64,000 nucleotides of DNA from Chloroflexota bacterium (lineage in GTDB: Bacteria > Chloroflexota > Dehalococcoidia > SM23-28-2 > JACOUE01), in the NCBI GenBank assembly GCA_016178045.1, contig JACOUE010000041.1, positions 45,518 through 109,517 of the forward strand. Direction: 5' to 3'. The position numbers and the translations under genes are program-made. Below are positions 1 through 64,000 of this stretch, piece by piece (positions within the stretch are counted from its first letter, which is position 1; each line of letters begins with the position of its first letter). The notes under the pieces were generated by a model that worked only from the letters and a program-made list of their open reading frames with translations, was not told the DNA's origin and searched no databases.

Positions 1-128
1 ACACCACGTATGGCTTCAGCAAGGACGACCTGAACGAGGCGTCGGCGCTGATGGCGCGTCAGCTACGGGTTCAGCCGAAAGTCATCGCGGAGATGGGGGA
101 CGGTCGGCCCGACTTCCGCCCTGGCTGA
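1..128 (+). CDS. C-terminal fragment of an unidentified protein
   Basis: An open frame enters from the left edge (first full codon at position 3) and stops at TGA 126-128, giving about 41 residues that end PDFRPG. Composition is like normal coding sequence, with a charged, partly helical stretch containing FSKDDLNEASALMARQ. Of the other two frames, one stops early, at codon 11, and the other stays open past this point, so the choice rests on composition and on the gap before the next promoter. Too little is visible to name a family. Confidence 0.4.
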   Translation, partial: TTYGFSKDDLNEASALMARQLRVQPKVIAEMGDGRPDFRPG

Positions 129-177
129 GCGCCCCGTCACCGGCGCCGGTCCGGCTAGCCGAATTCGGAACCCGCGG

Positions 178-207
178 TTGTCGGCCTCCCGCCGTGTGTG
201 TTATGCT
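178..207 (+). promoter_or_regulatory. Probable sigma-70-type promoter for the zinc-ribbon gene
   Basis: TTGTCG (178-183) and TATGCT (202-207) are separated by 18 bases, and TG before the -10 gives an extended -10 element. Transcription would start near 214, leaving a leader of about 145 nt before the GTG at 360. The same TTGTCG-18-TACAAT layout recurs upstream of the DEAD-box helicase at 55083-55112, which supports it as a real local promoter type. Confidence 0.5.
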
Positions 208-359
208 AGGGAAAAGCACGTTCTACAACCGGATACGGTCTCCTTGGAGGCCGCTTTTAGTTGTAGAGGTTAAGTTCGACGTCGGGTTCTCTTAAATCCG
301 CACCCCCCGCCCTGCTCGATGACCGAACGTAACCGGACACAAGGAAGGGAGGTCATCGA

Positions 360-671
360 GTGACCTATCAGGACAAGACCCTGGTTTGTGCTGATTGCGG
401 CCAGGAGTTTACCTTCTCCGCCGAGGATCAGCAGTTCCACGCCAGCCGTGGCTATCAGGACCCCAAGCGGTGTCCCGATTGCCGGCAGGCTCGCCGCTCC
501 GAGAGGGGAGGCGGTTCCTCTGGCTACGGCGGCGGCAGCCGCACACTCTACGACGCGGTCTGCGCCAGTTGCGGCGCCGCTGCTCAGGTGCCGTTCCAGC
601 CCCGTCAGGACCGGCCTGTCTACTGCAGCGACTGCTTCTCGAAGGTGCGGACCGGCAGGCCGCGCTGGTAA
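360..671 (+). CDS. Small zinc-ribbon protein (CxxC-x17-CxxC type)
   Basis: A 103-residue protein with two zinc ribbons. The first pairs C10/C13 with C38/C41; the second pairs C68/C71 with C89/C92, and the spacing between C71 and C89 is exactly 17 residues, the signature of the CxxC-x17-CxxC family that is frequent in Chloroflexota. A glycine/serine/arginine linker (about residues 49-61) joins them, which would suit nucleic-acid contact, although function is not established. The GTG start is set by the strong AAGGAAGGGAGG site just upstream. A close paralogue lies at 54488-54808 on the minus strand. The long leader suggests post-transcriptional control, perhaps by cold or stress; that is inference. 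Confidence 0.85.
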   Translation: MTYQDKTLVCADCGQEFTFSAEDQQFHASRGYQDPKRCPDCRQARRSERGGGSSGYGGGSRTLYDAVCASCGAAAQVPFQPRQDRPVYCSDCFSKVRTGRPRW

Positions 672-748
672 TCGGAGCGCGGCTTCGATTCTCCGTCTAA
701 CGCTAGGAGGTCTATCAACAATCCCCGAAGATGAGAGGAGGGAGCGTC

Positions 749-1027
749 ATGCCGCTCATCGTCACCGATAAGGCCGCGCAGCTGCTCAAGGACATTCAGT
801 TAGGCCACGAGGAAGCGACCGAGAAGACCTTGCGCCTCGTTCACAAGGGCGACAGCTTCGAGCTTACCTTCGATGCGGCCAGCGACGACGACCAGGTCTT
901 CCAGACCGAGGGCACAAACGTTCTGCTCGTCGCGCCGGCGGTGGCCGAGATCCTGGCCGAGGCTACTATCGACGCCCAGGAGACCACTGAAGGGCCCCGT
1001 CTGACCCTCACCAGCCAGTCGGCTTAA
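749..1027 (+). CDS. HesB/IscA-like domain protein lacking cysteines
   Basis: A 92-residue protein with the outline of the HesB/IscA Fe-S carrier fold: an N-terminal TDKAAQLLKDI helix, a strand with LRLVHKG, then VLLVAPAVAEIL and a C-terminal PRLTLT strand. The three cysteines that bind Fe-S clusters in true IscA/HesB proteins are absent; there is no cysteine in the sequence. It is therefore more likely a degenerate or regulatory relative than a cluster carrier. The ATG at 749 is preferred over the ATG at 731 because GAGGAGGGA lies between them at ribosome-binding distance from 749. It follows the zinc-ribbon gene by 77 nt and may be co-transcribed. Confidence 0.65.
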   Translation: MPLIVTDKAAQLLKDIQLGHEEATEKTLRLVHKGDSFELTFDAASDDDQVFQTEGTNVLLVAPAVAEILAEATIDAQETTEGPRLTLTSQSA

Positions 1028-1062
1028 GGCGACGCAACCGACAACCGAATAGAAGACGAGTC

Positions 1063-1112
1063 GCGCTTTTCCCGTAGCGGCCGTATCATGGGGCTGCTAT
1101 AAAGAAAAGCGC
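1063..1112. repeat. Inverted repeat with 9-bp perfect arms between two genes
   Basis: GCGCTTTTC (1063-1071) and GAAAAGCGC (1104-1112) are perfect complements separated by 32 bases. It sits just downstream of the HesB-like gene and overlaps the presumed start region of the following CoA-transferase. It could be a weak terminator or a regulator site; the loop is long for an intrinsic terminator. Confidence 0.4.
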
Positions 1113-1191
1113 TCGTTCTTCTAAGGGCGGTCCTCTCGACGGCGTCCGCGTCCTGGACCTGACGTGGGTCCTGGCCGGGCCTTTCGCCAGC

Positions 1192-2388
1192 ATGATCCTA
1201 TGCGACCTCGGTGCCGAGGTCATCAAGGTCGAACGGCCGCCCTACGGCGACGTCGCCCGCACCACCGGCCCTTACCTTAACGACGAGAGCTGCTACTTCT
1301 TCTCCGTCAACCGCGGCAAGAAGAGCGTCTGCCTGGAACTGAAGCAGGAGCGGGGGACAGAACTGTTCCTCCGCCTGGTAGAGGCGGCGGACGTGGTCAC
1401 GGAGAACTTCACCCCCGGCACCATGGAAGCGCTGGGCCTGGGGTACGACGTCCTCAGCCGCCGTAACCCACGACTCGTCTACGCCGCCACCTCCGGCTTC
1501 GGACAGACGGGGCCGGAGCGGATGCGGCCGGCCCTGGACATCGTGGTGCAGGGCATGGGCGGCATCATGAGCATCACCGGGGAACCCGGCGGCCCGCCGG
1601 TCCGGCCGGGAATATCGCTGGGCGATATCGCCGCCGGTCTGTACACCGCGGTCGGCGTCCTGGCCGCCCTCCACGAGCGCGAGAAGAGCGGCCGCGGCCA
1701 GTTCATCGACGTCAGCATGCTGGACTGTCAGGTCGCCATCCAGGAGAACGCCTTCGTCCGCTACTTCGCCACCGGCCAGGTGCCGGAGCCGCTGGGTACC
1801 CGCCATCCCCTCACGACGCCGTTCCAGGCGTTCCCCACCCGCGACGGCTGGATTGTGCTGGCCCTCAGCTGGGGCGTGGAGAACCAGTGGGAGCTTTTCT
1901 GCGCCACCATCGGCCGCACCGAACTCATCGACGACCCCCGCTTCGAGACGCCCCACCTCCGCAACCAGCACCACGGCGATCTGGAGCCCATCCTCAACGT
2001 CGCCCTCCGCGAAAGGACCACCGACGAGTGGCTCCGCGAGTTCGACGCCATCGGCCTTCCCTGCGGCCCGCTGAACAACATCGCTCAGGCCGCCGAACAC
2101 CCCCAGGTGAAGGCGCGGGAGATACTGGTGGAGGTGGAGCACCCGTCCGGCTTCAAGCTAACGCTCCCCGGCCTGCCCGTGAGGCTATCGCGCACGCCGG
2201 GCGGGGTCCGCGGCTCCTCCCCCGTCCTCGGCGAGCACACGGGCGCCGTCCTCTCCTCGTGGCTGGGGCTGTCAGCGGAGGAGGTGGCGGAGCTGCGGGC
2301 CGCCGGCGTTGTCGCCGGGCCTCTTCCCAGCCCCGTACCCCTCGTCCTAAGGCGGCAGTCCGTCGCCGGCGACGCTACCGTAGCCTAG
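1192..2388 (+). CDS. CaiB/BaiF family CoA-transferase (start codon problematic)
   Basis: Class III CoA-transferase that moves CoA between carboxylic acids in the cytosol. The family motif GAEVIKVERP is at the N-terminus, and the nucleophilic aspartate is present in SLGDIAAGLY. From the ATG at 1192 the protein is 398 residues, but homology continues upstream in the same frame: the codons from about 1132 read PLDGVRVLDLTWVLAGPFAS, the normal first strand of the family. No ATG, GTG or TTG lies in frame between the stop at 1075 and 1192; the best-placed codon is ATA at 1099. The substrate cannot be told from sequence. Its TAG overlaps the stop codon of the convergent neighbour. Confidence 0.85.
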   Translation: MILCDLGAEVIKVERPPYGDVARTTGPYLNDESCYFFSVNRGKKSVCLELKQERGTELFLRLVEAADVVTENFTPGTMEALGLGYDVLSRRNPRLVYAATSGFGQTGPERMRPALDIVVQGMGGIMSITGEPGGPPVRPGISLGDIAAGLYTAVGVLAALHEREKSGRGQFIDVSMLDCQVAIQENAFVRYFATGQVPEPLGTRHPLTTPFQAFPTRDGWIVLALSWGVENQWELFCATIGRTELIDDPRFETPHLRNQHHGDLEPILNVALRERTTDEWLREFDAIGLPCGPLNNIAQAAEHPQVKAREILVEVEHPSGFKLTLPGLPVRLSRTPGGVRGSSPVLGEHTGAVLSSWLGLSAEEVAELRAAGVVAGPLPSPVPLVLRRQSVAGDATVA

Positions 2389-3578
2389 AGAACGCCCTCC
2401 CGGCGCAGCCGCTCGATCTCCTCCGCCGAGTAGCCGAACCCCTGGAGCACTTCGTCCGTGTGCTGGCCCAGCGCCGGATCGGCTTCGCGGATTTCGGCGG
2501 GGGTGGCGCTGAAGCGGATAGGGGAGCCCACGACGGTGATATCCCCGAGCTGGGGGTGGCGCAGCGGCACCAGGTACTCGTTCTCGCGGTTCTGGGGGTC
2601 GGTTGCCACCTGCTCGTAGTCGTGGACGGGGGCGCAGAAGATATCGGCGGCCTCCAGACGCTTGAGCCACTCGGCCGCCGGCCGCCGGGCGAAGTGCCCG
2701 TCCAGCAGGCGATTCAGCTCGTCCCGGTTGCGGATGCGGTTGCCGAGGGACTCGAAGCGCTCGTCCCCGGCCAGGTCCGGCCAGTCGATAGCGGCGCAGA
2801 AGTCGGGCCAGCGGTGCGGGTACAGTCCGCCGATGGCCATGTAGCCGTCGGCGGTGGTGTAGACCTGCCAGAGCAGGGGCAGGTGGTGGTGCCCCCGTCC
2901 GGCGCGGCCGGGCAGCTGGCGGGTCACCAGGTAGTGGGTCAGCTCCCAGGACTGGGCCGCCACCATGCTCCCCAGCAGCGACGCCTCCACCTGCTGGCCC
3001 TCGCCGGTGCGCTCGCGGTGCAGGAGCGCGGCCAGGATCCCCAGGGCCAGCGTCACCGCCCCCACGTGGTCGGCGATGGCGACGCCGGTGGGGAGGGGGT
3101 GGGAGCCGTCATTCTCGCCGGTCACGCTGACCAGGCCGCTCACCGCCTGCGCCAGGATGTCGTTCCCCGGCTTGCGGCCCAGCGGCCCGCGCGTCCCGAA
3201 GGCGGAGGCGCTGGCGTAGATGATGCGCGGGTTCGCGCCCCTGAATTCGTCGTAGCCCAGGCCCAGCTTCTCCATTACCCCCGGCCGGAAGTTGTGGACG
3301 ACGACGTCGCAGTCGCGGGCGAGGCGGAGGACGAGCTCGCGGCCTTTCTCCTTCTTCAGGTCGACGGTGAGGCTCTTCTTGCCCCGGTTGATGGCCAGGA
3401 AGTAGCAGGAGACGCGGCTCTCCCGGTCGACGGCGAGGACGCGGCCGATCTCCCCGTGGCCGGGCTGCTCCACCTTGATCACCTCGGCGCCCATGTCGGC
3501 CATGAGCAGGGTGGCATATGGCCCCTGCTGGGCGATGGTGAAGTCGAGGACGCGGATGCCTTCCAGCGGCCCTGTCAT
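2385..3578 (-). CDS. CaiB/BaiF family CoA-transferase
   Basis: A 397-residue class III CoA-transferase, full length for the family. It opens with GPLEGIRVLDFT, has GAEVIKVEQPGHGE, and keeps the catalytic aspartate in VAIADHVGAV. The start at 3578 is chosen over the upstream ATG at 3605 because AAAGGGGGCGG precedes it at proper spacing and family homology begins there. It converges with the previous CoA-transferase; the two TAG stops share the palindrome CTAG. The substrate acid is unknown; the surrounding acyl-CoA enzymes point to aliphatic or aromatic acid catabolism. Confidence 0.9.
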   Translation of the reverse strand: MTGPLEGIRVLDFTIAQQGPYATLLMADMGAEVIKVEQPGHGEIGRVLAVDRESRVSCYFLAINRGKKSLTVDLKKEKGRELVLRLARDCDVVVHNFRPGVMEKLGLGYDEFRGANPRIIYASASAFGTRGPLGRKPGNDILAQAVSGLVSVTGENDGSHPLPTGVAIADHVGAVTLALGILAALLHRERTGEGQQVEASLLGSMVAAQSWELTHYLVTRQLPGRAGRGHHHLPLLWQVYTTADGYMAIGGLYPHRWPDFCAAIDWPDLAGDERFESLGNRIRNRDELNRLLDGHFARRPAAEWLKRLEAADIFCAPVHDYEQVATDPQNRENEYLVPLRHPQLGDITVVGSPIRFSATPAEIREADPALGQHTDEVLQGFGYSAEEIERLRREGVL

Positions 3579-3741
3579 GCCGCCCCCTTTGTCCTGAGAT
3601 GCCATAAGCCTATCGCCGCGGGCGATACGCTGTCAATTTGGGGGAGGTCTGCCACCGGCGGGACGGATAACCGGGGCCGTTGTCCCCGGTGTCTGAGGCG
3701 ATAGCCTCAGGGGTGGGTGGGGCGAACTACGCAGCGTTCCG

Positions 3742-3770
3742 TTGACGCCCCCGCCGGCCCCTAATAAGAT
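3742..3770 (+). promoter_or_regulatory. Promoter for the enolase-superfamily gene
   Basis: TTGACG (3742-3747) and TAAGAT (3765-3770) are 17 bases apart. The predicted transcript starts near 3777, which excludes any start codon further upstream and supports the GTG at 3808. A small stem (CTGAGGC/GCCTCAG, 3692-3709) lies just upstream. Confidence 0.55.
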
Positions 3771-3807
3771 ACGGGCAGCCCAGCACACCGCCAGGAGGAG
3801 CCCCGCC

Positions 3808-4941
3808 GTGAGGATCACCCAGGTCAAGGTCCGCCTCTTCGAGTGCCCCATGCCCCAGCCCTTCCATCCCACCTGGCAGCCCCTTGCCGCTACTTCGTCG
3901 CGGATCCACGTGGTCGAGGTCCACACGGACGAGGGCATCGTCGGCATCGGCTCGGGGGGCGTGCCGGTGCGCTGGGAGGTGGCGGGGCTGTTCCTGATGG
4001 GGCAGGACCCGTTCGCCATCGAGCAGCACGTGGCGAACCTGCGCTCCATGGCCTTCTTCGTGGGGAGGCCCTGGCCGGTTGAGGTGGCGCTCTGGGACAT
4101 CATCGGTAAGGCGACGGGCCAGCCCGTCTACCGTCTCCTCGGCGGCGGCGCCGACCGCCTCAAGGCGTACGCCTCCACCGGCGAGCTGCGGTCGCTGGAG
4201 GCGCGGGTCGAGTCGGTCGAGCAGATCAAGGCGGAAGGGTTCCGGGCCGTCAAGCTGCGCTTCCACAGCGCCGACATCCGCGAGGACGTAAAGACGCTGG
4301 AGGCGGTGCGCAAGGCCGTCGGCGACGACATGGACATCATGGTCGACGCCAACTGGGGCTGGCGCATCGCCCCGGACCGGCAGCCGAACCGCTGGGACCT
4401 GAATACGGCCATAGCCGCCGCCAGGGAGATGGAGCGCCTGGGCGTGTACTGGCTGGAGGAGCCGCTCGACGCCTACGACTACGACGGCCTGGCCGAGATG
4501 CGGCGGCACCTGACCACGCTCCGCCTGGCCGGCAGCGAGCTGAACCGCGGGCCGGAGGAGGTCCGCATCTACTTGGAGAAGGGCTGCTTCGACGTGTACC
4601 AGCCCGATTGCACGTTCATCGGCGGCATCTCGACGGCGCGCCAGATCGCGGCGATGGTGGAGACTGCGGGCAAGACCTTCACGCCCCACACCTGGACGAA
4701 CGGCATCGGCCTGGTGGCGAACCTCCACGTGGCCGCCGCCGTCGACCGCGTGCCGTACATCGAGTTCCCCTACGACCCGCCCAACTGGACGCCGGAGTTT
4801 CGCGATTTCGTGTTCAGCGAGCCGCTCAACATCGACCCCGAGGGCTACGTGCACGTGCCCCAGAAGCCGGGCCTGGGGATCGAGCTGGACGAGGAGAAGC
4901 TGAAGCAGTACGAGCAGGCGGACACGCGCCGACTGATCTGA
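3808..4941 (+). CDS. Mandelate racemase/muconate lactonizing enzyme family protein
   Basis: Enolase-superfamily enzyme of 377 residues, a soluble TIM-barrel protein with a capping domain. Metal ligands are visible in VDANWGW (Asp), LEEPLD (Glu) and GSELNRG (Glu). The AVKLRFH strand carries the lysine side of the active site and FTPHTWTNG the histidine base, as in sugar-acid dehydratases of the mandelate racemase subgroup. A dehydratase or cycloisomerase of a sugar acid is likely; the exact substrate is not decidable. GTG at 3808 has AGGAGG nine bases upstream. The gene is followed 14 nt later by a SnoaL-like gene, probably in one operon. Confidence 0.88.
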   Translation: MRITQVKVRLFECPMPQPFHPTWQPLAATSSRIHVVEVHTDEGIVGIGSGGVPVRWEVAGLFLMGQDPFAIEQHVANLRSMAFFVGRPWPVEVALWDIIGKATGQPVYRLLGGGADRLKAYASTGELRSLEARVESVEQIKAEGFRAVKLRFHSADIREDVKTLEAVRKAVGDDMDIMVDANWGWRIAPDRQPNRWDLNTAIAAAREMERLGVYWLEEPLDAYDYDGLAEMRRHLTTLRLAGSELNRGPEEVRIYLEKGCFDVYQPDCTFIGGISTARQIAAMVETAGKTFTPHTWTNGIGLVANLHVAAAVDRVPYIEFPYDPPNWTPEFRDFVFSEPLNIDPEGYVHVPQKPGLGIELDEEKLKQYEQADTRRLI

Positions 4942-4955
4942 GGGAAGGAGCAGTC

Positions 4956-5324
4956 ATGGTTACCACCCAGGGGATCGTCGAGGGTTACGGCGGCGCCTGG
5001 AACGAGACCGATGAGGGCGCCCGCCGCCGCCTGCTGGAGAAGTGCTGGGCCGACGGCGGCACCTACACCGACCCCCAGTCGCACGCCGAGGGGCGCGACG
5101 CGCTCTCGGCCCTCATCGGCGGCTTTCAGCAGCAGATGCCGGGCGCCCGCATCGAGGCGACCAGCGGCGCCGACGTCCACCACAATGTCCTTCGCTTCAC
5201 CTGGAAGCTTCTGGGCCCCCAGGGCAACACGGTCATGGAAGGGGTGGACTTCGGGGAGCTGGACGGCGACGGGCGAATAAAGCGAATCGTGGGCTTCTTC
5301 GGCCCGCCGCCGGCGGCTAGCTGA
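4956..5324 (+). CDS. SnoaL-like/NTF2-fold protein
   Basis: A 122-residue alpha+beta-barrel protein of the SnoaL-like type. It has an N-terminal helix containing YGGAWNETD, a WADGGTYTDP strand typical of the family, and a C-terminal GRIKRIVGFFG strand. These proteins act as isomerases or cyclases, or bind small ligands; no catalytic pair can be assigned here. ATG 4956 follows AGGGAAGGAG. It lies 14 nt after the enolase-superfamily gene, so it may act on the same metabolite. An intergenic palindrome follows. Confidence 0.8.
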   Translation: MVTTQGIVEGYGGAWNETDEGARRRLLEKCWADGGTYTDPQSHAEGRDALSALIGGFQQQMPGARIEATSGADVHHNVLRFTWKLLGPQGNTVMEGVDFGELDGDGRIKRIVGFFGPPPAAS

Positions 5325-5338
5325 TCCCGCCGAAGCCC

Positions 5339-5401
5339 GATGTAGCGGAGGCCTTCAGGCCTCCACCTGCCGCTTGGAAGCCTCAAGGCTTCCGCTACAT
5401 C
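5339..5401. repeat. Intergenic palindromic repeat (GTAGCGGA...TCCGCTAC), probable bidirectional terminator
   Basis: Outer arms GATGTAGCGGAGGCC (5339-5353) and GGCTTCCGCTACATC (5387-5401) pair with one mismatch. Inside are two smaller stems, AGGCCT-TCA-AGGCCT-like and GGAAGCC/GGCTTCC. It separates two convergent genes, where it could end transcription from both sides. It belongs to a set of related palindromes in this window (12804-12854, 19933-19966, 23233-23257, 49175-49208). Confidence 0.65.
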
Positions 5402-5415
5402 CTCTGGCCCACAGC

Positions 5416-6123
5416 CTACGATATCCCCCCGAATCCCGCCGGCAGCCCGTCCAGGTGGGCGACGTCGTTCAGGCGCCAGATGATGCGCTTATCGCCCAGG
5501 GCGCGGATGGACGTGATGCTGGCGTTGAACGGGTAGAAGATGAAGTCCTGCGGCAGACCCAGCACCACGCTCACGTACGTCTGGATGACGCCGGCGTGGG
5601 CCACCACCGCCACCCGCTTCCCCCCGCACTCAGCGATGATGCGGTCGATGGCGGCGCTGATGCGCCGGCGGGCCGGCTCGCTGCCCTCGCCGCCGGGGAA
5701 GGCGTCCCAGCGGGCCTGGCGCAGTATCTGCTCCTTGACGTCGGCCAGGGCACCGCTGGCGATTGCGTCAAGGTCGGGCCTCGGCCCCAGGTAGACCTCG
5801 CGCAGGTCGTCCACCACCGTGACGGGCAGGCCCGCGGCCTCCGCGATGACCTCCGCCGTCTGCCGCGCCCGCCGGAAGGGGCTGCTGTACACGGCGTCGA
5901 CCCCCTGGCGGCCCAGCCGCTCGGCCAGGCGGCGGGCCTGCTCGCGGCCCACCTCAGTGATCTGCGGGTCCGCCTCGTCGGTGGTCTCGCCGGTGTTGCT
6001 GGCAGACTGGGCGTGGCGGATCAGGTAGAGCCGCGTCGCCTCTGGCTGCCCGATGAGCAGGACGTCGCGGAAGTAGTAGGCGATAGGGTCGCCCGGCGGC
6101 TCCTGCTCGACCTCTGGCGACAT
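5416..6123 (-). CDS. Histidine phosphatase family protein (phosphoglycerate-mutase-like)
   Basis: A 235-residue cytosolic phosphatase of the histidine phosphatase superfamily. The phospho-accepting histidine is in LIRHAQSAS (the usual RHG is RHA here), the second arginine is in YSSPFRRARQTAE, and the C-terminal histidine is in VVAHAGVIQTYV. The first 30 residues precede the domain and are of unknown use. Substrates of this family range from sugar phosphates to nucleotides and cannot be predicted. It is divergent from the next gene, with about 95 nt between them. Confidence 0.85.
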   Translation of the reverse strand: MSPEVEQEPPGDPIAYYFRDVLLIGQPEATRLYLIRHAQSASNTGETTDEADPQITEVGREQARRLAERLGRQGVDAVYSSPFRRARQTAEVIAEAAGLPVTVVDDLREVYLGPRPDLDAIASGALADVKEQILRQARWDAFPGGEGSEPARRRISAAIDRIIAECGGKRVAVVAHAGVIQTYVSVVLGLPQDFIFYPFNASITSIRALGDKRIIWRLNDVAHLDGLPAGFGGIS

Positions 6124-6217
6124 CTCAGCGGCAATAATAGGGCATCCGCCCCCGAAGCACCATCGGCCGCCTTGCCCGCTGCCACCATATACGGGAGAAT
6201 GGCCTGCGAGGCCCCGC

Positions 6218-7315
6218 TTGGAGACCGGAGTCAGCTACTTCTCCTCCCGCACCCTCCGCCACGTCCGCGCCGACCTCGCCGACATCGTGGAGCACGGCTG
6301 CACCTACGTCGTCCACTGCTTCACGGAAACGGACCTCGCCTTCTACCTCGACACCGTCCGTGAGGTCGTCGCTGCCACGCGGGAGGCGGGCTTGGAGCCG
6401 TGGCTTGACCCCTGGGGCCTCGCCGCCGTCTTCAGCGGCGAGTCGTTCACCCGCTTCCCCCTTGAGCACCCCGAAACGTGGCAGGTGCTCTCGGACGGGC
6501 GAAGGGTAGGCGCCGCCTGCCCGAACCACCCGGAGACCCGCCGCTTCCTCCGCCGGTGGGTCGAGGCGGCGGCGTCGGTGGGCGGGGAGGTGCTCTTCTG
6601 GGACGAGCCCCACTTCTACGTCGGCCTCTGGGGCGGCGACGTCTCGGGGGCGTGGGCCTGCCGCTGCGACGCCTGCCGCGCCCTATTTCGCGAGCGGCAC
6701 GGCGAAGAGATGCCCCTCGAGTTCACGCCGGAGGTCCGCGCCTTCCGCGAGTCCTCCCTGCTGGAGATGCTGACGGAGGCCTGCCGCTTCGGGCGAGAGA
6801 AGGGGCTGCGCAACGCTCTCTGCCTCCTCCCCACCGATCCGGGCGGGCACGGCTTCCCCCAGGTGGAGGAGAGACTGCGCTCGCTGGTGCAGCGCAGGCT
6901 GGGCGAGGGCGCTCCCCCGTCCGCCGTCCAGGCCCTCCTCCACGTCGGCGTCGGCGACTGGGACCGGGCCGCCGCCATCCCCGACCTCGACGTCTTCGGC
7001 TGCGATCCTTACTGGTACCTGTTCGGCGTGGAGGCGGAGCCCTTCATGCGGGTCTACGGAGGGAAGGCGGCGGAGGCGGCGCGACGCCACGCCCGCGGCC
7101 TCCAGCTGTGGGTGCAGGCGTTCCGCGTGCCCGAGGGGCGGGAGGAGGAGCTGCGCACGGGGCTGCGCGTGGCGGAGGAGCTGGGCGCGACCCACGTGGC
7201 GGCCTGGAGCTACGAGGCGACGGCCAGCATGTCGCAGATCCGCTGCGCCCGCCCGGACGTGGTGTGGCGGGTCCTGGGGAAGGAGTTCCGCCGGCTGCGG
7301 GCCGGCGCGCTCTAG
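6218..7315 (+). CDS. Unassigned protein with TIM-barrel, glycosidase-like features
   Basis: A 365-residue soluble protein starting at TTG 6218. Visible features are alternating strands and helices, LEPWLDPWG near residue 48, VLFWDEPHFYVG near residue 128 with an acid after the strand, a CRCDACRALF cysteine cluster, DVFGCDPYWYLFG and a C-terminal HVAAWSYEAT. The acids at strand ends are like those of glycoside hydrolase-type barrels, but I cannot assign a family. The cysteine cluster resembles the zinc-site loop of some beta-galactosidase-like (GH42-type) barrels. No signal peptide is seen. The start is uncertain because no strong ribosome-binding site precedes it. Confidence 0.7.
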   Translation: METGVSYFSSRTLRHVRADLADIVEHGCTYVVHCFTETDLAFYLDTVREVVAATREAGLEPWLDPWGLAAVFSGESFTRFPLEHPETWQVLSDGRRVGAACPNHPETRRFLRRWVEAAASVGGEVLFWDEPHFYVGLWGGDVSGAWACRCDACRALFRERHGEEMPLEFTPEVRAFRESSLLEMLTEACRFGREKGLRNALCLLPTDPGGHGFPQVEERLRSLVQRRLGEGAPPSAVQALLHVGVGDWDRAAAIPDLDVFGCDPYWYLFGVEAEPFMRVYGGKAAEAARRHARGLQLWVQAFRVPEGREEELRTGLRVAEELGATHVAAWSYEATASMSQIRCARPDVVWRVLGKEFRRLRAGAL

Positions 7316-7383
7316 TTGCCTATACGGGCCGTCTTGGCCAGCGCGAACGTCACCGCGCAATGCGAGGAATTAGGTTTCAGAAC

Positions 7384-8058
7384 CTACCAGGCGAAGTCTC
7401 GCGTCCAGTTGAGGGTGTTGTCGTTTCGGGGCCGCAGGCAATCGTCGGACGATGTATGGTTAGCTGTGGGTGTGCAGTAATCTCCGTAGGTGCCCCCATT
7501 GAACTTCACATCAGGGTTAAGCTGCCGGTGGCCAGAACTCTTTTCGTGGATATGATAGCCGCTCCAGCCGGCGGCGCAGTTGCTGTCTCCTACCATGGTG
7601 GAGGCATACCACCACGACCAGCCTGTGTAGAACCAGAATGAGAACCCGGGAAGATCAGTCTGGGTATGCACATATGTCATAGTGCCCTTGTACACGCCAA
7701 GACCGGAATCCAGAATCTTGACGGACATGTAGTCGCATCCCAAGCCGTCGACCAGATTCCCCGTCCGATCACCCCTCAGCAAATCGCCGCTGCCGGCAAG
7801 GTCGAAGACGTAACCCCGGAACTGTCCGTCCCGGTTATTCACATTGGTCCAGCTGTCCCAGTCGAGTCCCCCACCAGAGCTAGCGCCGCAGGCCCCATGA
7901 TATTTGCAGTGAAGGTGGGCCTTATCGCCTTGATCGCCTGCGGGCGGGAACATGTTGACCTGAAAACGCGACGCCGCTGCAGCGGGGCTGTAAAGGGCTG
8001 CCAAGGTGCCAACCAATACGGCCAGAGAAACTGCTACAAGGACCTTAAACCAATCCAT
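7384..8058 (-). CDS. Secreted Trp/Cys-containing protein of unknown function (pair 2)
   Basis: A 224-residue protein with a clear signal peptide: WFK, a hydrophobic stretch, then YSPAAAASR with an AxA-type cleavage site near residue 29. The mature part is rich in Trp, Gly, Asp and Asn and has six cysteines and a GYHIHEKSSGH histidine cluster near the C-terminal third, so a secreted, possibly disulphide-bonded or metal-binding role is likely. No family is recognised. It is the second gene of a two-gene module; the membrane-anchored gene lies 69 nt upstream. GC content is visibly lower than in the flanking catabolic genes. Confidence 0.75.
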   Translation of the reverse strand: MDWFKVLVAVSLAVLVGTLAALYSPAAAASRFQVNMFPPAGDQGDKAHLHCKYHGACGASSGGGLDWDSWTNVNNRDGQFRGYVFDLAGSGDLLRGDRTGNLVDGLGCDYMSVKILDSGLGVYKGTMTYVHTQTDLPGFSFWFYTGWSWWYASTMVGDSNCAAGWSGYHIHEKSSGHRQLNPDVKFNGGTYGDYCTPTANHTSSDDCLRPRNDNTLNWTRDFAW

Positions 8059-8127
8059 GTCACAACCCCCAAGGTCTAGCTCCCGTTTGGCGGGACCGCC
8101 CCCGGGTTCGCCGAATATGTCTTTTGT

Positions 8128-8856
8128 TTATTGCAACGCCGGCGCGAGAGACTCGGCCACCTTCATTACCTCATCGAAAGAGACGACTTCAGCTTGGATA
8201 ACCGTATAACCGCCCGGCTCGGGGAAGATTACGTTTGTTACAGTCGCAACGGTTCCGCCTTCAGCGACGACGGGCTTGACGACGATAGCGGAACGCCCGC
8301 CAACAGAAACTACCTGTACGCGGTCCGGCGGAGCATCAGTTTCACGCGAAGGACGGGGCTCTCTGACACGATTGATTAGGATCTGACCTTCTGCTCCCGC
8401 CGCCGCTCCGGGCAATTCATATAGCCGCCAGGCTGTATACAATTGACCGTTGTCGCGGCATATCGTAGCTCCGGGGTTGGGTGCGGTGTCCAGCGCGGCC
8501 TCGTACTCGGCCGGTTCTCTGGCTCCGGGTGGGAGGTATTTGGGCGCAGGCGGAGCGTATCCGCCCCCGGGAACCACATCGAGGCCGCCGGGACAAACTG
8601 TTCTAAGATTGGTCTGGATACCTTTGGCCGCCAGGACTTCTGGGGGCCCAAGATAAATACCCAGCAGCTCGCCGTCGAATCGTGGTTTTGCCGCATCGAT
8701 GGCTATCTCAGGGTGTTCTTCTTGCAACAACTGTGGGGAAGACGCCATGACGTCCAAAAGATAACGAACGCCGAAGAAAGCTGCCGCCGCTACGGCGAGC
8801 GGCGCGACCATGAGCATTAGCTTCCGTGTCAACTGGTTTTCCCCGGAGGTGTGCAA
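8128..8856 (-). CDS. Membrane-anchored extracytoplasmic protein of unknown function (pair 2)
   Basis: Up to 242 residues from a TTG at 8856; an ATG 13 codons in (the MLMVAPLAV region) is an alternative start. One N-terminal transmembrane helix (about residues 13-35) is followed by a soluble domain with a Pro/Gly-rich loop (about 90-110) and a beta-rich C-terminal part containing AIVVKPVVAEGG. The likely location is anchored in the membrane and facing outside. No family is recognised. It is the first gene of module 2, and upstream of it lies the duplicated segment 8901-9064. Confidence 0.7.
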   Translation of the reverse strand: MHTSGENQLTRKLMLMVAPLAVAAAAFFGVRYLLDVMASSPQLLQEEHPEIAIDAAKPRFDGELLGIYLGPPEVLAAKGIQTNLRTVCPGGLDVVPGGGYAPPAPKYLPPGAREPAEYEAALDTAPNPGATICRDNGQLYTAWRLYELPGAAAGAEGQILINRVREPRPSRETDAPPDRVQVVSVGGRSAIVVKPVVAEGGTVATVTNVIFPEPGGYTVIQAEVVSFDEVMKVAESLAPALQ

Positions 8857-8900
8857 GACCGAATAGACGCCAGCGTATCGACGGACGGATACAGTCTGCG

Positions 8901-9064
8901 CCCGTCACAACACTTCGTCAAGGGGTTTTCTTTGAAAAAGTTATGAAGGTACTCGAAAGTCGAGATTCTTCGCTTCGCTCAGAATGACAGAGGGCCTGGG
9001 CGCAATGACAGGGTCAGGCCTACCCCCGCGGCAGGCCCAGGCCGCGCATGGCGATGATGTTCCG
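8901..9064. repeat. Copy A of a duplicated promoter plus acyl-CoA-dehydrogenase-tail segment
   Basis: Positions 8901-8929 match 10047-10075 with 3 mismatches in 29, and 9020-9064 match 10186-10230 perfectly over 45 bases; the middle parts are related but differ in length. In copy B the 45 bases encode the last residues of the acyl-CoA dehydrogenase. Here they are displaced and form a new 3' end for the gene at 8941-9516. The middle contains the TTCGCTTCGCTCAGAATGAC motif, which recurs in intergenic regions of environmental genomes. Confidence 0.85.
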
Positions 9065-9516
9065 GTTGTCCAACGGTAGTCTGCGAAGTCGAGCCATACC
9101 TCCGCGCCGTTGAGGTAGTAGCCGTCATTCGTGCTGCTCCAGTACCGATATGGGCCAAACTTTACGCACGCCACCTGTGCCGGGGCACATTCGTCTCCGG
9201 TCGTGTCCTTCCTGATGGACACATCAACAACGTTGCAGTTCTGCGACCACTCACTGCCTGGGAGGATCGGCCCCCACTTGGCCCTGACATCGTCGTCGAA
9301 TAGTGTGTTATTGTAGGGGCACCAATACATCGGAGCGCCTGCAAGAGCCCACCAGCCAATAACATACGTTTCGTTACCGCGGTCCTTCGCCAAATAAACT
9401 CTGTGATCCGCTTCGGCCAGAGAGGTTATGGTCAAGCTCAATAGCGCCGCCACGCCGGCAGCCAGTACGAGAACCGCCCAGCGACTCACGCGATACCCCC
9501 AATCTAAGGCTGGCAA
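8941..9516 (-). CDS. Secreted protein of unknown function with chimeric C-terminus (pair 1)
   Basis: A 191-residue protein with an N-terminal hydrophobic segment (about residues 13-35) ending in SLAEADHR, which looks like a signal peptide. The mature part contains WCPYN, SQNCN, DECAPAQVACV and a YYLNGAEVWLDFADYRW strand. After residue about 152 the reading frame runs into the duplicated acyl-CoA-dehydrogenase tail, in a shifted frame, and then into an intergenic repeat, so the last 40 residues (from TTGTSSPC onward) are not native. The original 3' end was probably lost. It is the second gene of module 1, 39 nt after the anchored gene. Confidence 0.7.
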   Translation of the reverse strand: MPALDWGYRVSRWAVLVLAAGVAALLSLTITSLAEADHRVYLAKDRGNETYVIGWWALAGAPMYWCPYNNTLFDDDVRAKWGPILPGSEWSQNCNVVDVSIRKDTTGDECAPAQVACVKFGPYRYWSSTNDGYYLNGAEVWLDFADYRWTTGTSSPCAAWACRGGRPDPVIAPRPSVILSEAKNLDFRVPS

Positions 9517-9555
9517 TATCCGTAGCCACGAGGGGCAGCAGGAGGCGCCAGCGGC

Positions 9556-10029
9556 TCACGGGGCGCTGTTTTCAATTAGCTGAAAATCCTCTTCATCTTC
9601 AGGGTCTACCTTCCACAGGACGACTTTTCCCGTGTCGGCATCAAGCCACACGCGCGACCTTCCACGTTCGATTTCCCAGTAGTGGGTCGGCCACGGAGAC
9701 TGGACTCCAGGCGCAGGTTCGCCGATGACCTCGAATATCGTCGCACCCTTGGGCAGCAGTATAGTTCGGGGGCCTATGTCAATCTCGATTGGTTCCGGTA
9801 CCGGCTCGCTGAGGAAGATTCCTCGCTCCCTCAAATAGGCCTCCGCCTCCTCGCGCGTCAGCCTGACGGGCGGTTCCGGGGACGGGGCTGGGGGCTCGAA
9901 GGAGGGTGGCGTGGGCAGTGGTGGTGGCGGTTCTTCGCCTGTCGCCAGGTTCACTCCCCACCAGATCCCCGCAGCAACCCCTGCCGCCACCACCAGGCCA
10001 AGAGCGTTTCGCAGGGAAATACCGGCCAT
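9556..10029 (-). CDS. Membrane-anchored protein with proline-rich linker, unknown function (pair 1)
   Basis: A 157-residue protein: transmembrane helix at about residues 8-27, a proline-rich spacer (about 33-55, many P, E and S), then a small domain with LTREEAEAYLRERGI, TILLPKGATIFEVIGE and a strand SRVWLDADTGKVVLWKV. The proline-rich tether suggests a domain held away from the membrane on the outer face. A TTGACA-17-CATAAT promoter ends only a few bases from the ATG, so the mRNA is probably leaderless. No family is recognised. First gene of module 1. Confidence 0.72.
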   Translation of the reverse strand: MAGISLRNALGLVVAAGVAAGIWWGVNLATGEEPPPPLPTPPSFEPPAPSPEPPVRLTREEAEAYLRERGIFLSEPVPEPIEIDIGPRTILLPKGATIFEVIGEPAPGVQSPWPTHYWEIERGRSRVWLDADTGKVVLWKVDPEDEEDFQLIENSAP

Positions 10030-10038
10030 GGCGGCCGC

Positions 10039-10067
10039 ATTATGCTCCCGTCACAATACGTTGTCAA
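10039..10067 (-). promoter_or_regulatory. Strong promoter giving a leaderless transcript
   Basis: On the minus strand TTGACA (10067-10062) and CATAAT (10044-10039) are 17 bases apart, close to the sigma-70 consensus. Transcription would begin about three bases before the ATG at 10029. The equivalent bases in copy A read TTGACG-17-CAGACT, a weakened version. Confidence 0.65.
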
Positions 10068-10230
10068 GGGGTTTTAGAACAGCTTGTCATGAAATCTTGC
10101 GAACAATGGCAGAGTGTCTGCAAAACCTGTCATTGCTTCGCTTCGCCTGCCTGCCAGGCAGACGGGCTCGCACTGACAGGCGGGGCTACCCCCGCGGCAG
10201 GCCCAGGCCGCGCATGGCGATGATGTTCCG
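10047..10230. repeat. Copy B of the duplicated promoter plus acyl-CoA-dehydrogenase-tail segment
   Basis: This is the copy in original context: its right end (10186-10230) encodes the C-terminus of the acyl-CoA dehydrogenase and its left end carries the promoter of the following gene pair. It matches copy A at 8901-9064. Two copies, each followed by an anchored-protein gene and a secreted-protein gene, indicate an old tandem duplication. Confidence 0.85.
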
Positions 10231-11379
10231 CATCACCTCCGACGTGCCGGCGGCGATGGTCGTGGCCACCGAGGCGACGTAGTAGTCGGCGATGCGCCCG
10301 GCCAGGGGCGCCCAGCGGCTCCCCGGCTTGAGCTGCCCGCCCAGGCCCAGGACCTCGATGCCCGCCCGCGCCAGCCGCTGCTGCAGCTCCGAGCCGTAAA
10401 GCTTGGAGATGGACGCCTCCGCGTTGGGGATCCGTCCCTGCGACTGGAGCCAGGCGACGCGGTAGGCGAGCAGGCGGCCGGCGTGGAACTCGATGTGTAG
10501 CTCCGCCAGCTTGTTGCGGAGGGGCTCGCGGTCGATGATGCGGCCGCCGTCGCGCGCCGTCTCCCGCGAGTAGGCGACCAGCTCCTCGTAGGTGCGGAAG
10601 CCGGCCACGACGCGGTTGATGCCGGACCGCTCGAAGTCCAGGGTGGCGGCGGCCACGTACCAGCCGCGGTTCAGCTCGCCGACCAGGCAGTCGCGGGGGA
10701 CGCGGACGTTGTCGAAGAAGACCTGGTTGAACGTCTGGCGGCCGGTCATGTCGGCCAGGGGCTGGATGGTGATGCCCGGCGTCTTCATGTCGAGGAGGAA
10801 GTAGCTGATCCCCTTGTGCTTGGGGGCGTCGGGATCGGTGCGAGCGAGCAGGATCATCCAGTCGGCGACGTTGGCCAGCGACGTCCAGATCTTCTGGCCG
10901 TTGACCACGAAGTAGTCGCCCTCGGCCACCGCCGCCGTCTGGAGGGAGGCGAGGTCGGAGCCCGAGCCGGGCTCGCTGAACCCCTGGCACCAGATCACCT
11001 CGGCGCCGGCGATGGCTGGCAGGTGCCGCCCCTTCTGCTCCTCGTTGCCGAAGACGATGATCGTCGGCCCCACCCGGTCCGGGCCCACGCCCAACTGCTG
11101 GGGGGCGCGGTGGTAGGCCATCTCCTCGTTGTAGATGAGCTGGTTCATGTGGCCCGCGGCCAGGCCCCCGTGCTCCTTGGGCCAGGCCAAGGTCAGCCAC
11201 CCCTTGCGGGCGAGCTTCTTCTGGAAGCTCCGCATCTCCTCGAAGCCGCGGCCGCCGCCGTAGCCGAGCGGGCTCTCGGCGCCGGCGCCTTCCGTGACCT
11301 CCTGCGGCCACTCGCCGCGGACGAACCCGCGTACCTCCCGGCGGAAGGCGTCCTCTTCGGGGGAAAAGCGGAACTCCAT
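10186..11379 (-). CDS. Acyl-CoA dehydrogenase
   Basis: A 397-residue flavoprotein that oxidises acyl-CoA thioesters at C2-C3 in the cytosol. The N-terminal helical domain begins MEFRFSPEEDAFRREVR. The FAD/substrate strand segment has WCQGFSEPGSGSDLAS and INGQKIWTS-like VNGQKIWTSLAN, and the C-terminal domain ends with TSEVMRNIIAMRG. Full length for the family. The start at 11379 has AGGAGA five bases upstream; an in-frame extension further upstream lacks this. The 45 bases at its 3' end are duplicated at 9020-9064. A crotonase, an SDR and an MFS carrier lie upstream on the same strand, suggesting an acyl-CoA degradative region. Confidence 0.92.
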   Translation of the reverse strand: MEFRFSPEEDAFRREVRGFVRGEWPQEVTEGAGAESPLGYGGGRGFEEMRSFQKKLARKGWLTLAWPKEHGGLAAGHMNQLIYNEEMAYHRAPQQLGVGPDRVGPTIIVFGNEEQKGRHLPAIAGAEVIWCQGFSEPGSGSDLASLQTAAVAEGDYFVVNGQKIWTSLANVADWMILLARTDPDAPKHKGISYFLLDMKTPGITIQPLADMTGRQTFNQVFFDNVRVPRDCLVGELNRGWYVAAATLDFERSGINRVVAGFRTYEELVAYSRETARDGGRIIDREPLRNKLAELHIEFHAGRLLAYRVAWLQSQGRIPNAEASISKLYGSELQQRLARAGIEVLGLGGQLKPGSRWAPLAGRIADYYVASVATTIAAGTSEVMRNIIAMRGLGLPRG

Positions 11380-11445
11380 CGACTCTCCTGACGTGGACGG
11401 CAGGCGCTTCGGGCGCCGACCAGTATATACTGTTGGCAACCAGCG

Positions 11446-11985
11446 CGAAAGCTGGCCGCCGTACCCCTGCTCGTTCTCCTCCTGGTCGCCTGCCTGGGTT
11501 AGGAGGGGGGAGCCACGGCGTCCGCTGGGCCGACCGCGACAAACTGGCCGTCCGTGGGGTGCGCGGCCTCCGCTTCGGCTTCCTCGCCTTCCACTGGGGT
11601 GCGGAGTACGTGTCGGTGCCGCAGTCAGCGGAGGGGATCGCCCCCGACGACCCGGTGGAGATCGCCCACCTGGCCGTGGACGCCGGCGCCGACTTTATCA
11701 TCGGCAACCACCCGCACTGGGTGCAGGCGGTGGAGCTGTACAGGGGCAAGCTGATCGTCTACGCCCACGGCAACTACATCTTCGACCAGATGTGGAGCTA
11801 CGAGACGCGGGTGGGGGTCATCGGTCTCTACACGTTCTACGACGATAAGCTGGTTCGGGTGGAGTTCATCCCCACCATCATCGAGGACTATGCCCAGCCG
11901 CGGCTGCTGTCGGCCGGAGAGGCGGGTGGTCCTGGACGGGATGAAGGCGGCCAGCCGCGAGCTGGCGGCGAGTCTCTCGCCGTGA
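11446..11985 (+). pseudogene. Decayed CapA-family (PGA_cap) lipoprotein gene
   Basis: Two parts of one gene are visible. At 11446-11499 a frame reads RKLAAVPLLVLLLVACLG, a lipoprotein signal with an LVAC lipobox, and then stops. From about 11553 another frame gives the C-terminal half of a CapA/poly-gamma-glutamate synthesis metallophosphatase domain: FLAFHWGAEYVSVPQ, AGADFIIGNHPHWVQ, AHGNYIFDQ. Near 11916 one extra G shifts the frame again; reading past it gives ERRVVLDGMKAASREL and a stop at 11983-11985. The N-terminal half of the catalytic domain is missing. It lies between two convergent catabolic genes and shows no intact start. Confidence 0.7.
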
Positions 11986-12789
11986 TCAGCGCCCCTTGAA
12001 CTGCGGCTCGCGCTTCTCCACAAAGGCCCGCGGGCCCTCGCGGGCGTCCTCGGTGCTCTGGGCGATGAGCATAGCCCCCTGCGCCGCCTCCAGCGCCTCG
12101 TCCACATCGGTGCGGAGGCCCCGGTACACTAGCCGCTTCGCCAGATGGATGGCCACCGCCGGCCCCCGCGCCAGGCGCTGGGCGAAGTCGCGCGTGTAGG
12201 GCATCAGCTCGTCATGGGGGACGACGGCGCTCACGTAGCCGACCCGCAGCGCCTCCTTCGCGTCGATGATGTCGCCCGTCCAGATCAGCTCCAACGCCTT
12301 GGCGATGCCCACGATGCGGGGCAGGTAGTAGCAGCCGCCGTCGCCGGGGCTGAGGCCCATGCGCACGTAGGTCATACCGAATCGGGCGTTCTCGGAGGCG
12401 ATGCGGATGTCGGCCATGGAGGCCATGTCCATCCCCGCTCCCACCGCCGCCCCGTTCACGGCCGCGATGTACGGCTTGTCGAGCTCGGCGAGGAGGCGGG
12501 GGATGCGCTGGACGCTGTCGCGCAGGAAGTTGCGGTTTTCGGCCAGCGACCGCTCCCTCTGCATCAGCCCCTCCGCCGCCCCGGCGCCCACGTCCGCCCC
12601 AGAGCAGAAGCCCCGGCCGGCCCCCGTCAGGACGATCGCCCGCACGGCGTCGTCGAGCCGGGCGTCCTGGAGGGAGGCGTACCACTCGTCCAGCATCTGG
12701 CGGGTGAAGGCGTTCATCCGCTCGGGCCGGTTGAGGGTGATTGTGGCGATGCCGTCCGCCTTCTCGAAGATGATCTGCTCGAAGTTCAT
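11986..12789 (-). CDS. Enoyl-CoA hydratase/isomerase family protein
   Basis: A 267-residue crotonase-fold protein. The oxyanion-hole segments GRGFCSGADVG and NGAAVGAGMDM are present. The two glutamates that catalyse hydration in classical enoyl-CoA hydratase fall at GMDMASM (Asp) and FGMTYVRMG (Tyr), so this enzyme probably catalyses a different crotonase reaction such as isomerisation, or has lost activity. The ATG at 12789 is six bases after AAAGGGGA; a TTG two codons earlier is possible. A palindromic repeat separates it from the SDR gene upstream. Confidence 0.88.
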   Translation of the reverse strand: MNFEQIIFEKADGIATITLNRPERMNAFTRQMLDEWYASLQDARLDDAVRAIVLTGAGRGFCSGADVGAGAAEGLMQRERSLAENRNFLRDSVQRIPRLLAELDKPYIAAVNGAAVGAGMDMASMADIRIASENARFGMTYVRMGLSPGDGGCYYLPRIVGIAKALELIWTGDIIDAKEALRVGYVSAVVPHDELMPYTRDFAQRLARGPAVAIHLAKRLVYRGLRTDVDEALEAAQGAMLIAQSTEDAREGPRAFVEKREPQFKGR

Positions 12790-12803
12790 GATCAATCCCC
12801 TTT

Positions 12804-12854
12804 CGTAGGGCGAGGCCCCAGCCTCGCCGGTCGGGGCTGGGGCCCCGACCTACG
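12804..12854. repeat. Palindromic intergenic repeat CGTAGG...CCTACG
   Basis: A 51-base element whose two 25-base halves are complementary at 21 of 25 positions, with a perfect 10-base core GGCCCCAGCC/GGCTGGGGCC. Each half can also fold by itself. It lies between two minus-strand genes and so may act as a processing or attenuation hairpin rather than a terminator for convergent genes. Confidence 0.7.
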
Positions 12855-12871
12855 TGGTTGTCCGTTCGGCG

Positions 12872-13711
12872 CTACAGCATGGCGACGCCGCCGTCCACGT
12901 TGATGCACTGCCCCGTGATGTAGTCCGCCCGCGGCGAGACCAGGAACGCCACCACCGCCGCGATCTCCGACGGGTCGGCCTGCCGCCCCAATGGGATGAA
13001 CCGGCTCACCCCCTGCTTCACCATCTCGAAGGGGATGCCCATCCGCTCGCCGGTGCGGCGGAAGGTGCCGTCCATCATGTCGGTGTCGGTGGAGCCGGGG
13101 GCGACGCAGTTCACGTTCACTTTGTACGGCGCGAGCTCCAGCGCCAGCATCTGGGTGAGGCCCACCACGCCGAACTTGCTGGGGGTGTACGCCCCGTAGC
13201 GGGCCTGGCCCAGACGCCCCGCCATCGACGACAGGTTGACGATCTTTCCGCCCTCGCCCTGCCGGATGAGCACCTCGGCCACCGCCTTGCAGCAGTGATA
13301 GACGCCGTTCAGGTTCACGTCCACCTCGCGCGACCACTCGTCGTCCTCCAGCTCCCAGAGGGCCTTCTTCCCGGCCACCAGGGCCAGCCCGGCGTTGTTC
13401 GCCAGGATATCGATCCGGCCCAGCTCCTCCAGCGTCTTGTCCACCATCGCCCGCACCTGCGCACCGTCGGTAACGTCGACATCCAGCGCCAGCGCCCGCC
13501 GGCCGAGCGCCCGGATCTCCTCCGCCACCGACTCGGCGCCGCGCCAGCCGGCCTGCCGCTCGGCCTCGGGGAACCGCTCCTGCGGGCGGGCGACGGCGGT
13601 GACGGCGACGTCGGCGCCGACTTGGGCCAGGCGCAGGGCGATGGCGCGGCCGATGCCGCGCAGGCGCCCCGCGCCGGTCACGATGGCTACTTTACCGTCG
13701 AGCTGCCCCAT
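12872..13711 (-). CDS. Short-chain dehydrogenase/reductase (SDR)
   Basis: A 279-residue Rossmann-fold oxidoreductase of the classical SDR type. The dinucleotide-binding motif is TGAGRLRGIGRAIA, the structural motif is NNAG, and the catalytic triad is visible as Ser in IVNLSSMAG and YGAYTPSK (Tyr and Lys). An insertion of about 12 residues after the second strand (ARPQERFPEAER) is unusual. It is probably a 3-hydroxyacyl-CoA or alcohol dehydrogenase in the catabolic cluster. It begins 4 nt after the stop of the MFS gene, so the two are co-transcribed. Confidence 0.9.
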   Translation of the reverse strand: MGQLDGKVAIVTGAGRLRGIGRAIALRLAQVGADVAVTAVARPQERFPEAERQAGWRGAESVAEEIRALGRRALALDVDVTDGAQVRAMVDKTLEELGRIDILANNAGLALVAGKKALWELEDDEWSREVDVNLNGVYHCCKAVAEVLIRQGEGGKIVNLSSMAGRLGQARYGAYTPSKFGVVGLTQMLALELAPYKVNVNCVAPGSTDTDMMDGTFRRTGERMGIPFEMVKQGVSRFIPLGRQADPSEIAAVVAFLVSPRADYITGQCINVDGGVAML

Positions 13712-13715
13712 CTTC

Positions 13716-14933
13716 TTACGCCTGCGCGGAGGGACGCTCCTCCATGACTACAGTCGCCGACGTCCGCCGCTCGGACATGGCCCAGAGGCCGAGGCTCAGG
13801 GCGAGGGTGACGGCCAGCAGTCCCGACAGGCCCAAAAAGGCCGCGCTCGTGTCCCAGCGGTCGACGAGGACGCCGGCCAGCACTCCCCCCGTCCCGCCGA
13901 GGCCGAAGCCGGCGAAGAACGACACGCCGTAGCTGCGGCCCACTGCCCCCGCCGGTGTGTAGTCGGCGATGAGGCCGGTGAACACCGGCTGGTTGGCGAA
14001 GTAGAGGCAGATGAACAGTGAGGCGACGACCACCAGGCCGGCGCCCTCCACGATGCCCGTCAGCACCAGGGCCGGCAGGGCGAGCAGTGTCAGGAGGGGC
14101 GCCAGCCGCTCCAGCTTGAACCTCTGCGACAGCGAACCGCCTGCGTACTGGCCCATCGCGCCCATGATCAGGGCCACCGTTACGAAGACGCCGCCCAGGT
14201 CTTTGTTCACCAGGTCCTCCATGTGCTTGGGCAGGAACGTGATCGCGCCGCGGTACACCATGCCGTTGACCACGAACGCTGCATACACCATTAGCAGCGG
14301 GACGAGGAAGTGGTTGACCCGCCGTTGTGGCGCTCCTTCCCTAACCACAGTGCTCCCGGTGACGACGACCTCGCCCTGGCCCTGCACCGGCAGGACGACC
14401 CGGGTGAACACCAGGGCCAGCACTGCGGTCAGGGCGCCGAGGAAGAAGAAGGCGGCCCGCCAGTCGATGGCGACGGCCAGCCCTATCGCCAGGACCGGTG
14501 CCGCCGCCTGACCCAAGTTCCCGGCCACGCCGTGGTACCCCAGCGCCAGCCCCCGCTGCCGCACTCCCTGCGCCATCAGCGAGATGCCCGCCGGGTGGTA
14601 CAGGCCGATGCACAGGCCCAGCAGCGCCAGCGTCCCGGCCAGGAACCACTCGTTGGGCGATAGGCCTACCAGCACCGCGGCGACACTCGCGCCGGTGAAG
14701 GTGTAGAGCAGCACACGCCGAGAGCCGAGCCGGTCGGTGAGGAAGCCGGCGGGGATGGCGCTGGACCCGAAGGCCCAGCCGAACATGCTGGAGACGGTGC
14801 CCAGGATCACGGCCCGTACGCCGAAGTCGTCACCGATGCGGGTGAGGAGGGCGGGGTACGTCAGCTCCGCGACGTGGACCAGGGCGTGGGCGACGGTGGC
14901 GTAGGCGATGAGGCGGCGCTCGGCGGCGTTCAC
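13716..14933 (-). CDS. Major facilitator superfamily transporter
   Basis: A 405-residue integral membrane protein with about 12 hydrophobic segments in two halves, separated by a charged central loop (about residues 185-210). The MFS loop motif between helices 2 and 3 is seen as GFLTDRLGSRRVL, with a matching GGSLSQRFKLERL in the second half. Start is GTG at 14933. Directly co-transcribed with the SDR and probably the crotonase, so it may import the acid that these enzymes degrade; no substrate is assignable. Confidence 0.88.
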   Translation of the reverse strand: MNAAERRLIAYATVAHALVHVAELTYPALLTRIGDDFGVRAVILGTVSSMFGWAFGSSAIPAGFLTDRLGSRRVLLYTFTGASVAAVLVGLSPNEWFLAGTLALLGLCIGLYHPAGISLMAQGVRQRGLALGYHGVAGNLGQAAAPVLAIGLAVAIDWRAAFFFLGALTAVLALVFTRVVLPVQGQGEVVVTGSTVVREGAPQRRVNHFLVPLLMVYAAFVVNGMVYRGAITFLPKHMEDLVNKDLGGVFVTVALIMGAMGQYAGGSLSQRFKLERLAPLLTLLALPALVLTGIVEGAGLVVVASLFICLYFANQPVFTGLIADYTPAGAVGRSYGVSFFAGFGLGGTGGVLAGVLVDRWDTSAAFLGLSGLLAVTLALSLGLWAMSERRTSATVVMEERPSAQA

Positions 14934-14973
14934 GACAAGTCAACGGAATCCAGCGCAAAGGTGAGCAAGAGGG

Positions 14974-14979
14974 ATTATA
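14974..14979 (-). promoter_or_regulatory. Extended -10 promoter for the MFS operon
   Basis: On the minus strand TGCTATAAT has a perfect TATAAT (14979-14974) with the TGn extension. No good -35 box is present. The predicted start of transcription is about 34 nt upstream of the GTG at 14933. Confidence 0.5.
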
Positions 14980-15003
14980 GCACGGAGCGTATCTGAGGGA
15001 GCC

Positions 15004-16353
15004 CTAGAGCAGGCCCTCGGCCTGCATCTCGCCGATTACGGCGTCTAACGCCTCGATCACCTTCCCGACGTCCGCCTCCGTGTGGGCCGTGGAGGTGAAG
15101 CCGCCGCTCTGGCCCATTAGGTCGACGCCGTGGTTGATCATGCCCCGCTTCAGGGCCAGGCCCAGCGGCGCCCGCATACGCGCCGGCACCTGTCCGTTCT
15201 GCCATGGCCACTCGATGCCCCCCACAGGCCGCGGGCAATCGGTGCCGAGGACGACGTGGAAGTAGGAGGCGAGGCCGTAGGCGCCCCCGGGCACCTTCCG
15301 GCGCTCGATCACCTGGTTCAGGCCGGGGACCAGTTTCGCCATGAGGCCGTCGACGTACTCGTGGTGCTCGCCGCCGGCGATGAAGGAGAGCATGGCCGCT
15401 CCCGCCGCCGCCGAGAGCGGGTTGGCGTTGTATGTGCCGGGGTGGGCCACCCGCTGCGAGGCGTTCCAGCCGGCGTCGTCGCGGAACTCGATCATGGCGA
15501 GCACATCGGCCTTACCGGCGACGCCGCCGCCCGGCATGCCCCCCGCCAGGATCTTGGCCAGGCAGGTCAGGTCCGGCGTCACGCCGTAGAGGGCCTGCGC
15601 CCCGCCCGGGGAGACGCGAAAGCCGGTCACCACCTCGTCGAAGATGAGGAGAGCGTTGTGGCGGCTGGTCAGCTCGCGGAGCTCGGCCAGGAAGCCGGGT
15701 CGCAGCGGCAGCGTCCCCCACGACGCCCCCGTCGGCTCCACGATCACCGCGGCCACGTCCCCCTCCTCCAGCCGCTCCGCCACCAGCGACGCGTCGTTCT
15801 GGGGCACGCTGATGGTGTTGCTGAGGGTGGCCGCGGGCACGCCGGCGGAACGCGGCACGTCCGACTCGGCGTAGCGGGCCCCCATGACGGAGTCGTGCCA
15901 GCCGTGGAAGTGGTAGTCGAACTTAAGGAGCCGGTCGCGGCCCGTGTAGGCGCGGGCCAGGCGGATTGCTATCAGAGTCGCTTCCGTGCCAGAGCTGGTG
16001 AAGCGTACCTCCTCCGCGCTGGGGATCAGGCGCTTCACCCAGTTCCCCCACTCCAGCTCCAGCCGGTGGCTGGCGCCGTAGTGCGTCCCCTTATGCGCCT
16101 GCTCGGTTATCGCCTTCGTGATGACAGGGTGGGCGTGGCCCAGGAAGAGCGCGCCGTGCCCCATCACCAGGTCGATGATCTCGTTGCCGTCCACATCCCA
16201 CTTGCGGGCGCCTTCCGCCCGCTCGACATAAAGAGGGAACGGGGTCAGGTAGCGGATATCGTGGGTCACGCCCGAGGGGAACGTCGTGACCGCCTCGGCG
16301 TGGAGGGCGGCGGACCCGGGGTGGAGCCGCCGGTACTCGTGGAGGATCGGCAC
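15004..16353 (-). CDS. Class III aminotransferase (glutamate-1-semialdehyde aminomutase-like)
   Basis: A 449-residue PLP enzyme of fold type I. Visible motifs are FTSSGTEATLIAIRLAR (phosphate cup), HFHGWHD, IVEPTGASWG, LLIFDEVVTGFRV (cofactor Asp) and LAKILAGGMPGG with the Schiff-base lysine. Overall it resembles HemL but lies away from tetrapyrrole genes, so an amino acid or amine transaminase or aminomutase acting in catabolism is more likely. The GTG start shares one base with the stop of the upstream dehydrogenase gene (TAGTG), a sign of translational coupling and of a joint pathway. Confidence 0.88.
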   Translation of the reverse strand: MPILHEYRRLHPGSAALHAEAVTTFPSGVTHDIRYLTPFPLYVERAEGARKWDVDGNEIIDLVMGHGALFLGHAHPVITKAITEQAHKGTHYGASHRLELEWGNWVKRLIPSAEEVRFTSSGTEATLIAIRLARAYTGRDRLLKFDYHFHGWHDSVMGARYAESDVPRSAGVPAATLSNTISVPQNDASLVAERLEEGDVAAVIVEPTGASWGTLPLRPGFLAELRELTSRHNALLIFDEVVTGFRVSPGGAQALYGVTPDLTCLAKILAGGMPGGGVAGKADVLAMIEFRDDAGWNASQRVAHPGTYNANPLSAAAGAAMLSFIAGGEHHEYVDGLMAKLVPGLNQVIERRKVPGGAYGLASYFHVVLGTDCPRPVGGIEWPWQNGQVPARMRAPLGLALKRGMINHGVDLMGQSGGFTSTAHTEADVGKVIEALDAVIGEMQAEGLL

Positions 16354-17405
16354 TACTCGACCAGCTCCTCTCTGAGCTGGCGCTTCGTCCTGAAGTAGGG
16401 GACGAAGGGGAGGTCGCGCATGGTGATGAGCCCGATGAGGGAGCGGGCGTTGGCGACGGCGGGCACGCAGTTGGCCAGGATGGCGGCCGTGGCCTGGTCG
16501 CCCTGGACGCCGCCCGCGATGGCCACCTTCAGCGGCGGCTTGCCGTCGATCACGATGACGTCGCGGGGGTCCTTGGCGTCCAGGGACATCTCCAGCTCCA
16601 GCCGGATGACTTCCCGGCCGGACATCAGGCCGCGGGCGGTCTGTCTGACGCCGGCGACGTATCCCCGCTCCACCACGAAGTACTCCGTCTTCTTGCGTTC
16701 CTGAGCGATGACCGGCTCGATCGTCTCGGCGATGTCGTCGAGGCGCCACCCCAGCGTATCGGCCATCACGGAGACCGACTCGCGCAGCCCCACGTGGCCG
16801 ATGCTGCCGTTGGCCTCCTGCTGGAACCCCTGCACGCTCAGGCCGACGCCTACCTTGCGCTGGAGCTGCATCCGCCGCGTCGACACGTCCACCACCCGTG
16901 TCACCTGGATCGACTTGATGTGCTGGCAGGCCGTGGTCAGCACCAGCGGCAGCGTGTCCATGACGAAGCCGGGGTTCACTCCCGTCCCCAGGATGCGGAC
17001 GCCTGTCTCCCTTGCCCTCTTGTCCAGCGTCCGGGCGATGTCGGGATGATGCCGCCAGGGGTAGGAAAGTTCCTCGCAACTAGATATAACGTTCTTCTCC
17101 GCCGCGACGATTTGCAGCAGTTCCGGGCAGACCGTAGTCAGGTGAGAGCCCGTAGCGTGCACCACCACGTCGGCGTAGACGTCCTTGAGCACCGGCTCCG
17201 GGTCGTGCGATACGGTGATGCCCACCGTCCGCCCGATCCCGGCCGCATCCCCCAGGTCCTTCCCCGCCTTGGCCGGGTGGGAGTCGATGGCGCCGACTAT
17301 CTCGACGTCGGGTCGCTCGAGAAGCAGGCGGATCACCTCGCTGCCCACGGCGCCGATGCCGAAGTGGATAGTACGGATCTTCTCACCCTGCACGTAGGCC
17401 TCCAC
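16353..17405 (-). CDS. NAD(P)-dependent amine dehydrogenase-like protein (2,4-diaminopentanoate dehydrogenase family)
   Basis: A 350-residue protein with an N-terminal Rossmann domain beginning IHFGIGAVGSEVIRLL and IVGAIDSHPAKAGKDLG, as in dihydrodipicolinate reductase-like and 2,4-diaminopentanoate dehydrogenase proteins. The C-terminal domain has GVNPGFVMDTLP and VVDVSTRRMQLQRKVG. It probably oxidises or reduces an amino compound with NAD(P). GTG at 17405 is chosen because it lies past the upstream stop; a GTG at 17426 would overlap that gene. It is coupled to the downstream class III aminotransferase, so the pair probably handles one amine substrate. Confidence 0.8.
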   Translation of the reverse strand: MEAYVQGEKIRTIHFGIGAVGSEVIRLLLERPDVEIVGAIDSHPAKAGKDLGDAAGIGRTVGITVSHDPEPVLKDVYADVVVHATGSHLTTVCPELLQIVAAEKNVISSCEELSYPWRHHPDIARTLDKRARETGVRILGTGVNPGFVMDTLPLVLTTACQHIKSIQVTRVVDVSTRRMQLQRKVGVGLSVQGFQQEANGSIGHVGLRESVSVMADTLGWRLDDIAETIEPVIAQERKKTEYFVVERGYVAGVRQTARGLMSGREVIRLELEMSLDAKDPRDVIVIDGKPPLKVAIAGGVQGDQATAAILANCVPAVANARSLIGLITMRDLPFVPYFRTKRQLREELVE

Positions 17406-17415
17406 GTTCCAAGTC

Positions 17416-18201
17416 CTAGGCCACACTTTCCAGGAACTCCAGCGCTAACCGATTAAACGTCTCCGGCTGCTCAAAGTAAACCGAGTGGCCCGCCCCCGCC
17501 ACCACCACCATCCGCGAGTGCGGGATAAGCCGCGTGGCCACCTCCACGAGGAACGGCGGCATCAGGTCGTCCTCCTCGCCGACGATGAACAGGACGGGCA
17601 CGTTCAGCCGCGCCAGCCCGTCGGCGCCGGTGTCGAGGCGCGGGTACTGCCGGACGAAGTCGTCGGCGCGCTTCGGGTTGAGGGCCGCCACCTGCCGGTA
17701 GAGGAAGGCCATCTCCGGCCGCTCGCGGATGAACCGCTGGCCCAGCGCCCGCCTGGGCCCCATCTTCCGGCGGCGCCAGATCTCCTCCGCCCGCTGCCGC
17801 GTCTCCTCGTCGGCGGCCAGCCACACCTCCCGCCGCATCCCCACGATGCTGTCCGCCATCACCAGCGCCCGCACCCGCTCCGGATAGCGTAGAGTATACC
17901 CCAAAGCGGTGAGCCCGCCCATCGACTGGGCCACCAGCCGGACTTCATCGATCCCCAGGTGCTCGATAAGGGCCCCGAGGTCGTCGATGAACGCTTTCGG
18001 GCCCAGTGGACTGTGGCCGTCGAGGGATAGGCCGAAGCCACGCTGGTCGTACACGAGGCACTTGTAGCGCCTGGCGAAGTCGGGTACCTGCTGCCACCAG
18101 CTGAGGTGGTTCCCCCCGGCCCCGTGGGCAAAGACCAGCCACGGCCCTTCGCCGTGAATCTGGTAGTAGAGGCTAATGCCGTTTACCCGCGCCTTGGGCA
18201 T
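17416..18201 (-). CDS. Alpha/beta hydrolase
   Basis: A 261-residue hydrolase of the alpha/beta fold. The oxyanion segment is FAHGAGGNHLSW, the nucleophile elbow is VAQSMGG, the acid is in IVGEEDDLMP and the histidine is in GAGHSVYFE. Soluble, with no signal peptide. Many members cleave ring-fission products, esters or lactones. It is the first gene of a minus-strand set followed by the amine-dehydrogenase-like and aminotransferase genes. Confidence 0.9.
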   Translation of the reverse strand: MPKARVNGISLYYQIHGEGPWLVFAHGAGGNHLSWWQQVPDFARRYKCLVYDQRGFGLSLDGHSPLGPKAFIDDLGALIEHLGIDEVRLVAQSMGGLTALGYTLRYPERVRALVMADSIVGMRREVWLAADEETRQRAEEIWRRRKMGPRRALGQRFIRERPEMAFLYRQVAALNPKRADDFVRQYPRLDTGADGLARLNVPVLFIVGEEDDLMPPFLVEVATRLIPHSRMVVVAGAGHSVYFEQPETFNRLALEFLESVA

Positions 18202-18284
18202 CTCCGGCTCTCACCGATGATACTTGAGCAGGCCGAGCCGGGGCAACAGGTGTTTCGGCGCTGGCGGCAAACCTTCCCTGCGCG

Positions 18285-18290
18285 TACAAT
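18285..18290 (+). promoter_or_regulatory. -10 element placing transcription start at the ATG (leaderless)
   Basis: TACAAT at 18285-18290 ends seven bases before the ATG at 18298, and no ribosome-binding site lies in between. This spacing fits a leaderless mRNA. No convincing -35 box is seen. Confidence 0.45.
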
Positions 18291-18297
18291 AGCTCTG

Positions 18298-19593
18298 ATG
18301 GCACCCGCTCCAGAAGAGCCGGACCCACCGGCCACCACCGCCGCCCCGCCTCCCAAAGCCCGCCGCCGCCACCGTGGCGGCCGCCGCCAGCGGCCCCGAT
18401 CAGAGGCAGCGCCGCCCGTCGCTACGGCGGAAACGGTCGCTCCCGAAGAGCCCACACCGGAACCGGAGGCCAGGCCGAAGTCCCGGACGGCCCGCCGGCG
18501 CGCCCAGCGCCGTCGCGCTGCCGAGGCGGCCCACGCCCCCGAGGCGGTCGCAGCTCCCGAACCGCAGCGGCGCCGAAGACCGGCCGCAGTTCGCGAGCCG
18601 CAGCCGCCTCGAAGAGCGGCCGTAGCTCGCGAGCCGGCGCCGCCCCGGAGAGCGGCCGCGCCTCCCGAGGCGCCGCCGCGCCGGCGAAGGGCGGCTCCCC
18701 GCCGCCGCGCCGGCAAAGAGGCGCCGATTGAACGCCTGCCGGGGCCATTCGTCCACCCTTCGGAGGCGGAGTTCGCGGGCATCCTCGACTTCTACAACAT
18801 CGAGTGGAAGTACGAGCCCCGCTCGTTCCCCCTGCGCTGGGAGCACGGCCGCGTGGCCGAGGCGTTTACCCCCGACTTCTACCTGTCCGAGTTCAACCTC
18901 TACGTGGAGCTGACCACCCTCAAGTCCAACCTAACGGCCGAGAAGAACCGCAAGGTGCGCCTCCTCCGCCAGCTCTACCCCGAGGTCAACGTCAAGCTCC
19001 TCAAAAAGCGCGACCTCTTCCGCCTCCTCACCAAGTACGGCTACGGCCCGCTCGACCCGGAGGAGGTCCCCGACATCGACCACATCCTGATCTCCACCGG
19101 CAAGCTCCAGCAGCGGGTGGTCGAGATGGGGAAACAGATCAGCAGCGACTACGCGAACCAGGAGCCCGTCCTGGTCGGCGTCCTGAGGGGCGTCTTCTGC
19201 TTCCTCGCCGACCTCGTCCGTCACATCTCCGTCCCCGTGACCCTCGACTTCATGTCGATCTCGTCCTACGAAGGCGACGGGGGCGGCGCCGTCAAGATCC
19301 TGAAGGACCTGGACGAGAACATCAAGGGCCGCGACGTCATCCTGGTGGAGGACATCGTCGATACGGGGATGACCCTGAACCACGTCCTCGACTACCTCTG
19401 GGCGAAGAAGCCGGCCTCCCTCCGCGTCTGCACGCTCCTGGACAAGAGCGTCCGCCGCCTGACCACCGTGAACGTGGACTACGTGGGCTTCGAGGTCCCG
19501 GACGAGTTCGTGGTGGGGTACGGCCTCGACTTCCGCCAGCGCTACCGTAACCTGCCGTTCATCGCGGTGCTCAAGCACGAGCTGCTGCCCTGA
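18298..19593 (+). CDS. hpt: Hypoxanthine phosphoribosyltransferase with PD-(D/E)XK-like N-terminal domain
   Basis: A 431-residue, three-part protein. Residues 1-145 are a low-complexity Ala/Pro/Arg region. Residues about 150-245 form a domain with YEPRSFPLRW, EAFTPDFYL and YVELTT, which looks like a PD-(D/E)XK nuclease core (Asp, then Glu), followed by AEKNRKVRLLRQLYP and KLLKKRDLF. Residues about 255-431 are a hypoxanthine-guanine phosphoribosyltransferase: GVLRGVFCFLADLVR, DFMSISSYEG, and the PRPP loop VILVEDIVDTGMT. The C-terminal part is full length and should salvage purine bases with PRPP. The nuclease-like domain is an addition of unknown role. The transcript is probably leaderless. 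Confidence 0.88.
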   Translation: MAPAPEEPDPPATTAAPPPKARRRHRGGRRQRPRSEAAPPVATAETVAPEEPTPEPEARPKSRTARRRAQRRRAAEAAHAPEAVAAPEPQRRRRPAAVREPQPPRRAAVAREPAPPRRAAAPPEAPPRRRRAAPRRRAGKEAPIERLPGPFVHPSEAEFAGILDFYNIEWKYEPRSFPLRWEHGRVAEAFTPDFYLSEFNLYVELTTLKSNLTAEKNRKVRLLRQLYPEVNVKLLKKRDLFRLLTKYGYGPLDPEEVPDIDHILISTGKLQQRVVEMGKQISSDYANQEPVLVGVLRGVFCFLADLVRHISVPVTLDFMSISSYEGDGGGAVKILKDLDENIKGRDVILVEDIVDTGMTLNHVLDYLWAKKPASLRVCTLLDKSVRRLTTVNVDYVGFEVPDEFVVGYGLDFRQRYRNLPFIAVLKHELLP

Positions 19594-19932
19594 AACTGGG
19601 CCCCACCACTGCATAATTTTTTCCACATGCTTTCCACAGCGGTGTCTCTTCAGGAGTAAGCGGGCCTCTTTTGCTAGCTCGGACGAGGATATATGAGGAA
19701 AGGCGGCCTTATTGACCCCTACTGGAGTGTGCGGTCGCTTTGCCCTCTTGACAACCTCATCTCTTGGGAGCACAATGAGCACGCTCTCCGAGCGGTCAAG
19801 TAGCACCGCCAGGGAGAAGGGTTCCGCAAGGGCGGAAGGGCAACCGGAAGCCCGAGCGAGGCCCGGAAACCAGGCGAAATGCGAACAATCACTCGGGGAG
19901 CTGTCATTTTATAGGTTCCCCGCACCCCCCAG
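19594..19932. other. Intergenic region without recognisable gene
   Basis: About 340 bases between two convergent genes. It holds an A/T-rich start (TAATTTTTTCCACATG) and short direct and inverted sequences but no coding frame with convincing composition. TTTTCCACA and TTTCCACA occur 12 bases apart; see rejected items. Confidence 0.5.
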
Positions 19933-19966
19933 AACGTAGGGTCCCGACTTCTCGGGGCCCTACGTT
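19933..19966. terminator. Bidirectional terminator hairpin
   Basis: AACGTAGGGTCCCGA (19933-19947) pairs with TCGGGGCCCTACGTT (19952-19966) with one G-T-type mismatch around a CTTC tetraloop, followed by TTTT on the plus side. It lies between the convergent phosphoribosyltransferase and crotonase genes, just where a shared terminator is expected. Confidence 0.75.
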
Positions 19967-19972
19967 TTAGCC

Positions 19973-20740
19973 CTACCGCCCTTTGTATACCGGCGGCCGC
20001 TTCTCCAGCCACGCCCGCGCCGCCTCGAGGGCGTCCTCAGACACCTCCAGCTTGCGGATCCGCTTCTCGCTGTAGCTGTAGGCCTCGTCCGGGACGCGGG
20101 GGCGGACCATGGCCAGCAGCTCCTTCGTCGTCCTCAGCGCCAGCGGCGGCAGCGCGGCGATGCGCCTGGCCCAGGCCAGCGTCTCTTCCATCAGCCTTTC
20201 GTCCGGCACCACCTTGTTGACCAGGCCCATCTCATAGGCCCGCCCGGCGCTCAGCCGGAAGCCGTAAGCCACCTCTGCCGCCTCCGACGCGGTGAGCCCG
20301 AACGTGATTTGCCAGTCCCACCCGGCGAAGATCCCCCGCTCGATCTCCAGCATTCCGATCTCCGCGCTCTCGGTGGCGATGCGCAGGTCGGCCCGCATCG
20401 CCATAGTCAGCCCCCCGCCGAAGGCGTAGCCGTTGACCGCGGCGATGGCCGGCTTCAGCAGCGTCCGCTTGTCGTACGGGTTGTCGAGGGCGCGGGTGTC
20501 GGGCGGGATGTTGGTCAGCCGGTCCTCGGCCGCCTCCTTGATGTCCAATCCCACGCAGAAGGCGCGACCATTCCCCGTCAGCACCGCCACCCGGGCCGAG
20601 TCGTCGTCGCGGAAGCGTTGCCACGCCTCGGCCAGCTCCTGCATCATCGCCCGGCTACACGAGTTCAACCGCTCCGGCCGGTTCATGCGGATGACGGTGA
20701 CCGGCCCGTCCTGCTCGTAGACCACGTACTGCCAGCTCAT
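19973..20740 (-). CDS. Enoyl-CoA hydratase/isomerase family protein
   Basis: A 255-residue crotonase-fold protein with oxyanion-hole segments GRAFCVGLDIKEA and NGYAFGGGLTM. At the two classical catalytic positions it has Thr (GGGLTMAM) and Glu (GMLEIERG), so only the second glutamate is kept, as in some isomerase-type members. Complete at both ends; the C-terminal EKRPPVYKGR is typical of the family. It stands alone between a terminator and the pterin dehydratase gene, both on the same strand. Confidence 0.88.
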   Translation of the reverse strand: MSWQYVVYEQDGPVTVIRMNRPERLNSCSRAMMQELAEAWQRFRDDDSARVAVLTGNGRAFCVGLDIKEAAEDRLTNIPPDTRALDNPYDKRTLLKPAIAAVNGYAFGGGLTMAMRADLRIATESAEIGMLEIERGIFAGWDWQITFGLTASEAAEVAYGFRLSAGRAYEMGLVNKVVPDERLMEETLAWARRIAALPPLALRTTKELLAMVRPRVPDEAYSYSEKRIRKLEVSEDALEAARAWLEKRPPVYKGR

Positions 20741-20835
20741 CGTCGTGCCTCCGTGAGGAACGTAATCTGGACGAACGGCGCCGCCTGCTCGTCGGCAGGG
20801 GGCCCGGGTCGGTTACCTGTCGTGCGACTGGTCCC

Positions 20836-21174
20836 TCAACCGGCTGAAGGGCTCTCGGCCGTCTCCGGCGGCAGGACCAGCTTCGTGCCCAGCTTGGCGT
20901 CTATCTCCCCGGCCAGGGCGAAGTCCCGGTCCGTCAGGGCCTTCTCGCTGTGGGTGATGAGGCGCAGGGTGACCTTGTTGTAGTTGATGGCGATGTCCGG
21001 GTGGTGACCGGCGGACTCCGCGAGGTACGCCACCGAGTTCACGAAGGCAATGGCTCGCAGGAAGGTCCGGAACGTGTACTGCTTGCGCAGGCGGCTGTCG
21101 CGCAGCTCCCACCCCTCGAGCGCCTTCAGCCCGTCCTGCACCTCGTCGTCGGAAAGCACTCTCGGCTCCGCCAT
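20836..21174 (-). CDS. phhB: 4a-hydroxytetrahydrobiopterin (pterin-4a-carbinolamine) dehydratase
   Basis: A 112-residue protein with the full family signature: LEGWEL, then ESAGHHPDIAINYNKVTLRLITH and a later Asp (TDRDFALA). The paired histidines HH and the distal histidine are the catalytic set. It removes water from 4a-hydroxytetrahydropterin to regenerate the cofactor for aromatic amino acid hydroxylases; in bacteria lacking such enzymes it may serve another pterin role. No hydroxylase gene is present here. Confidence 0.9.
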   Translation of the reverse strand: MAEPRVLSDDEVQDGLKALEGWELRDSRLRKQYTFRTFLRAIAFVNSVAYLAESAGHHPDIAINYNKVTLRLITHSEKALTDRDFALAGEIDAKLGTKLVLPPETAESPSAG

Positions 21175-21248
21175 GGCCCGTCACCTCGCGCCGACAGAAT
21201 AGCACGGCCCTGACTCCCTATGCCATAATTGGGCGAGAGAGGTGCCCC

Positions 21249-21887
21249 TTGGCCATCTATGACGTTACCGTGCCCCTTTCCGCGGGCATGCCCACCTACC
21301 CGGGCGAGCCGGGCCCCCGCCTCCACCCCCTCAAGCAGATCTCCCGCGGCGACTCGGCCAACGTCACCTCACTGTTCATGGGCGCCCACACCGGCACCCA
21401 CGTCGACGCCCCCCACCACTTCCTCACCGGCAGCGCGACGATCGAAGAGCTGCCGGTGGACGCCCTGGTCGGGCCCTGCCGGCTGGTCGAACTGCCCCAC
21501 GCCGGGACCATCACCGCCGAAGACCTGGAGGCGGCGGGCCTGCCCCGGGTCGAGCGGCTCCTCCTGAAGACCAGCAACTCTAGCCTCTGGCGCGACGACG
21601 AGTTCCACAGCGACTTCGCCCACATCAGCGGCGACGCCGCCCGCTGGCTCATCAAGCGCGGCGTGCGCCTGGTGGGCATCGACTACCTCTCCATCGAGCA
21701 GTTCCGCTCGCCCACGCATGAGGTGCACCGCACGCTGCTGGCGTCGGGGGTGGTCATCCTGGAGGGGCTGGACCTGCGCCAGGTTCCGGAAGGCGACTAC
21801 TTCCTGGTCTGCGCGCCGCTGAAACTGGTCGGCGGCGACGGCGCCCCCGCCCGCGTCTTCCTCCTCGACGAAGCCTCCCGCCCGTGA
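21249..21887 (+). CDS. Cyclase-family protein (kynurenine formamidase-like metal hydrolase)
   Basis: A 212-residue protein with the family metal-binding motif HTGTHVDAPHHF near residue 43, an N-terminal DVTVPLSAGMPTYPG and the second-site segment RLVGIDYLSIEQF followed by THEVHRTLLASG. The fold is a zinc- or manganese-dependent amidohydrolase; the close relatives are arylformamidases of tryptophan breakdown, but many members have other substrates. Start is TTG with GAGAGGTG upstream. A CATAAT -10 box lies at 21224-21229. Confidence 0.87.
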   Translation: MAIYDVTVPLSAGMPTYPGEPGPRLHPLKQISRGDSANVTSLFMGAHTGTHVDAPHHFLTGSATIEELPVDALVGPCRLVELPHAGTITAEDLEAAGLPRVERLLLKTSNSSLWRDDEFHSDFAHISGDAARWLIKRGVRLVGIDYLSIEQFRSPTHEVHRTLLASGVVILEGLDLRQVPEGDYFLVCAPLKLVGGDGAPARVFLLDEASRP

Positions 21888-21917
21888 CCCTGGACGGAGA
21901 GGCGGTAAGACGTATCG

Positions 21918-23180
21918 CTAGAAGATGACCTGTCGCTGCTTGAGGGCGCCGATCTCCTCCGCCGACCTCCCCAGCAGCTCCCCGAAGACGTAGTCGTTGT
22001 CCTGGCCCAGGGTCGGCGCCGCCCGCCAGACCTGGCACGGTGTCTCCGACATCCGCCAGGGGATGCCGGCGTGCTTGCGTATTCCCACCTCCGGGTGCTC
22101 CTTCTCCACGAAGAAGCCCCCAGCGTTAAGGTTAGGGTCTTCCCCGAGCTGGAAGTTGGCCAGCGGCGGGAACGCCGCCACCCTGGCCTGCTGCAGCTTC
22201 TCCGACACTTCGAACGGGTCGTGCTGGGACGTCCACTCCTCCACGATGCCCTCGAGGTCGTCCTCGTTGGCCTTGCGGCCGGCCATGGTGCGGAAGCGGG
22301 CGTCGTCCGCTACTTCCGGGCGACCCATGGCCTCGCACAGCCTTCGCCACTCGTCGTCGGAGCCGCAGGCGATGCTCACCCAGCGGTCTTCCGGAAGGAC
22401 CCCCGGCGGCAGGTCGCCCGTGGCCGGGCCGCAGCGGAACACGCCGTGCGGCGCCATGAGCGGGTCGCGGTTGCCCACGAGCGGTGGCTGCTCCCCGTTC
22501 ATAGACTGGCCCAGGATCGCGTCGCCGATGACGGCCATCGTCGACTCCCACTGGGACATGTCGATGTACTGCCCCCTTCCCGTGCGCTCGCGGTGCCAGA
22601 GCGCGGCCAGGACGGCGAAGGCGCCGTGGAGGCCGGCGTTGGGGTCGCCGTAGGACATGCCCACGTGCCCCGGGCGATCCATGTCGGTGTACCCGGTGAG
22701 GGTGGAGAGGCCGGCCAGCGGCACCTGGGCCGGTCCGTAGGAGACGTACGTGCTCTCCGGCCCCGTCTGGCCGTAGCCCGAGAGGCTGATCATGATGATG
22801 TCCGGCTTCACCTGTCGCAGCGCCTCGTAGCCCAGGCCCAGCCGCTCGAGCACGCCCGCCGCGAAGTTCTCCACGGCGATGTCGCTCATGGCGACGATCC
22901 GCTTCGCCAGCTCCGCCCCTTCCGGCTGCGTCAGGTCCAGCTGGATGCTGCGCTTCCCCTGGTTGTACTGGTTGAAGTAGCCGGCGCGGTTGGGGCCCGG
23001 CTGCCCCTCGGCCCAGGGCGGGAGCATGCGGAGGACGTCGATCCGCTTCGTCGTCTCGATGCGGATCACCTCCGCCCCCATGTGCGCGAGCTGGAGGGTG
23101 CAGAAGGGCCCGGCCCACACCCAGGTGAAGTCGGTGACTCGTATGCCGTTGAGGGGGCCTTCTCGATTTTCCGCCGTCAT
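21918..23180 (-). CDS. CaiB/BaiF family CoA-transferase
   Basis: A 420-residue class III CoA-transferase. It starts NGIRVTDFTWVWAGPFC, has GAEVIRIETT, and the nucleophilic Asp is in MSYGDPNAGLHG. Full length. Converges with the cyclase-family gene (31 nt between stops) and lies downstream of another CaiB gene on the same strand, with a palindrome between them. Paired CaiB genes can encode two-subunit transferases, as in benzylsuccinate CoA-transferase; this pair could do the same, although sequence alone does not prove it. Confidence 0.9.
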   Translation of the reverse strand: MTAENREGPLNGIRVTDFTWVWAGPFCTLQLAHMGAEVIRIETTKRIDVLRMLPPWAEGQPGPNRAGYFNQYNQGKRSIQLDLTQPEGAELAKRIVAMSDIAVENFAAGVLERLGLGYEALRQVKPDIIMISLSGYGQTGPESTYVSYGPAQVPLAGLSTLTGYTDMDRPGHVGMSYGDPNAGLHGAFAVLAALWHRERTGRGQYIDMSQWESTMAVIGDAILGQSMNGEQPPLVGNRDPLMAPHGVFRCGPATGDLPPGVLPEDRWVSIACGSDDEWRRLCEAMGRPEVADDARFRTMAGRKANEDDLEGIVEEWTSQHDPFEVSEKLQQARVAAFPPLANFQLGEDPNLNAGGFFVEKEHPEVGIRKHAGIPWRMSETPCQVWRAAPTLGQDNDYVFGELLGRSAEEIGALKQRQVIF

Positions 23181-23232
23181 GATGGGTAATCACTCTCGGC
23201 CCCGCGCCCTGAAGTGCGCGGCTCACAGTGGT

Positions 23233-23257
23233 CGCCTGAAGGCGCCGCCTTCAGGCG
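23233..23257. repeat. Short perfect palindrome between two CoA-transferase genes
   Basis: CGCCTGAAGGCG (23233-23244) and CGCCTTCAGGCG (23246-23257) are perfect 12-base complements with one base between. The GCCTTCAGGC core is shared with the repeat at 5339-5401. Confidence 0.7.
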
Positions 23258-23301
23258 GCGGTCCAGAAGAAGGGCCCAGAGACAGCTCGATGATCGCATG
23301 G

Positions 23302-24507
23302 CTACAGGGCGCCCGCCTCCCGAACGCTGCGCAGCTCATCGCCGGACAGGCCGAGCAGCCCGCCGAAGACAGCCTCGTTGTGCTGGCCGAGGGTGGGTGC
23401 TGGCGAGCGGATGGCCCAGGGCGTCCCGCTCAGCTTGTACGGCGCGCCGGCGTACTTGTGCTTCCCCGCTAGCGGGTGGGCCACTTCGACGAAGAAGCCG
23501 CGCGCCTTCAGGTGTTCGGAGTCCAGGAGGTCGGCCATAGTGGAGGCCGGCGCGAAGGGAATGCGCCGCTGCTGCGCCGCGTGATAGAGGTCTCTCACCG
23601 TCCACTCGCTGACCCACTCCTCCAGGAACGGCCGCAGGGCGTCGTAGTTGGAGGCGCGCACCAGCCGGTTGGCGAACACCTCCCACGTCGTCCACTCCGG
23701 GCTGCCCATCAGCTCGACGAAGCGGTGCCACTGCTCCTCCTCCACGCATAGGACGAAGATCCAGCCGTCCTTGCACTGGAAGAAATCGACCGGCTGGATG
23801 GGGCGCTGGCCCCAGCGGACGGCAGTGAGACGCATGTAGGGCCAGAAGGTGTAGGTCATCTCGATCTCGGCGGCGATGCACTCCTGGCCGGAGACGTCGA
23901 TGTGCTGGCCCGCGCCGTTTTGCAGCCGGTGCAGGAGGGCACCCATGGTGACGACGGCGCCCGTCGCTCCCGACTGGTACTCCGTCTGCTGGCCGTACGC
24001 CTTCAGCGGCGGCATCTCGGGCCGGCCGGGCCAGCCGTTCAGCCAGGCCCAGCCGCCGGCGCACGATACGGTGAGGTCGTACGCCTTGTAGTCGCGGTAG
24101 GGGCCGTCCTGCCCGAACGGCGATAGCGAGGTCATGACCAGCCGCGGGTTGGCTTCTCGCAGCGAGTCGTAGTCCAGCCCGACCGCGGCCATCTGCCGGG
24201 GCGGGTAGTTGTGTACCAGGACGTCGGCCTTCTCCGCCAGGCGCCGCAGGAGCTCGCGGCCGCGGGGATCGCGGAGGTTCAGGGTAACGCCCTGCTTGTT
24301 GCAGTTCAGGTAGAGGAAGAGGCCGCTCTTATCGGGGTGGGGCTCGTTGCCGGGGAAGGGCCCGCGCCGGCGGCTGACGTCGCCGGACGGCTCCTCCACC
24401 TTGACGACCTCCGCGCCCAGGTCGGCCATCAGCTTGGCGGTGTAGGCGGCGGCGACGCCGCTGCCGCACTCGATTACGCGAAGACCTGCCAGCGCCTGCT
24501 CGGCCAT
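23302..24507 (-). CDS. CaiB/BaiF family protein lacking the catalytic aspartate
   Basis: A 401-residue class III CoA-transferase fold protein: LAGLRVIECGSGVAAAYTAK at the start, GAEVVKVEEPSGD and the C-terminal TLGQHNEAVFGGLLGLS. At the position of the nucleophilic Asp found in the other three copies (GDxxAG before the long helix), it reads TEYQSGATGA, with Tyr where Asp is expected. It may therefore be the non-catalytic partner of a heteromeric transferase, most simply with the product of the next gene (21918-23180). Full length, no other damage seen. Confidence 0.88.
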   Translation of the reverse strand: MAEQALAGLRVIECGSGVAAAYTAKLMADLGAEVVKVEEPSGDVSRRRGPFPGNEPHPDKSGLFLYLNCNKQGVTLNLRDPRGRELLRRLAEKADVLVHNYPPRQMAAVGLDYDSLREANPRLVMTSLSPFGQDGPYRDYKAYDLTVSCAGGWAWLNGWPGRPEMPPLKAYGQQTEYQSGATGAVVTMGALLHRLQNGAGQHIDVSGQECIAAEIEMTYTFWPYMRLTAVRWGQRPIQPVDFFQCKDGWIFVLCVEEEQWHRFVELMGSPEWTTWEVFANRLVRASNYDALRPFLEEWVSEWTVRDLYHAAQQRRIPFAPASTMADLLDSEHLKARGFFVEVAHPLAGKHKYAGAPYKLSGTPWAIRSPAPTLGQHNEAVFGGLLGLSGDELRSVREAGAL

Positions 24508-24579
24508 CAGCTTCTCATGGTGTGGTCAGTTGCGTAGAGGGTGCCCGGTCTTGTGGGGAGACGGAGATAAATCGCGACC

Positions 24580-24585
24580 TATAAT
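24580..24585 (+). promoter_or_regulatory. -10 element for a near-leaderless small gene
   Basis: TATAAT at 24580-24585 matches the consensus perfectly; the GTG start at 24595 is nine bases beyond its end, with no ribosome-binding site. No good -35 box was found at normal spacing. Confidence 0.4.
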
Positions 24586-24594
24586 ATAGGGCGG

Positions 24595-24885
24595 GTGCCC
24601 GCCGTGCAAGAGCCGGTCGTATTGGAGGCGAAGGCCCGCCTGCCGTGGCGGCGGGAGGCGGTGGCGGCGCTGGCCTGCGCCGCCGCCCTCGTCGTCTACG
24701 GCAACGGAATCGCCGCCGCGCTGGTCTGGGCGGTCCGCTTTCAGCGCCTGTCCCCCGCTGACGTAGGCCTTACATGCGAGGGCGCCCTGCGAGGTACCCT
24801 CATCGGGCTCGTGGCGGCGCCCATCGCCTTTCACTGGCTGACCGTCGTGGCCATGAACGGCACCCTCTTTGCCCTCTCCCGCTGA
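24595..24885 (+). CDS. Small two-helix membrane protein of unknown function
   Basis: A 96-residue protein with two hydrophobic segments (about residues 24-46 and 69-90) separated by a short polar loop containing RFQRLSPADVG. A charged N-terminus with KARLPWRRE would stay in the cytoplasm. No family is recognised. It lies 21 nt before the galactokinase/alpha-galactosidase fusion gene, which has its own promoter within its 3' end. Confidence 0.55.
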   Translation: MPAVQEPVVLEAKARLPWRREAVAALACAAALVVYGNGIAAALVWAVRFQRLSPADVGLTCEGALRGTLIGLVAAPIAFHWLTVVAMNGTLFALSR

Positions 24886-24896
24886 CGTCCTATACT
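24869..24896 (+). promoter_or_regulatory. Promoter of the galactokinase/alpha-galactosidase gene
   Basis: TTGCCC (24869-24874) and TATACT (24891-24896) are 16 bases apart. Transcription would start about 4 nt before the ATG at 24907, where there is no Shine-Dalgarno sequence, so translation is probably leaderless. Confidence 0.5.
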
Positions 24897-24906
24897 GGCC
24901 CCGTCT

Positions 24907-27678
<2,772 letters not shown>

Positions 27679-27705
27679 ATAGAGACTCAATAGGTTCCGT
27701 GGCCA

Positions 27706-28272
27706 CTACCGTTTGTCTCCGAAGCGAGAAACACTCTGACGCACAATCTCCCTAACAGCCCAGAGGAGGTCTTCACAGACCGCGACCGCATCTTTGGGCT
27801 CGTCGTCCTCTTCGTCCTCATCCTCATCTTCCTCATCAATTGATGCAGGATATCCATACAGAGTCCAGCCCCATTCGACCCTAACGCGTCCGCCACCGCT
27901 ATAAGAAGCCACTTGATAGCCCGGATTAATAGGCGTGACGTGAAAATCGGCGTTGCGCAGGCCCCTTAAGAACTTGATGCGGTCATTGTTCTCCATGTGG
28001 TCGATCCACATCTTGAAGCCCCTCCGTCGGCCAAAATCCCGGTTGAGCATGTTTATCGTGCCCCGAAGCGCCGACAGGAAGGCCCGGAGGTTGTAACGGA
28101 ACCTATTGGCGTCGTCGACGTTGGCCGCGTACCGCCTAAGCTCAGATAGGAAGTAATCTGCCTCACCGAGCTTATCGAGGACTTCAGACGGGACCACAGT
28201 TGCTTGCTCAAGCCGCTTCGCCGCCTTGCTCAACCTGTGTACGATCTCGGGCGCGCGGTTCTCAAAGGCCAT
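27706..28272 (-). CDS. Unknown helical protein with acidic tail
   Basis: A 188-residue protein from the ATG at 28272. It is mostly helical (KAAKRLEQATVVPSEVLDKL, NFGRRRGFKMWIDHM-like segments), with FLRGLRNADFHVTPINPGYQV in the middle and an acidic run near residues 145-160 (EEDEDEDEEDDE) before a final helix. No family is recognised. The HVTPINPG part recalls proteins with a MAE_28990/HEPN-like fold only in being helical and charged; that is not evidence enough to assign it. Base composition is less GC-rich than in neighbouring genes, suggesting acquisition. Confidence 0.65.
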   Translation of the reverse strand: MAFENRAPEIVHRLSKAAKRLEQATVVPSEVLDKLGEADYFLSELRRYAANVDDANRFRYNLRAFLSALRGTINMLNRDFGRRRGFKMWIDHMENNDRIKFLRGLRNADFHVTPINPGYQVASYSGGGRVRVEWGWTLYGYPASIDEEDEDEDEEDDEPKDAVAVCEDLLWAVREIVRQSVSRFGDKR

Positions 28273-28436
28273 GGCCCCATGATATACGGCCGGGTCGTGC
28301 TTAAACCATCTGCTTGAGCGGCCTTTGGTCGCAGACCTTCGACGTTCATTGTCAAATAGTTGATGGCAGTTGGGCATTTGACCGGTTCGAAATGCTGCTG
28401 CTAACATGGGTTGCGACCTCCGGAAGGAATAGCGTT

Positions 28437-29615
28437 GTGAAGTTCGGCGTCTTTTTCGAGCTCTCCGTCGCCAAGCCCTGGAACCCCCGCAGCGAGTACG
28501 AGGTCTATCACAACGCCCTCCAGCAGATCGAAGCAGCCGACCGCCTGGGGTTCGACCAGGCCTGGGCGGTAGAGCACCACTTCCTGGAGGAGTACTCGCA
28601 CTGCTCGGCGCCGGAGGTGTTCCTGGCCGCCGCGGCCGCCCGCACCAGCAGGATCCGCCTGGGCCACGGCGTCATGATGGTCCTCCCTCCCTTCAACCAC
28701 CCTCTCCGCTGCGCCGAGCGCGCCGCCGCCCTCGACATCATCTCCAACGGCCGGCTGGAGTTCGGCACCGGCCGCTCCGCCACCTGGACGGAGCTGGGCG
28801 GCTTCCGCTGCGACCCCGACCTGACGAAGGAGATGTGGGACGAGGCCCTGCGGGCGATACCGAAGATGTGGACGCAGGAGACGTTCTCCTGGGAGTCCAA
28901 ACACTTCTCGGTGCCGCCGCGGAACGTTATCCCCAAGCCGGTGCAGAAGCCCCATCCGCCGCTCTGGGTGGCCGTCTCCAGCCCCGAGACCGCCATCCAG
29001 GCCGCCGAGCGGGGCATCGGCTGCCTGGGCGTCTCCGTCGGTACGCCCGCCGAGTACGAGCAGCGGGTGAAGGACTACCGGCGCGTGATCAAGCAGTGCG
29101 AGCCCGCCGGCGACTTCGTCAACGAGCAGGTGAACGGCGTGACCTTCCTCTACGTCGACGAGACGGACGACGAGGCGCGCTTCTGGGGCACCAAGCTGGT
29201 GTACACCTTCGCCAACTTCGCCGCCCACCTGGTGGGCATCAGCTCCATCTACCCCACGCCGGCCTACAAGACGCCCGGCCTTCTCTTCGCCGTCCGGCGG
29301 GAGGCGGAGCAGCAGGCCGTTACCCCGGCCGGCACGCCGGAGCGGGCGCCCGGCGGAGGCGGCGTCATCCGCGAGGGGATGGCCATCGGCACTCCCCAGA
29401 CCGTCATTAAGAACCTGAAGATGTGGGAGGAGATCGGCGTCGACCGCATGGTCTTCCTCATCAACTCCGGCGAGCAGGTCCCCCACGACCGGGTGCTGCG
29501 CTCCCTGCAGCTGTTCGCCGAGCAGGTGATGCCGGCGCTGGACAGGGGGGCGCCCGCCGCCCGGCCACGGGCGAAGGGGCGAGGCCCCCGCCGGGCCGAG
29601 CCGGCCATGCCCTAG
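28437..29615 (+). CDS. LLM-class flavin-dependent oxidoreductase (luciferase-like)
   Basis: A 392-residue bacterial luciferase-like monooxygenase or F420/FMN enzyme. It has a TIM-barrel start KFGVFFEL, the DQAWAVEHHFLEEYSH segment typical of the family, RIRLGHGVMMVLPPFNHPLR, and LEFGTGRSATWTELGGF. The C-terminal 25 residues are Pro/Arg/Ala-rich and disordered. GTG 28437 is preceded by GGAAGGA. The acetoacetate-decarboxylase-like gene starts 11 nt after its stop, so both likely act in one oxidative pathway. Confidence 0.9.
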   Translation: MKFGVFFELSVAKPWNPRSEYEVYHNALQQIEAADRLGFDQAWAVEHHFLEEYSHCSAPEVFLAAAAARTSRIRLGHGVMMVLPPFNHPLRCAERAAALDIISNGRLEFGTGRSATWTELGGFRCDPDLTKEMWDEALRAIPKMWTQETFSWESKHFSVPPRNVIPKPVQKPHPPLWVAVSSPETAIQAAERGIGCLGVSVGTPAEYEQRVKDYRRVIKQCEPAGDFVNEQVNGVTFLYVDETDDEARFWGTKLVYTFANFAAHLVGISSIYPTPAYKTPGLLFAVRREAEQQAVTPAGTPERAPGGGGVIREGMAIGTPQTVIKNLKMWEEIGVDRMVFLINSGEQVPHDRVLRSLQLFAEQVMPALDRGAPAARPRAKGRGPRRAEPAMP

Positions 29616-29626
29616 GCGGGCTCGCC

Positions 29627-30361
29627 GTGCCTGACTTCGGCCGCCTCTCTGCCGACAGGCTCCCCCACACCACGCCCGTCGCCGCTCCGCTGTACCCTCC
29701 TCCGCCCTGGTCGCTCCCGGGCGCCGAGATCCTGAAGGTCACCTTCGAGATCGACAAGGACGTTTGCCTGAACTGGCTGCCGCCGAGCCTGGGCCGCACC
29801 TCCCCCGCTTACGCCCACGTCATCATCGCCCGCTATCCGGAAAGCCCGGTGGGTCCTTTCTCCCTCGCCACGCAGTACCTGGGCTGCCGCTCCCGCATGT
29901 TCGTGCGCGCCTACACCGTGCAGGCCGTCACCGACAACGAGGCGGCGCTGTCCGCCCTTCGCGAGACGTGGGGCTTCCCCTGCAAGCTGGGGCGGGTGGA
30001 GCTGTCGCGCAAGGGCGGCGCCGTCGAGGCGGGCGTCGAGCGGGGCGGCCGCCGGCTCGTCGCCGTCAGCTTCTCCGATGGCGCCCCCATCGACGCCGAG
30101 TCGGTCCGCTTCGATCCGGTCCTGAACCTGCGGCTGGTGCCCGCCGTGCAGGAAGGGAAGCCGCCGGCGCTGGTCGAGCTGGCCCAGATCGGCCCGGCGT
30201 ACACGATACGGGAGGCGCTGCGGGGCAAGGCGGCCGTGACCTACCCTGAGCCGTCGGAGGGCGACCCCTGGCACCTGCTACAGCCGCTCTATCCGATCGC
30301 CGCCGTCTTCGTCGTCGCCGATACGGAGCTGCCGTACGCCCGCTTCGTGCAGCCGTACTAA
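29627..30361 (+). CDS. Acetoacetate decarboxylase family protein
   Basis: A 244-residue protein with the core of the acetoacetate decarboxylase fold: RTSPAYAHVIIARYPESPVGPF, MFVRAYTVQAVTDNEAAL and ETWGFPCKLGRVELSR, where the lysine is at the position that forms the Schiff base in true decarboxylases. Relatives include decarboxylases, aldolase-dehydratases and non-enzymatic binders. GTG at 29627 follows the oxidoreductase stop by 11 nt; no strong ribosome-binding site, so translation may be coupled. Confidence 0.8.
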   Translation: MPDFGRLSADRLPHTTPVAAPLYPPPPWSLPGAEILKVTFEIDKDVCLNWLPPSLGRTSPAYAHVIIARYPESPVGPFSLATQYLGCRSRMFVRAYTVQAVTDNEAALSALRETWGFPCKLGRVELSRKGGAVEAGVERGGRRLVAVSFSDGAPIDAESVRFDPVLNLRLVPAVQEGKPPALVELAQIGPAYTIREALRGKAAVTYPEPSEGDPWHLLQPLYPIAAVFVVADTELPYARFVQPY

Positions 30362-30396
30362 CGGCGTCGCGCCCTCTTGAGACTGCGCTAGCCGGG

Positions 30397-31539
30397 TTAA
30401 CCTGCCGCGCTGACCCCCTTCACCAGAGAAGCCAATATCTCTCGAATTTGGGCGAAGTTTCGGCTGGCGTTCTCTGGCGACAGATGGTACACGGTGCCCT
30501 GGAGATTCTTCGCCTTCGCCGATTCGGCGCCTGGCAGCGCTCGGATTGGTTCTAGATACTCCTCCAGGACTCGCTGAACCGACGGGTTCTGATCAGCACT
30601 CCAGCGCTCCCACCCCATGTTTAAGTCCCTGAGGCCCATCCATCCGGATCGTCCAGGCGGGAATATCCAGGCGACTGTAAGCGGCTCGGGCCGATCCGGG
30701 GTGGGCACGCGAATCGACAGCCCGGCTGACCCCCACTCAAACCGGAGTCCCAAGCCCCGGCAGGTTTCCAGAAGTTCGCGGAGGGTGGATTTGTATTCCT
30801 CGTCCGCTACAGCCTCGAAGAACTTGCCTTCGTCGATGTATGACACTGCCGATGCTCCGTAGCGAGGGCCCCGAACCGGCTTCAGCACTGTGCGGGACTC
30901 GAATGCGGAGACGCCGTCACCTTCGAAGCGGACCAACTCAACGGCATAGATTGTGGGTCCGGCCACAACGCTGTTCAAGTACTGCGCGGTCCGCTCGACG
31001 GTGCTCGTGAATCGCTGAGCCACCAGCAAGTAGTGGAACGCCCCGGTTTCGAGCTGTTTTGAGACTTTGTCGCGAAGGGATCCCATCTCCTCGTCGGAGA
31101 TTCCGTCCCAGACGGCCCGGGCTCCGTCCTCAAGCGAACGGAGTCCCCGTAGACGACTTTCATTGCATCGATCACTCCCGAAGTAACGGAGCACTACGGT
31201 GCTCTCAAAGTCCTCGTATGACATAGTCCACATGTCGGAGCCGTAGTCGATCAACTGCGTGAGCGCACTTCGGAAATCTGTGTTCTGCGGTCCTGTCTTG
31301 AACTCAATGACGAGAATCTCACCGCTTCTCGCCAGCGCGACCAGATCAACTGCGCCGGACGGAAGCGTTGTCTCGCGACCTATGACCATGAGGGGCCCTG
31401 TCATCCCGAACTCTTCGATGGGAAGCAGGTCCGGGTTGTCCTTCACGAGCTCTTGAAGTTGGAACTCGTCCTGTGCCTTAACTTCTTGGAGCACTGGAGC
31501 TGCCCCATCAGACATGTGAACGATAATCTTCCGCGGCAT
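30397..31539 (-). CDS. PD-(D/E)XK-type endonuclease-like protein of unknown role
   Basis: A 380-residue protein. Residues about 25-110 contain LQELVKDNPDLLPIEEF, a feature of DUF91/NucS-like nuclease domains, and a PD-(D/E)XK core: PSGAVDLVALARSGEILVIEFKTG (Asp, then Glu-x-Lys). The remainder is alpha/beta with no recognised family; LRFEWGSAGLSIRVP is in the C-terminal third. It may be a solitary defence or repair nuclease. GC content is lower than in neighbours, suggesting lateral gain. The ATG at 31539 has AGGGGG upstream. Confidence 0.75.
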   Translation of the reverse strand: MPRKIIVHMSDGAAPVLQEVKAQDEFQLQELVKDNPDLLPIEEFGMTGPLMVIGRETTLPSGAVDLVALARSGEILVIEFKTGPQNTDFRSALTQLIDYGSDMWTMSYEDFESTVVLRYFGSDRCNESRLRGLRSLEDGARAVWDGISDEEMGSLRDKVSKQLETGAFHYLLVAQRFTSTVERTAQYLNSVVAGPTIYAVELVRFEGDGVSAFESRTVLKPVRGPRYGASAVSYIDEGKFFEAVADEEYKSTLRELLETCRGLGLRFEWGSAGLSIRVPTPDRPEPLTVAWIFPPGRSGWMGLRDLNMGWERWSADQNPSVQRVLEEYLEPIRALPGAESAKAKNLQGTVYHLSPENASRNFAQIREILASLVKGVSAAG

Positions 31540-31647
31540 CGGCGCCCCCTGGCGGCGCAATCATAGCACAGTCCGCCAAAACGACGGGGGCGGAGACACG
31601 CAACGATGCCGCTCAGGGCTGGCTTGTCCGCGTAAGAAGGCGGGCGG

Positions 31648-32736
31648 CTAGTTAACCGGGTCCAGCATCGGCCGCATGAAGGGGTGCATCCGCTCCCGCC
31701 GGTCGCCGAGGCCGGCCACTTCCAGGCGGTGCATGTACTCGTTGATGCGCTTGCGCTGCACCGCCATCGCCATGTCGAGCCCCTTGTCGAAGTGCTTGAC
31801 GCCGCCGCCCATGAGGATGGCCAGCGACTCGATGAAGGCGAAGCCGGACTCGGTGTCGATGCTGGAGCCGCCGGCGAGGGCCTCCTCCGCCTTGTCCAGG
31901 TAGTGGTGGAGCTCCTCGCGACGCCAGGGCTCGTTCTCAAGGACGTACTTCAGGTGCATCACTCCGAACCCCAGGTGGCGCGACTCGTCCTGGCCGCAGA
32001 GGCGAAAGATGCGCTTCTCCGCCTCGTTCTGGCCGATGTACTCGCCCATGCGGAACATCGACTGGACGAACCCCTCGGCGAAGACGTGCATCATCGCCGA
32101 CATCTCGGTGAAGTCCTTGGCCTCGATGATCACGCGCAGGACGTCGCCCGGCGTGGAGGACATGAGGCCGCCGCCATTGGCCAGGGCCCGCTTGCGGAAC
32201 ACGTCCAGGTGGCGGGCCTCGTCCATGATCTGGGTCAGGAGGAAGAGCTTGACCTCGTGGTACTCGCTGTCGATGTGGGGCATCCACTGGCCGGGCGTGT
32301 CGCCGGCGATGAACTCGACCTCGGTCAGGAGGGTGCAGAGCTGGCACATGGCCCGCTCCATGTCGTCGGGCAGGGCCTGGATGCTCTCCCAGGGGATGTC
32401 GGTGGCGGACGACCACTGGCGCTGGATGGCCTCTTCGTAGAGGAGGCGCGTGTTCTCGGCGTAGACGTCGGCGCGGCCGCCGTAGGGGTTGGAGATGCGG
32501 GGGGCGTCGGGGCGGGCGGTGGCGCCGCGGGGCCTGATCGTCATGTTGCGGCTTTGCGGGGGCACCTCGCCCTGCGCACCGATCTCGATCTCGTCGAAGG
32601 TGAGCCCGCGCTTGCCGGGCTTGACGCGGATCCCCCGCGGCAGGCCCTCTTCCGGGTTGAGCCAGCTCAGGTCAAGAGGGGCGACCTCCGTGATCTCGGC
32701 TCGCAGCTTCTCCAGCGTGTCAACGTCGATGGCCAT
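31648..32736 (-). CDS. Ferritin-like di-iron protein (R2-like oxygenase family)
   Basis: A 362-residue helical protein with a four-helix di-iron centre. Candidate ligands are Glu in LLTEVEFIAGDTPGQW, the pair in MDEARHLDVF (ExxH), Glu in HVFAEGFVQ and ExxH-type DESRHLGFG. This pattern fits ferritin-like oxygenases and ribonucleotide-reductase-R2-like proteins. The first 100 residues are an extra, partly disordered region with RGATARPDAPRIS. Clear GGAGG ribosome-binding site. Divergent from the TetR gene, which is likely to control it. Confidence 0.8.
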   Translation of the reverse strand: MAIDVDTLEKLRAEITEVAPLDLSWLNPEEGLPRGIRVKPGKRGLTFDEIEIGAQGEVPPQSRNMTIRPRGATARPDAPRISNPYGGRADVYAENTRLLYEEAIQRQWSSATDIPWESIQALPDDMERAMCQLCTLLTEVEFIAGDTPGQWMPHIDSEYHEVKLFLLTQIMDEARHLDVFRKRALANGGGLMSSTPGDVLRVIIEAKDFTEMSAMMHVFAEGFVQSMFRMGEYIGQNEAEKRIFRLCGQDESRHLGFGVMHLKYVLENEPWRREELHHYLDKAEEALAGGSSIDTESGFAFIESLAILMGGGVKHFDKGLDMAMAVQRKRINEYMHRLEVAGLGDRRERMHPFMRPMLDPVN

Positions 32737-32877
32737 CGCGACCTCCAGGGTTTAGAAAGTTTAGAACGTTATTTTAGCAGGCGCTTAGATTAGCTACGGC
32801 TACGCTAGCACAGCCCGGAGAAGTTGTCAAGGTGGGAGGGGTATCAAACGCCTCTCTTTCCCGCGCTCCTGCCGCTA

Positions 32878-32906
32878 TTGACCCGTGTTCTCGCGCATGC
32901 TAAGTT
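32878..32906 (+). promoter_or_regulatory. Candidate promoter for the TetR gene
   Basis: TTGACC (32878-32883, five of six to consensus) precedes TAAGTT (32901-32906) at 17 bases. The divergent spacer also has a repeated TTTAGAA (32753-32768 region) and TAAAAT on the minus strand (32777-32772) for the ferritin-like gene. These are plausible places for TetR binding, not proven. Confidence 0.35.
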
Positions 32907-32935
32907 GCAGATGCAGAACGCATCTGTGGAGGAGA

Positions 32936-33589
32936 ATGGCTGTCGACCCCGCCCTTCGGGGCAAGACCCTGCGAAAACGCACTCGTCGCGGTCCCCAGAC
33001 CCGCAAGCAGATTCTAGACGTTTCCCTTCGCCTCTTCTCGGAGCGCGGTTTCGCCCGCACCACGGTGCGGGACATCGCCCGCAACGCCGGCATCACCGAC
33101 GCCGCCATCTACTACCACTTCGCCTCCAAGCGCGAGCTGCTGGAGGCGCTGGTAGAGGAGCGGGGCTTCCTCACCAGCCTCCAGCAGCTCGAGCAGGTCG
33201 CCACCGACCTCCCCCTCCGCGACACCCTTCTCTGGATGGCCCGCGGTGCCATCAACCTCATGGACGAAAACCGCGATTTCCTCCGCCTGATCCTGATGGA
33301 AGGTCTGGCCGGCGACGAGGCCGCCACCGAGCAGTACCAGAACCTGATGAGCCGCTGGGAGCGCGGCGTCCGCGGCGTCCTCAGTCGCTACGCCGACAAG
33401 GGCGACCTGCCCGATAACGACCTCACGGCGCTGGCTCGCCAGGTCATCTACGTCATCCTCTCCGCTTTCCAGGAGTCGCTGCTGGGCCGGCACACCAGCC
33501 CCCAGGCGACGCCGCCGGAGCGGCGCGACGCCCTTGCCGCCTTCGTCTCCAAGGCCCTCTACCGCGTCGTCCCCAACGGCGAGAACTAG
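32936..33589 (+). CDS. TetR/AcrR family transcriptional regulator
   Basis: A 217-residue regulator. The N-terminal helix-turn-helix is clear: TRKQILDVSLRLFSERGFARTTVRDIARNAG, then AIYYHFASKRELLEALV (about residues 20-68). The C-terminal ligand domain is helical with LRLILMEGLAGDE. The start at ATG 32936 has GGAGGAGA directly upstream. It faces the ferritin-like gene on the other side and is followed by a Gfo/Idh/MocA gene 1 nt after its stop, so it probably controls both and senses a substrate of that oxidoreductase or of the di-iron protein. Confidence 0.93.
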   Translation: MAVDPALRGKTLRKRTRRGPQTRKQILDVSLRLFSERGFARTTVRDIARNAGITDAAIYYHFASKRELLEALVEERGFLTSLQQLEQVATDLPLRDTLLWMARGAINLMDENRDFLRLILMEGLAGDEAATEQYQNLMSRWERGVRGVLSRYADKGDLPDNDLTALARQVIYVILSAFQESLLGRHTSPQATPPERRDALAAFVSKALYRVVPNGEN

Positions 33590-33590
33590 G

Positions 33591-34661
33591 GTGCCCCTCC
33601 GCGTCGGCCTGATCGGCTGTGGCCTCATCGGCCGCTTTCACTCGCGCGCCGTGCGCGGCCTCAACAAGCTGGGCCTCGTCGACGCCGAGTACGCCGCGGT
33701 CTGCGACCTGGCGGAGGAGAAGGCGAAGGCGTTCGCCGAAATCGCCGGCGTCCCCTGGGTCACCACCGATGCCGTCGCCCTCATCGACTCACCGGACATC
33801 GACGTCGTCTACGTATGCGTGCCCACGGCCCGCCACAAGGAGCTGGTGCTGCGAGCGGCTGAGAAGGGCAAGCACGTCTTCTGCGAGAAGCCTATGGCCA
33901 CCAGCCTGCCGGACGTCCTCGCCGTCGCGGAGGCGGTGCGCCGGTCGGGCGTGAAGGCGGGCGTCGGCCTGGTGCTGCGCCACTCGCCCGTCTACAACGT
34001 CCTCAAGTCACTGACCGAAGACCAGGCGCTCGGTCGCCTCATGGCCATCGTCTTCCGCGACGACCAGTTCTTCCCCATCCAGGGCCACTACCAGAGCGAC
34101 TGGCGCAGGGACTACAGGCTGGCCGGTTCCGGCACCCTGCTGGAGCACTCGATCCACGACATGGACCTGCTGCGCTGGTTCGGCGGCGAAGTGAGGTCCG
34201 CGCGGGGGTCGGTCCGCAACTTCGCCGGCCACGAGAACGTGGAGGACCTGGCCACCGCCCACCTGGAGTTCGAGAGCGGGGCTCAAGCCTCCCTGACCTC
34301 CATCTGGCACAACGTCCTCGGCCGCCCCTCGACTCGCCGCCTTGAGCTGTTCTTCGAGAGCGGCGCCTTCTTCACCGACCACGACTTCTTCGGCCCCATC
34401 CACTTCCAGACCCACGCTAGCCTGCCCCAGACGGTGTCCGAAGAAGAGGTCTGCGCCCGCTACCTGGAACTGGTGGGGTGCGCGGGGGCGCCCTTCGAGG
34501 AGGCGCTGCGGCGTTTCACCCTGGAGGACTACTTCTTCCTCACCGCCATCAGGCAGGGACGCGAGCCGTTCCCCGGTGTCGACACCGCCGTCCGGGCCCA
34601 CGAGCTGGTGGACGCCGTGTACCGCTCTGCCGCGGCCGGCGGCGAGGCTGTTTCCCTATAA
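33591..34661 (+). CDS. Gfo/Idh/MocA family oxidoreductase
   Basis: A 356-residue NAD(P)-dependent dehydrogenase. The Rossmann motif VGLIGCGLIGRFHSRAV is at the N-terminus, EKPMATS is the family signature, and HSIHDMDLLRWFGG supplies the C-terminal domain signature (HxxxD). Substrates are usually sugars, inositols or reduced ring compounds. GTG at 33591, one base past the TetR stop, makes a tight two-gene operon. Confidence 0.9.
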   Translation: MPLRVGLIGCGLIGRFHSRAVRGLNKLGLVDAEYAAVCDLAEEKAKAFAEIAGVPWVTTDAVALIDSPDIDVVYVCVPTARHKELVLRAAEKGKHVFCEKPMATSLPDVLAVAEAVRRSGVKAGVGLVLRHSPVYNVLKSLTEDQALGRLMAIVFRDDQFFPIQGHYQSDWRRDYRLAGSGTLLEHSIHDMDLLRWFGGEVRSARGSVRNFAGHENVEDLATAHLEFESGAQASLTSIWHNVLGRPSTRRLELFFESGAFFTDHDFFGPIHFQTHASLPQTVSEEEVCARYLELVGCAGAPFEEALRRFTLEDYFFLTAIRQGREPFPGVDTAVRAHELVDAVYRSAAAGGEAVSL

Positions 34662-34720
34662 CCCGCCCGACCCCCATCGCTAATCCTTAGAGACCGGCGG
34701 AACGCAGACCGCGGCGCCCC

Positions 34721-35254
34721 CTACAGGGCGCCCGCCTGCACCTCCCTGATCACCCGGGCCACCGCCTCGGGCACCAGCGACTCCCAGTCCTCGTCCGACT
34801 GCAGGCGCCGCCGGACCTCGGAGGCCTCCACCTCCTTTACGGCGCCCGGGTGCAGTACCTCCACGGGGTAGCCCTGCTCGCGAAACCGCTGTGCCTTCTG
34901 CTCCTCCCACTCGGAGAAGACGCGGATGTACTGCACGACGCTGGTGGGGACGTAGAATCGCCATAGCTCGGGGAGGTTGATGGGGAAGGGGATGAACACT
35001 ATGCGCTCCAGGGGGAGGCTCTCGTCCTTCGCCGTCTCGCGGATCATGATCTGCCGCTGGAAGAAGGTGAACGGGTTCGCTTCCGGGAGGTGGCGGTGCT
35101 CGGCGGCGGCCTCCTGGCGGATGACGGTAGGATCGGGGTTGGTGATGGCGACGATGAGGTTGTCGCAGCGCTCGAAGGCGGCCTTCATGTACTCCAGGTG
35201 GCCCCGGTGGAAGGGCTGGAAGCGTCCGTGGATCATGCCGAAGCGGGACCTCAT
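34721..35254 (-). CDS. nadM: Nicotinamide-nucleotide adenylyltransferase-like protein
   Basis: A 177-residue nucleotidyltransferase of the archaeal-type NMN adenylyltransferase family. The ATP-binding motif GRFQPFHRGHLEYM contains HxGH, and the distal motif VEASEVRRRL corresponds to the ISTKS-like motif. It would make NAD from NMN and ATP. ATG 35254 has AGGAGG five bases upstream. A TAGAAT -10 box lies at 35289-35284 on the minus strand. It does not sit with other NAD genes. Confidence 0.87.
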   Translation of the reverse strand: MRSRFGMIHGRFQPFHRGHLEYMKAAFERCDNLIVAITNPDPTVIRQEAAAEHRHLPEANPFTFFQRQIMIRETAKDESLPLERIVFIPFPINLPELWRFYVPTSVVQYIRVFSEWEEQKAQRFREQGYPVEVLHPGAVKEVEASEVRRRLQSDEDWESLVPEAVARVIREVQAGAL

Positions 35255-35472
35255 TCGACCCTCCTCCTTAGCGCCGCACCGATATTCTACTGCAGGCACC
35301 CGCCTTGAATTCCGAAGCGCCCCGCGATAACCTAATCTTAGGCGCCCGCCCCGCCCGGCCCCTGGAGTCGTTGCGTAGTGTTCCTCCATCGCTTTTTCAC
35401 GAGACGAGCCGCCCCAGCACCGGACTTATCGTCCCCGGGACGTCCACGGCCTAGATCCGGAAAGGAAGGTTG

Positions 35473-35931
35473 ATGCGTCTGGCCATCGCGGGCGACCACG
35501 CCGGCTACCAGCTGAAGCAGGTCATCGCCGAGAGCCTCCGCCGGGACGGCCACCACGTAATAGACCTGGGGACCGGCAGCACCGACCCTGTCGATTACCC
35601 CGATTACGCCCGGGCCCTGGCCCAGGCCGTCCAGCGGGGCGAAGCGGAGCGGGGTGTGCTGGTCTGCGGCAGCGGCGTCGGCGCCTGCATCGCCGCGAAC
35701 AAGCTCCGGGGGATCCGGGCCGGCCTCTGCCACGACACCTACTCGGCGCGGCAGGGCGTTGAGCACGACGACATGAACGTGCTCTGCCTGGGCGCCCGCG
35801 TCGTCGGCGCGGAGCTGGCGGCGGAGCTCGTCCGGGTGTTCGTCTCCGCTCACTTCAGCGGGGAGGAGCGCCACGTGAGGCGCCTGGGTAAGATCGCCGA
35901 GATGGAGAGAGAATCGCAAGCGGGGAAGTGA
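35473..35931 (+). CDS. rpiB: Ribose-5-phosphate isomerase B
   Basis: A 152-residue RpiB/LacAB-family isomerase interconverting ribose-5-P and ribulose-5-P. Diagnostic parts are [28 protein letters not shown], the catalytic Cys in [10 protein letters not shown], and [18 protein letters not shown]. It opens the pentose-phosphate operon (rpiB, tal-pgi, gnd, zwf, opcA). ATG 35473 follows AAGGAAGG. The next gene starts 10 nt after its stop. Confidence 0.95.
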
Positions 35932-35941
35932 GGTTGGGAGC

Positions 35942-38752
35942 ATGAGGAACCCCCTACTTGAGCTTCGGAAGTACGGGCAGAGCGTCTGGTACGACAACAT
36001 CCGCCGCGGGCTGATAACCTCCGGCGAGTTCCAGCGCATGGTGGCCGGGGACGGCGTCGTCGGCGTCACCTCCAACCCCACGATCTTCGAGAAGGCCATC
36101 GACGGCAGCACCGACTACGACGCCGACATCAAGGAGCTGGTGGCCCAGGGCAAGGACGTACCCGACATCTACAACGCCCTGGTGATAAAGGACATCCAGC
36201 TCGCCGCCGTAATCCTCCGCCCTGCCTACGACGAGACCAGGAGCCGCGACGGCTACGCCTGCCTGGAGGTGCCGCCGGACCTCGCTTACGACACAGAGGC
36301 CAGCATCAATGCCGCCCGCTTCCTCTGGAAGGCCCTGGACCGGCCGAACGTGATGATCAAGATCCCCGGCACGGCGCAAGGGCTTCCCGCCATCGAGCAG
36401 TGTCTCAGCGAGGGGATCAACATCAACATCACCCTCCTCTTCGGCGTGGAGAACTACGAGCAGGTCGCCCTGGCCTACATCAACGCCCTGGAAAAGCGCG
36501 TCCAGCGGGGCGAGCCCGTCGACCGCATGGCCTCGGTGGCCAGCTTCTTCGTCAGCCGTGTCGATACGCTGGTGGACAAGCAGCTGGACGAGAAGATACG
36601 CGCCGCCCGCGACGCCGAGGAGAAGCGACGGCTGGAGGGCCTCCTGGGCCGGGCGGGCATCGCCAACGCCAAGATCGCCTACCAGAGGTTCCAGGAGATC
36701 TTCGCCGGCGACCGCTGGCGGGCGCTGGCCGACAGGGGCGCCCGCTTCCAGCGCTGCCTCTGGGCCAGCACCAGCACCAAGAACCCCCAGTACCGCGACG
36801 TCATGTACGTGGAGGGCCTCCTGGGCCCCGACACCGTCAACACCATGCCCCAGGCCACCCTCGACGCCTTCCGTGAGCACGGCGAGATCGTCGCTACCAT
36901 CACCGAGAACCCGGGCGAGGCGCACGCCCTCATCGACGAGCTGACTGCCGCGGGCATCGACTTCAAGGCGGTGACGGACGAGCTCCAGCGACAGGGAGTG
37001 GACCTCTTCGCCGACTCGTACCACAAGCTGCTGGAGTCGATCAAGGCGAAGCGGGAGAAGCTGCTGGCGGAGGAGAAGCGGTACACCGCCTCGCTCGGAG
37101 GCCTCGGGCCGAAGGTGGACGAGACCCTCCGCCGCCTTGAGGAGGACGATTTCCCGCGGCGTCTCTGGGCTAAGGACCCCTCGCTGTGGAAGGGCGACGC
37201 GGAGGCGATAAAGAACCGCCTCGGCTGGCTCACCGTCACCGAGAAGATGGCGGAGCACGCGGACCAGCTCCAGGCCTTCGGCGGGGAGATACGGGCCGCC
37301 GGCTTCAACCGGGTCGTCCTCATAGGGATGGGCGGCGCCTCCCTCTCCGCCGAGGTATCGCAGCGCACCTTCGGGGCGGCCCCCGGCTATCCGGACCTCG
37401 TCCTGCTGGACACCACCGACCCCGCCGCCGTCCGTGCCCTCGAAGAGTCCCTGGACCTGGAGCGGACCCTCTTCATCGTCGCCAGCAAGTCGGGTACGAC
37501 TATCGAGACGCTGGTCCTCTACCGCTACTTCCGGGAGAAGCTGCGCGCGCTGAAGGGCGACGGCTTCGGCGAGAACTTCGTCGCCATCACTGACGCGGGG
37601 ACACCGCTGGACCGGCTGGCGCGGGAGGAGGGATTCCGCCGCCGCTTCCTCAACCCCGCCGACGTCGGCGGCCGTTTCTCCGCCCTGTCGTACTTCGGGC
37701 TCGTCCCCGCCGCCGTTATCGGCGTTGACGTGGCCCGTCTCCTCGACCGGACGGAGACGTTGGTGCAGGGCTGCGCGTCCTGCGTGCCGCCCTGGGAGAA
37801 CCCCGGCATCTGGCTGGGCGCCGCCCTGGGGACGCTCGCCCTCGCCGGGCGGGACAAGGTGACGATCATCGCTTCCCCGCCTGTCGAGGGCTTCGGCGCT
37901 TGGGCGGAGCAGATGCTGGCCGAGAGCACGGGCAAGGACGGCAAAGGGCTCGTGCCTGTGTCCGGGGAGCCGTTGGGCGACCCGCAGGCGTACGGGGACG
38001 ACCGTCTCTTCGTCTACCTCCAGACGGACGGGGCGGGCCCGTTCGACGATAAGGTTAGGACTCTCGAAGATGCGGGCCAGCCGGTGGTGCGGCTCAGGCT
38101 GGAGGACGCGTACGACCTGGGGCAGGAGTTTTTCCGGTGGGAAATCGCGACGGCCGTTGCGGGCTCGATCCTGGGCATCAACCCCTTCGACGAGCCGAAT
38201 GTGCAGGAGAGCAAGGACAACTCCGGCCGCCTGCTGGAAGAGCACGCCCGCCGCGGCCGGCTGTCGGAGCCGGAGCCGGACGCGGAGGTCGACGGGTTCC
38301 GCCTGTACGGTGGGCGCGGGGAGTCCCTGGCGGAGGCCCTGCGCGCCCACCTGCGGGGGGCAAAGCCGGGCGATTACGTCGGTCTGATGGCGTTCCTCCC
38401 GCCCTCGCCGGAGCACGACGGGGCGCTGGAGGAGATGCGCCTCCGCATCCGCGACGCCCTGAAGGTGGCCACCAGCGTGGGATACGGGCCCCGCTATCTG
38501 CACTCGACCGGGCAGCTGTTCAAGGGCGGGCCGGATACGGGCGTCTTCCTCCAGCTCACCGCCGACGACGCCGAAGACCTGCCCATCCCCGGCGAGCGGT
38601 ACGGCTTCAGCGTGCTCAAGCAGGCCCAGGCCCTGGGAGACTTCCGGTCGATGCGGGGCAGGGGCCGCCGCATCATGCGGGTTCACCTGGCAGGAGACAC
38701 CACGGCGGGCCTGCGGAAGCTGTCCGCCGCCCTGGAAGAAGCCCTTTCCTAG
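35942..38752 (+). CDS. tal-pgi: Fused transaldolase/glucose-6-phosphate isomerase
   Basis: A 936-residue bifunctional enzyme. Residues 1 to about 370 are transaldolase (GVTSNPTIFEKAI; Schiff-base lysine in NVMIKIPGTAQG, about residue 139; LWASTSTKNPQY). Residues about 375-936 are glucose-6-phosphate isomerase (VLIGMGGASLSAEV, VASKSGTTIETL, GINPFDEPNVQESK). Both halves look complete. This fusion is known from actinobacteria and Chloroflexota and links sugar isomerisation to the non-oxidative pentose-phosphate branch. A long antisense frame over it is only a composition shadow. Confidence 0.95.
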   Translation: MRNPLLELRKYGQSVWYDNIRRGLITSGEFQRMVAGDGVVGVTSNPTIFEKAIDGSTDYDADIKELVAQGKDVPDIYNALVIKDIQLAAVILRPAYDETRSRDGYACLEVPPDLAYDTEASINAARFLWKALDRPNVMIKIPGTAQGLPAIEQCLSEGININITLLFGVENYEQVALAYINALEKRVQRGEPVDRMASVASFFVSRVDTLVDKQLDEKIRAARDAEEKRRLEGLLGRAGIANAKIAYQRFQEIFAGDRWRALADRGARFQRCLWASTSTKNPQYRDVMYVEGLLGPDTVNTMPQATLDAFREHGEIVATITENPGEAHALIDELTAAGIDFKAVTDELQRQGVDLFADSYHKLLESIKAKREKLLAEEKRYTASLGGLGPKVDETLRRLEEDDFPRRLWAKDPSLWKGDAEAIKNRLGWLTVTEKMAEHADQLQAFGGEIRAAGFNRVVLIGMGGASLSAEVSQRTFGAAPGYPDLVLLDTTDPAAVRALEESLDLERTLFIVASKSGTTIETLVLYRYFREKLRALKGDGFGENFVAITDAGTPLDRLAREEGFRRRFLNPADVGGRFSALSYFGLVPAAVIGVDVARLLDRTETLVQGCASCVPPWENPGIWLGAALGTLALAGRDKVTIIASPPVEGFGAWAEQMLAESTGKDGKGLVPVSGEPLGDPQAYGDDRLFVYLQTDGAGPFDDKVRTLEDAGQPVVRLRLEDAYDLGQEFFRWEIATAVAGSILGINPFDEPNVQESKDNSGRLLEEHARRGRLSEPEPDAEVDGFRLYGGRGESLAEALRAHLRGAKPGDYVGLMAFLPPSPEHDGALEEMRLRIRDALKVATSVGYGPRYLHSTGQLFKGGPDTGVFLQLTADDAEDLPIPGERYGFSVLKQAQALGDFRSMRGRGRRIMRVHLAGDTTAGLRKLSAALEEALS

Positions 38753-38776
38753 TAGATCCAGTCAAGGGAGAGGACC

Positions 38777-39673
38777 ATGGAGCTCGGACTCATCGGCCTT
38801 GGGCGCATGGGCGCCAGCATGACCCGGCGCCTCCTCAGCGGCGGCCACCGCGTCGTCGCCTATGACCGCGCGCCGGAGGTGGCGAAAGGCCTTGAGGGCG
38901 AGGGCGGTGTGGCCGCCGCCAGCCTCGAGGAGCTGGTCGAGAAGCTGTCGCCGCCGCGGTCGCTCTGGCTCATGATCCCCGCCGGCGATCCGGTGACGCA
39001 GACCATCGAGGGCCTCGTCTCGCTTCTGTGGCAGGGCGACATAATCATCGACGGCGGCAACTCCTACTACAAGGACTCGATCGCCCGTGGCCAGGCGCTG
39101 ACGGAGAAGGGCCTGCACTTCGTGGATGTGGGGACGAGCGGCGGTATCTGGGGACTGGAGGAGGGGTACTGCCTGATGGTGGGTGGTGAAGAGGCGGTCT
39201 GCCGCCGGCTGGAGCCCGTCTTCAAGACGCTCGCGGCGGAGGACGGCTACGCCTACGTCGGGCCATGCGGGGCGGGCCACTTCGCGAAGATGGTGCACAA
39301 CGGCATCGAGTACGGCATGCTCCAGTCGTACGCCGAGGGGTTCGAGCTCCTCCACGCCTCGCCCTACGAGCTGGACCTGGCCGGGCTGGCGAAGGTGTGG
39401 CAGCACGGGAGCGTGATCCGCTCCTGGCTTCTGGAGCTGGCAGAGACGGCCCTGGCCGCCGATCCGGACCTGACCGGCGTCCAGGGTTACGTCGAGGACT
39501 CGGGCGAGGGCCGCTGGACGGTGCTCGAGGCCGTCGAGCGGGCCGTCCCCGCCTACGTCCTCACCGATTCGCTCTTCGCCCGCTTCCGTTCCCGCCAGGC
39601 CGATTCCTTCGGGGCGAAGCTGATCGCCGCCCTCCGCCGTGAGTTCGGCGGACATGCCGTCAAGAGCGAATGA
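38777..39673 (+). CDS. gnd: 6-phosphogluconate dehydrogenase, decarboxylating (short type)
   Basis: A 298-residue NAD(P) enzyme of the short Gnd (YqeC-like) type. It starts MELGLIGLGRMGASM (Rossmann), has IIDGGNSYYKDSIARG and DVGTSGGIWGLEEGYCLMVGG, and the catalytic lysine is in GHFAKMVHNGIEYG. It converts 6-phosphogluconate to ribulose-5-phosphate. It ends with FGGHAVKSE, as expected. ATGA overlap with zwf shows translational coupling. Confidence 0.94.
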   Translation: MELGLIGLGRMGASMTRRLLSGGHRVVAYDRAPEVAKGLEGEGGVAAASLEELVEKLSPPRSLWLMIPAGDPVTQTIEGLVSLLWQGDIIIDGGNSYYKDSIARGQALTEKGLHFVDVGTSGGIWGLEEGYCLMVGGEEAVCRRLEPVFKTLAAEDGYAYVGPCGAGHFAKMVHNGIEYGMLQSYAEGFELLHASPYELDLAGLAKVWQHGSVIRSWLLELAETALAADPDLTGVQGYVEDSGEGRWTVLEAVERAVPAYVLTDSLFARFRSRQADSFGAKLIAALRREFGGHAVKSE

Positions 39674-41037
39674 GCCGGCACGAAGCCACCTGGAGCCACG
39701 ACGAGTTCCGCGGCCAGGCCCGCGAGGCGGTCTCGCAGTTCTCCCGCCGGCCCGTCGACCCCGCCATCTGGGACAGCTTCGCCCGCGGCCTCTTTCACTC
39801 GTCCGGCCAGTTCGAAAAGCCTGAAGGCTACAAACGCCTCGCAGACCTGCTGACAGAAGTCGACCGCGAACGCTGCACGGGCGGCAACCGCGTCTTCTAC
39901 CTGGCGGTGCAGCCCAGCGCCTACTCCGAGATCGTCGAGCGGCTGGGCAAGTGCAGCGTGGTGAACGGCCGGCAACCGGAGAACGGCTGGGCCAGGGTGA
40001 TCGTCGAGAAGCCCTTCGGCCACGACCTGGAGTCGGCGCGGGCCCTCAACGCCCAGGTGGCTACGGTGTTCCGCGAGGACCAGGTGTACCGCATCGACCA
40101 CTATCTGGGGAAGGAGACCGTCCGGAACATCCTGGTCTTCCGCTTTGCCAACGGCATCTTCGAGCCCGTCTGGAACCGCCGCTACATCGACCACGTCCAG
40201 ATCTCGGCGGCGGAGAGCATCGGCGTGGGCAACCGCGCCGGCTACTACGAGGAGGCGGGAGCCCTGCGGGACATGGTGCAGAACCACATGCTCCAGCTCC
40301 TCGCCCTCGTCGCCATGGAGCCGCCCATCGCCTTCTCCGCCGACGCCGTCCACAACGAGAAGGTGAAGGTGCTCCAGGCCATCCGGCCCGTCTCCGGCGA
40401 GGAGGTGCCCGGCTCCACCATCCGGGGGCAGTACGGCCCCGGCTGGGTGGACGGCCGCGAGGTGCTGGGCTACCGCCAGGAGGAGGGCGTCGACCCGAAC
40501 TCCAGCACGGAGACGTACGTGGCCCTCAAGCTGCTCATCGACAACTGGCGCTGGGCAGACGTGCCCTTCTACCTCCGCACCGGCAAGCGGCTGCCCAAGC
40601 GCAGCACCGAGATCGCCATCTACTTCAAGCGCGCTCCTCTCCTCCTCTTCAGCGGCATGGACGCTTCGCTGGAACCCAATGTCCTCACCATCCGCATCCA
40701 GCCCAACGAAGGAATAAGCCTCAAGTTCCACGCCAAGGAGCCGGGCATGACCGTCCGCATCCGCTCCGTCAACATGGACTTTCTCTACGGCGCTTCCTTC
40801 GCCGTACAGCCGCCCTCCGCCTATGAGACGCTCCTCCTCGACTGCCTGGAGGGCGACTCCACCCTCTTCGCCCGCCGGGACGAGGTGGAGTCCGCCTGGG
40901 CCTTCATCACGGCGATCCTGGAGGGCTGGCTCGACCTCCCGAAGCCGGCGTTCCCCAACTACGAAGCCGGCACCTGGGGCCCCGACGAAGCGAAGCTCGT
41001 CCTGGAAAGGGACAGCCGTTCATGGCGGAGGCCCTGA
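39670..41037 (+). CDS. zwf: Glucose-6-phosphate dehydrogenase lacking its N-terminal segment
   Basis: A 455-residue protein with most of G6PDH: VIVEKPFG, the active-site RIDHYLGKETVRNIL, NHMLQLLALVAMEPP and YLRTGKRLPKR. The first about 50 residues of the family, with the NADP-binding GASGDLTxRKL motif, are absent; homology starts at WSHDEFRGQAREAV. The upstream bases encode the end of gnd, so no missing exon is hidden there. Either this gene lost its 5' end and the enzyme is inactive, or the assembly dropped a short stretch. ATGA overlap with gnd, 16-base overlap with opcA. Confidence 0.87.
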   Translation: MSRHEATWSHDEFRGQAREAVSQFSRRPVDPAIWDSFARGLFHSSGQFEKPEGYKRLADLLTEVDRERCTGGNRVFYLAVQPSAYSEIVERLGKCSVVNGRQPENGWARVIVEKPFGHDLESARALNAQVATVFREDQVYRIDHYLGKETVRNILVFRFANGIFEPVWNRRYIDHVQISAAESIGVGNRAGYYEEAGALRDMVQNHMLQLLALVAMEPPIAFSADAVHNEKVKVLQAIRPVSGEEVPGSTIRGQYGPGWVDGREVLGYRQEEGVDPNSSTETYVALKLLIDNWRWADVPFYLRTGKRLPKRSTEIAIYFKRAPLLLFSGMDASLEPNVLTIRIQPNEGISLKFHAKEPGMTVRIRSVNMDFLYGASFAVQPPSAYETLLLDCLEGDSTLFARRDEVESAWAFITAILEGWLDLPKPAFPNYEAGTWGPDEAKLVLERDSRSWRRP

Positions 41038-42152
41038 CTCCGGCCGACACCACCCTCACCTGGTCCGACCGCGCTGTCAACGTACGGGCCGTGGAGGAGG
41101 CGCTGGACGCCCTGCGCCAGCAGGCCGCAGGCGGGGCAGCGACAGGCGAGTCAGCCCACGGCCTCCGCACCAGCGTCCTCACCCTCGTCGTCTACGCCGC
41201 TGACGGCGACACCGCCCGCTGGGCCCGCGACATCGTCGCCGCCCTCCCCAGCCACCACCCCTCCCGCGCCCTCATCATCGTCGCCCGGCCCTCGCAGCAG
41301 GAGCCCCGCATCGACGCCGATCTGTCGGCTCACTGCCACCTGCCGGAGCCCGGGGTCCAGCAGCAGGTGTGCTGCGAGCAGGTCTTCCTCACCGTCCGCG
41401 GCCGCGCCGCCGACCACCTCCACAGCGTGATCCTGCCCCTGCTGGTGCCCGACCTGCCCGTCCACCTCTGGTGGACCGCTCCACTTGACGCCGACCCCCA
41501 CCTCTTCGAGGAGATGGCCGGCACCTGCGACCGCCTCATCGTCGACTCCGCCCGCTACGAGCCGCCGTCGCTGACCCGCCTCGACGAATTGGCCCGGAGC
41601 GAGGTGCCGGCGTGCTCCGTGGGTGACCTCAACTGGTCGCGCCTCACCGCCTGGCGCGAGCTCATCGCCCAGTTCTTCGACGGCGCGACGCTGCGGCCTT
41701 ACCTCGAACGCATCGAGGAGGTGGGCGTGGAGATCGTCGATAGCGCCTCCCGAACGGAGGGGGTCCTCCTCGCCGCTTGGCTGGCCGGCCGCCTGGGCTG
41801 GGAGCCGGCCGGCGATGCCGGCAAGCGGCAAATGCGCATGAAGGCCGGCGACGGCGAGGTGGGCATCAGCATCGACGAAAAACGTCAGGCCGGGGCGGAG
41901 GCGGGGCTCACGGCGGTGCGGCTCGTGGCCGCGGGGCCCGAGGGCCGGGTCACGTTCTCCCTGCGGCGGGAGCCGGACCCCGGTCTCGTATCGGCTTCCG
42001 TCAAGGGGCCGGGGCTGGACCTGGACTGGATGTCGCACTTGGAGCGGGAGAGCGACGCCGGCCTGCTCTCACAGCAGCTCGCCGTCGTTGGCCCCGACCG
42101 GGTGTACGAGGAAGCGCTGGCGTTCGCGGCCCGGCTGGCGGCGTCGCGCTAG
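41022..42152 (+). CDS. opcA: OpcA-type glucose-6-phosphate dehydrogenase assembly protein
   Basis: A 376-residue OpcA homologue, which in cyanobacteria and actinobacteria helps G6PDH assemble or regulates it. Diagnostic parts are RTSVLTLVVYAADGDTARWA, HPSRALIIVARP, VLPLLVPDLPVHLWWTAPL-type ILPLLVPDLPVHLWW, and ILDSARYEP-like LIVDSARYEPPSL. It overlaps the end of zwf by 16 bases and closes the operon. Its stop abuts the stop of the convergent crotonase without a spacer. Confidence 0.9.
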   Translation: MAEALTPADTTLTWSDRAVNVRAVEEALDALRQQAAGGAATGESAHGLRTSVLTLVVYAADGDTARWARDIVAALPSHHPSRALIIVARPSQQEPRIDADLSAHCHLPEPGVQQQVCCEQVFLTVRGRAADHLHSVILPLLVPDLPVHLWWTAPLDADPHLFEEMAGTCDRLIVDSARYEPPSLTRLDELARSEVPACSVGDLNWSRLTAWRELIAQFFDGATLRPYLERIEEVGVEIVDSASRTEGVLLAAWLAGRLGWEPAGDAGKRQMRMKAGDGEVGISIDEKRQAGAEAGLTAVRLVAAGPEGRVTFSLRREPDPGLVSASVKGPGLDLDWMSHLERESDAGLLSQQLAVVGPDRVYEEALAFAARLAASR

Positions 42153-42956
42153 CTACCGCCCGACGAAGCGGGGCTCGCGCTTCTCCAGGAAGGCCCGGAT
42201 CGCTTCGCGGTTGTCCTGGGTCTGGCCCGTCATGACCATCCCCTCGGCCTCGGCGTCCAGCAGCGTCGAGAAGTCGCTGTGCAGCCCCAGGTTTAGGTTC
42301 CGCTTCATCCGCGCCAGGGCGATGGGCGGGCCCTTGGCCAGCCGCTCGGCGATGGCGTAGGTCGTCGGGGCCAGCTCCGCGTCCGGCACCACCCGGTTCA
42401 CCAGGCCGATGCGCTCCGCCTCCTTCGCCTCGATGAGCTCGCCCAGGAAGTACAGCTCGCGCGCCTTCGCCGGGCCCAGGAGGCGCTGGGCCATCCACGT
42501 CCCGCCGAAGTCGCCGGAGAAGCCGACGCGGATGAAGGCCGTGCCGAAGCGGGCGCTCTCGGCGGCGATGCGGAGGTCGCAGGCCAGGGCCAGGCTGAGC
42601 CCGGCGCCCGCGACCGGTCCGTTGACCATGGCGATGGTCGGCTTCGGCATCTCGTGCAGCAGCCGCGACGTCTCCTCACGGCGGCGCAGTCGCGCCACCG
42701 CCTCCTGCGGCGTCGCGGGCACGTCCGTTGCGCCCTGCGCGCCCGCCCCCATCGCCGACACGTCGCCGCCCGAGCAGAAGCCGCGGCCCGCCCCCGTGAG
42801 CACGACGCAGCGCACCTCGCCGTCCTCCGCCACCCGCTCCAGCGTCGCCAGCAGCGCGTCCATCAGCTCGGCGTTCATGGCGTTGAGCTTCTCGGGCCGG
42901 TTCAGGGTGACGGTGGCGACCCCGTCCTTCACCTCCAGCAGTACCGTATCGGACAT
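42153..42956 (-). CDS. Enoyl-CoA hydratase/isomerase family protein
   Basis: A 267-residue crotonase-fold protein with oxyanion-hole segments GRGFCSGGDVSAM and NGPVAGAGLSL. The two classical hydratase glutamates are replaced by Ser (GAGLSLAL) and Phe (GTAFIRVG), so a standard hydratase function is unlikely; isomerase or lyase chemistry is possible. C-terminal EKREPRFVGR is typical. It lies alone, convergent with opcA. Confidence 0.88.
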   Translation of the reverse strand: MSDTVLLEVKDGVATVTLNRPEKLNAMNAELMDALLATLERVAEDGEVRCVVLTGAGRGFCSGGDVSAMGAGAQGATDVPATPQEAVARLRRREETSRLLHEMPKPTIAMVNGPVAGAGLSLALACDLRIAAESARFGTAFIRVGFSGDFGGTWMAQRLLGPAKARELYFLGELIEAKEAERIGLVNRVVPDAELAPTTYAIAERLAKGPPIALARMKRNLNLGLHSDFSTLLDAEAEGMVMTGQTQDNREAIRAFLEKREPRFVGR

Positions 42957-43096
42957 GTGCGACCTCCGTTTCGTGACGCGAATCGAGAGCGCCTACATGG
43001 TAATGGCAAAGAGGGCGGCGTGCAAAGCAGGTGGCCGCCGCTTGCGGCCCTCTGCTAGAATTGCCCTGCCCTTCCAGACCACCGAGGAGGACAGCC

Positions 43097-43939
43097 ATGC
43101 TCAAGCGCGTCGACCGGGTACTGCTCGCCGTGCGCAGCCGGGAAGCGGCGGAAGAGACGTTCCGCCAACTACTGGGGGCGGAGAAGGTGCGCGAGGGCCG
43201 GAGCGGGCTGCTGAACGCCGAGTCAACGGTCCTCCAGGCCGGCGCCAGCGAGTTCGAGCTGCTGGAGCCCCGCGGCGACGGCCCCCTGGCCGACTTCGTC
43301 GGCCGCTGGGGCGAGGGCATCTTCGCCATCGGCTTTTCGACGGATGACCTCTCGGGCCTCGCCGGCCGTCTCTCCGGCCGCCGGGTCGCCTTCACCGAGG
43401 AGGACGGCCGGCTCCACCTCGGCCCGGAGCAGACGCGGGGCATGCGCGTGGTCCTCTGCCGTCACGAGGAGCGCCGGCCGGTCGGCCTCATCAGGTGGCT
43501 GTACGAGGTCACTAACATCGTCGACGACCACAAGGCGGCGGCCTCGCTTTGCGCCGACCTCTTCGGCCTCGACCCCGGTAAGTTCGTCCCAATAGCCAGT
43601 GAGCGCTACGGCTACGAGGGGGCGCTCCTCATGTTCGACCCTCCCGAGCGGCTCGACCGCATCGAGCTGGCCCAGATCACCGACCCCTCGCTGGCGATGG
43701 GCCGCTTCGCCGCCAAGCGCGGGGAGTCGATCTACATGGGGTACGTGGAGACGGACGACGTGCTGGCGGTGGTCGAGCGGCTGGAGAAGCGGGGCGCCCG
43801 CTGGGCCGGCCGCAGCAACGACCCCAACCCGGAGGGGCTGTTCGTCCACCCCTCGTCTCTGCACGGGATGCTGCTGGGCGTGAGCCGCACCAACCTGGCC
43901 TGGATGTGGTCCGGCCGCCCCGAGCTGGCCCGGCGCTAA
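43097..43939 (+). CDS. VOC (glyoxalase/dioxygenase-like) family protein
   Basis: A 280-residue protein with two vicinal-oxygen-chelate modules. The first is about residues 3-125 (RVDRVLLAVRSREAAEETFRQLLG; FELLEPRGDGPLADF) and the second about 130-275 (RWLYEVTNIVDDHKAAASL; GYVETDDVLAVVERLEKRGARW). Metal ligands are uncertain. Possible roles are glyoxalase, epimerase or dioxygenase-like. ATG 43097 has AGGAGG seven bases upstream. It converges with the acyl-CoA dehydrogenase gene, 9 nt between the two stops. Confidence 0.8.
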   Translation: MLKRVDRVLLAVRSREAAEETFRQLLGAEKVREGRSGLLNAESTVLQAGASEFELLEPRGDGPLADFVGRWGEGIFAIGFSTDDLSGLAGRLSGRRVAFTEEDGRLHLGPEQTRGMRVVLCRHEERRPVGLIRWLYEVTNIVDDHKAAASLCADLFGLDPGKFVPIASERYGYEGALLMFDPPERLDRIELAQITDPSLAMGRFAAKRGESIYMGYVETDDVLAVVERLEKRGARWAGRSNDPNPEGLFVHPSSLHGMLLGVSRTNLAWMWSGRPELARR

Positions 43940-43948
43940 GGCGGTCGC

Positions 43949-45145
43949 TTAGGTGAACTCCCAGGTCCCGGCCTGCCGGAACGCCTGGAGGACGCGGCGG
44001 GCCACCACCATCCGGTGCACCTCGTCCGGGCCGTCGTAGATGCGGCCCAGGCGCGCCGCCCGGTACATTGACTCGAGCGGCGTGTCCCCGGTCACGCCCA
44101 GCGCCCCGTGCACCTGGATGGCGCGGTCGATGACGTCGTGCAAGACCTTCGCGCCGAAGAACTTGATAAGCGAAATCTCCACCCGGGCCTCGTTCCCCTG
44201 GTCGATCTTGTGGGCGGCGTGGAGGGTGAGGAGCCGGGCTGCCTGTATCTCCGCGGCGGAGTCGGCGATCCAGTTCTGAACCGTCTGCTTCTCCGCCAGC
44301 GTCCCCCCAAAGGCGTAGCGCTCCAACGCCCGCTTGCACATCAGCTCGAACGCCCGCTGCATCTGCCCTAGCCAGCGCATGCAATGGTGAATGCGTCCCG
44401 GCCCCAGCCGCTTCTGGGCGATCATGAAGCCGTCGCCGGGGTTGCCCAGGGTGTTCGTCACGGGCACCCGGCAGTCCTCGTAGCGGATCTCGCAGTGGTT
44501 GCCCAGCGTCTCCCCCATGACCGGGACCACGCGGACGAGGTTGAACCCCGGTGTATCTGTGGGGACGATGATCTGGCTCATGCGCTGGTGCGGGGCGCCG
44601 TCCGCGTCGCTCACGCACATGACGATGGCGAAGGCGGCGCCCTGGGCGCCACTGGTGAACCACTTGTGGCCGTTGATCACCCACTCGTCGCCGTCGCGGA
44701 CGGCCCGGGTCTGGAGGAGCGTGGGGTCGGAGCCCGCCACCTCCGGCTCCGTCATCGAGAAGCAGGAGCGGATCTCGCCGGCCACCAGGGGTTTGAGCCA
44801 GCGCTCTTTCTGCTCGTCCGTGCCGAAGAGCCAGAGGATCTCGGCGTTGCCGGAGTCGGGCGCCTGGGAGCCGAAGGCCAGCGGCGCGAACGGGCTGCGG
44901 CCCAGGACCTCGTTGATGTAGACGTAGGGCATGAAGCCGATCCCCATGCCCCCCGCCTCCGCGGGCAGGTGGGGCGCCCACATGCCCATCGCCTTGGTCT
45001 TGCCCTGGAGGTCCTTTATCAGACCCGCGCCCTCCGCGCCTGCTTCCATCAGGTACGGTTCGTTCGGGTAGATGTGCTCTTCCATGAAGGCGGTGACCTT
45101 CTGGCGCATGTCCCTGATCTCGGGCGTGATCGAGAAGTCGGGCAT
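43949..45145 (-). CDS. Acyl-CoA dehydrogenase of the ACAD10/11-like type
   Basis: A 398-residue acyl-CoA dehydrogenase. It contains CFSMTEPEVAGSDPTLL, INGHKWFTSGAQGA, GPGRIHHCMRWLGQMQRAFEL and QVHGALGVTGDTPL; the GRIHHCMR string is characteristic of the ACAD10/11 group and LvaC-like enzymes. In that group the enzyme works with an APH-type kinase to remove phosphate from 4-phospho-acyl-CoA. Here an APH gene is in the same operon (46934-47992), so a similar job is likely but inferred. Last gene of a minus-strand operon. Confidence 0.9.
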   Translation of the reverse strand: MPDFSITPEIRDMRQKVTAFMEEHIYPNEPYLMEAGAEGAGLIKDLQGKTKAMGMWAPHLPAEAGGMGIGFMPYVYINEVLGRSPFAPLAFGSQAPDSGNAEILWLFGTDEQKERWLKPLVAGEIRSCFSMTEPEVAGSDPTLLQTRAVRDGDEWVINGHKWFTSGAQGAAFAIVMCVSDADGAPHQRMSQIIVPTDTPGFNLVRVVPVMGETLGNHCEIRYEDCRVPVTNTLGNPGDGFMIAQKRLGPGRIHHCMRWLGQMQRAFELMCKRALERYAFGGTLAEKQTVQNWIADSAAEIQAARLLTLHAAHKIDQGNEARVEISLIKFFGAKVLHDVIDRAIQVHGALGVTGDTPLESMYRAARLGRIYDGPDEVHRMVVARRVLQAFRQAGTWEFT

Positions 45146-45156
45146 TGTTTTATCTC

Positions 45157-46518
45157 CTAGCCGGCCGCGGCCTCCGGGGCGGCCATGTTGGCGTACCGTA
45201 GCGTGGTCCCGATCCAGTCTACCCGCGAGTCTAGCGTCCGCCCCAGGCCGCTGAGCAGCCCAATGGCCCTCATGATGAGCACGAACTCCCGTGGGTACTC
45301 CGCCAGCGGGTTCGTGCGGAGCAAGCGCGCCAGCCTCAGGTTGGAGTCGGCGACGAGCGCGGGGTCGGCGTACGCCTTGCCCGGCGCCGTCACTTCTACG
45401 AAGGCGTCCCGCATCAGCAGGAATAGTTTCGGATCGGTGGCGCGGGTCTTGAAGCCGAGGTCCCGGAACGCGGCAGCCGTCTCGTCCTGCTCGCGGGCCA
45501 GCAGCGCCCTTGTCAGGCGGGCGTAGCCCAGCCGGAAGGAGTCCGAGAGCTGCCGGCAGAGACCGAAGTCCAGCAACACCAGCTGGGGGCCCGGCCGCAC
45601 CAGGAAGTTCCCCGGGTGGGGGTCGGCGTTGAACAGGCCGTGGACGAACATCTGCTCGCAGTACGTCTCGGTCAGGAGCTGGGCGACCTCCTGCGGGTCG
45701 ATCCCGGCCGCCTTGAGGGCGGGGACGTCGCTGATCTTGATCCCTTCGAGCAGCTCCAGGACGAGGACGCGACGGGTCGACATCTCGGGCACGACGCCGG
45801 GCACGATAACGTTGTGGCGGCCGTTGAAGTTCTGCGCCATGAGTTGGGCGTTCCGTCCCTCGTTGACGAAGTCCAGCTCCAGGGGGATGTACTCGCTCAG
45901 CTCCTCGACGATGGGCATGAAGTTAAGCCCGCGCTCCAGGAGGTTCAGGAGGCGGAGGAGGAAGCTGATGTTGCGCAGGTCCGTGCGGACGATCTCCTCA
46001 ATGCCGGGGTACTGAACCTTGACCGCGACCGCCCTGCCGTCCTTCAGCTTCGCCCGGTGCACCTGCGCCCAGGAGGCGGCGGCCACCGGCTTCTCCTCGA
46101 ATTCGTCGAAGACGGCCTGCACCGGCCGCTTCAGCTCTTCGACCAGCACCTGCTCCATCACCGGGTAGGGCCGCGGCGGCACCCGGTCCTGGAGCCGCGA
46201 GAGCACCTCCACGTACTCCTGCGGCACCAGGTCCGCGCGGCTGCCGATCACCTGGCCCAGCTTGATGAGGGGCCCCTGGAGGCGCACGGCGGTGCGGTAT
46301 ATCTGGCGGGCGCACCAGCGGTGGTGGTTGGAGCGCTTGACCTGGGCGCCGGTCAGTCCCAGGTTGCGCTCGCGGAAGCCGATGCCCTTGTACCCCAGGT
46401 AGATGCGCGCCGCCAGGGTAAAGACCGTCATCGCCCGGTGGAGCCTTGCCGCCGAACCAAGCCAGGTTAGGTCGTCCCGTGAACGGCTGGCCGTCGTCGC
46501 GTACGCGGGCCGGGTCAT
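45157..46518 (-). CDS. AarF/UbiB-family atypical protein kinase
   Basis: A 453-residue UbiB/ADCK-type protein. Motifs are LIKLGQVIGSRADLVP (the KxGQ motif), VAAASWAQVHRA (Ala-rich loop), AVAVKVQYPG, NADPHPGNFLV and LVLLDFGLCRQ. The C-terminal region has no strong transmembrane pair, unlike many family members. UbiB relatives support quinone or lipid metabolism through ATPase or kinase activity. Its position between DUF6285-like and acyl-CoA dehydrogenase genes is unusual. ATGA overlap with the upstream gene. Confidence 0.9.
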   Translation of the reverse strand: MTRPAYATTASRSRDDLTWLGSAARLHRAMTVFTLAARIYLGYKGIGFRERNLGLTGAQVKRSNHHRWCARQIYRTAVRLQGPLIKLGQVIGSRADLVPQEYVEVLSRLQDRVPPRPYPVMEQVLVEELKRPVQAVFDEFEEKPVAAASWAQVHRAKLKDGRAVAVKVQYPGIEEIVRTDLRNISFLLRLLNLLERGLNFMPIVEELSEYIPLELDFVNEGRNAQLMAQNFNGRHNVIVPGVVPEMSTRRVLVLELLEGIKISDVPALKAAGIDPQEVAQLLTETYCEQMFVHGLFNADPHPGNFLVRPGPQLVLLDFGLCRQLSDSFRLGYARLTRALLAREQDETAAAFRDLGFKTRATDPKLFLLMRDAFVEVTAPGKAYADPALVADSNLRLARLLRTNPLAEYPREFVLIMRAIGLLSGLGRTLDSRVDWIGTTLRYANMAAPEAAAG

Positions 46519-46934
46519 GGGGCGGCTTCGCCCTCCGGGGCTTCGTCTCGGCCCAGCCAGGCGGGGTCGCTCACCCGCAGCTTCTCCCGCACTGTGGTCC
46601 GCAGGTGATCCACAACGCGCTCGCGGTAGGGGCCGGCGTCGGCCTCCCCCTCGCGGATGCGCCGGCACAGCTCCTCCGTCCTCATTCGTATCGCCTCTCG
46701 CAGCGCCGTCCGCGAGGCCGGCCGCTCCGACGCTCCCAGCAGGTCATCGAGGCGCTCACACTCGGCGGAGAGCTGCTCGTCCTCGCCCTCCAGCTCGCGG
46801 GTCACGATGCGCAGGACGTTGGCGGCGACGCGGGCGTGGAACTTGCGCGTCCCCTCGGCGTTCGGCACGACCTCTTCGTCGAGGAAGCGCTCAACGGCCT
46901 TCAGCAGCTCGGAGTAAGTCGGCCGGTCCTGCAT
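46515..46934 (-). CDS. Small helical protein, DUF6285-like
   Basis: A 139-residue helical protein: RPTYSELLKAVERFLDEEVVPN at the N-terminus, HARVAANVLRIVTREL, and RERVVDHLRTTVREKLRVSDPAWL near the end. It resembles DUF6285 proteins, which are commonly encoded next to APH-type phosphotransferases. It corresponds to LvaB in the levulinate pathway, where a small protein is needed by the kinase LvaA; the match is by context and general pattern. It overlaps the kinase gene by one base (TGATG) and the UbiB gene by four. Confidence 0.78.
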   Translation of the reverse strand: MQDRPTYSELLKAVERFLDEEVVPNAEGTRKFHARVAANVLRIVTRELEGEDEQLSAECERLDDLLGASERPASRTALREAIRMRTEELCRRIREGEADAGPYRERVVDHLRTTVREKLRVSDPAWLGRDEAPEGEAAP

Positions 46935-47992
46935 CAGTCCTGCTCCATCAGGTTCAGCAGCTCCCACTCCGTCTCCGCCGTGCGCCGTCCGATGGCCGCC
47001 AGCTCGACGCTGGTGCTGCGGCCGTCCAGGTAGGTGCGGGCCTGCATGATGCAGATGATCCCCCAGCGCAGGTTGCCGAATACCTCCCAGAACCGTACCC
47101 GCTCCGCGTCCACCGGGAAGCCGCCGGCCTGCTCGTACGAACGCACCAACTCCTCCCGCGTCCCCACGCCACCGACCGGAAGGCGGTCGTTGCCGAACCG
47201 CCACGACCGGACGCAGATCCAGCCCAGGTCCTCCACCGGGTCGCCGACGTGGGCCAGCTCCCAGTCCAGCACTGCCCGCACGCCCTCCGGCCCGAAGATC
47301 ACGTTGCCGACGCGGAAGTCACCGTGCACCAGGGCCCGCTCGCCGCCCGGCGGCAGGTGTTGCCGCAGCCAGCGGAACGCCAGCTCGAAGGCGGGGTGCG
47401 GCTCCGGGGCGATGGCGCGGTAGACCTGCTCGAAGCGGTTCACCTCGGTCTCCGCCGGCGAGGCGTCGGCCGGAGGGGCCGGCAGGGCCTCCAGCCCGTA
47501 CTTATCGACGGGGATGCGGTGGATGCGGGCCAGGATCGCCCCCAGCTGGCCGGCCATGACCCTGCGGGTCCCCGCGTACTCCTCGTCCCGCAGGAGGCGG
47601 CGGGGGATGGTCTCGCCCTCGACCCGGCCCACGATGAGGGCCGGGGCCCCCAGCGACTCGTCGGCCAGGAAGTACGGTTGCGGTACCGGGACGCCCTCGG
47701 CGTAGGCAGCCGAGAGCAGGCGGAACTCGAGGTCGGGGGGCATGGCGCCCGGGCCGCCGCCGCGGGGGCTGCTGCGCAGGACCAGGGGCACACGGACGGT
47801 CTCGCCGTCTGCCTGCGCGATCACGGCGTCGAAGGCCCACGTCTGGCGCGAGGCCCCTCCCGCCAGCAGGGCCAGGCCATCCACCTGGACGCGGCGGGCT
47901 TCCTGCGCCCGCTGGAGGAACGCCTCCAGCCGCGGGGCCAGCTCGCCGGCTTCCAAGCTACTGGACCTGGTCGAGGTACTCGGAGAGGCCAT
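46934..47992 (-). CDS. APH-family phosphotransferase (ACAD10/11 kinase-like)
   Basis: Up to 352 residues from ATG 47992; a TTG at 47956, right after the upstream stop, would avoid a 35-nt overlap and a Ser-rich N-terminus. The kinase core shows LLAGGASRQTWAFD, the Brenner-type catalytic loop ALVHGDFRVGNVIF and VLDWELAHVGDPVEDLGW (metal Asp). Family members act on hydroxyl groups of hydroxyacyl-CoA or aminoglycosides; beside an ACAD10/11-like dehydrogenase and DUF6285, a 4-hydroxyacyl-CoA kinase is the favoured reading. Confidence 0.88.
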   Translation of the reverse strand: MASPSTSTRSSSLEAGELAPRLEAFLQRAQEARRVQVDGLALLAGGASRQTWAFDAVIAQADGETVRVPLVLRSSPRGGGPGAMPPDLEFRLLSAAYAEGVPVPQPYFLADESLGAPALIVGRVEGETIPRRLLRDEEYAGTRRVMAGQLGAILARIHRIPVDKYGLEALPAPPADASPAETEVNRFEQVYRAIAPEPHPAFELAFRWLRQHLPPGGERALVHGDFRVGNVIFGPEGVRAVLDWELAHVGDPVEDLGWICVRSWRFGNDRLPVGGVGTREELVRSYEQAGGFPVDAERVRFWEVFGNLRWGIICIMQARTYLDGRSTSVELAAIGRRTAETEWELLNLMEQD

Positions 47993-48929
47993 ATCCCGCG
48001 GATTCGCCGCAGCGGTACTCCGTCATCCCCTCGCCGATGTGCGTGACGTGGCCGGCCCGCCGGTTCCGGAGGGGGATGTAGCTCTTGACCGCGCCCTCGA
48101 CGGTGAGCACGTCGCCATCTGCGAGGCCCAGGGTGGCGGTCAGGCGGCGGTGGTAGGGCGTCTCGGGGACGAACTCCGTCTCGATGGCCACCTTGCTTAT
48201 GGGCTGAAGCGTCTCCCCTCGCACTACCACGCCGGTCACCCGGCGGCCGCCTTCGAGGTCGATGACCTCCGAGACCATGAGCCCAAAGTCAGGCCCGAAG
48301 TTGCAGGTGAGCCAGCGGTAGTACTTCAGCGCCTGCCAGTAGCGCGGCCCCCACGAGTGGTCGCGCAGGCCGAGGCCGTCGATCTCCATCGTCTCGCCCT
48401 CGATGGTGAGCGTGCCCGTGGCGCGCATGTGCTGCTCGTAGTGAGCGCGGGCGAACTCCTTCCCCGGGTCGACGATCTCGCGCCCGGCGCCGCTGGAGCC
48501 GTATAGCGGCCCCACGGCCTCGTGGACGAGGTCCAGCTTCACCTGCTTGTGGGGGTTCTGGCGGAACGCCTGGCCGGGGTCGGCCATCTGGAGCGGGTCC
48601 TCCAGGTAGACCGCCGTCCCCTCGTAGACCGTGCCGTGCCGCACCAGCGGCTCGATTACCCCGAACCGCAACCCGCCGGCGTCGAAGGCGTCGTTGCTGC
48701 TGATCTCGGGCCGGCGGTAGTTAAACAGCACCTCGCCGCCCGGGAGGTAGAGGCAGAGCGTGACCTCGGCGTACCCCTCGTTCGCCCGGTTGCCGATGCG
48801 CACGAAGCCCCCCGTCTGGCGGGCGCGGTCGAAGAAGTTGAAGTACATGCTCTCGTTGAAGTTGGCCTCGGGGCCGAGCGGGTGCGTGTATTCGTCCCGG
48901 GCCTGGATGTCGCCGATGACGCTGACCAT
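47958..48929 (-). CDS. Lipocalin-like protein (AttH/CrtC-like fold), unknown function
   Basis: A 323-residue, beta-rich soluble protein. Features are FNESMYFNFFDRARQTGGFVRIGNR-type opening strands, LDLVHEAVGPLYG, and the segment GLGLRDHSWGPRYWQ, whose DHSWGxRxW string is common to AttH/hydroxyneurosporene-synthase-like lipocalin proteins. It probably binds a hydrophobic substrate, and in this operon could be the acyl group being processed. It begins the minus-strand operon ending in the acyl-CoA dehydrogenase. Confidence 0.75.
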   Translation of the reverse strand: MVSVIGDIQARDEYTHPLGPEANFNESMYFNFFDRARQTGGFVRIGNRANEGYAEVTLCLYLPGGEVLFNYRRPEISSNDAFDAGGLRFGVIEPLVRHGTVYEGTAVYLEDPLQMADPGQAFRQNPHKQVKLDLVHEAVGPLYGSSGAGREIVDPGKEFARAHYEQHMRATGTLTIEGETMEIDGLGLRDHSWGPRYWQALKYYRWLTCNFGPDFGLMVSEVIDLEGGRRVTGVVVRGETLQPISKVAIETEFVPETPYHRRLTATLGLADGDVLTVEGAVKSYIPLRNRRAGHVTHIGEGMTEYRCGESAGYGLSEYLDQVQ

Positions 48930-49174
48930 GCCGATACTCCTGCGCTAGAGGGCCCGACTAGCCACCATAATAGCCGATTGCCTCCGCCGCGACAAAACAT
49001 AAGGCGAGCCGCCGCACTCCGTTACCATCTGCTGGCTGTCGCGGGGCCGCCTACTTTTTCTTCGACGATCCCGCGTCCAGGGGATCGCTTCTTTGGGCGC
49101 CGGGACCGTGAGTTGCCCTTCCGTGGGAGCAGCAGTAGGTAGCCGCGTGAGCGAGGAAGATAGCCGGCGCGCCC

Positions 49175-49208
49175 GCGGTAGAGGCGGGTTTCAACCCGCC
49201 CCTACCGC
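49175..49208. repeat. Palindromic intergenic repeat GCGGTAG...CTACCGC
   Basis: Arms GCGGTAGAGGCGGGTT and AACCCGCCCCTACCGC pair with a single mismatch around TC. It sits in the 371-base space between the lipocalin-like and cyclase genes, which otherwise holds no gene I can support. Member of the same palindrome set as 5339-5401. Confidence 0.75.
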
Positions 49209-49300
49209 TTCGTTGAGCGACACAACCGCTGGTTGACAGCGCCACGTTCTTTGGCTCACGATGGGTCTCTGGACGTGGGGTCACGACGAGAGCAATAACC

Positions 49301-52300
49301 GTGAACTGTCCTTCGTGTGGACACGATAACGCCCCGGACGCCGCCTTCTGCGATAAGTGCGGCAGCGGGCTTGTGATCACCTGCACATCCTGCGGGCGCG
49401 GCAACCCTCCGGACAGCGCTTTCTGCGCCGGCTGCGGACACAAGCTCGCGGAAGCGGCGGCGGCCGGTGCGACGCCGACAGCGCCGGACCCGCTTTCGTA
49501 TACGCCACGGCATCTGGTGGAGAAGATTCTCAGAGATCGCGGGTCGTTGGTAGGCGAGCGGCGAACGGTAACTGTACTGTTCTCTGACGCCATGGGCTTC
49601 ACACCTCTTTCGGAGCGCATCGGCGAAGAGGAAGTTTACACGCTGATGCAGGAGTGCACGGCGCGGATGATGGACGCCGTACATCGTTACGAGGGGACGA
49701 TCACGCAGTTCACGGGCGACGGAGTGATGGCGCTCTTCGGCGCGCCCATCGCCCACGAGGACTCTGCCAGGCGCGCCGTCGCGGCTGCGCTGGAGATGCA
49801 GAAGTCGCTTGGAGAATACGCCGATGAGGTGCACAAAGAGCATTCGATCGAGTGTAGCTTCAGGGTCGGTCTGAATACGGGGCCGGTTGTCGTCGGCAGC
49901 ATTTCGGACAACCTGGATATGGACTACACAGCACTCGGCGACACCGTGAACCTGGCATCGCGAATGGAGAGTCTGGCTGAGCCGGGAACGGTATATCTGA
50001 CGGAAGAGACCTACCGCGTTGTCAAGGACTATTTCGAATGCGAGTCCCTGGGAGCGCTGGCCGTCAAAGGGAAGGCGGAGCCCGTCGTCGCCTACCGGGC
50101 CATGACCGAGAAGACGGCTGTGCGCACGCGCTTCCATGCGGCGACGGAGCGCGGGCTGACGCCGTTGGTGGGGCGCGAGCAGGAGCTGCGCGCGCTGAGC
50201 GGCTACTTCGAGCAGGTGAAACGCGGGCAGGGACAGGTTGTGTTCCTTTCCGGCGAGGCCGGCCTCGGGAAGTCGCGGCTGCTCCTGGAGTTTCGACGAT
50301 CCCTTCTGAACGAGCCTCTGACCTGGATTGAAGGCCAGTGTATCGCCTACGGACAGAAGATTCCTTACCTGTCAATCAGCGACCTGATCAAGAACAACTT
50401 TGGAGTTGAAGAGGGAGATAGCGAGGAACGCATCATCGAGCGTATCGACGATGGGACCGCGACCTGGGATGAGGCGCCGCGGGCTACGACGCCCTATCTC
50501 AAATACCTTCTGAGCGTGGATCCCGGCGATGCGGCCGTAGTCGCGATGGACCCCAGGGAGAGACGGGCGGGTGTGCAAGACGGCCTGCGCGCACTCCTGC
50601 GCCAGGAGAGCCGGCACAAGCCCCTCGTCGTCGTGATAGAGGACCTCCATTGGATCGACGAGAACTCGGGGGAGGCTCTTGGCACGCTGGCGGACGTCGT
50701 GGCGACCGCGCCGGTGTTGATGATCCTGAGCTCCCGGCCTGACTATACGCACGCTCTGGGCGAGCGCACGTATTTCAGCCGGATAGCCCTGAGCTTCCTG
50801 CCACCGGAGGAGAGCGCGGCGATAGCGGAGCGTATGCTTCAGACAGCCGATCTGCCAAAGGAAATCAGCCAGCTCATCACGAGCAAGGGCGAGGGCAACC
50901 CGTTCTACATCGAAGAGGTCACGAAATCGTTGGTCGAATCGGGGGTGCTGCGACAAACGAACGGCAGCTACCGGCTGGACAGGCCGGCGGATGAGATCCG
51001 CGTACCGGACACGATCCAGGAGGTGATTCTGAGCCGCATCGACAGACTGGAGCGCGAGGCGAAAGAGGCGATTCAACGGGCGTCGGTGATTGGGCGGGAG
51101 TTCGCCGTACGCCTCTTGAATCGCATCTCCGACGTTCAGGCGGGGCTGGATGATTCGCTGAACGAGCTGAAGGCCCTAGAGCTGATCTACGCAACTGCCT
51201 ATTTCCCCGAGCTGGCGTACATGTTCAAGCACGCGCTCACGCATGACGTGGCTTATTCCACGTTGCTGGTCAAAAGGCGAAAAGCGCTCCATCGTTTAGT
51301 GGGCACAGCGATAGAGGAACTCTACGCGGACCGGCTGATCGAGCAGTACGAGGCGCTGGCGTACCACTACTACGAGGGGCAGGAGTGGGAGAAGGCGCTT
51401 GACTATCTGGAGAAGGCCGGCGACAAGGCGACGGCTGCCTACGCGAACCAGGATGCGCTGGACTACTACGCGCAGGCTCTGGAGGTTTGCGAGAAGCTGG
51501 GCGATCCGGCGCTGGAGACGGCTTCCAGGGTGGCCGAGAAGCGAGCAATGGTGAACTTGACGATAGCCGAGGTAGTGGATGCCACTACGGACTTCGACCG
51601 GATGGTGGAGGCGGCCCGTGCGCTTGAAGACCGTCGGCAGGAGGGTATGGCGCTGGTGCGGCTGGGTCTGGCGGAGACCTGGGCCCATAACTTTGGCGCA
51701 AGCGAGCAGACTCTGAGGGCCGCGTTAGCGATAGGGGATGAGGGTCATAGTGAATTGCGCGCCGTCGCGAGTCTCCACCTGGGCACGATGTTTTATATTT
51801 CTGGAAGGCTCTCCGAGGCCGCTCCCTTCTTGCAGCTGGCCGATGAGGTCTTCCCGGAGATGGCCGACTCCCCGCATCTGGCCTTTTGGGTCAACTCACG
51901 CGGGTTCAGAAGCATCATAGAGGCCCAGTACGGCGGGACGCTGGAGCACTTCCGGCGCTGGGGGGAGGCCGCGGAGGTCCAGCCGTTCCTAGCGGCTCAA
52001 AAAGAGTGGATTGAGGCTATGGCGCTCGCCGGGAGAGGCGAGTACCAGCGCGCCCTCGCTGCTCTTGAGGAGAACATCACCACTTGTGAACGTGTTGGCG
52101 AGAAGCTATTCCGAGTACGCGCCCTGAACACCGTGGGCTGGATCCATGTGGAGCTCCAGAATCATGAAGAAGCGATCAGATGGAACGTCCGCTCGGAGGA
52201 GGCCGAGCTGCCGGTGCTCACTGCGATCCCGGAGGTCAGGAGCAACGCGCGCCTGAACTTAGGAGACAGCCTGCTGGCCCTGGGCCGGGTGGCGGAGGCC

Positions 52301-52834
52301 GAGGAGTACTATCAACAGGTCGAACGAGTGGTGCGCAGTCCACAGCCGGCAGAGAACTTCTGCCCGTTCTCGTACCCCCAGCACTTCTTCCACAGCTACG
52401 GCGAGCTGTGGCTGGCGCGCGGCGATAACGAGAAGGCGCTTTCGTTGGCGGACGAGTGCGTTGCGGCGTCGGGGTCGGCGAACCGGCCGAAGAACGTTGT
52501 GAAGGGACGCAGGTTACGCGGCCAGGCGCTGCTGGCGCAGGGAAAGCTGGCTGAGGCGGAAACGGAGATCGATATCGCTCTGGGCATAGCGAAGGAGATC
52601 GGAAACCCGCCGCAGCTCTGGAAGACGTATGTCGCGCTGGGCGACCTGCGCAAGGCGCAAGGGGAGCCAGACCAGGCGCGGAAGGCGTATCGCGAGGCGT
52701 ACTCGGTGATCGAGAGCGTGGCTGAAGGGCTAACGGACGAGGCGCTACGGGAGACGTTCCTCACGTCGCCGCATGTTCGAGGCATCCGGGAGGCAGCCGC
52801 GGCCGAACCAAAGGCCACTCGCAGCGATGCCTGA
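49301..52834 (+). CDS. Zinc-ribbon, adenylate cyclase, AAA ATPase and TPR regulator
   Basis: An 1177-residue protein. Residues 1-46 hold two zinc ribbons (C3/C6/C17/C20 and C28/C31/C42/C45). Residues about 85-275 are a class III nucleotide cyclase (metal Asp in VTVLFSDAMGF, about D96; TGDGVMALFGAP; GLNTGPVVVGSI; DTVNLASRMES). Residues about 290-660 are an AAA_16/STAND-type ATPase (Walker A GEAGLGKSRLL, about 325; Walker B VVVIEDLHWID, about 443). The rest to the C-terminus is TPR repeats. It probably makes cAMP or senses ligands through the TPRs. The GTG start has no strong ribosome-binding site. No downstream target gene is evident. Confidence 0.92.
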   Translation: MNCPSCGHDNAPDAAFCDKCGSGLVITCTSCGRGNPPDSAFCAGCGHKLAEAAAAGATPTAPDPLSYTPRHLVEKILRDRGSLVGERRTVTVLFSDAMGFTPLSERIGEEEVYTLMQECTARMMDAVHRYEGTITQFTGDGVMALFGAPIAHEDSARRAVAAALEMQKSLGEYADEVHKEHSIECSFRVGLNTGPVVVGSISDNLDMDYTALGDTVNLASRMESLAEPGTVYLTEETYRVVKDYFECESLGALAVKGKAEPVVAYRAMTEKTAVRTRFHAATERGLTPLVGREQELRALSGYFEQVKRGQGQVVFLSGEAGLGKSRLLLEFRRSLLNEPLTWIEGQCIAYGQKIPYLSISDLIKNNFGVEEGDSEERIIERIDDGTATWDEAPRATTPYLKYLLSVDPGDAAVVAMDPRERRAGVQDGLRALLRQESRHKPLVVVIEDLHWIDENSGEALGTLADVVATAPVLMILSSRPDYTHALGERTYFSRIALSFLPPEESAAIAERMLQTADLPKEISQLITSKGEGNPFYIEEVTKSLVESGVLRQTNGSYRLDRPADEIRVPDTIQEVILSRIDRLEREAKEAIQRASVIGREFAVRLLNRISDVQAGLDDSLNELKALELIYATAYFPELAYMFKHALTHDVAYSTLLVKRRKALHRLVGTAIEELYADRLIEQYEALAYHYYEGQEWEKALDYLEKAGDKATAAYANQDALDYYAQALEVCEKLGDPALETASRVAEKRAMVNLTIAEVVDATTDFDRMVEAARALEDRRQEGMALVRLGLAETWAHNFGASEQTLRAALAIGDEGHSELRAVASLHLGTMFYISGRLSEAAPFLQLADEVFPEMADSPHLAFWVNSRGFRSIIEAQYGGTLEHFRRWGEAAEVQPFLAAQKEWIEAMALAGRGEYQRALAALEENITTCERVGEKLFRVRALNTVGWIHVELQNHEEAIRWNVRSEEAELPVLTAIPEVRSNARLNLGDSLLALGRVAEAEEYYQQVERVVRSPQPAENFCPFSYPQHFFHSYGELWLARGDNEKALSLADECVAASGSANRPKNVVKGRRLRGQALLAQGKLAEAETEIDIALGIAKEIGNPPQLWKTYVALGDLRKAQGEPDQARKAYREAYSVIESVAEGLTDEALRETFLTSPHVRGIREAAAAEPKATRSDA

Positions 52835-52855
52835 GGCCGGCCGCATGGCGGAGGA

Positions 52856-53041
52856 CGATCCGCCGCCCGTCGCTACGGCGAGGCGAGGGCCGAGCTGGAG
52901 CGCCGCAGGGGAACCCCGATCGGCGACGCCGACCTGCACATAGCCTCGATCGCTCTGGATCGCGACCTCACCGTCGTCACCGGGAACGTCCGCTATTTCG
53001 AGAAGGTCCTCGGTCTGGCAGTCGAGAACTGGCTGGAGTGA
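52856..53041 (+). pseudogene. C-terminal remnant of a VapC-type PIN-domain toxin
   Basis: A frame without start codon (open from a TGA at 52832) reads YGEARAELERRGTPIGDADL, then HIASIALDRDLTVVTGNVRYF and ENWLE before the TGA at 53039. This is the end of a PIN domain: the acid in GDADL and the TGN segment are diagnostic. The N-terminal half with the other catalytic acids, and any VapB antitoxin, are missing. It follows the cyclase stop by about 20 bases and overlaps the desaturase 3' end on the other strand. Confidence 0.72.
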
Positions 53042-54116
53042 CGCCGGCGCCGACTTGATGCAGAGACTGCAGCACTTCCCGGTATGACTGAAGCACGCTC
53101 GCCTCGCAGTACGAAACGGAATGGGCTTGACAAAACGCCTTAACGATCTTCTGGGCTTCCGGCAGTTTGTTGCGCGGCATGTTCGGGAACAGGTGATGCT
53201 CGATCTGGTAGTTGAGTCCGCCGTACCAGAAGTCGATGAGAGGGTTCCCTTTAACGTTTCGTGAGGTGAGCACCTGCCGGCGCAGGAAGTCCATCTGGCT
53301 GTCCTTGTCCAGGAAGAGCATGCCTTTGTGGTTGACGGCGAAGGTGGAGCCCACGTAGAGGCCGAAGAGCGCCTGGTGGACGAAGATGAACGCGGTTGCC
53401 TGCCAGACACCCAGTACGGAGAAGAGGAAACCAAAGTACAGCACGAAGTGGACCGTCGCAAGGAACAGCTCCGGCAGGATGTAGGTCGTTCTGGTCCGAG
53501 CCATAAAGTGAAAGCTGGCGACTCGCAGGCCTACCCCTTCCAGCGACAGCAGTGGGAAGAACAGATAGGCCTGGTATCTCACCACGGATCGCAGCACGCC
53601 TCGTTTCGTGCGGGCCTGCTCCTGGGAGAAAGCGAGGACGGGGATGGAAATGTCGGGATCGACATCGAGCTGATTAGGATTGGCGTGATGCCGGTTGTGC
53701 TTGTCTATCCACCAGCTTCGGCTCGTGCCGAGCAGGAAATTGACCGCTAGGCCGGCGATGGCATTCTTCTCAGTCGCGTTGAAAATCTGTCTATGGCCCG
53801 CGTCGTGGCCGATGAAGCCTATTTGGGCGAACACAAAGGCCAGAAATGCGGCATTCAGCAGCTGTAGCCAGAGAGTGTCTACTAGCACCACAAAGGTCAG
53901 GCTGAGAGCCAGCAGGCTCAGAATCAGCAAGATATGGACGGTGTAGTAGGAAGGCTGCTTTTGCAGTAGCCCCTTCAGTTTGATGAGCTGCTTCAACTCC
54001 GCGTATTCCTTCTCACGCAAGGCCGGTGTCGGCCGTGCTTGGTAGGGTCGAGCTGGTTCGCTGCCCAGCGTTCTGTTCGGAGAACGCCGTTGGAGGTCTT
54101 GTCCGATTTTCCCCAT
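52977..54116 (-). CDS. Membrane fatty-acid desaturase (acyl-lipid/front-end type)
   Basis: A 379-residue integral membrane di-iron desaturase. The three histidine boxes are IGHDAGHRQ (HxxxH), IDKHNRHHANP (HxxHH) and YQIEHHLFPNMP (QxxHH, the form seen in front-end desaturases). Four hydrophobic segments lie around residues 60-110 and 205-260. The last 20 residues (from PASSRLPDRG) are read from DNA that is the antisense of the VapC remnant, so the natural C-terminus may have been replaced. It would act at the membrane with an electron donor; none is encoded beside it. Confidence 0.92.
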   Translation of the reverse strand: MGKIGQDLQRRSPNRTLGSEPARPYQARPTPALREKEYAELKQLIKLKGLLQKQPSYYTVHILLILSLLALSLTFVVLVDTLWLQLLNAAFLAFVFAQIGFIGHDAGHRQIFNATEKNAIAGLAVNFLLGTSRSWWIDKHNRHHANPNQLDVDPDISIPVLAFSQEQARTKRGVLRSVVRYQAYLFFPLLSLEGVGLRVASFHFMARTRTTYILPELFLATVHFVLYFGFLFSVLGVWQATAFIFVHQALFGLYVGSTFAVNHKGMLFLDKDSQMDFLRRQVLTSRNVKGNPLIDFWYGGLNYQIEHHLFPNMPRNKLPEAQKIVKAFCQAHSVSYCEASVLQSYREVLQSLHQVGAGVTPASSRLPDRGPSRNSGRSR

Positions 54117-54434
54117 CTGATCCTACGTCCTCTCGGGATCCGCCAAGTCAACCATAAGCCCGTCCTCCGCTCTTGCTTGTTTCATATTGGAGGACGGCCT
54201 TCCATTTAGTCAATTGGAGCGGGAGGCGCCGGATTCAGAAACTGGAGGGAGGCTGCAGGGGAAACAGAGGCTGGATTGGGTTTTTCCCGTCACGGAACCA
54301 CGGTGGGCGACCCCATAGCGCAGCCTGATGAGATACTCGACGATCTTGCGCACGGCATCCTCCACAGCGAGTGTAAACCGAGCAAGTTATTGGCTGTAAG
54401 GTCACCTGACTGGATGGCCGAAGAGTGGCCCCTG
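54117..54434. other. Intergenic region without recognisable gene
   Basis: About 320 bases upstream of the desaturase. It has a TTTCATATTGG A/T-rich patch that may belong to the desaturase promoter, but no credible coding frame or RNA gene. A TTGACT box on the minus strand near 54148-54153 has no clear -10 partner. Confidence 0.45.
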
Positions 54435-54472
54435 AAAGGAACAGGGGGCCCAACGGGGCCCCCTGTTCCTTT
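54435..54472 (-). terminator. Strong intrinsic-terminator-like hairpin after the zinc-ribbon gene
   Basis: AAAGGAACAGGGGGCCC (54435-54451) and GGGCCCCCTGTTCCTTT (54456-54472) are perfect 17-base complements with a four-base loop. It lies 15 nt past the stop of the minus-strand zinc-ribbon gene. The U-tract on that strand is short, so it may work with Rho or simply protect the mRNA 3' end. Confidence 0.7.
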
Positions 54473-54487
54473 AGATCTCGATCCGGG

Positions 54488-54808
54488 CTAGTAGTTCCGT
54501 CCCGAGGACGGTTGCTTGCTGAAGCAATCGCTACAGTACACCGGCCGGTCGCCGCGTGGCAGGAAGGGCACTTGCGTGTCCTTGCCACACTGGGCGCACA
54601 CTGCCGGATGCATCTCCCGACGGGAAGAACCGTAGCTGCCGCCGTAGCCGCTGTCGCCGCGCTCGCCGCGACGGGCCTGCCGGCAGGAAGGGCAGCGCTT
54701 TGGCTCGTTGGTGTAGCCCTTCTCCGCGTGGTACTGCTGATCGTCCGCGCTGAACGTGAACGACTGGCCGCAGTCCTGGCAGGTGAGAGTTCTGTCCTGG
54801 TAACTCAT
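54488..54808 (-). CDS. Small zinc-ribbon protein (CxxC-x17-CxxC type), paralogue of 360-671
   Basis: A 106-residue paralogue of the protein at 360-671, with nearly the same layout: LTCQDCGQSFTFSADDQQYHA, then RCPSCRQARRGERG, a Gly/Ser/Tyr linker, and a second ribbon VCAQCG...YCSDCFSK with a 17-residue spacer. AAAGGAGG lies six bases before the ATG. Two copies in one 64-kb window, here next to a DEAD-box helicase and RRM protein, suggest an RNA-related stress role; this is inference. Confidence 0.87.
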   Translation of the reverse strand: MSYQDRTLTCQDCGQSFTFSADDQQYHAEKGYTNEPKRCPSCRQARRGERGDSGYGGSYGSSRREMHPAVCAQCGKDTQVPFLPRGDRPVYCSDCFSKQPSSGRNY

Positions 54809-55082
54809 GGATGGCCTCCTTTCCTATGTAGTTGGCGAATGTTTGACCACCTGAGTCCAGGATGAATCCGCGGGCCCGGGGGAAACTAAACGATCACCAC
54901 TGACGACAGGGTAACACGCCCCGGCGCGTCCCACAATCTCTCTGGTCTTCCCTGCCATGTGAGGCAAGAGCGTGAAAAAAGGTCGGGCCAAGCGGGATCA
55001 ACATACTATCCGTAAGGCGACTCCTCTCTTTTCGTCCCCAACACGAACACGCCGTGTCCGGCATCTAGGAGGAGAAGCCAAT

Positions 55083-55112
55083 TTGTCGGAGGTACGCAAG
55101 ATGCGTTACAAT
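55083..55112 (+). promoter_or_regulatory. Promoter of the DEAD-box helicase and RRM genes
   Basis: TTGTCG (55083-55088) and TACAAT (55107-55112) with an 18-base spacer, the same layout as at 178-207. Transcription would begin near 55119, so the ATG at 55111 cannot be the start codon. The leader contains CAGCGC-TTG-GCGCTG (55156-55170), a small perfect hairpin. Confidence 0.55.
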
Positions 55113-55194
55113 GAGCCTACAATCACTACTACATCGCCGAACCAATTCCAATTGTCAGCGCTTGGCGCTGTCCCCCTCGAAAGGAACGTATCGA

Positions 55195-56397
55195 TTGTCC
55201 TCCTTCCATGACTTTCAACTTTGTACTTCAAGCCGCCGGGCGCTCGTCGAAATGGGCATTAGTACGCCGACGGCGATCCAGGAGCGCGCGATCCCATTAC
55301 TGCTGGGCGGACGCGACCTCGTAGGCCAGGCCCAGACCGGCTCCGGCAAGACCCTGGCCTTCGGTTTGCCCCTGATGGAGCGATGCAATGGGCAGCAACG
55401 GCAAGTGCAGGCCCTGGTGCTGACGCCGACCCGCGAGCTAGCCCGCCAGGTGGGCCGGGTGCTTACGGCCCTAGGCAAGGGAGCGGGGATAAAGGTGGCG
55501 CTGGTCTACGGCGGGCGCCCCTTTGCGCAACAGGAGGCGGCGCTCGCCGGTGGCGCTCAGGTGGTCGTGGGCACGCCGGGCCGGGTGCTAGATCACCTCA
55601 AGCGAGGGACGCTGGGTCTGAAGCAGGTGCGGATGCTGGTCCTGGACGAGGCGGACAACATGCTGGACCAGGGCTTTGCGCCTGATGTGGAGCGCATCCT
55701 GGCACAGACACCGCGGAGCAGGCAGACGGCCCTGCTTTCGGCGACCATGCCGCCGTGGGTGCAGAGGATAGGAGCCAGGCACCTCTCGAATCCGAAAGTG
55801 CTGGTCGCGGAGGAGGGGGACGGCTCGGACCCAGATATCGATCACGTTGTTGTCGAGGCGTACACGGAGGACAAGTTCCAGGTGTTGCGGCGGCTGCTGG
55901 ATGAGCCAGCAGAGGGCGCCACCTTGGTGTTCGGCCGGACCAAACGTGGCGTGCGCAACCTGGGACAGCGACTGCAGGCCCTCGGCTACCGGGTGGCCGT
56001 CCTCCAGGGTAACCTTGATCAGAATGCGCGGGACAGGGCGCTGGAGCAGTTCCGTTCCGGCCGCGTGCCGATCCTGGTGGCCACGAATGTGGCGGCGCGA
56101 GGGCTGGACATCCTTCACATCGGGCGGGTGATCAACTACGAACTGCCGGAGACGCACGAGCTGTTCACTCACCGGGTAGGCCGCACCGCTCGCATGGGGC
56201 GGACCGGGCGGGCCATCACACTGGTGAGCGCGGCAGACCTTTCGAGATGGCAGGCGATAGAGCGCGGCCTAGGCCGCCGTCTGCCGCGAGTGAGCGCCAG
56301 CGGGGAGCCTGCTCCGGAGCCGCAGACCGCCAGCCGGATGAGGACGTCTAGTAGGTGGCGACGGCGTGGCTCGTCACGCCGCAGGGCAATGGCTTAG
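55195..56397 (+). CDS. DEAD-box ATP-dependent RNA helicase
   Basis: A 400-residue RNA helicase. In order: Q motif (ALVEMGISTPTAIQERAIP), AQTGSGKT (motif I), PTRELA (Ia), GTPGR (Ib), LDEAD (II), SAT (III), ARGLDI (V) and HRVGRTARMGRTG (VI). The C-terminal 45 residues are Arg/Ser-rich and disordered, a common RNA-binding tail. The TTG at 55195, with AAAGGA upstream, is the preferred start since the promoter lies at 55083-55112. It unwinds RNA in cold or ribosome-assembly settings and is probably co-transcribed with the RRM gene 15 nt downstream. Confidence 0.93.
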   Translation: MSSFHDFQLCTSSRRALVEMGISTPTAIQERAIPLLLGGRDLVGQAQTGSGKTLAFGLPLMERCNGQQRQVQALVLTPTRELARQVGRVLTALGKGAGIKVALVYGGRPFAQQEAALAGGAQVVVGTPGRVLDHLKRGTLGLKQVRMLVLDEADNMLDQGFAPDVERILAQTPRSRQTALLSATMPPWVQRIGARHLSNPKVLVAEEGDGSDPDIDHVVVEAYTEDKFQVLRRLLDEPAEGATLVFGRTKRGVRNLGQRLQALGYRVAVLQGNLDQNARDRALEQFRSGRVPILVATNVAARGLDILHIGRVINYELPETHELFTHRVGRTARMGRTGRAITLVSAADLSRWQAIERGLGRRLPRVSASGEPAPEPQTASRMRTSSRWRRRGSSRRRAMA

Positions 56398-56412
56398 CGG
56401 GGAGGGTGCCGA

Positions 56413-56697
56413 TTGAATACGCTATATGTGGGTAACCTGGCACACGAGACGACGGATGTGGATCTGAGGACGGCATTCTCCCGCTTTGGCGAGGTCGTGT
56501 CGGTCCGGATCGTGAGTGGCCGTCGCGGGCGCACCAAGGGGTTTGGATACGTAGAGATGAGGGACGAGGCGTCGGCCAGCGCCGCCATGGAGTCCCTGCG
56601 AGGAACGCAGATCAACGGGCGGGCCATGGACATCGTGCTGGAAGAGCGAGCGAGAAGACGCAGCCGCGGCAAGGACCGTGCAGGCCGGCGTAGATAA
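56413..56697 (+). CDS. RNA-binding protein with single RRM domain
   Basis: A 94-residue RRM protein: RNP2 LYVGNL near the start and RNP1 KGFGYVEM near residue 41, with strands and helices in between in the usual order. The C-terminal RARRRSRGKDRAGRRR is basic. Such proteins are cold-induced or act as RNA chaperones in cyanobacteria and Chloroflexota. TTG start with GGGAGGGT upstream. It follows the DEAD-box helicase by 15 nt, so the two probably act on the same RNAs. Confidence 0.92.
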   Translation: MNTLYVGNLAHETTDVDLRTAFSRFGEVVSVRIVSGRRGRTKGFGYVEMRDEASASAAMESLRGTQINGRAMDIVLEERARRRSRGKDRAGRRR

Positions 56698-56979
56698 AGG
56701 GTCCGCCAACCGCCATCGTAGGAGTCGTCCTCAGGTTTGGCAAACCCATGCTCACCCCGGCGCGAGTCGTTCGACATTCGTTGCACGGACTGGCACTACG
56801 TGTGGTGGTAGCTATCCCTAGTGGGTATCGTTACCAGAAGTCTTAGTGTGACCAGTCCCCTGTAGCCCCGTTAGCGGGCGCTGGGAAGGCTCTCCAATCG
56901 CACTCTATATCCAGGGGCCAGTCGGTGTTACGGTGAATGCGGGGGAAATTCCAAGAACGGGTTTGCGGGGAGATGATGC

Positions 56980-58857
56980 ATGGAGCTGTTCGCTACCATC
57001 CGATCTAGCACGGAGCCGGCCTCGGGGCGCGGAATCGCGTCGCGCAGTGACCTGCGCAACGTGGCGATCATTGCCCACGTGGACCATGGCAAGACCACGT
57101 TGGTGGATGCCATGCTCCGGCAGTCCGGCCAGATGGACTCGCGGTTGGAGCTCCCTGATCGTGCCCTCGACTCGACAGACCTCGAGCGGGAGAAGGGGAT
57201 CACGATTCTCGCCAAGAACGCCGCCGTGCGTTACGGCGATGTGAAGATCAACATAGTCGACACGCCGGGCCACGCCGACTTCGGCGGTGAGGTGGAGCGC
57301 GGCCTGACGATGGTGGACGGCGCGCTGTTACTGGTGGACGCCACCGACGGCCCGTTGCCGCAGACGCGGTTCGTGCTCCGGAAGGCACTCGAGGCCCACC
57401 TGCCGATCATCCTGGTGGTCAACAAGGTGGACCGCCCTGATAGGCGCATCGCCGAGGTGATCGATGAGGTTTACGAGCTCTTCCTCGAACTCGACGCCGA
57501 CGAAGAACAGTTCGACTTCCCCATTGTCTACTGCGATGCGCGCGCGGGACAGGCCTCGCTGGACCCCGACGTGCGCGGTGAGGATCTGCGCCCACTGTTC
57601 GACGTGCTGCTTACGCGCATCCCCGCACCGATTTATGAGCTGAACCACCGGCTGCAAGCACTGGTCACCAACCTCGACTCATCGCCCTACGTTGGTCGGC
57701 TCGCGCTGTGCCGGGTAGTGCAGGGCAGGATCCGACCCGGGCAGGCTGTGGCCTGGTGCCGGCGCGATGGCAGCATCGAACTCGGGAAGATCGCGGCGCT
57801 CTACGTGACGGAGGCGCTGGAACGGGTAGAGGCGGACGAAGCCGGCCCAGGCGAGATCATCGCCGTAGCCGGCTTCCCTGACATCACCATCGGCGAGACG
57901 CTAACGGACCCGGGCGATCCCAGGCCGCTGCCGGTGATCCGCGTCGACGAACCGAGTCTGTCGGTCACCATAGGCATCAACACGTCGCCGCTCGCCGGGC
58001 GGGAGGGCACGCTGCTGACCGCGAGGCTTCTGAGGAGCCGGCTTGAGGCGGAGCAGGTAGGCAACGTCTCGATTCGCGTCCTGCCTTTGAGCCGGCTAGA
58101 CGCGTGGACCGTGCAGGGTCGAGGCGAGTTGCAGTTGGCAGTCCTCGTGGAAACGCTGCGCCGCGAAGGCTTCGAACTCACGGTCGGCCGCCCCGAGGTC
58201 GTCACGCGCGAGATAGACGGACGGCGCCACGAGCCGGTTGAGGCGCTCACCCTGGACGTGCCCGAGAAGTACCTGGGCGTCGCCTCGCAGCTCATGGCGG
58301 AGCGCAAGGGATTCCACCACAAGACGGTTAACCATGGAACCGGTCGCGTCCGGCTCGACTACGTCGTCCCTTCGCGCGGGCTCATCGGGTTCCACACCCA
58401 GTTCCAGACCGAGACGCAGGGAACCGGGCTGCTTCACCACGTGTTCCACGGGTACGAGCCATGGCACGGCGAGGTGCGCTCGCGGCCAACCGGGAGCCTG
58501 GTGGCGGACCGACGTGGCAAGACGACCGCTTACGCGCTGCTGAGCTTGCAGGAACGGGGCAGCCTGTTCGTCAGCCCCGGCCTTGATGTGTACGAAGGGA
58601 TGGTCATCGGCGAAAGTCCGCGCTCGGAGGACATGGACGTCAACCCGACGCGAGAGAAGAAGCAGACGAACATGCGCTCGTCCACGGCCGAAGCGACCGA
58701 GAAGCTGCCCCCGCCTACCACACTTTCGCTGGAGCAGGCGCTTGAGTTCATCCGGCAGGACGAATGCCTGGAGGTGACGCCGGTCGCAGTCCGCCTGCGA
58801 AAGACGGAACTGGTAGCACATGTGCGTGCCCGCCAGCGCGCTCGCGCTCGCGAGTAG
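56980..58857 (+). CDS. typA: Translational GTPase TypA/BipA
   Basis: A 625-residue GTPase of the BipA family. G-motifs are [10 protein letters not shown] (G1), EKGITI with a following switch (G2), DTPGH (G3) and NKVD (G4). The G5 segment is YCDARAG where YASA is usual. The C-terminal domain has [21 protein letters not shown] and [17 protein letters not shown]-type segments near the end, all family hallmarks. It binds the ribosome and supports growth under cold and other stress. Upstream space of 282 bases has no gene. Confidence 0.93.
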
Positions 58858-59085
58858 GGCAGGCTCTGTCTCTACCACCCTCAGTTCACTTCGCAATGTG
58901 GCTAGGGAAGCGGGATGCGAGTGTGCCCGACACTAACGGCTCACTTAGTGGATATGAACGTCAAGCGAAAGCCGCGCACAGTGATGGCCGCGCCCCAGCA
59001 ACCATTGACAGCGGCCGTAGCCGGAGCACAGAATGTCTTCACCGGACAGCGAGCGGCGGGAGTTCATCAGGAGGGAGAACCCACT

Positions 59086-59517
59086 ATGGCCGAACGGGAT
59101 GCCATTAATCTGGCTCGCGAGAACATCGAGGCGTTCAATGTCGCTGACTGGGGGCGCCTCAAGTCAACCCTGGCGGCCGATAGCGTCTACGACGAAGTTG
59201 GCACGCAACGGCGAATCCAGGGGGCGGACCGGATCGTTGACGCCTTGAAGGGGTGGAAGCAAGCCATGCCCGATGCCAAGGGCACGGTGACGAACGCCTT
59301 CGCCAGCGGCAACACGGCTACGCTGGAGATTACCTGGGAAGGCACGCAGACAGGGCCGCTGACGGGGCCGGCTGGCACCATTCCCCCGTCTGGAAAGCGT
59401 CAGACGACCCGTGCTGCCTTCATTGTCATGATCGAAGGGGACCAGATCAAAGAGAGCCACCAGTACTTCGACATGATGACCTTGCTCCAACAGATAGGTG
59501 CGGCGCCCGGTAGTTGA
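59086..59517 (+). CDS. SnoaL-like polyketide-cyclase-type protein
   Basis: A 143-residue NTF2/SnoaL-fold protein: LARENIEAFNVADWGRLKSTLAAD is a typical N-terminal helix pair, then VYDEVGTQRRIQGADRIVDAL, and a strand ATLEITWEGTQTGPL. The ligand or reaction cannot be told. ATG 59086 has AGGAGGGA upstream; a longer frame from 58915 is open but lacks a ribosome-binding site and looks non-coding. Confidence 0.82.
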   Translation: MAERDAINLARENIEAFNVADWGRLKSTLAADSVYDEVGTQRRIQGADRIVDALKGWKQAMPDAKGTVTNAFASGNTATLEITWEGTQTGPLTGPAGTIPPSGKRQTTRAAFIVMIEGDQIKESHQYFDMMTLLQQIGAAPGS

Positions 59518-59608
59518 AGCGCGCAACCTCAGTACCCACTGCCCCAAGCCGCCGCCCGCTTCCCCTCATTGACGTGCCCTCAGGGGGCTGGCACTGCTGG
59601 ACCAAACG

Positions 59609-61084
59609 CTATGGTGTAACTGCGGAAGTCCGTGATCGCTCCCTGACTTGCTTATCCAGGCCTCTACGTAGAGCCGCCTTGGCGGCGAAGTAGCCGCACA
59701 TCCCGTGAACTCCCGCGCCCGGCGGCGTCGACGACGAGCAGATGTAGATACCCCTGGCCGGAGTCGCATACGGCACCATCGCGGCCGTGGGCCGCAGGAA
59801 GAGCTGCAGGCGGTCGTGGGCGCCGCCGGCGATGTCGCCTCCAACGTAGTTTTCGTTGTACCGCTCCAGGCCCGCCGGTGACATCACACTCCTAGCCATC
59901 ACACGCTCGCGGAAGCCCGGGGCAAACCGTTCGATCTGAGCTTCGATCCGCTCGGTCATATCGACCGTGGAGCCATTGGGAACGTGGCAATAGGCCCAGA
60001 CCGTGTGCTTTCCCTCAGGCGCACGTGTCGGGTCGAACAGGCTCTGCTGCGCCACCAGTACGTACGGTCTCTCTGGATGCTCGCCTTTCGCCACAGCGTG
60101 CTCCCCTTCGGCGATTTCTTCCAGCGTACCTCCCACGTGCACTGTACCGGCTCGCCGACAAGCCTCCGCTTTCCAGGGGATCGGCCCGTGCAGGGCAAAA
60201 TCGAGCTTGAACACGCCGGCGCCATACCGGTAGCGCGAAAGCCTGCGCTGGTAACCGCCCGGCAGGTGATGGCCCGCGATACCGATAACCTGACGGGGAG
60301 TGACATCCAGCAAGTAAGCACGAGCGGGGGGGAGCTCATCGAGAGACTCGATCCTTCTGCCCGTGATTATCTCGCCTTCGAGCGAGCGCAGGTAGGAGGC
60401 GAGCGCGCCGGCGATGCTCTGAGAGCCTCCGCGGGCCACCGGCCATCCCACAGCATGGCCAGCCGCCGCGAGCACGAGCCCAAACGTAGCCGTAAAGGGC
60501 CGCTCCAGCGGCAGGATCGAATGCGCTGCCAGCCCGGCAAAGAGGGCGCGAGCGCGTTCCCCCTCGAAGGTGCTCTCCGCCAGACTACGGGCGGAACGGA
60601 TTGCTCGGAGCCCAAAGCGGGCCAGCACCAGCGGGTGGCGAGGCACCCGCAGCAGGGGCCCCTGGACCTGTATGACCAAGCGGTCCCACTCCCGAACCAG
60701 TGGGGTCATCAGCCTGCGGTAGGCGGCAGCGTCGCCACCGAGCGAGTCCGCAGTCGCCTCCACCGAGCGGTGGAGCACCACCGCCGTTCCATCGTCCAGG
60801 GGATGCGCCAGCGGAAACTCAGGGTGGACCCACGTCAGGCCGTGCTCCGGCAGCGGCAACGTGCGGAAGAACGGCGAGGCGACGCCGAAGGGGTGGACCG
60901 CCGAGCAGACATCGTGCACGAAGCCCGGTAGCGTCAACTCCTCCGAACGGCTGCCTCCGCCAGCAGTCTCCTTGGCCTCGAACACGATGACTGAGCAGCC
61001 AGCGCGGGCCAGGGCGATCGCGGCGGCGAGGCCGTTTGGTCCGGAGCCTACGACGATGGCATCGTGAGTAGACCGGTCAGCCAC
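59609..61084 (-). CDS. Phytoene-desaturase-like FAD oxidoreductase
   Basis: A 491-residue flavoprotein. The FAD-binding GxGxxG motif is DAIVVGSGPNGLAAAIALARAG, and FEAKETAGGGSRSEEL follows, as in the phytoene-dehydrogenase (CrtI/COG1233) group. The C-terminal part has IYICSSSTPPGAGVHGMCGYFAA, the second family signature. Substrates in this group range from carotenoids to other polyprenoids or unknown lipids; no carotenoid genes are near. The ATG start is inferred from the Rossmann motif position. Confidence 0.9.
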   Translation of the reverse strand: MADRSTHDAIVVGSGPNGLAAAIALARAGCSVIVFEAKETAGGGSRSEELTLPGFVHDVCSAVHPFGVASPFFRTLPLPEHGLTWVHPEFPLAHPLDDGTAVVLHRSVEATADSLGGDAAAYRRLMTPLVREWDRLVIQVQGPLLRVPRHPLVLARFGLRAIRSARSLAESTFEGERARALFAGLAAHSILPLERPFTATFGLVLAAAGHAVGWPVARGGSQSIAGALASYLRSLEGEIITGRRIESLDELPPARAYLLDVTPRQVIGIAGHHLPGGYQRRLSRYRYGAGVFKLDFALHGPIPWKAEACRRAGTVHVGGTLEEIAEGEHAVAKGEHPERPYVLVAQQSLFDPTRAPEGKHTVWAYCHVPNGSTVDMTERIEAQIERFAPGFRERVMARSVMSPAGLERYNENYVGGDIAGGAHDRLQLFLRPTAAMVPYATPARGIYICSSSTPPGAGVHGMCGYFAAKAALRRGLDKQVRERSRTSAVTP

Positions 61085-61144
61085 GTTGTTGATGGGTGAT
61101 TTCCAAGGATTGATTAGCGGTTAGGATAGTGGCACCTGGCTATC

Positions 61145-61906
61145 TCAGCGCTTGAGCCGCTTGAACGGTCTGGCCATCCAGCGCGCCGGTGCACTCACCG
61201 TATAGAGCATCGACCGAATCGCCGCGTTGTGCCAGAGATTCTTCGCTTCCGACCATTGGCGCTTGGGATCCACGCAGGTCACCAGCATCTGGGGCTGCCC
61301 CTCCACGCCGAAGTGCGCTGCCAGCGACCTCAGCGTCTGCTCCCAGAGCTTCTCCTGCATATTGTGGCCAACCAAGGCGAGGGCAATCTCAGACAAGGGG
61401 TCCTGGCCCCGGAAGTACTCCTGGGCCTGGGCCACCGTGCAGCCCTCCTCCTCGAAACTGCTGAACGTGATCCAGCCCGCAAGCATGTGCCCTTGCGGCG
61501 TCATCAGCGTGAAGGACTCGTCGTCGGCGTAGAGTACCATCACGCCGGTGGAGAGCTTCATGGGGCCGGCCCCAAGGTTAAGGACGGCGACCTCCCCGGG
61601 TGCGATGCCGGTGATCGGCGCATAGAAGCGGTTCCCCCGCGGCGCCCCCCAAAACTTCGGGAAGTTCTCTTTCCAGGTCTTGATGACCTCCGTGGGTGTC
61701 GCCGCAGAACCGCTCAAACGCACGCGGTAGGTCTTCTGCCACATCTTCCCGAAGCCCTGCAGAGGGCCGAGGACGCGGCGCCCTTCCACGTTCAAGCTGA
61801 GGGCCTCTTCGGGCACGCCGGACACCCGGAGCTTCTCCATGATCGGCGCCCAGTGGGCGGCGTCGCGTGCTTCCCCCTCATCGGGTCGTCTGGATGACGT
61901 GGTCAT
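61145..61906 (-). CDS. Unassigned protein of about 253 residues
   Basis: I do not recognise a family. The protein has a disordered first 20 residues, a beta-rich middle with QKTYRVRLSGSAATPTEVIKTWKENFPKFW, NRFYAPITGIAPGEVAVLNL and GMVLYADDESFTLMTPQGHMLAGWITF-type strands, and a helical C-terminal part with ALVGHNMQEKLWEQTLRSLAAHFG. It may be a lipid-binding or START-like fold, since the strand pattern and the hydrophobic cavity-like residues fit, but that is speculative. It lies between the oxidoreductase and the STAS genes, same strand. Confidence 0.75.
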   Translation of the reverse strand: MTTSSRRPDEGEARDAAHWAPIMEKLRVSGVPEEALSLNVEGRRVLGPLQGFGKMWQKTYRVRLSGSAATPTEVIKTWKENFPKFWGAPRGNRFYAPITGIAPGEVAVLNLGAGPMKLSTGVMVLYADDESFTLMTPQGHMLAGWITFSSFEEEGCTVAQAQEYFRGQDPLSEIALALVGHNMQEKLWEQTLRSLAAHFGVEGQPQMLVTCVDPKRQWSEAKNLWHNAAIRSMLYTVSAPARWMARPFKRLKR

Positions 61907-61932
61907 TTCGCCCTCCTTCCTCGACAGGCACG

Positions 61933-62292
61933 TTAGGCCCCGGCGACCGCGGCCAGCGCGGCGGCCTCGTTATCGTAAATGCCGATGGCCTCATTCAATC
62001 TAGTCAGCTCGAAGATCTGCCGGTAGTGCTCGTTGAGGCCGACAGCAAGCAGCCGCTGCTTCTGGCGGTTAGCCCGAATGAGGAGCATGACTAAGAGGCC
62101 TATACCCCCGCTGTTCATGAACTCGAGGCCGCCAAAGTTCAGCACGATGGCGCGGGCGCCGCCCGCGGCGGCCTCAGTGTACGCATCCATGAGGACGTTC
62201 TCGCAGAAGGAGGTGACCTCCCCCTCTATGTCCACGATGCTGGCACCGCCGGTGCCCTTGCGAACGCTCATTGAGACCCGGGCCTGTGGCAT
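61933..62292 (-). CDS. STAS-domain anti-sigma factor antagonist
   Basis: A 119-residue STAS protein. It has IVDIEGEVTSFCENVLMDAYTEA and LNFGGLEFMNSGGIGLL, in which the Ser after Asn is the expected phosphorylation site. Such proteins bind an anti-sigma kinase when unphosphorylated. It follows a second STAS gene and a SpoIIE-like phosphatase/kinase fusion, all on the minus strand, forming a partner-switching module. Confidence 0.9.
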   Translation of the reverse strand: MPQARVSMSVRKGTGGASIVDIEGEVTSFCENVLMDAYTEAAAGGARAIVLNFGGLEFMNSGGIGLLVMLLIRANRQKQRLLAVGLNEHYRQIFELTRLNEAIGIYDNEAAALAAVAGA

Positions 62293-62308
62293 TGCTACCT
62301 CCTTCTGA

Positions 62309-62680
62309 CTAACTGTCTGCTTCCGCCGACCCTGGCGCGTTAGCTAACGCACTCACTTCGTCCGGGAAGATGCTCAGGAAGTCGGCAAGGCGAGTGATCT
62401 GGAAGACCTCCAGGTAGTGATCGCTCAGGCCGCAGGCCAGTAACCGGCGGTGCGACGTGCGGGCCTGGGCCAGCAGGCCGACGATCAGGGCTATGCCGGT
62501 GCTGTTGATGTAGTCCACACCGTCGAAGTTGAGAAGGATACAGGCGGAGTCTCTGCTGCTAGCTTCGGCATAGGCGGCGTTGAGCGCCTCGTCGGCAAAG
62601 GCATCGACCTCGCCCCGGAGATCGATAACCGCAACGCCTTGCTGATGCCGGACGCCCGCCTCAAAGCGGTTCGCGGGCAT
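62309..62680 (-). CDS. STAS-domain anti-sigma factor antagonist
   Basis: A 123-residue STAS protein similar to its neighbour: VIDLRGEVDAFADEALNAAY, and LNFDGVDYINSTGIALI with the acceptor Ser in NSTG. The ATG at 62680 has GGAAGGAG upstream and the gene overlaps the end of the phosphatase gene by 20 bases. Two antagonists can give one module two inputs or two outputs. Confidence 0.88.
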   Translation of the reverse strand: MPANRFEAGVRHQQGVAVIDLRGEVDAFADEALNAAYAEASSRDSACILLNFDGVDYINSTGIALIVGLLAQARTSHRRLLACGLSDHYLEVFQITRLADFLSIFPDEVSALANAPGSAEADS

Positions 62681-63995
62681 CGTCGTCTCCTTCCAGCTTG
62701 AGGACGAGCTCGACGGTGTGATGGGTCTCGTCGCTCGTGACGCGCACGTCGTCCACCATGTTCTTGATAAGGAAAAGACCCCAGCCTCTGGGCGTTTGGG
62801 TGCCGGCGAGCTTGGCTTCGAGGTCGGGGGCTTCGGCATCAGGGATCGGCTGACCACCTCCGTGATCGATGATCTCCACCGTCAGGGCCGTCTCCGTGGC
62901 GAGGACGCGGATCGAGACCGGCAAGTCCGGCCGGTACCTGTTTCCGTGTTCCATGGCGTTCATTGTGGCCTCGCCCACGGCCGTCTTGAGACGCTCCAAG
63001 CGCGCAGCTGGGAGATGAAGCCCGCCGACGGCCTCTACCACGCCTTCAATGGCACGACGTTCGTTACCCCGTTCACTGGGCACGGTGAACTCGGCCAGGG
63101 TCCGCCTTGCGCTGTTGCCGGACGGCGGCTGCGACTGAGCTGAGGTGGCAGCGGCGGTCGTGGCGGTCCCAGCCGTGGTGGCCCGCTGGAGGGTCACCAG
63201 GGTGACGTCATCCTCTTGCTCCCAGTTGGACCCGGTGAACTGCGCCAGCTCGGCCACTAGCAGATCGATGAGGCGGGCGCCGCCCGGGTACTTCTCCACC
63301 AGGCCCATGAGCCGGGGGAAGCCGAACATCTCTCGGTCGGCATTGTGCGCCTCGACCAAGCCGTCGCTGTGGAACAGGATGCTGTCTCCGGGAGCAACGG
63401 TGACGGTCTTCTCCTCGTAGGCCATCCCTGGCATCAACCCGAGGGGCATGCCGGTGGCCCGCAGTTCGGCCACGCTACGGTTGGTCCGCAGGTAAGGCAG
63501 GTTGTGGCCGGCGTTTGCGTAGCGCATCCTCCCGCTGGCCAGGTCGAGGACCGCGTACAGGCAAGTGACGAACACGTTGGGAGGGATGTCACGATACAGC
63601 AGCTCGTTCACCGCCGCCAGCACCTCCCCGGGCGACTCCAGCCCTTGGGACGCAACCCGCAGCATGCTACGGGTTGCGCACATCACGAGAGCAGCCGGCA
63701 CACCTTTGTCGGAGACATCCCCGACGACGAGTCCCACGTGATCGCCTTTGTGTGGAAAGTCGATGAAGTCGTAGAAGTCGCCGCCCACGGCCCGAGCGGG
63801 CTGGTAGTAGGCCTCCATCTGCCAGCCCGGCAGGCGGGGCGACTCCTTGGGTAGAAAGGCCATCTGGATTTCATGGGCGACCCGCAGCTCCTGCTCGATA
63901 CGCTCTCGGTGCAGCGCCTCGCGCTTCAGTTCCTCGACCTGCTCGTCCACCTTCTTCTGCAGGCTCCCATAAAGGCTTGCCAGTTGCCCACTCAT
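62661..63995 (-). CDS. SpoIIE-type PP2C phosphatase fused to an HATPase kinase domain
   Basis: At least 444 residues; the frame stays open to the window edge upstream of ATG 63993-63995, so the protein may be longer. A coiled coil (residues 8-40) precedes the PP2C domain (GGDFYDF, VVGDVSDKG, LFHSDGLVEAHN, QEDDVTLV). After an Ala/Thr-rich linker (about 270-295) comes an RsbW/SpoIIAB-like ATPase: AVGEATMNAMEHGNRY (N box), IDHGGG (G1) and PRGWGLFLIKNMVDDV (G2). One protein thus carries both the phosphatase and the kinase of a partner-switching module with the two STAS genes. Confidence 0.9.
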   Translation of the reverse strand: MSGQLASLYGSLQKKVDEQVEELKREALHRERIEQELRVAHEIQMAFLPKESPRLPGWQMEAYYQPARAVGGDFYDFIDFPHKGDHVGLVVGDVSDKGVPAALVMCATRSMLRVASQGLESPGEVLAAVNELLYRDIPPNVFVTCLYAVLDLASGRMRYANAGHNLPYLRTNRSVAELRATGMPLGLMPGMAYEEKTVTVAPGDSILFHSDGLVEAHNADREMFGFPRLMGLVEKYPGGARLIDLLVAELAQFTGSNWEQEDDVTLVTLQRATTAGTATTAAATSAQSQPPSGNSARRTLAEFTVPSERGNERRAIEGVVEAVGGLHLPAARLERLKTAVGEATMNAMEHGNRYRPDLPVSIRVLATETALTVEIIDHGGGQPIPDAEAPDLEAKLAGTQTPRGWGLFLIKNMVDDVRVTSDETHHTVELVLKLEGDDDAREPL

Positions 63996-64000
63996 GTGAT

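Follow-up and report, generated by a model that had tools for sequence, protein, structure and literature searches.

Genes of secreted hydrolases adjoin those of partner proteins in several described systems. Lysostaphin is accompanied by Lif, a FemABX-like factor and not an anchored binding protein. To judge from a reference title in PMC9662197, the same description fits Zif, the factor that accompanies zoocin A. Secreted metallopeptidases of the M23A type follow the pattern H(x)12D, His and HxH, with LasA showing the H(x)12D form (PMC9662197). Tsi3 is an immunity protein that neutralises a muramidase acting on peptidoglycan, and its resemblance to MOG1 and PsbP was noted by the authors (PMC3792639). 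Among the Dehalococcoidia, Tepidiforma has peptidoglycan, which most later members of the class have lost (PMC10284905).

The window, i.e., the whole 64,000-nucleotide stretch of DNA analysed here, carries four ORFs behind an acyl-CoA dehydrogenase (ACAD) gene. All four lie on the minus strand and form two pairs of an anchored and a secreted protein, A1 and S1 (unit 1) and A2 and S2 (unit 2). ORF calls and Pfam confirmed the ORF coordinates and the ACAD identity given in a previous sequence-only reading of this DNA, and the anchored-then-secreted layout that it described was recovered in both pairs. We propose that each anchored protein is the cognate partner of a secreted zinc hydrolase, more likely as immunity protein or inhibitor than as foldase, and that two accessory operons are stacked behind ACAD. 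From the sequences and one structural model, we give this proposal an even chance. The features of the locus are:

10186..11439, minus strand: ACAD (Pfam PF00441/02770/02771), whose last 15 codons are copied downstream
10183..10230, minus strand: original copy of the ACAD 3′ end, from the repeat comparison
10084..10182, minus strand: intergenic stretch with interspersed-repeat sequence (CCTGTCA..GCAATGACAGG), matching at several other places in the genome
10030..10075, minus strand: unit 1 promoter segment, AAAACCCCTTGACA-N17-CATAAT, an 11/12 sigma-70 match
9556..10029, minus strand: A1, with a transmembrane anchor, a Pro-rich linker and a small outside domain; relatives at L026, L027, L028, L077 and others
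9065..9489, minus strand: native part of S1, the N-terminal half of a secreted matrixin-like metalloprotease, from the matrixin-profile score and the junction codons
9017..9064, minus strand: copy of the ACAD tail, joined to S1 at 9064/9065, from the repeat comparison
8945..9006, minus strand: intergenic stretch with an interspersed repeat (TGTCATTCTGAGCGAAGCGAAGAATCTCGACTTTC) that recurs at about ten other genome sites
8884..8929, minus strand: unit 2 promoter segment, AAAACCCCTTGACG-N17-CAGACT, with a weaker -10
8128..8856, minus strand: A2, with a transmembrane anchor and an outside domain modelled as Mog1/PsbP-like (AF2 model and VIA-align); adjoins S2 relatives
7384..8058, minus strand: S2, secreted, with an M23A (LasA)-like active-site pattern and conserved cysteines, from motif conservation

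Relatives of S2 were found in 20 of the 393 genomes of the class. An A2-like ORF directly adjoins nearly every S2 locus, mostly with a 4-bp overlap of start and stop, and tandem A2-S2 copies occur at several loci; the order of the two genes is reversed at two (L051 and L069). A narrow S2 profile run against named genome contigs retrieved six loci, with Dehalococcoidia MAGs, Tepidiforma MAGs and Tepidiforma flava YIM 72310 among the carriers, and the complete chromosome of the last (L103) holds two A2-S2 pairs in succession. The identities of A2 and S2 co-vary (Mantel r 0.88, p 2e-4, 21 pairs), the mean identity in this pair family being 24% for A and 26% for S.

S2 presents the pattern H54-x11-D66, Y129-x-H131 and H169-x-H171. 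H131 is conserved in 22/22 sequences, D66 and H169 in 21/22, and H54 and H171 in 20/22; the family cysteines lie at 51, 57, 108 and 161. Across the family, the first spacing is mostly x11-x17, and the middle histidine stands about 38-47 residues ahead of HxH. The corresponding distance in LasA is 39. When compared with M23 domains of relatives, the S2 profile beat all 60 column shuffles, yet the probability was just 3-15%. Matches to M23 were absent for 11 S2 members in Pfam and for 9 in NCBIfam, and the S2 profile gave 0 matches against PDB sequences. A1, A2, S1 and S2 belong to no named family of the libraries searched, and an S2 query against plasmids found no match. The AF2 model of S2 was poor (pLDDT 43.7) and unusable, and a Foldseek search with it returned nothing. 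The zinc ligands follow the M23A rule, and S2 is thus predicted to be M23A-like; we prefer this label to "M23" since the motif is present but a curated-family match is absent.

In unit 1, the relatives of A1 at L026-L028 each precede a secreted protein with HExxHxxGLxxR/Y. The L027 proteins exceed the Pfam cut-off for Peptidase_M10 (PF00413, matrixin), whereas L026 and L028 have the HExxH motif and no Pfam match. A1-type proteins stand ahead of full matrixin-like enzymes in four genomes (G196, G208, G292 and G059), with two tandem pairs in G208 and about four in G059. The sequence-only reading had predicted that the two-gene order would recur in relatives, and it does so for both pair families across the class. 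S1 scored 30.1 bits against the matrixin profile, while the best of 1803 scored shuffles, in which the signal peptide was kept intact, reached 10.7. The match covers the N-terminal part of the relatives' enzymes. The native sequence of S1 ends at YRWTT|G; the corresponding stretch of L026 is YRYTTGHELGH. HExxH is absent from S1, which stops at YRWTTG and continues into the ACAD tail. The whole S1 ORF spans 8941-9516 on the minus strand, and its last ~38 residues are not native, being an out-of-frame ACAD tail copy followed by an interspersed repeat (VILSEAKNLDF) that recurs at about ten further genome places. S1 probably starts at GTG 9489 and not at TTG 9516. Its start region occurs twice, 70 nt from each other and in different frames, with a second GTGAGYCGCTGG at 9559 overlapping the A1 stop. 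Since S1 is cut before the zinc site, an active enzyme is probably not produced from unit 1, whose A1 is nevertheless intact. We also observed a further matrixin in this genome (C24) that is preceded by a third, unrelated anchored protein, and a fourth kind of anchored protein in G163 (L078).

By a hand count, murC is matched at E<1e-60 in every one of the 20 genomes with S2; the match in G332 is the weakest of them and is probably fragmentary. In the class as a whole, 153 of the 393 genomes (about 40%) pass the curated murC cut-off. At the family level, S2 is confined to families with murC (6/6 within 25/99; hypergeometric p about 1.6e-4, by hand). Three of the four carriers of A1-matrixin pairs (G208, G292 and G059) are without a true murC. 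The occurrence of S2 with murC and of matrixin pairs without it is expected if S2 cuts the wall and the matrixin cuts protein. The S2-murC association is partly phylogenetic, with shared ancestry accounting for part of it.

The AF2 model of A2 (pLDDT 71.7, pTM 0.70) has Tsi3 as its best VIA-align neighbour, together with DcrB, LpqN, MOG1, PsbP and the C-terminal domain of RseB, all at Z 5-7; a family absent from the VIA-align list is not thereby excluded. The match to Tsi3 has a Z of 7.0 over 98 residues at 3.4 Å, a Z within the range reached by unrelated models, and Foldseek with the A2 model gave no match under 0.001. The neighbours form a consistent Mog1/PsbP-like class, which suggests, but does not decide, the fold of A2.

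In the mechanism that we propose, S2 would be exported and would cut peptidoglycan cross-links as an M23A/LasA-like endopeptidase. A2, at the outer face of the membrane, would bind S2 and keep the producer's own wall safe as its immunity protein or inhibitor. Unit 1 would follow the same design with a matrixin-type protease; its enzyme gene is cut ahead of the zinc site, which would leave A1 as an orphan partner. The "unknown function" of the sequence-only reading can be narrowed to a secreted zinc-hydrolase-like protein with a cognate anchored partner, the enzyme being truncated in unit 1. In a wider form, to which we give somewhat less than an even chance, peptidoglycan-bearing Dehalococcoidia would have an unnamed two-gene family comprising a divergent M23A-like wall hydrolase that leaves by ordinary secretion and an anchored Mog1/PsbP-like immunity protein. 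The design would be reused with unrelated partners for matrixins, and its units could come to be stacked behind a housekeeping gene through recombination.

The same gene order would be expected of a foldase or a docking partner, too, which limits the immunity reading. Besides, M23 autolysins work on the wall of their own producer without such a partner, which counts against an immunity role. The anchored protein could instead be a steric foldase in trans, folding a propeptide-less hydrolase before release in the manner of Lif/LipH. We regard this as unlikely, though a serious candidate. Lipase foldases form an extended helical clamp, whereas the domain of A2 is modelled as a compact Mog1/PsbP-like sandwich. 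Furthermore, A1 stayed intact although the catalytic half of S1 is gone, as would more readily be expected of an immunity gene; the event could, however, simply be a recent one. On the other hand, the layout of anchor, linker and outside domain is that of the membrane-anchored lipase foldases (PMC13381987); LasA needs a propeptide, according to a reference title in PMC9662197, and S2 consists of signal and domain only, with no propeptide. The tight coupling and co-divergence of A and S would fit a foldase as well. It appears distinctly improbable to us that the anchored protein serves as a docking receptor without any conflict role, keeping a hydrolase for wall remodelling or nutrient release at the surface. 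The Tepidiforma envelope, which has peptidoglycan, an S-layer and surface protein complexes (PMC10284905), would suit such a receptor, as would the conserved A-S order; but the patchy distribution, the low GC3, the tandem copies and an A as divergent as its S are more reminiscent of accessory genes used in conflict. We rank immunity or inhibition as the first candidate for the role of the anchored protein, with foldase and docking functions behind it.

The two units share the DNA that lies upstream of their genes. The ACAD tail is the same at 47 of 48 nt (9017-9064 and 10183-10230), and the promoter segments 8892-8929 and 10038-10075 have 84% identity over a 38-nt repeat; aligned from AAAACCCC onward, they agree at 32/38 positions, a score reached by 0/500 shuffles. 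The promoter core CCCCTTGAC(N6)TTGTGACG has exactly two exact copies in the 2.03-Mb genome, both at this locus. The alignment and the core together indicate that the upstream DNA was truly duplicated, and the shared ACAD-tail/promoter segment of the sequence-only reading is thereby borne out. A general promoter motif of the genome was rejected, the core being confined to these two sites. An ACAD paralogue elsewhere in the genome (C22) has a near copy of the tail (94-96%); therefore, tail identity cannot date the duplication. From tail to promoter, the intergenic stretches of the two units align merely as well as the best of 500 shuffles, because different interspersed repeats sit there. The A1 promoter is stronger than that of A2, and its -10 lies very near the ATG at 10029, so the mRNA would be nearly leaderless.

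The GC content of the island is about 0.56-0.65 against 0.64-0.75 in the surroundings, and its GC3 is 0.59-0.68 against 0.94-0.96 in neighbour genes; by its low GC3, the island stands out as accessory. In G196, the A1-matrixin pair is likewise low in GC3, next to a neighbour at 0.96. This pair lies, in a different orientation, near an enoyl-CoA hydratase that is 74.5% identical to one beside the present locus. An integrated element with attachment-site repeats was weighed because the 48-bp repeat sits at a gene 3′ end; it was rejected, as the 2.9-kb island is without a recombinase gene and the junction falls inside S1. Phage origin was also rejected, with no PHROGs family above chance.

Similarity between the two pairs was undetectable at the nucleotide level, and hhalign gave a probability of 1.6 for A1 against A2 and 2.8 for S2 against the matrixin family. 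The sequence-only reading had seen "hardly any sequence" in common between the pairs, and profiles reveal none either. Its "duplicated, fast-diverging module" gives way to two unrelated pair families, the duplicated DNA, as far as sequence comparison tells, being the ACAD tail and upstream segment only. Thus, its observation is confirmed and its interpretation partly supported. Other genomes of the class contain distinct relatives of either pair, and the two thus differed before they came to stand in tandem. Unrelated anchored proteins beside secreted hydrolases would mean that the common design is an anchored partner plus a hydrolase, with partners of different origin. Duplication of a single module in place, its genes then diverging past recognition, would account for the common tail and promoter segment, and tandem copying would likewise truncate S1 at the junction; nevertheless, we consider this reading extremely improbable. 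The 48-bp tail, although unconstrained, is 98% kept, whereas between the genes there is no similarity, and other families contain separate relatives of each gene. Recombination at the ACAD 3′ end is the probable origin of the stacking. A fragment with the ACAD 3′ end, promoter, A1 and S1 would have recombined into an ACAD-promoter-A2-S2 locus. The joining of ACAD-promoter-A1-matrixin and ACAD-promoter-A2-S2 alleles would have relied on homology at the ACAD end and, within the matrixin gene (S1) at the other, on a short-homology joint of about 3 nt (CGG). The resulting order would be full ACAD, promoter, A1, truncated enzyme, ACAD tail, promoter, A2 and S2. Recombination of two alleles would explain why only tail and promoter are common to both units. 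Mis-assembly of the metagenome, chaining two strain alleles behind ACAD, is very unlikely in our view. The genome is an 85-contig draft of 89.8% completeness, with the junction exactly at the 48-bp repeat and within a gene; but assembly k-mers are usually longer than 48 bp, and, with S1 and the ACAD tail overlapping by at most about 3 nt, chimeric reads would be required for a graph misjoin. Even then, the existence of both pair families would not be affected.

If the proposal is true, A2 and S2 are two protein families without Pfam or NCBIfam entry that now have a testable role, in a class in which there has been little work on cell walls and antagonism. The cultured Tepidiforma flava combines tandem A2-S2 pairs with confirmed peptidoglycan (PMC10284905). 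The locus would also illustrate how unrelated enzyme-partner units are stacked behind a shared promoter segment by recombination, leaving a truncated enzyme next to an intact partner.

S2 resembles the M23A metallopeptidases (beta-lytic protease, LasA and pseudoalterin) in being secreted and in its H(x)n-D/YxH/HxH order, long first spacing and conserved cysteines. Unlike them, it has no significant Pfam M23 or PDB match and no propeptide, and it has ~20 extra residues between D and the middle histidine and an adjacent anchored partner. The relatives of S1 share HExxHxxGLxxR/Y with the matrixins (Pfam PF00413, family M10), and those at L027 pass the Pfam cut-off; their C-terminal domain and anchored partner are foreign to that family, and S1 itself is without the zinc site. 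A1 and A2 share with the lipase foldases (Lif, LipH) a membrane anchor, a linker, an outside domain and a gene adjoining that of a secreted hydrolase, while the predicted fold and the class of the enzyme differ. Zoocin A/Zif and lysostaphin/Lif have an M23 exoenzyme gene beside a self-protection gene, an arrangement like that proposed for unit 2, although their protection factor is not an anchored binding protein. Tse3-Tsi3 differs from unit 2 in using a type VI system where S2 has an ordinary signal sequence, in the muramidase nature of Tse3, and in having no sequence relation to it. Nevertheless, this system combines a wall hydrolase with an immunity protein outside the inner membrane, as unit 2 is predicted to do, and its Tsi3 is the top neighbour of the A2 model.

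The truncated S1 gene (matrixin-like secreted protein, cut before HExxH) has GTGAGYCGCTGG twice at its start, 70 nt apart and in differing frames, and this repeat at window 9489-9559 is a second scar in the gene. Interspersed repeats occur at numerous sites of the genome, including the following in the window, and the spurious tail VILSEAKNLDF of the S1 ORF is translated read-through of such a repeat.

8959-8993 and 10084-10182: repeats of the TGTCATTCTGAGCGAAGCGAAGAATCTC kind, with sequences related to it

Besides the window's two pairs, contig C24 of the same genome carries a third anchored and secreted pair, its GC3 likewise low and its genes joined by an ATGA overlap.

L110:843-1457 and 1454-2134: two ORFs, anchored and secreted

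The secreted protein is matrixin-like, with HEVGHTLGHAEHY; the anchored protein bears no relation to A1 or A2, the window's anchored partners. In genome G163 (locus L078), a matrixin with HELGHIFGLDEYY has an anchored-protein gene 6 nt ahead, whose product (anchor, Pro-rich linker and outside domain) is once more an unrelated partner. S2, the secreted protein of unit 2, lies ahead of A2, in reversed order, at two loci of one genome (L051 and L069, both G061).

At L109 (G196:C6:42000-60000), the enoyl-CoA hydratase near the A1-matrixin pair is 74.5% identical to that of the window (11986-12795). The orientation at L109 differs from that in the window; the proximity is possibly an old synteny.
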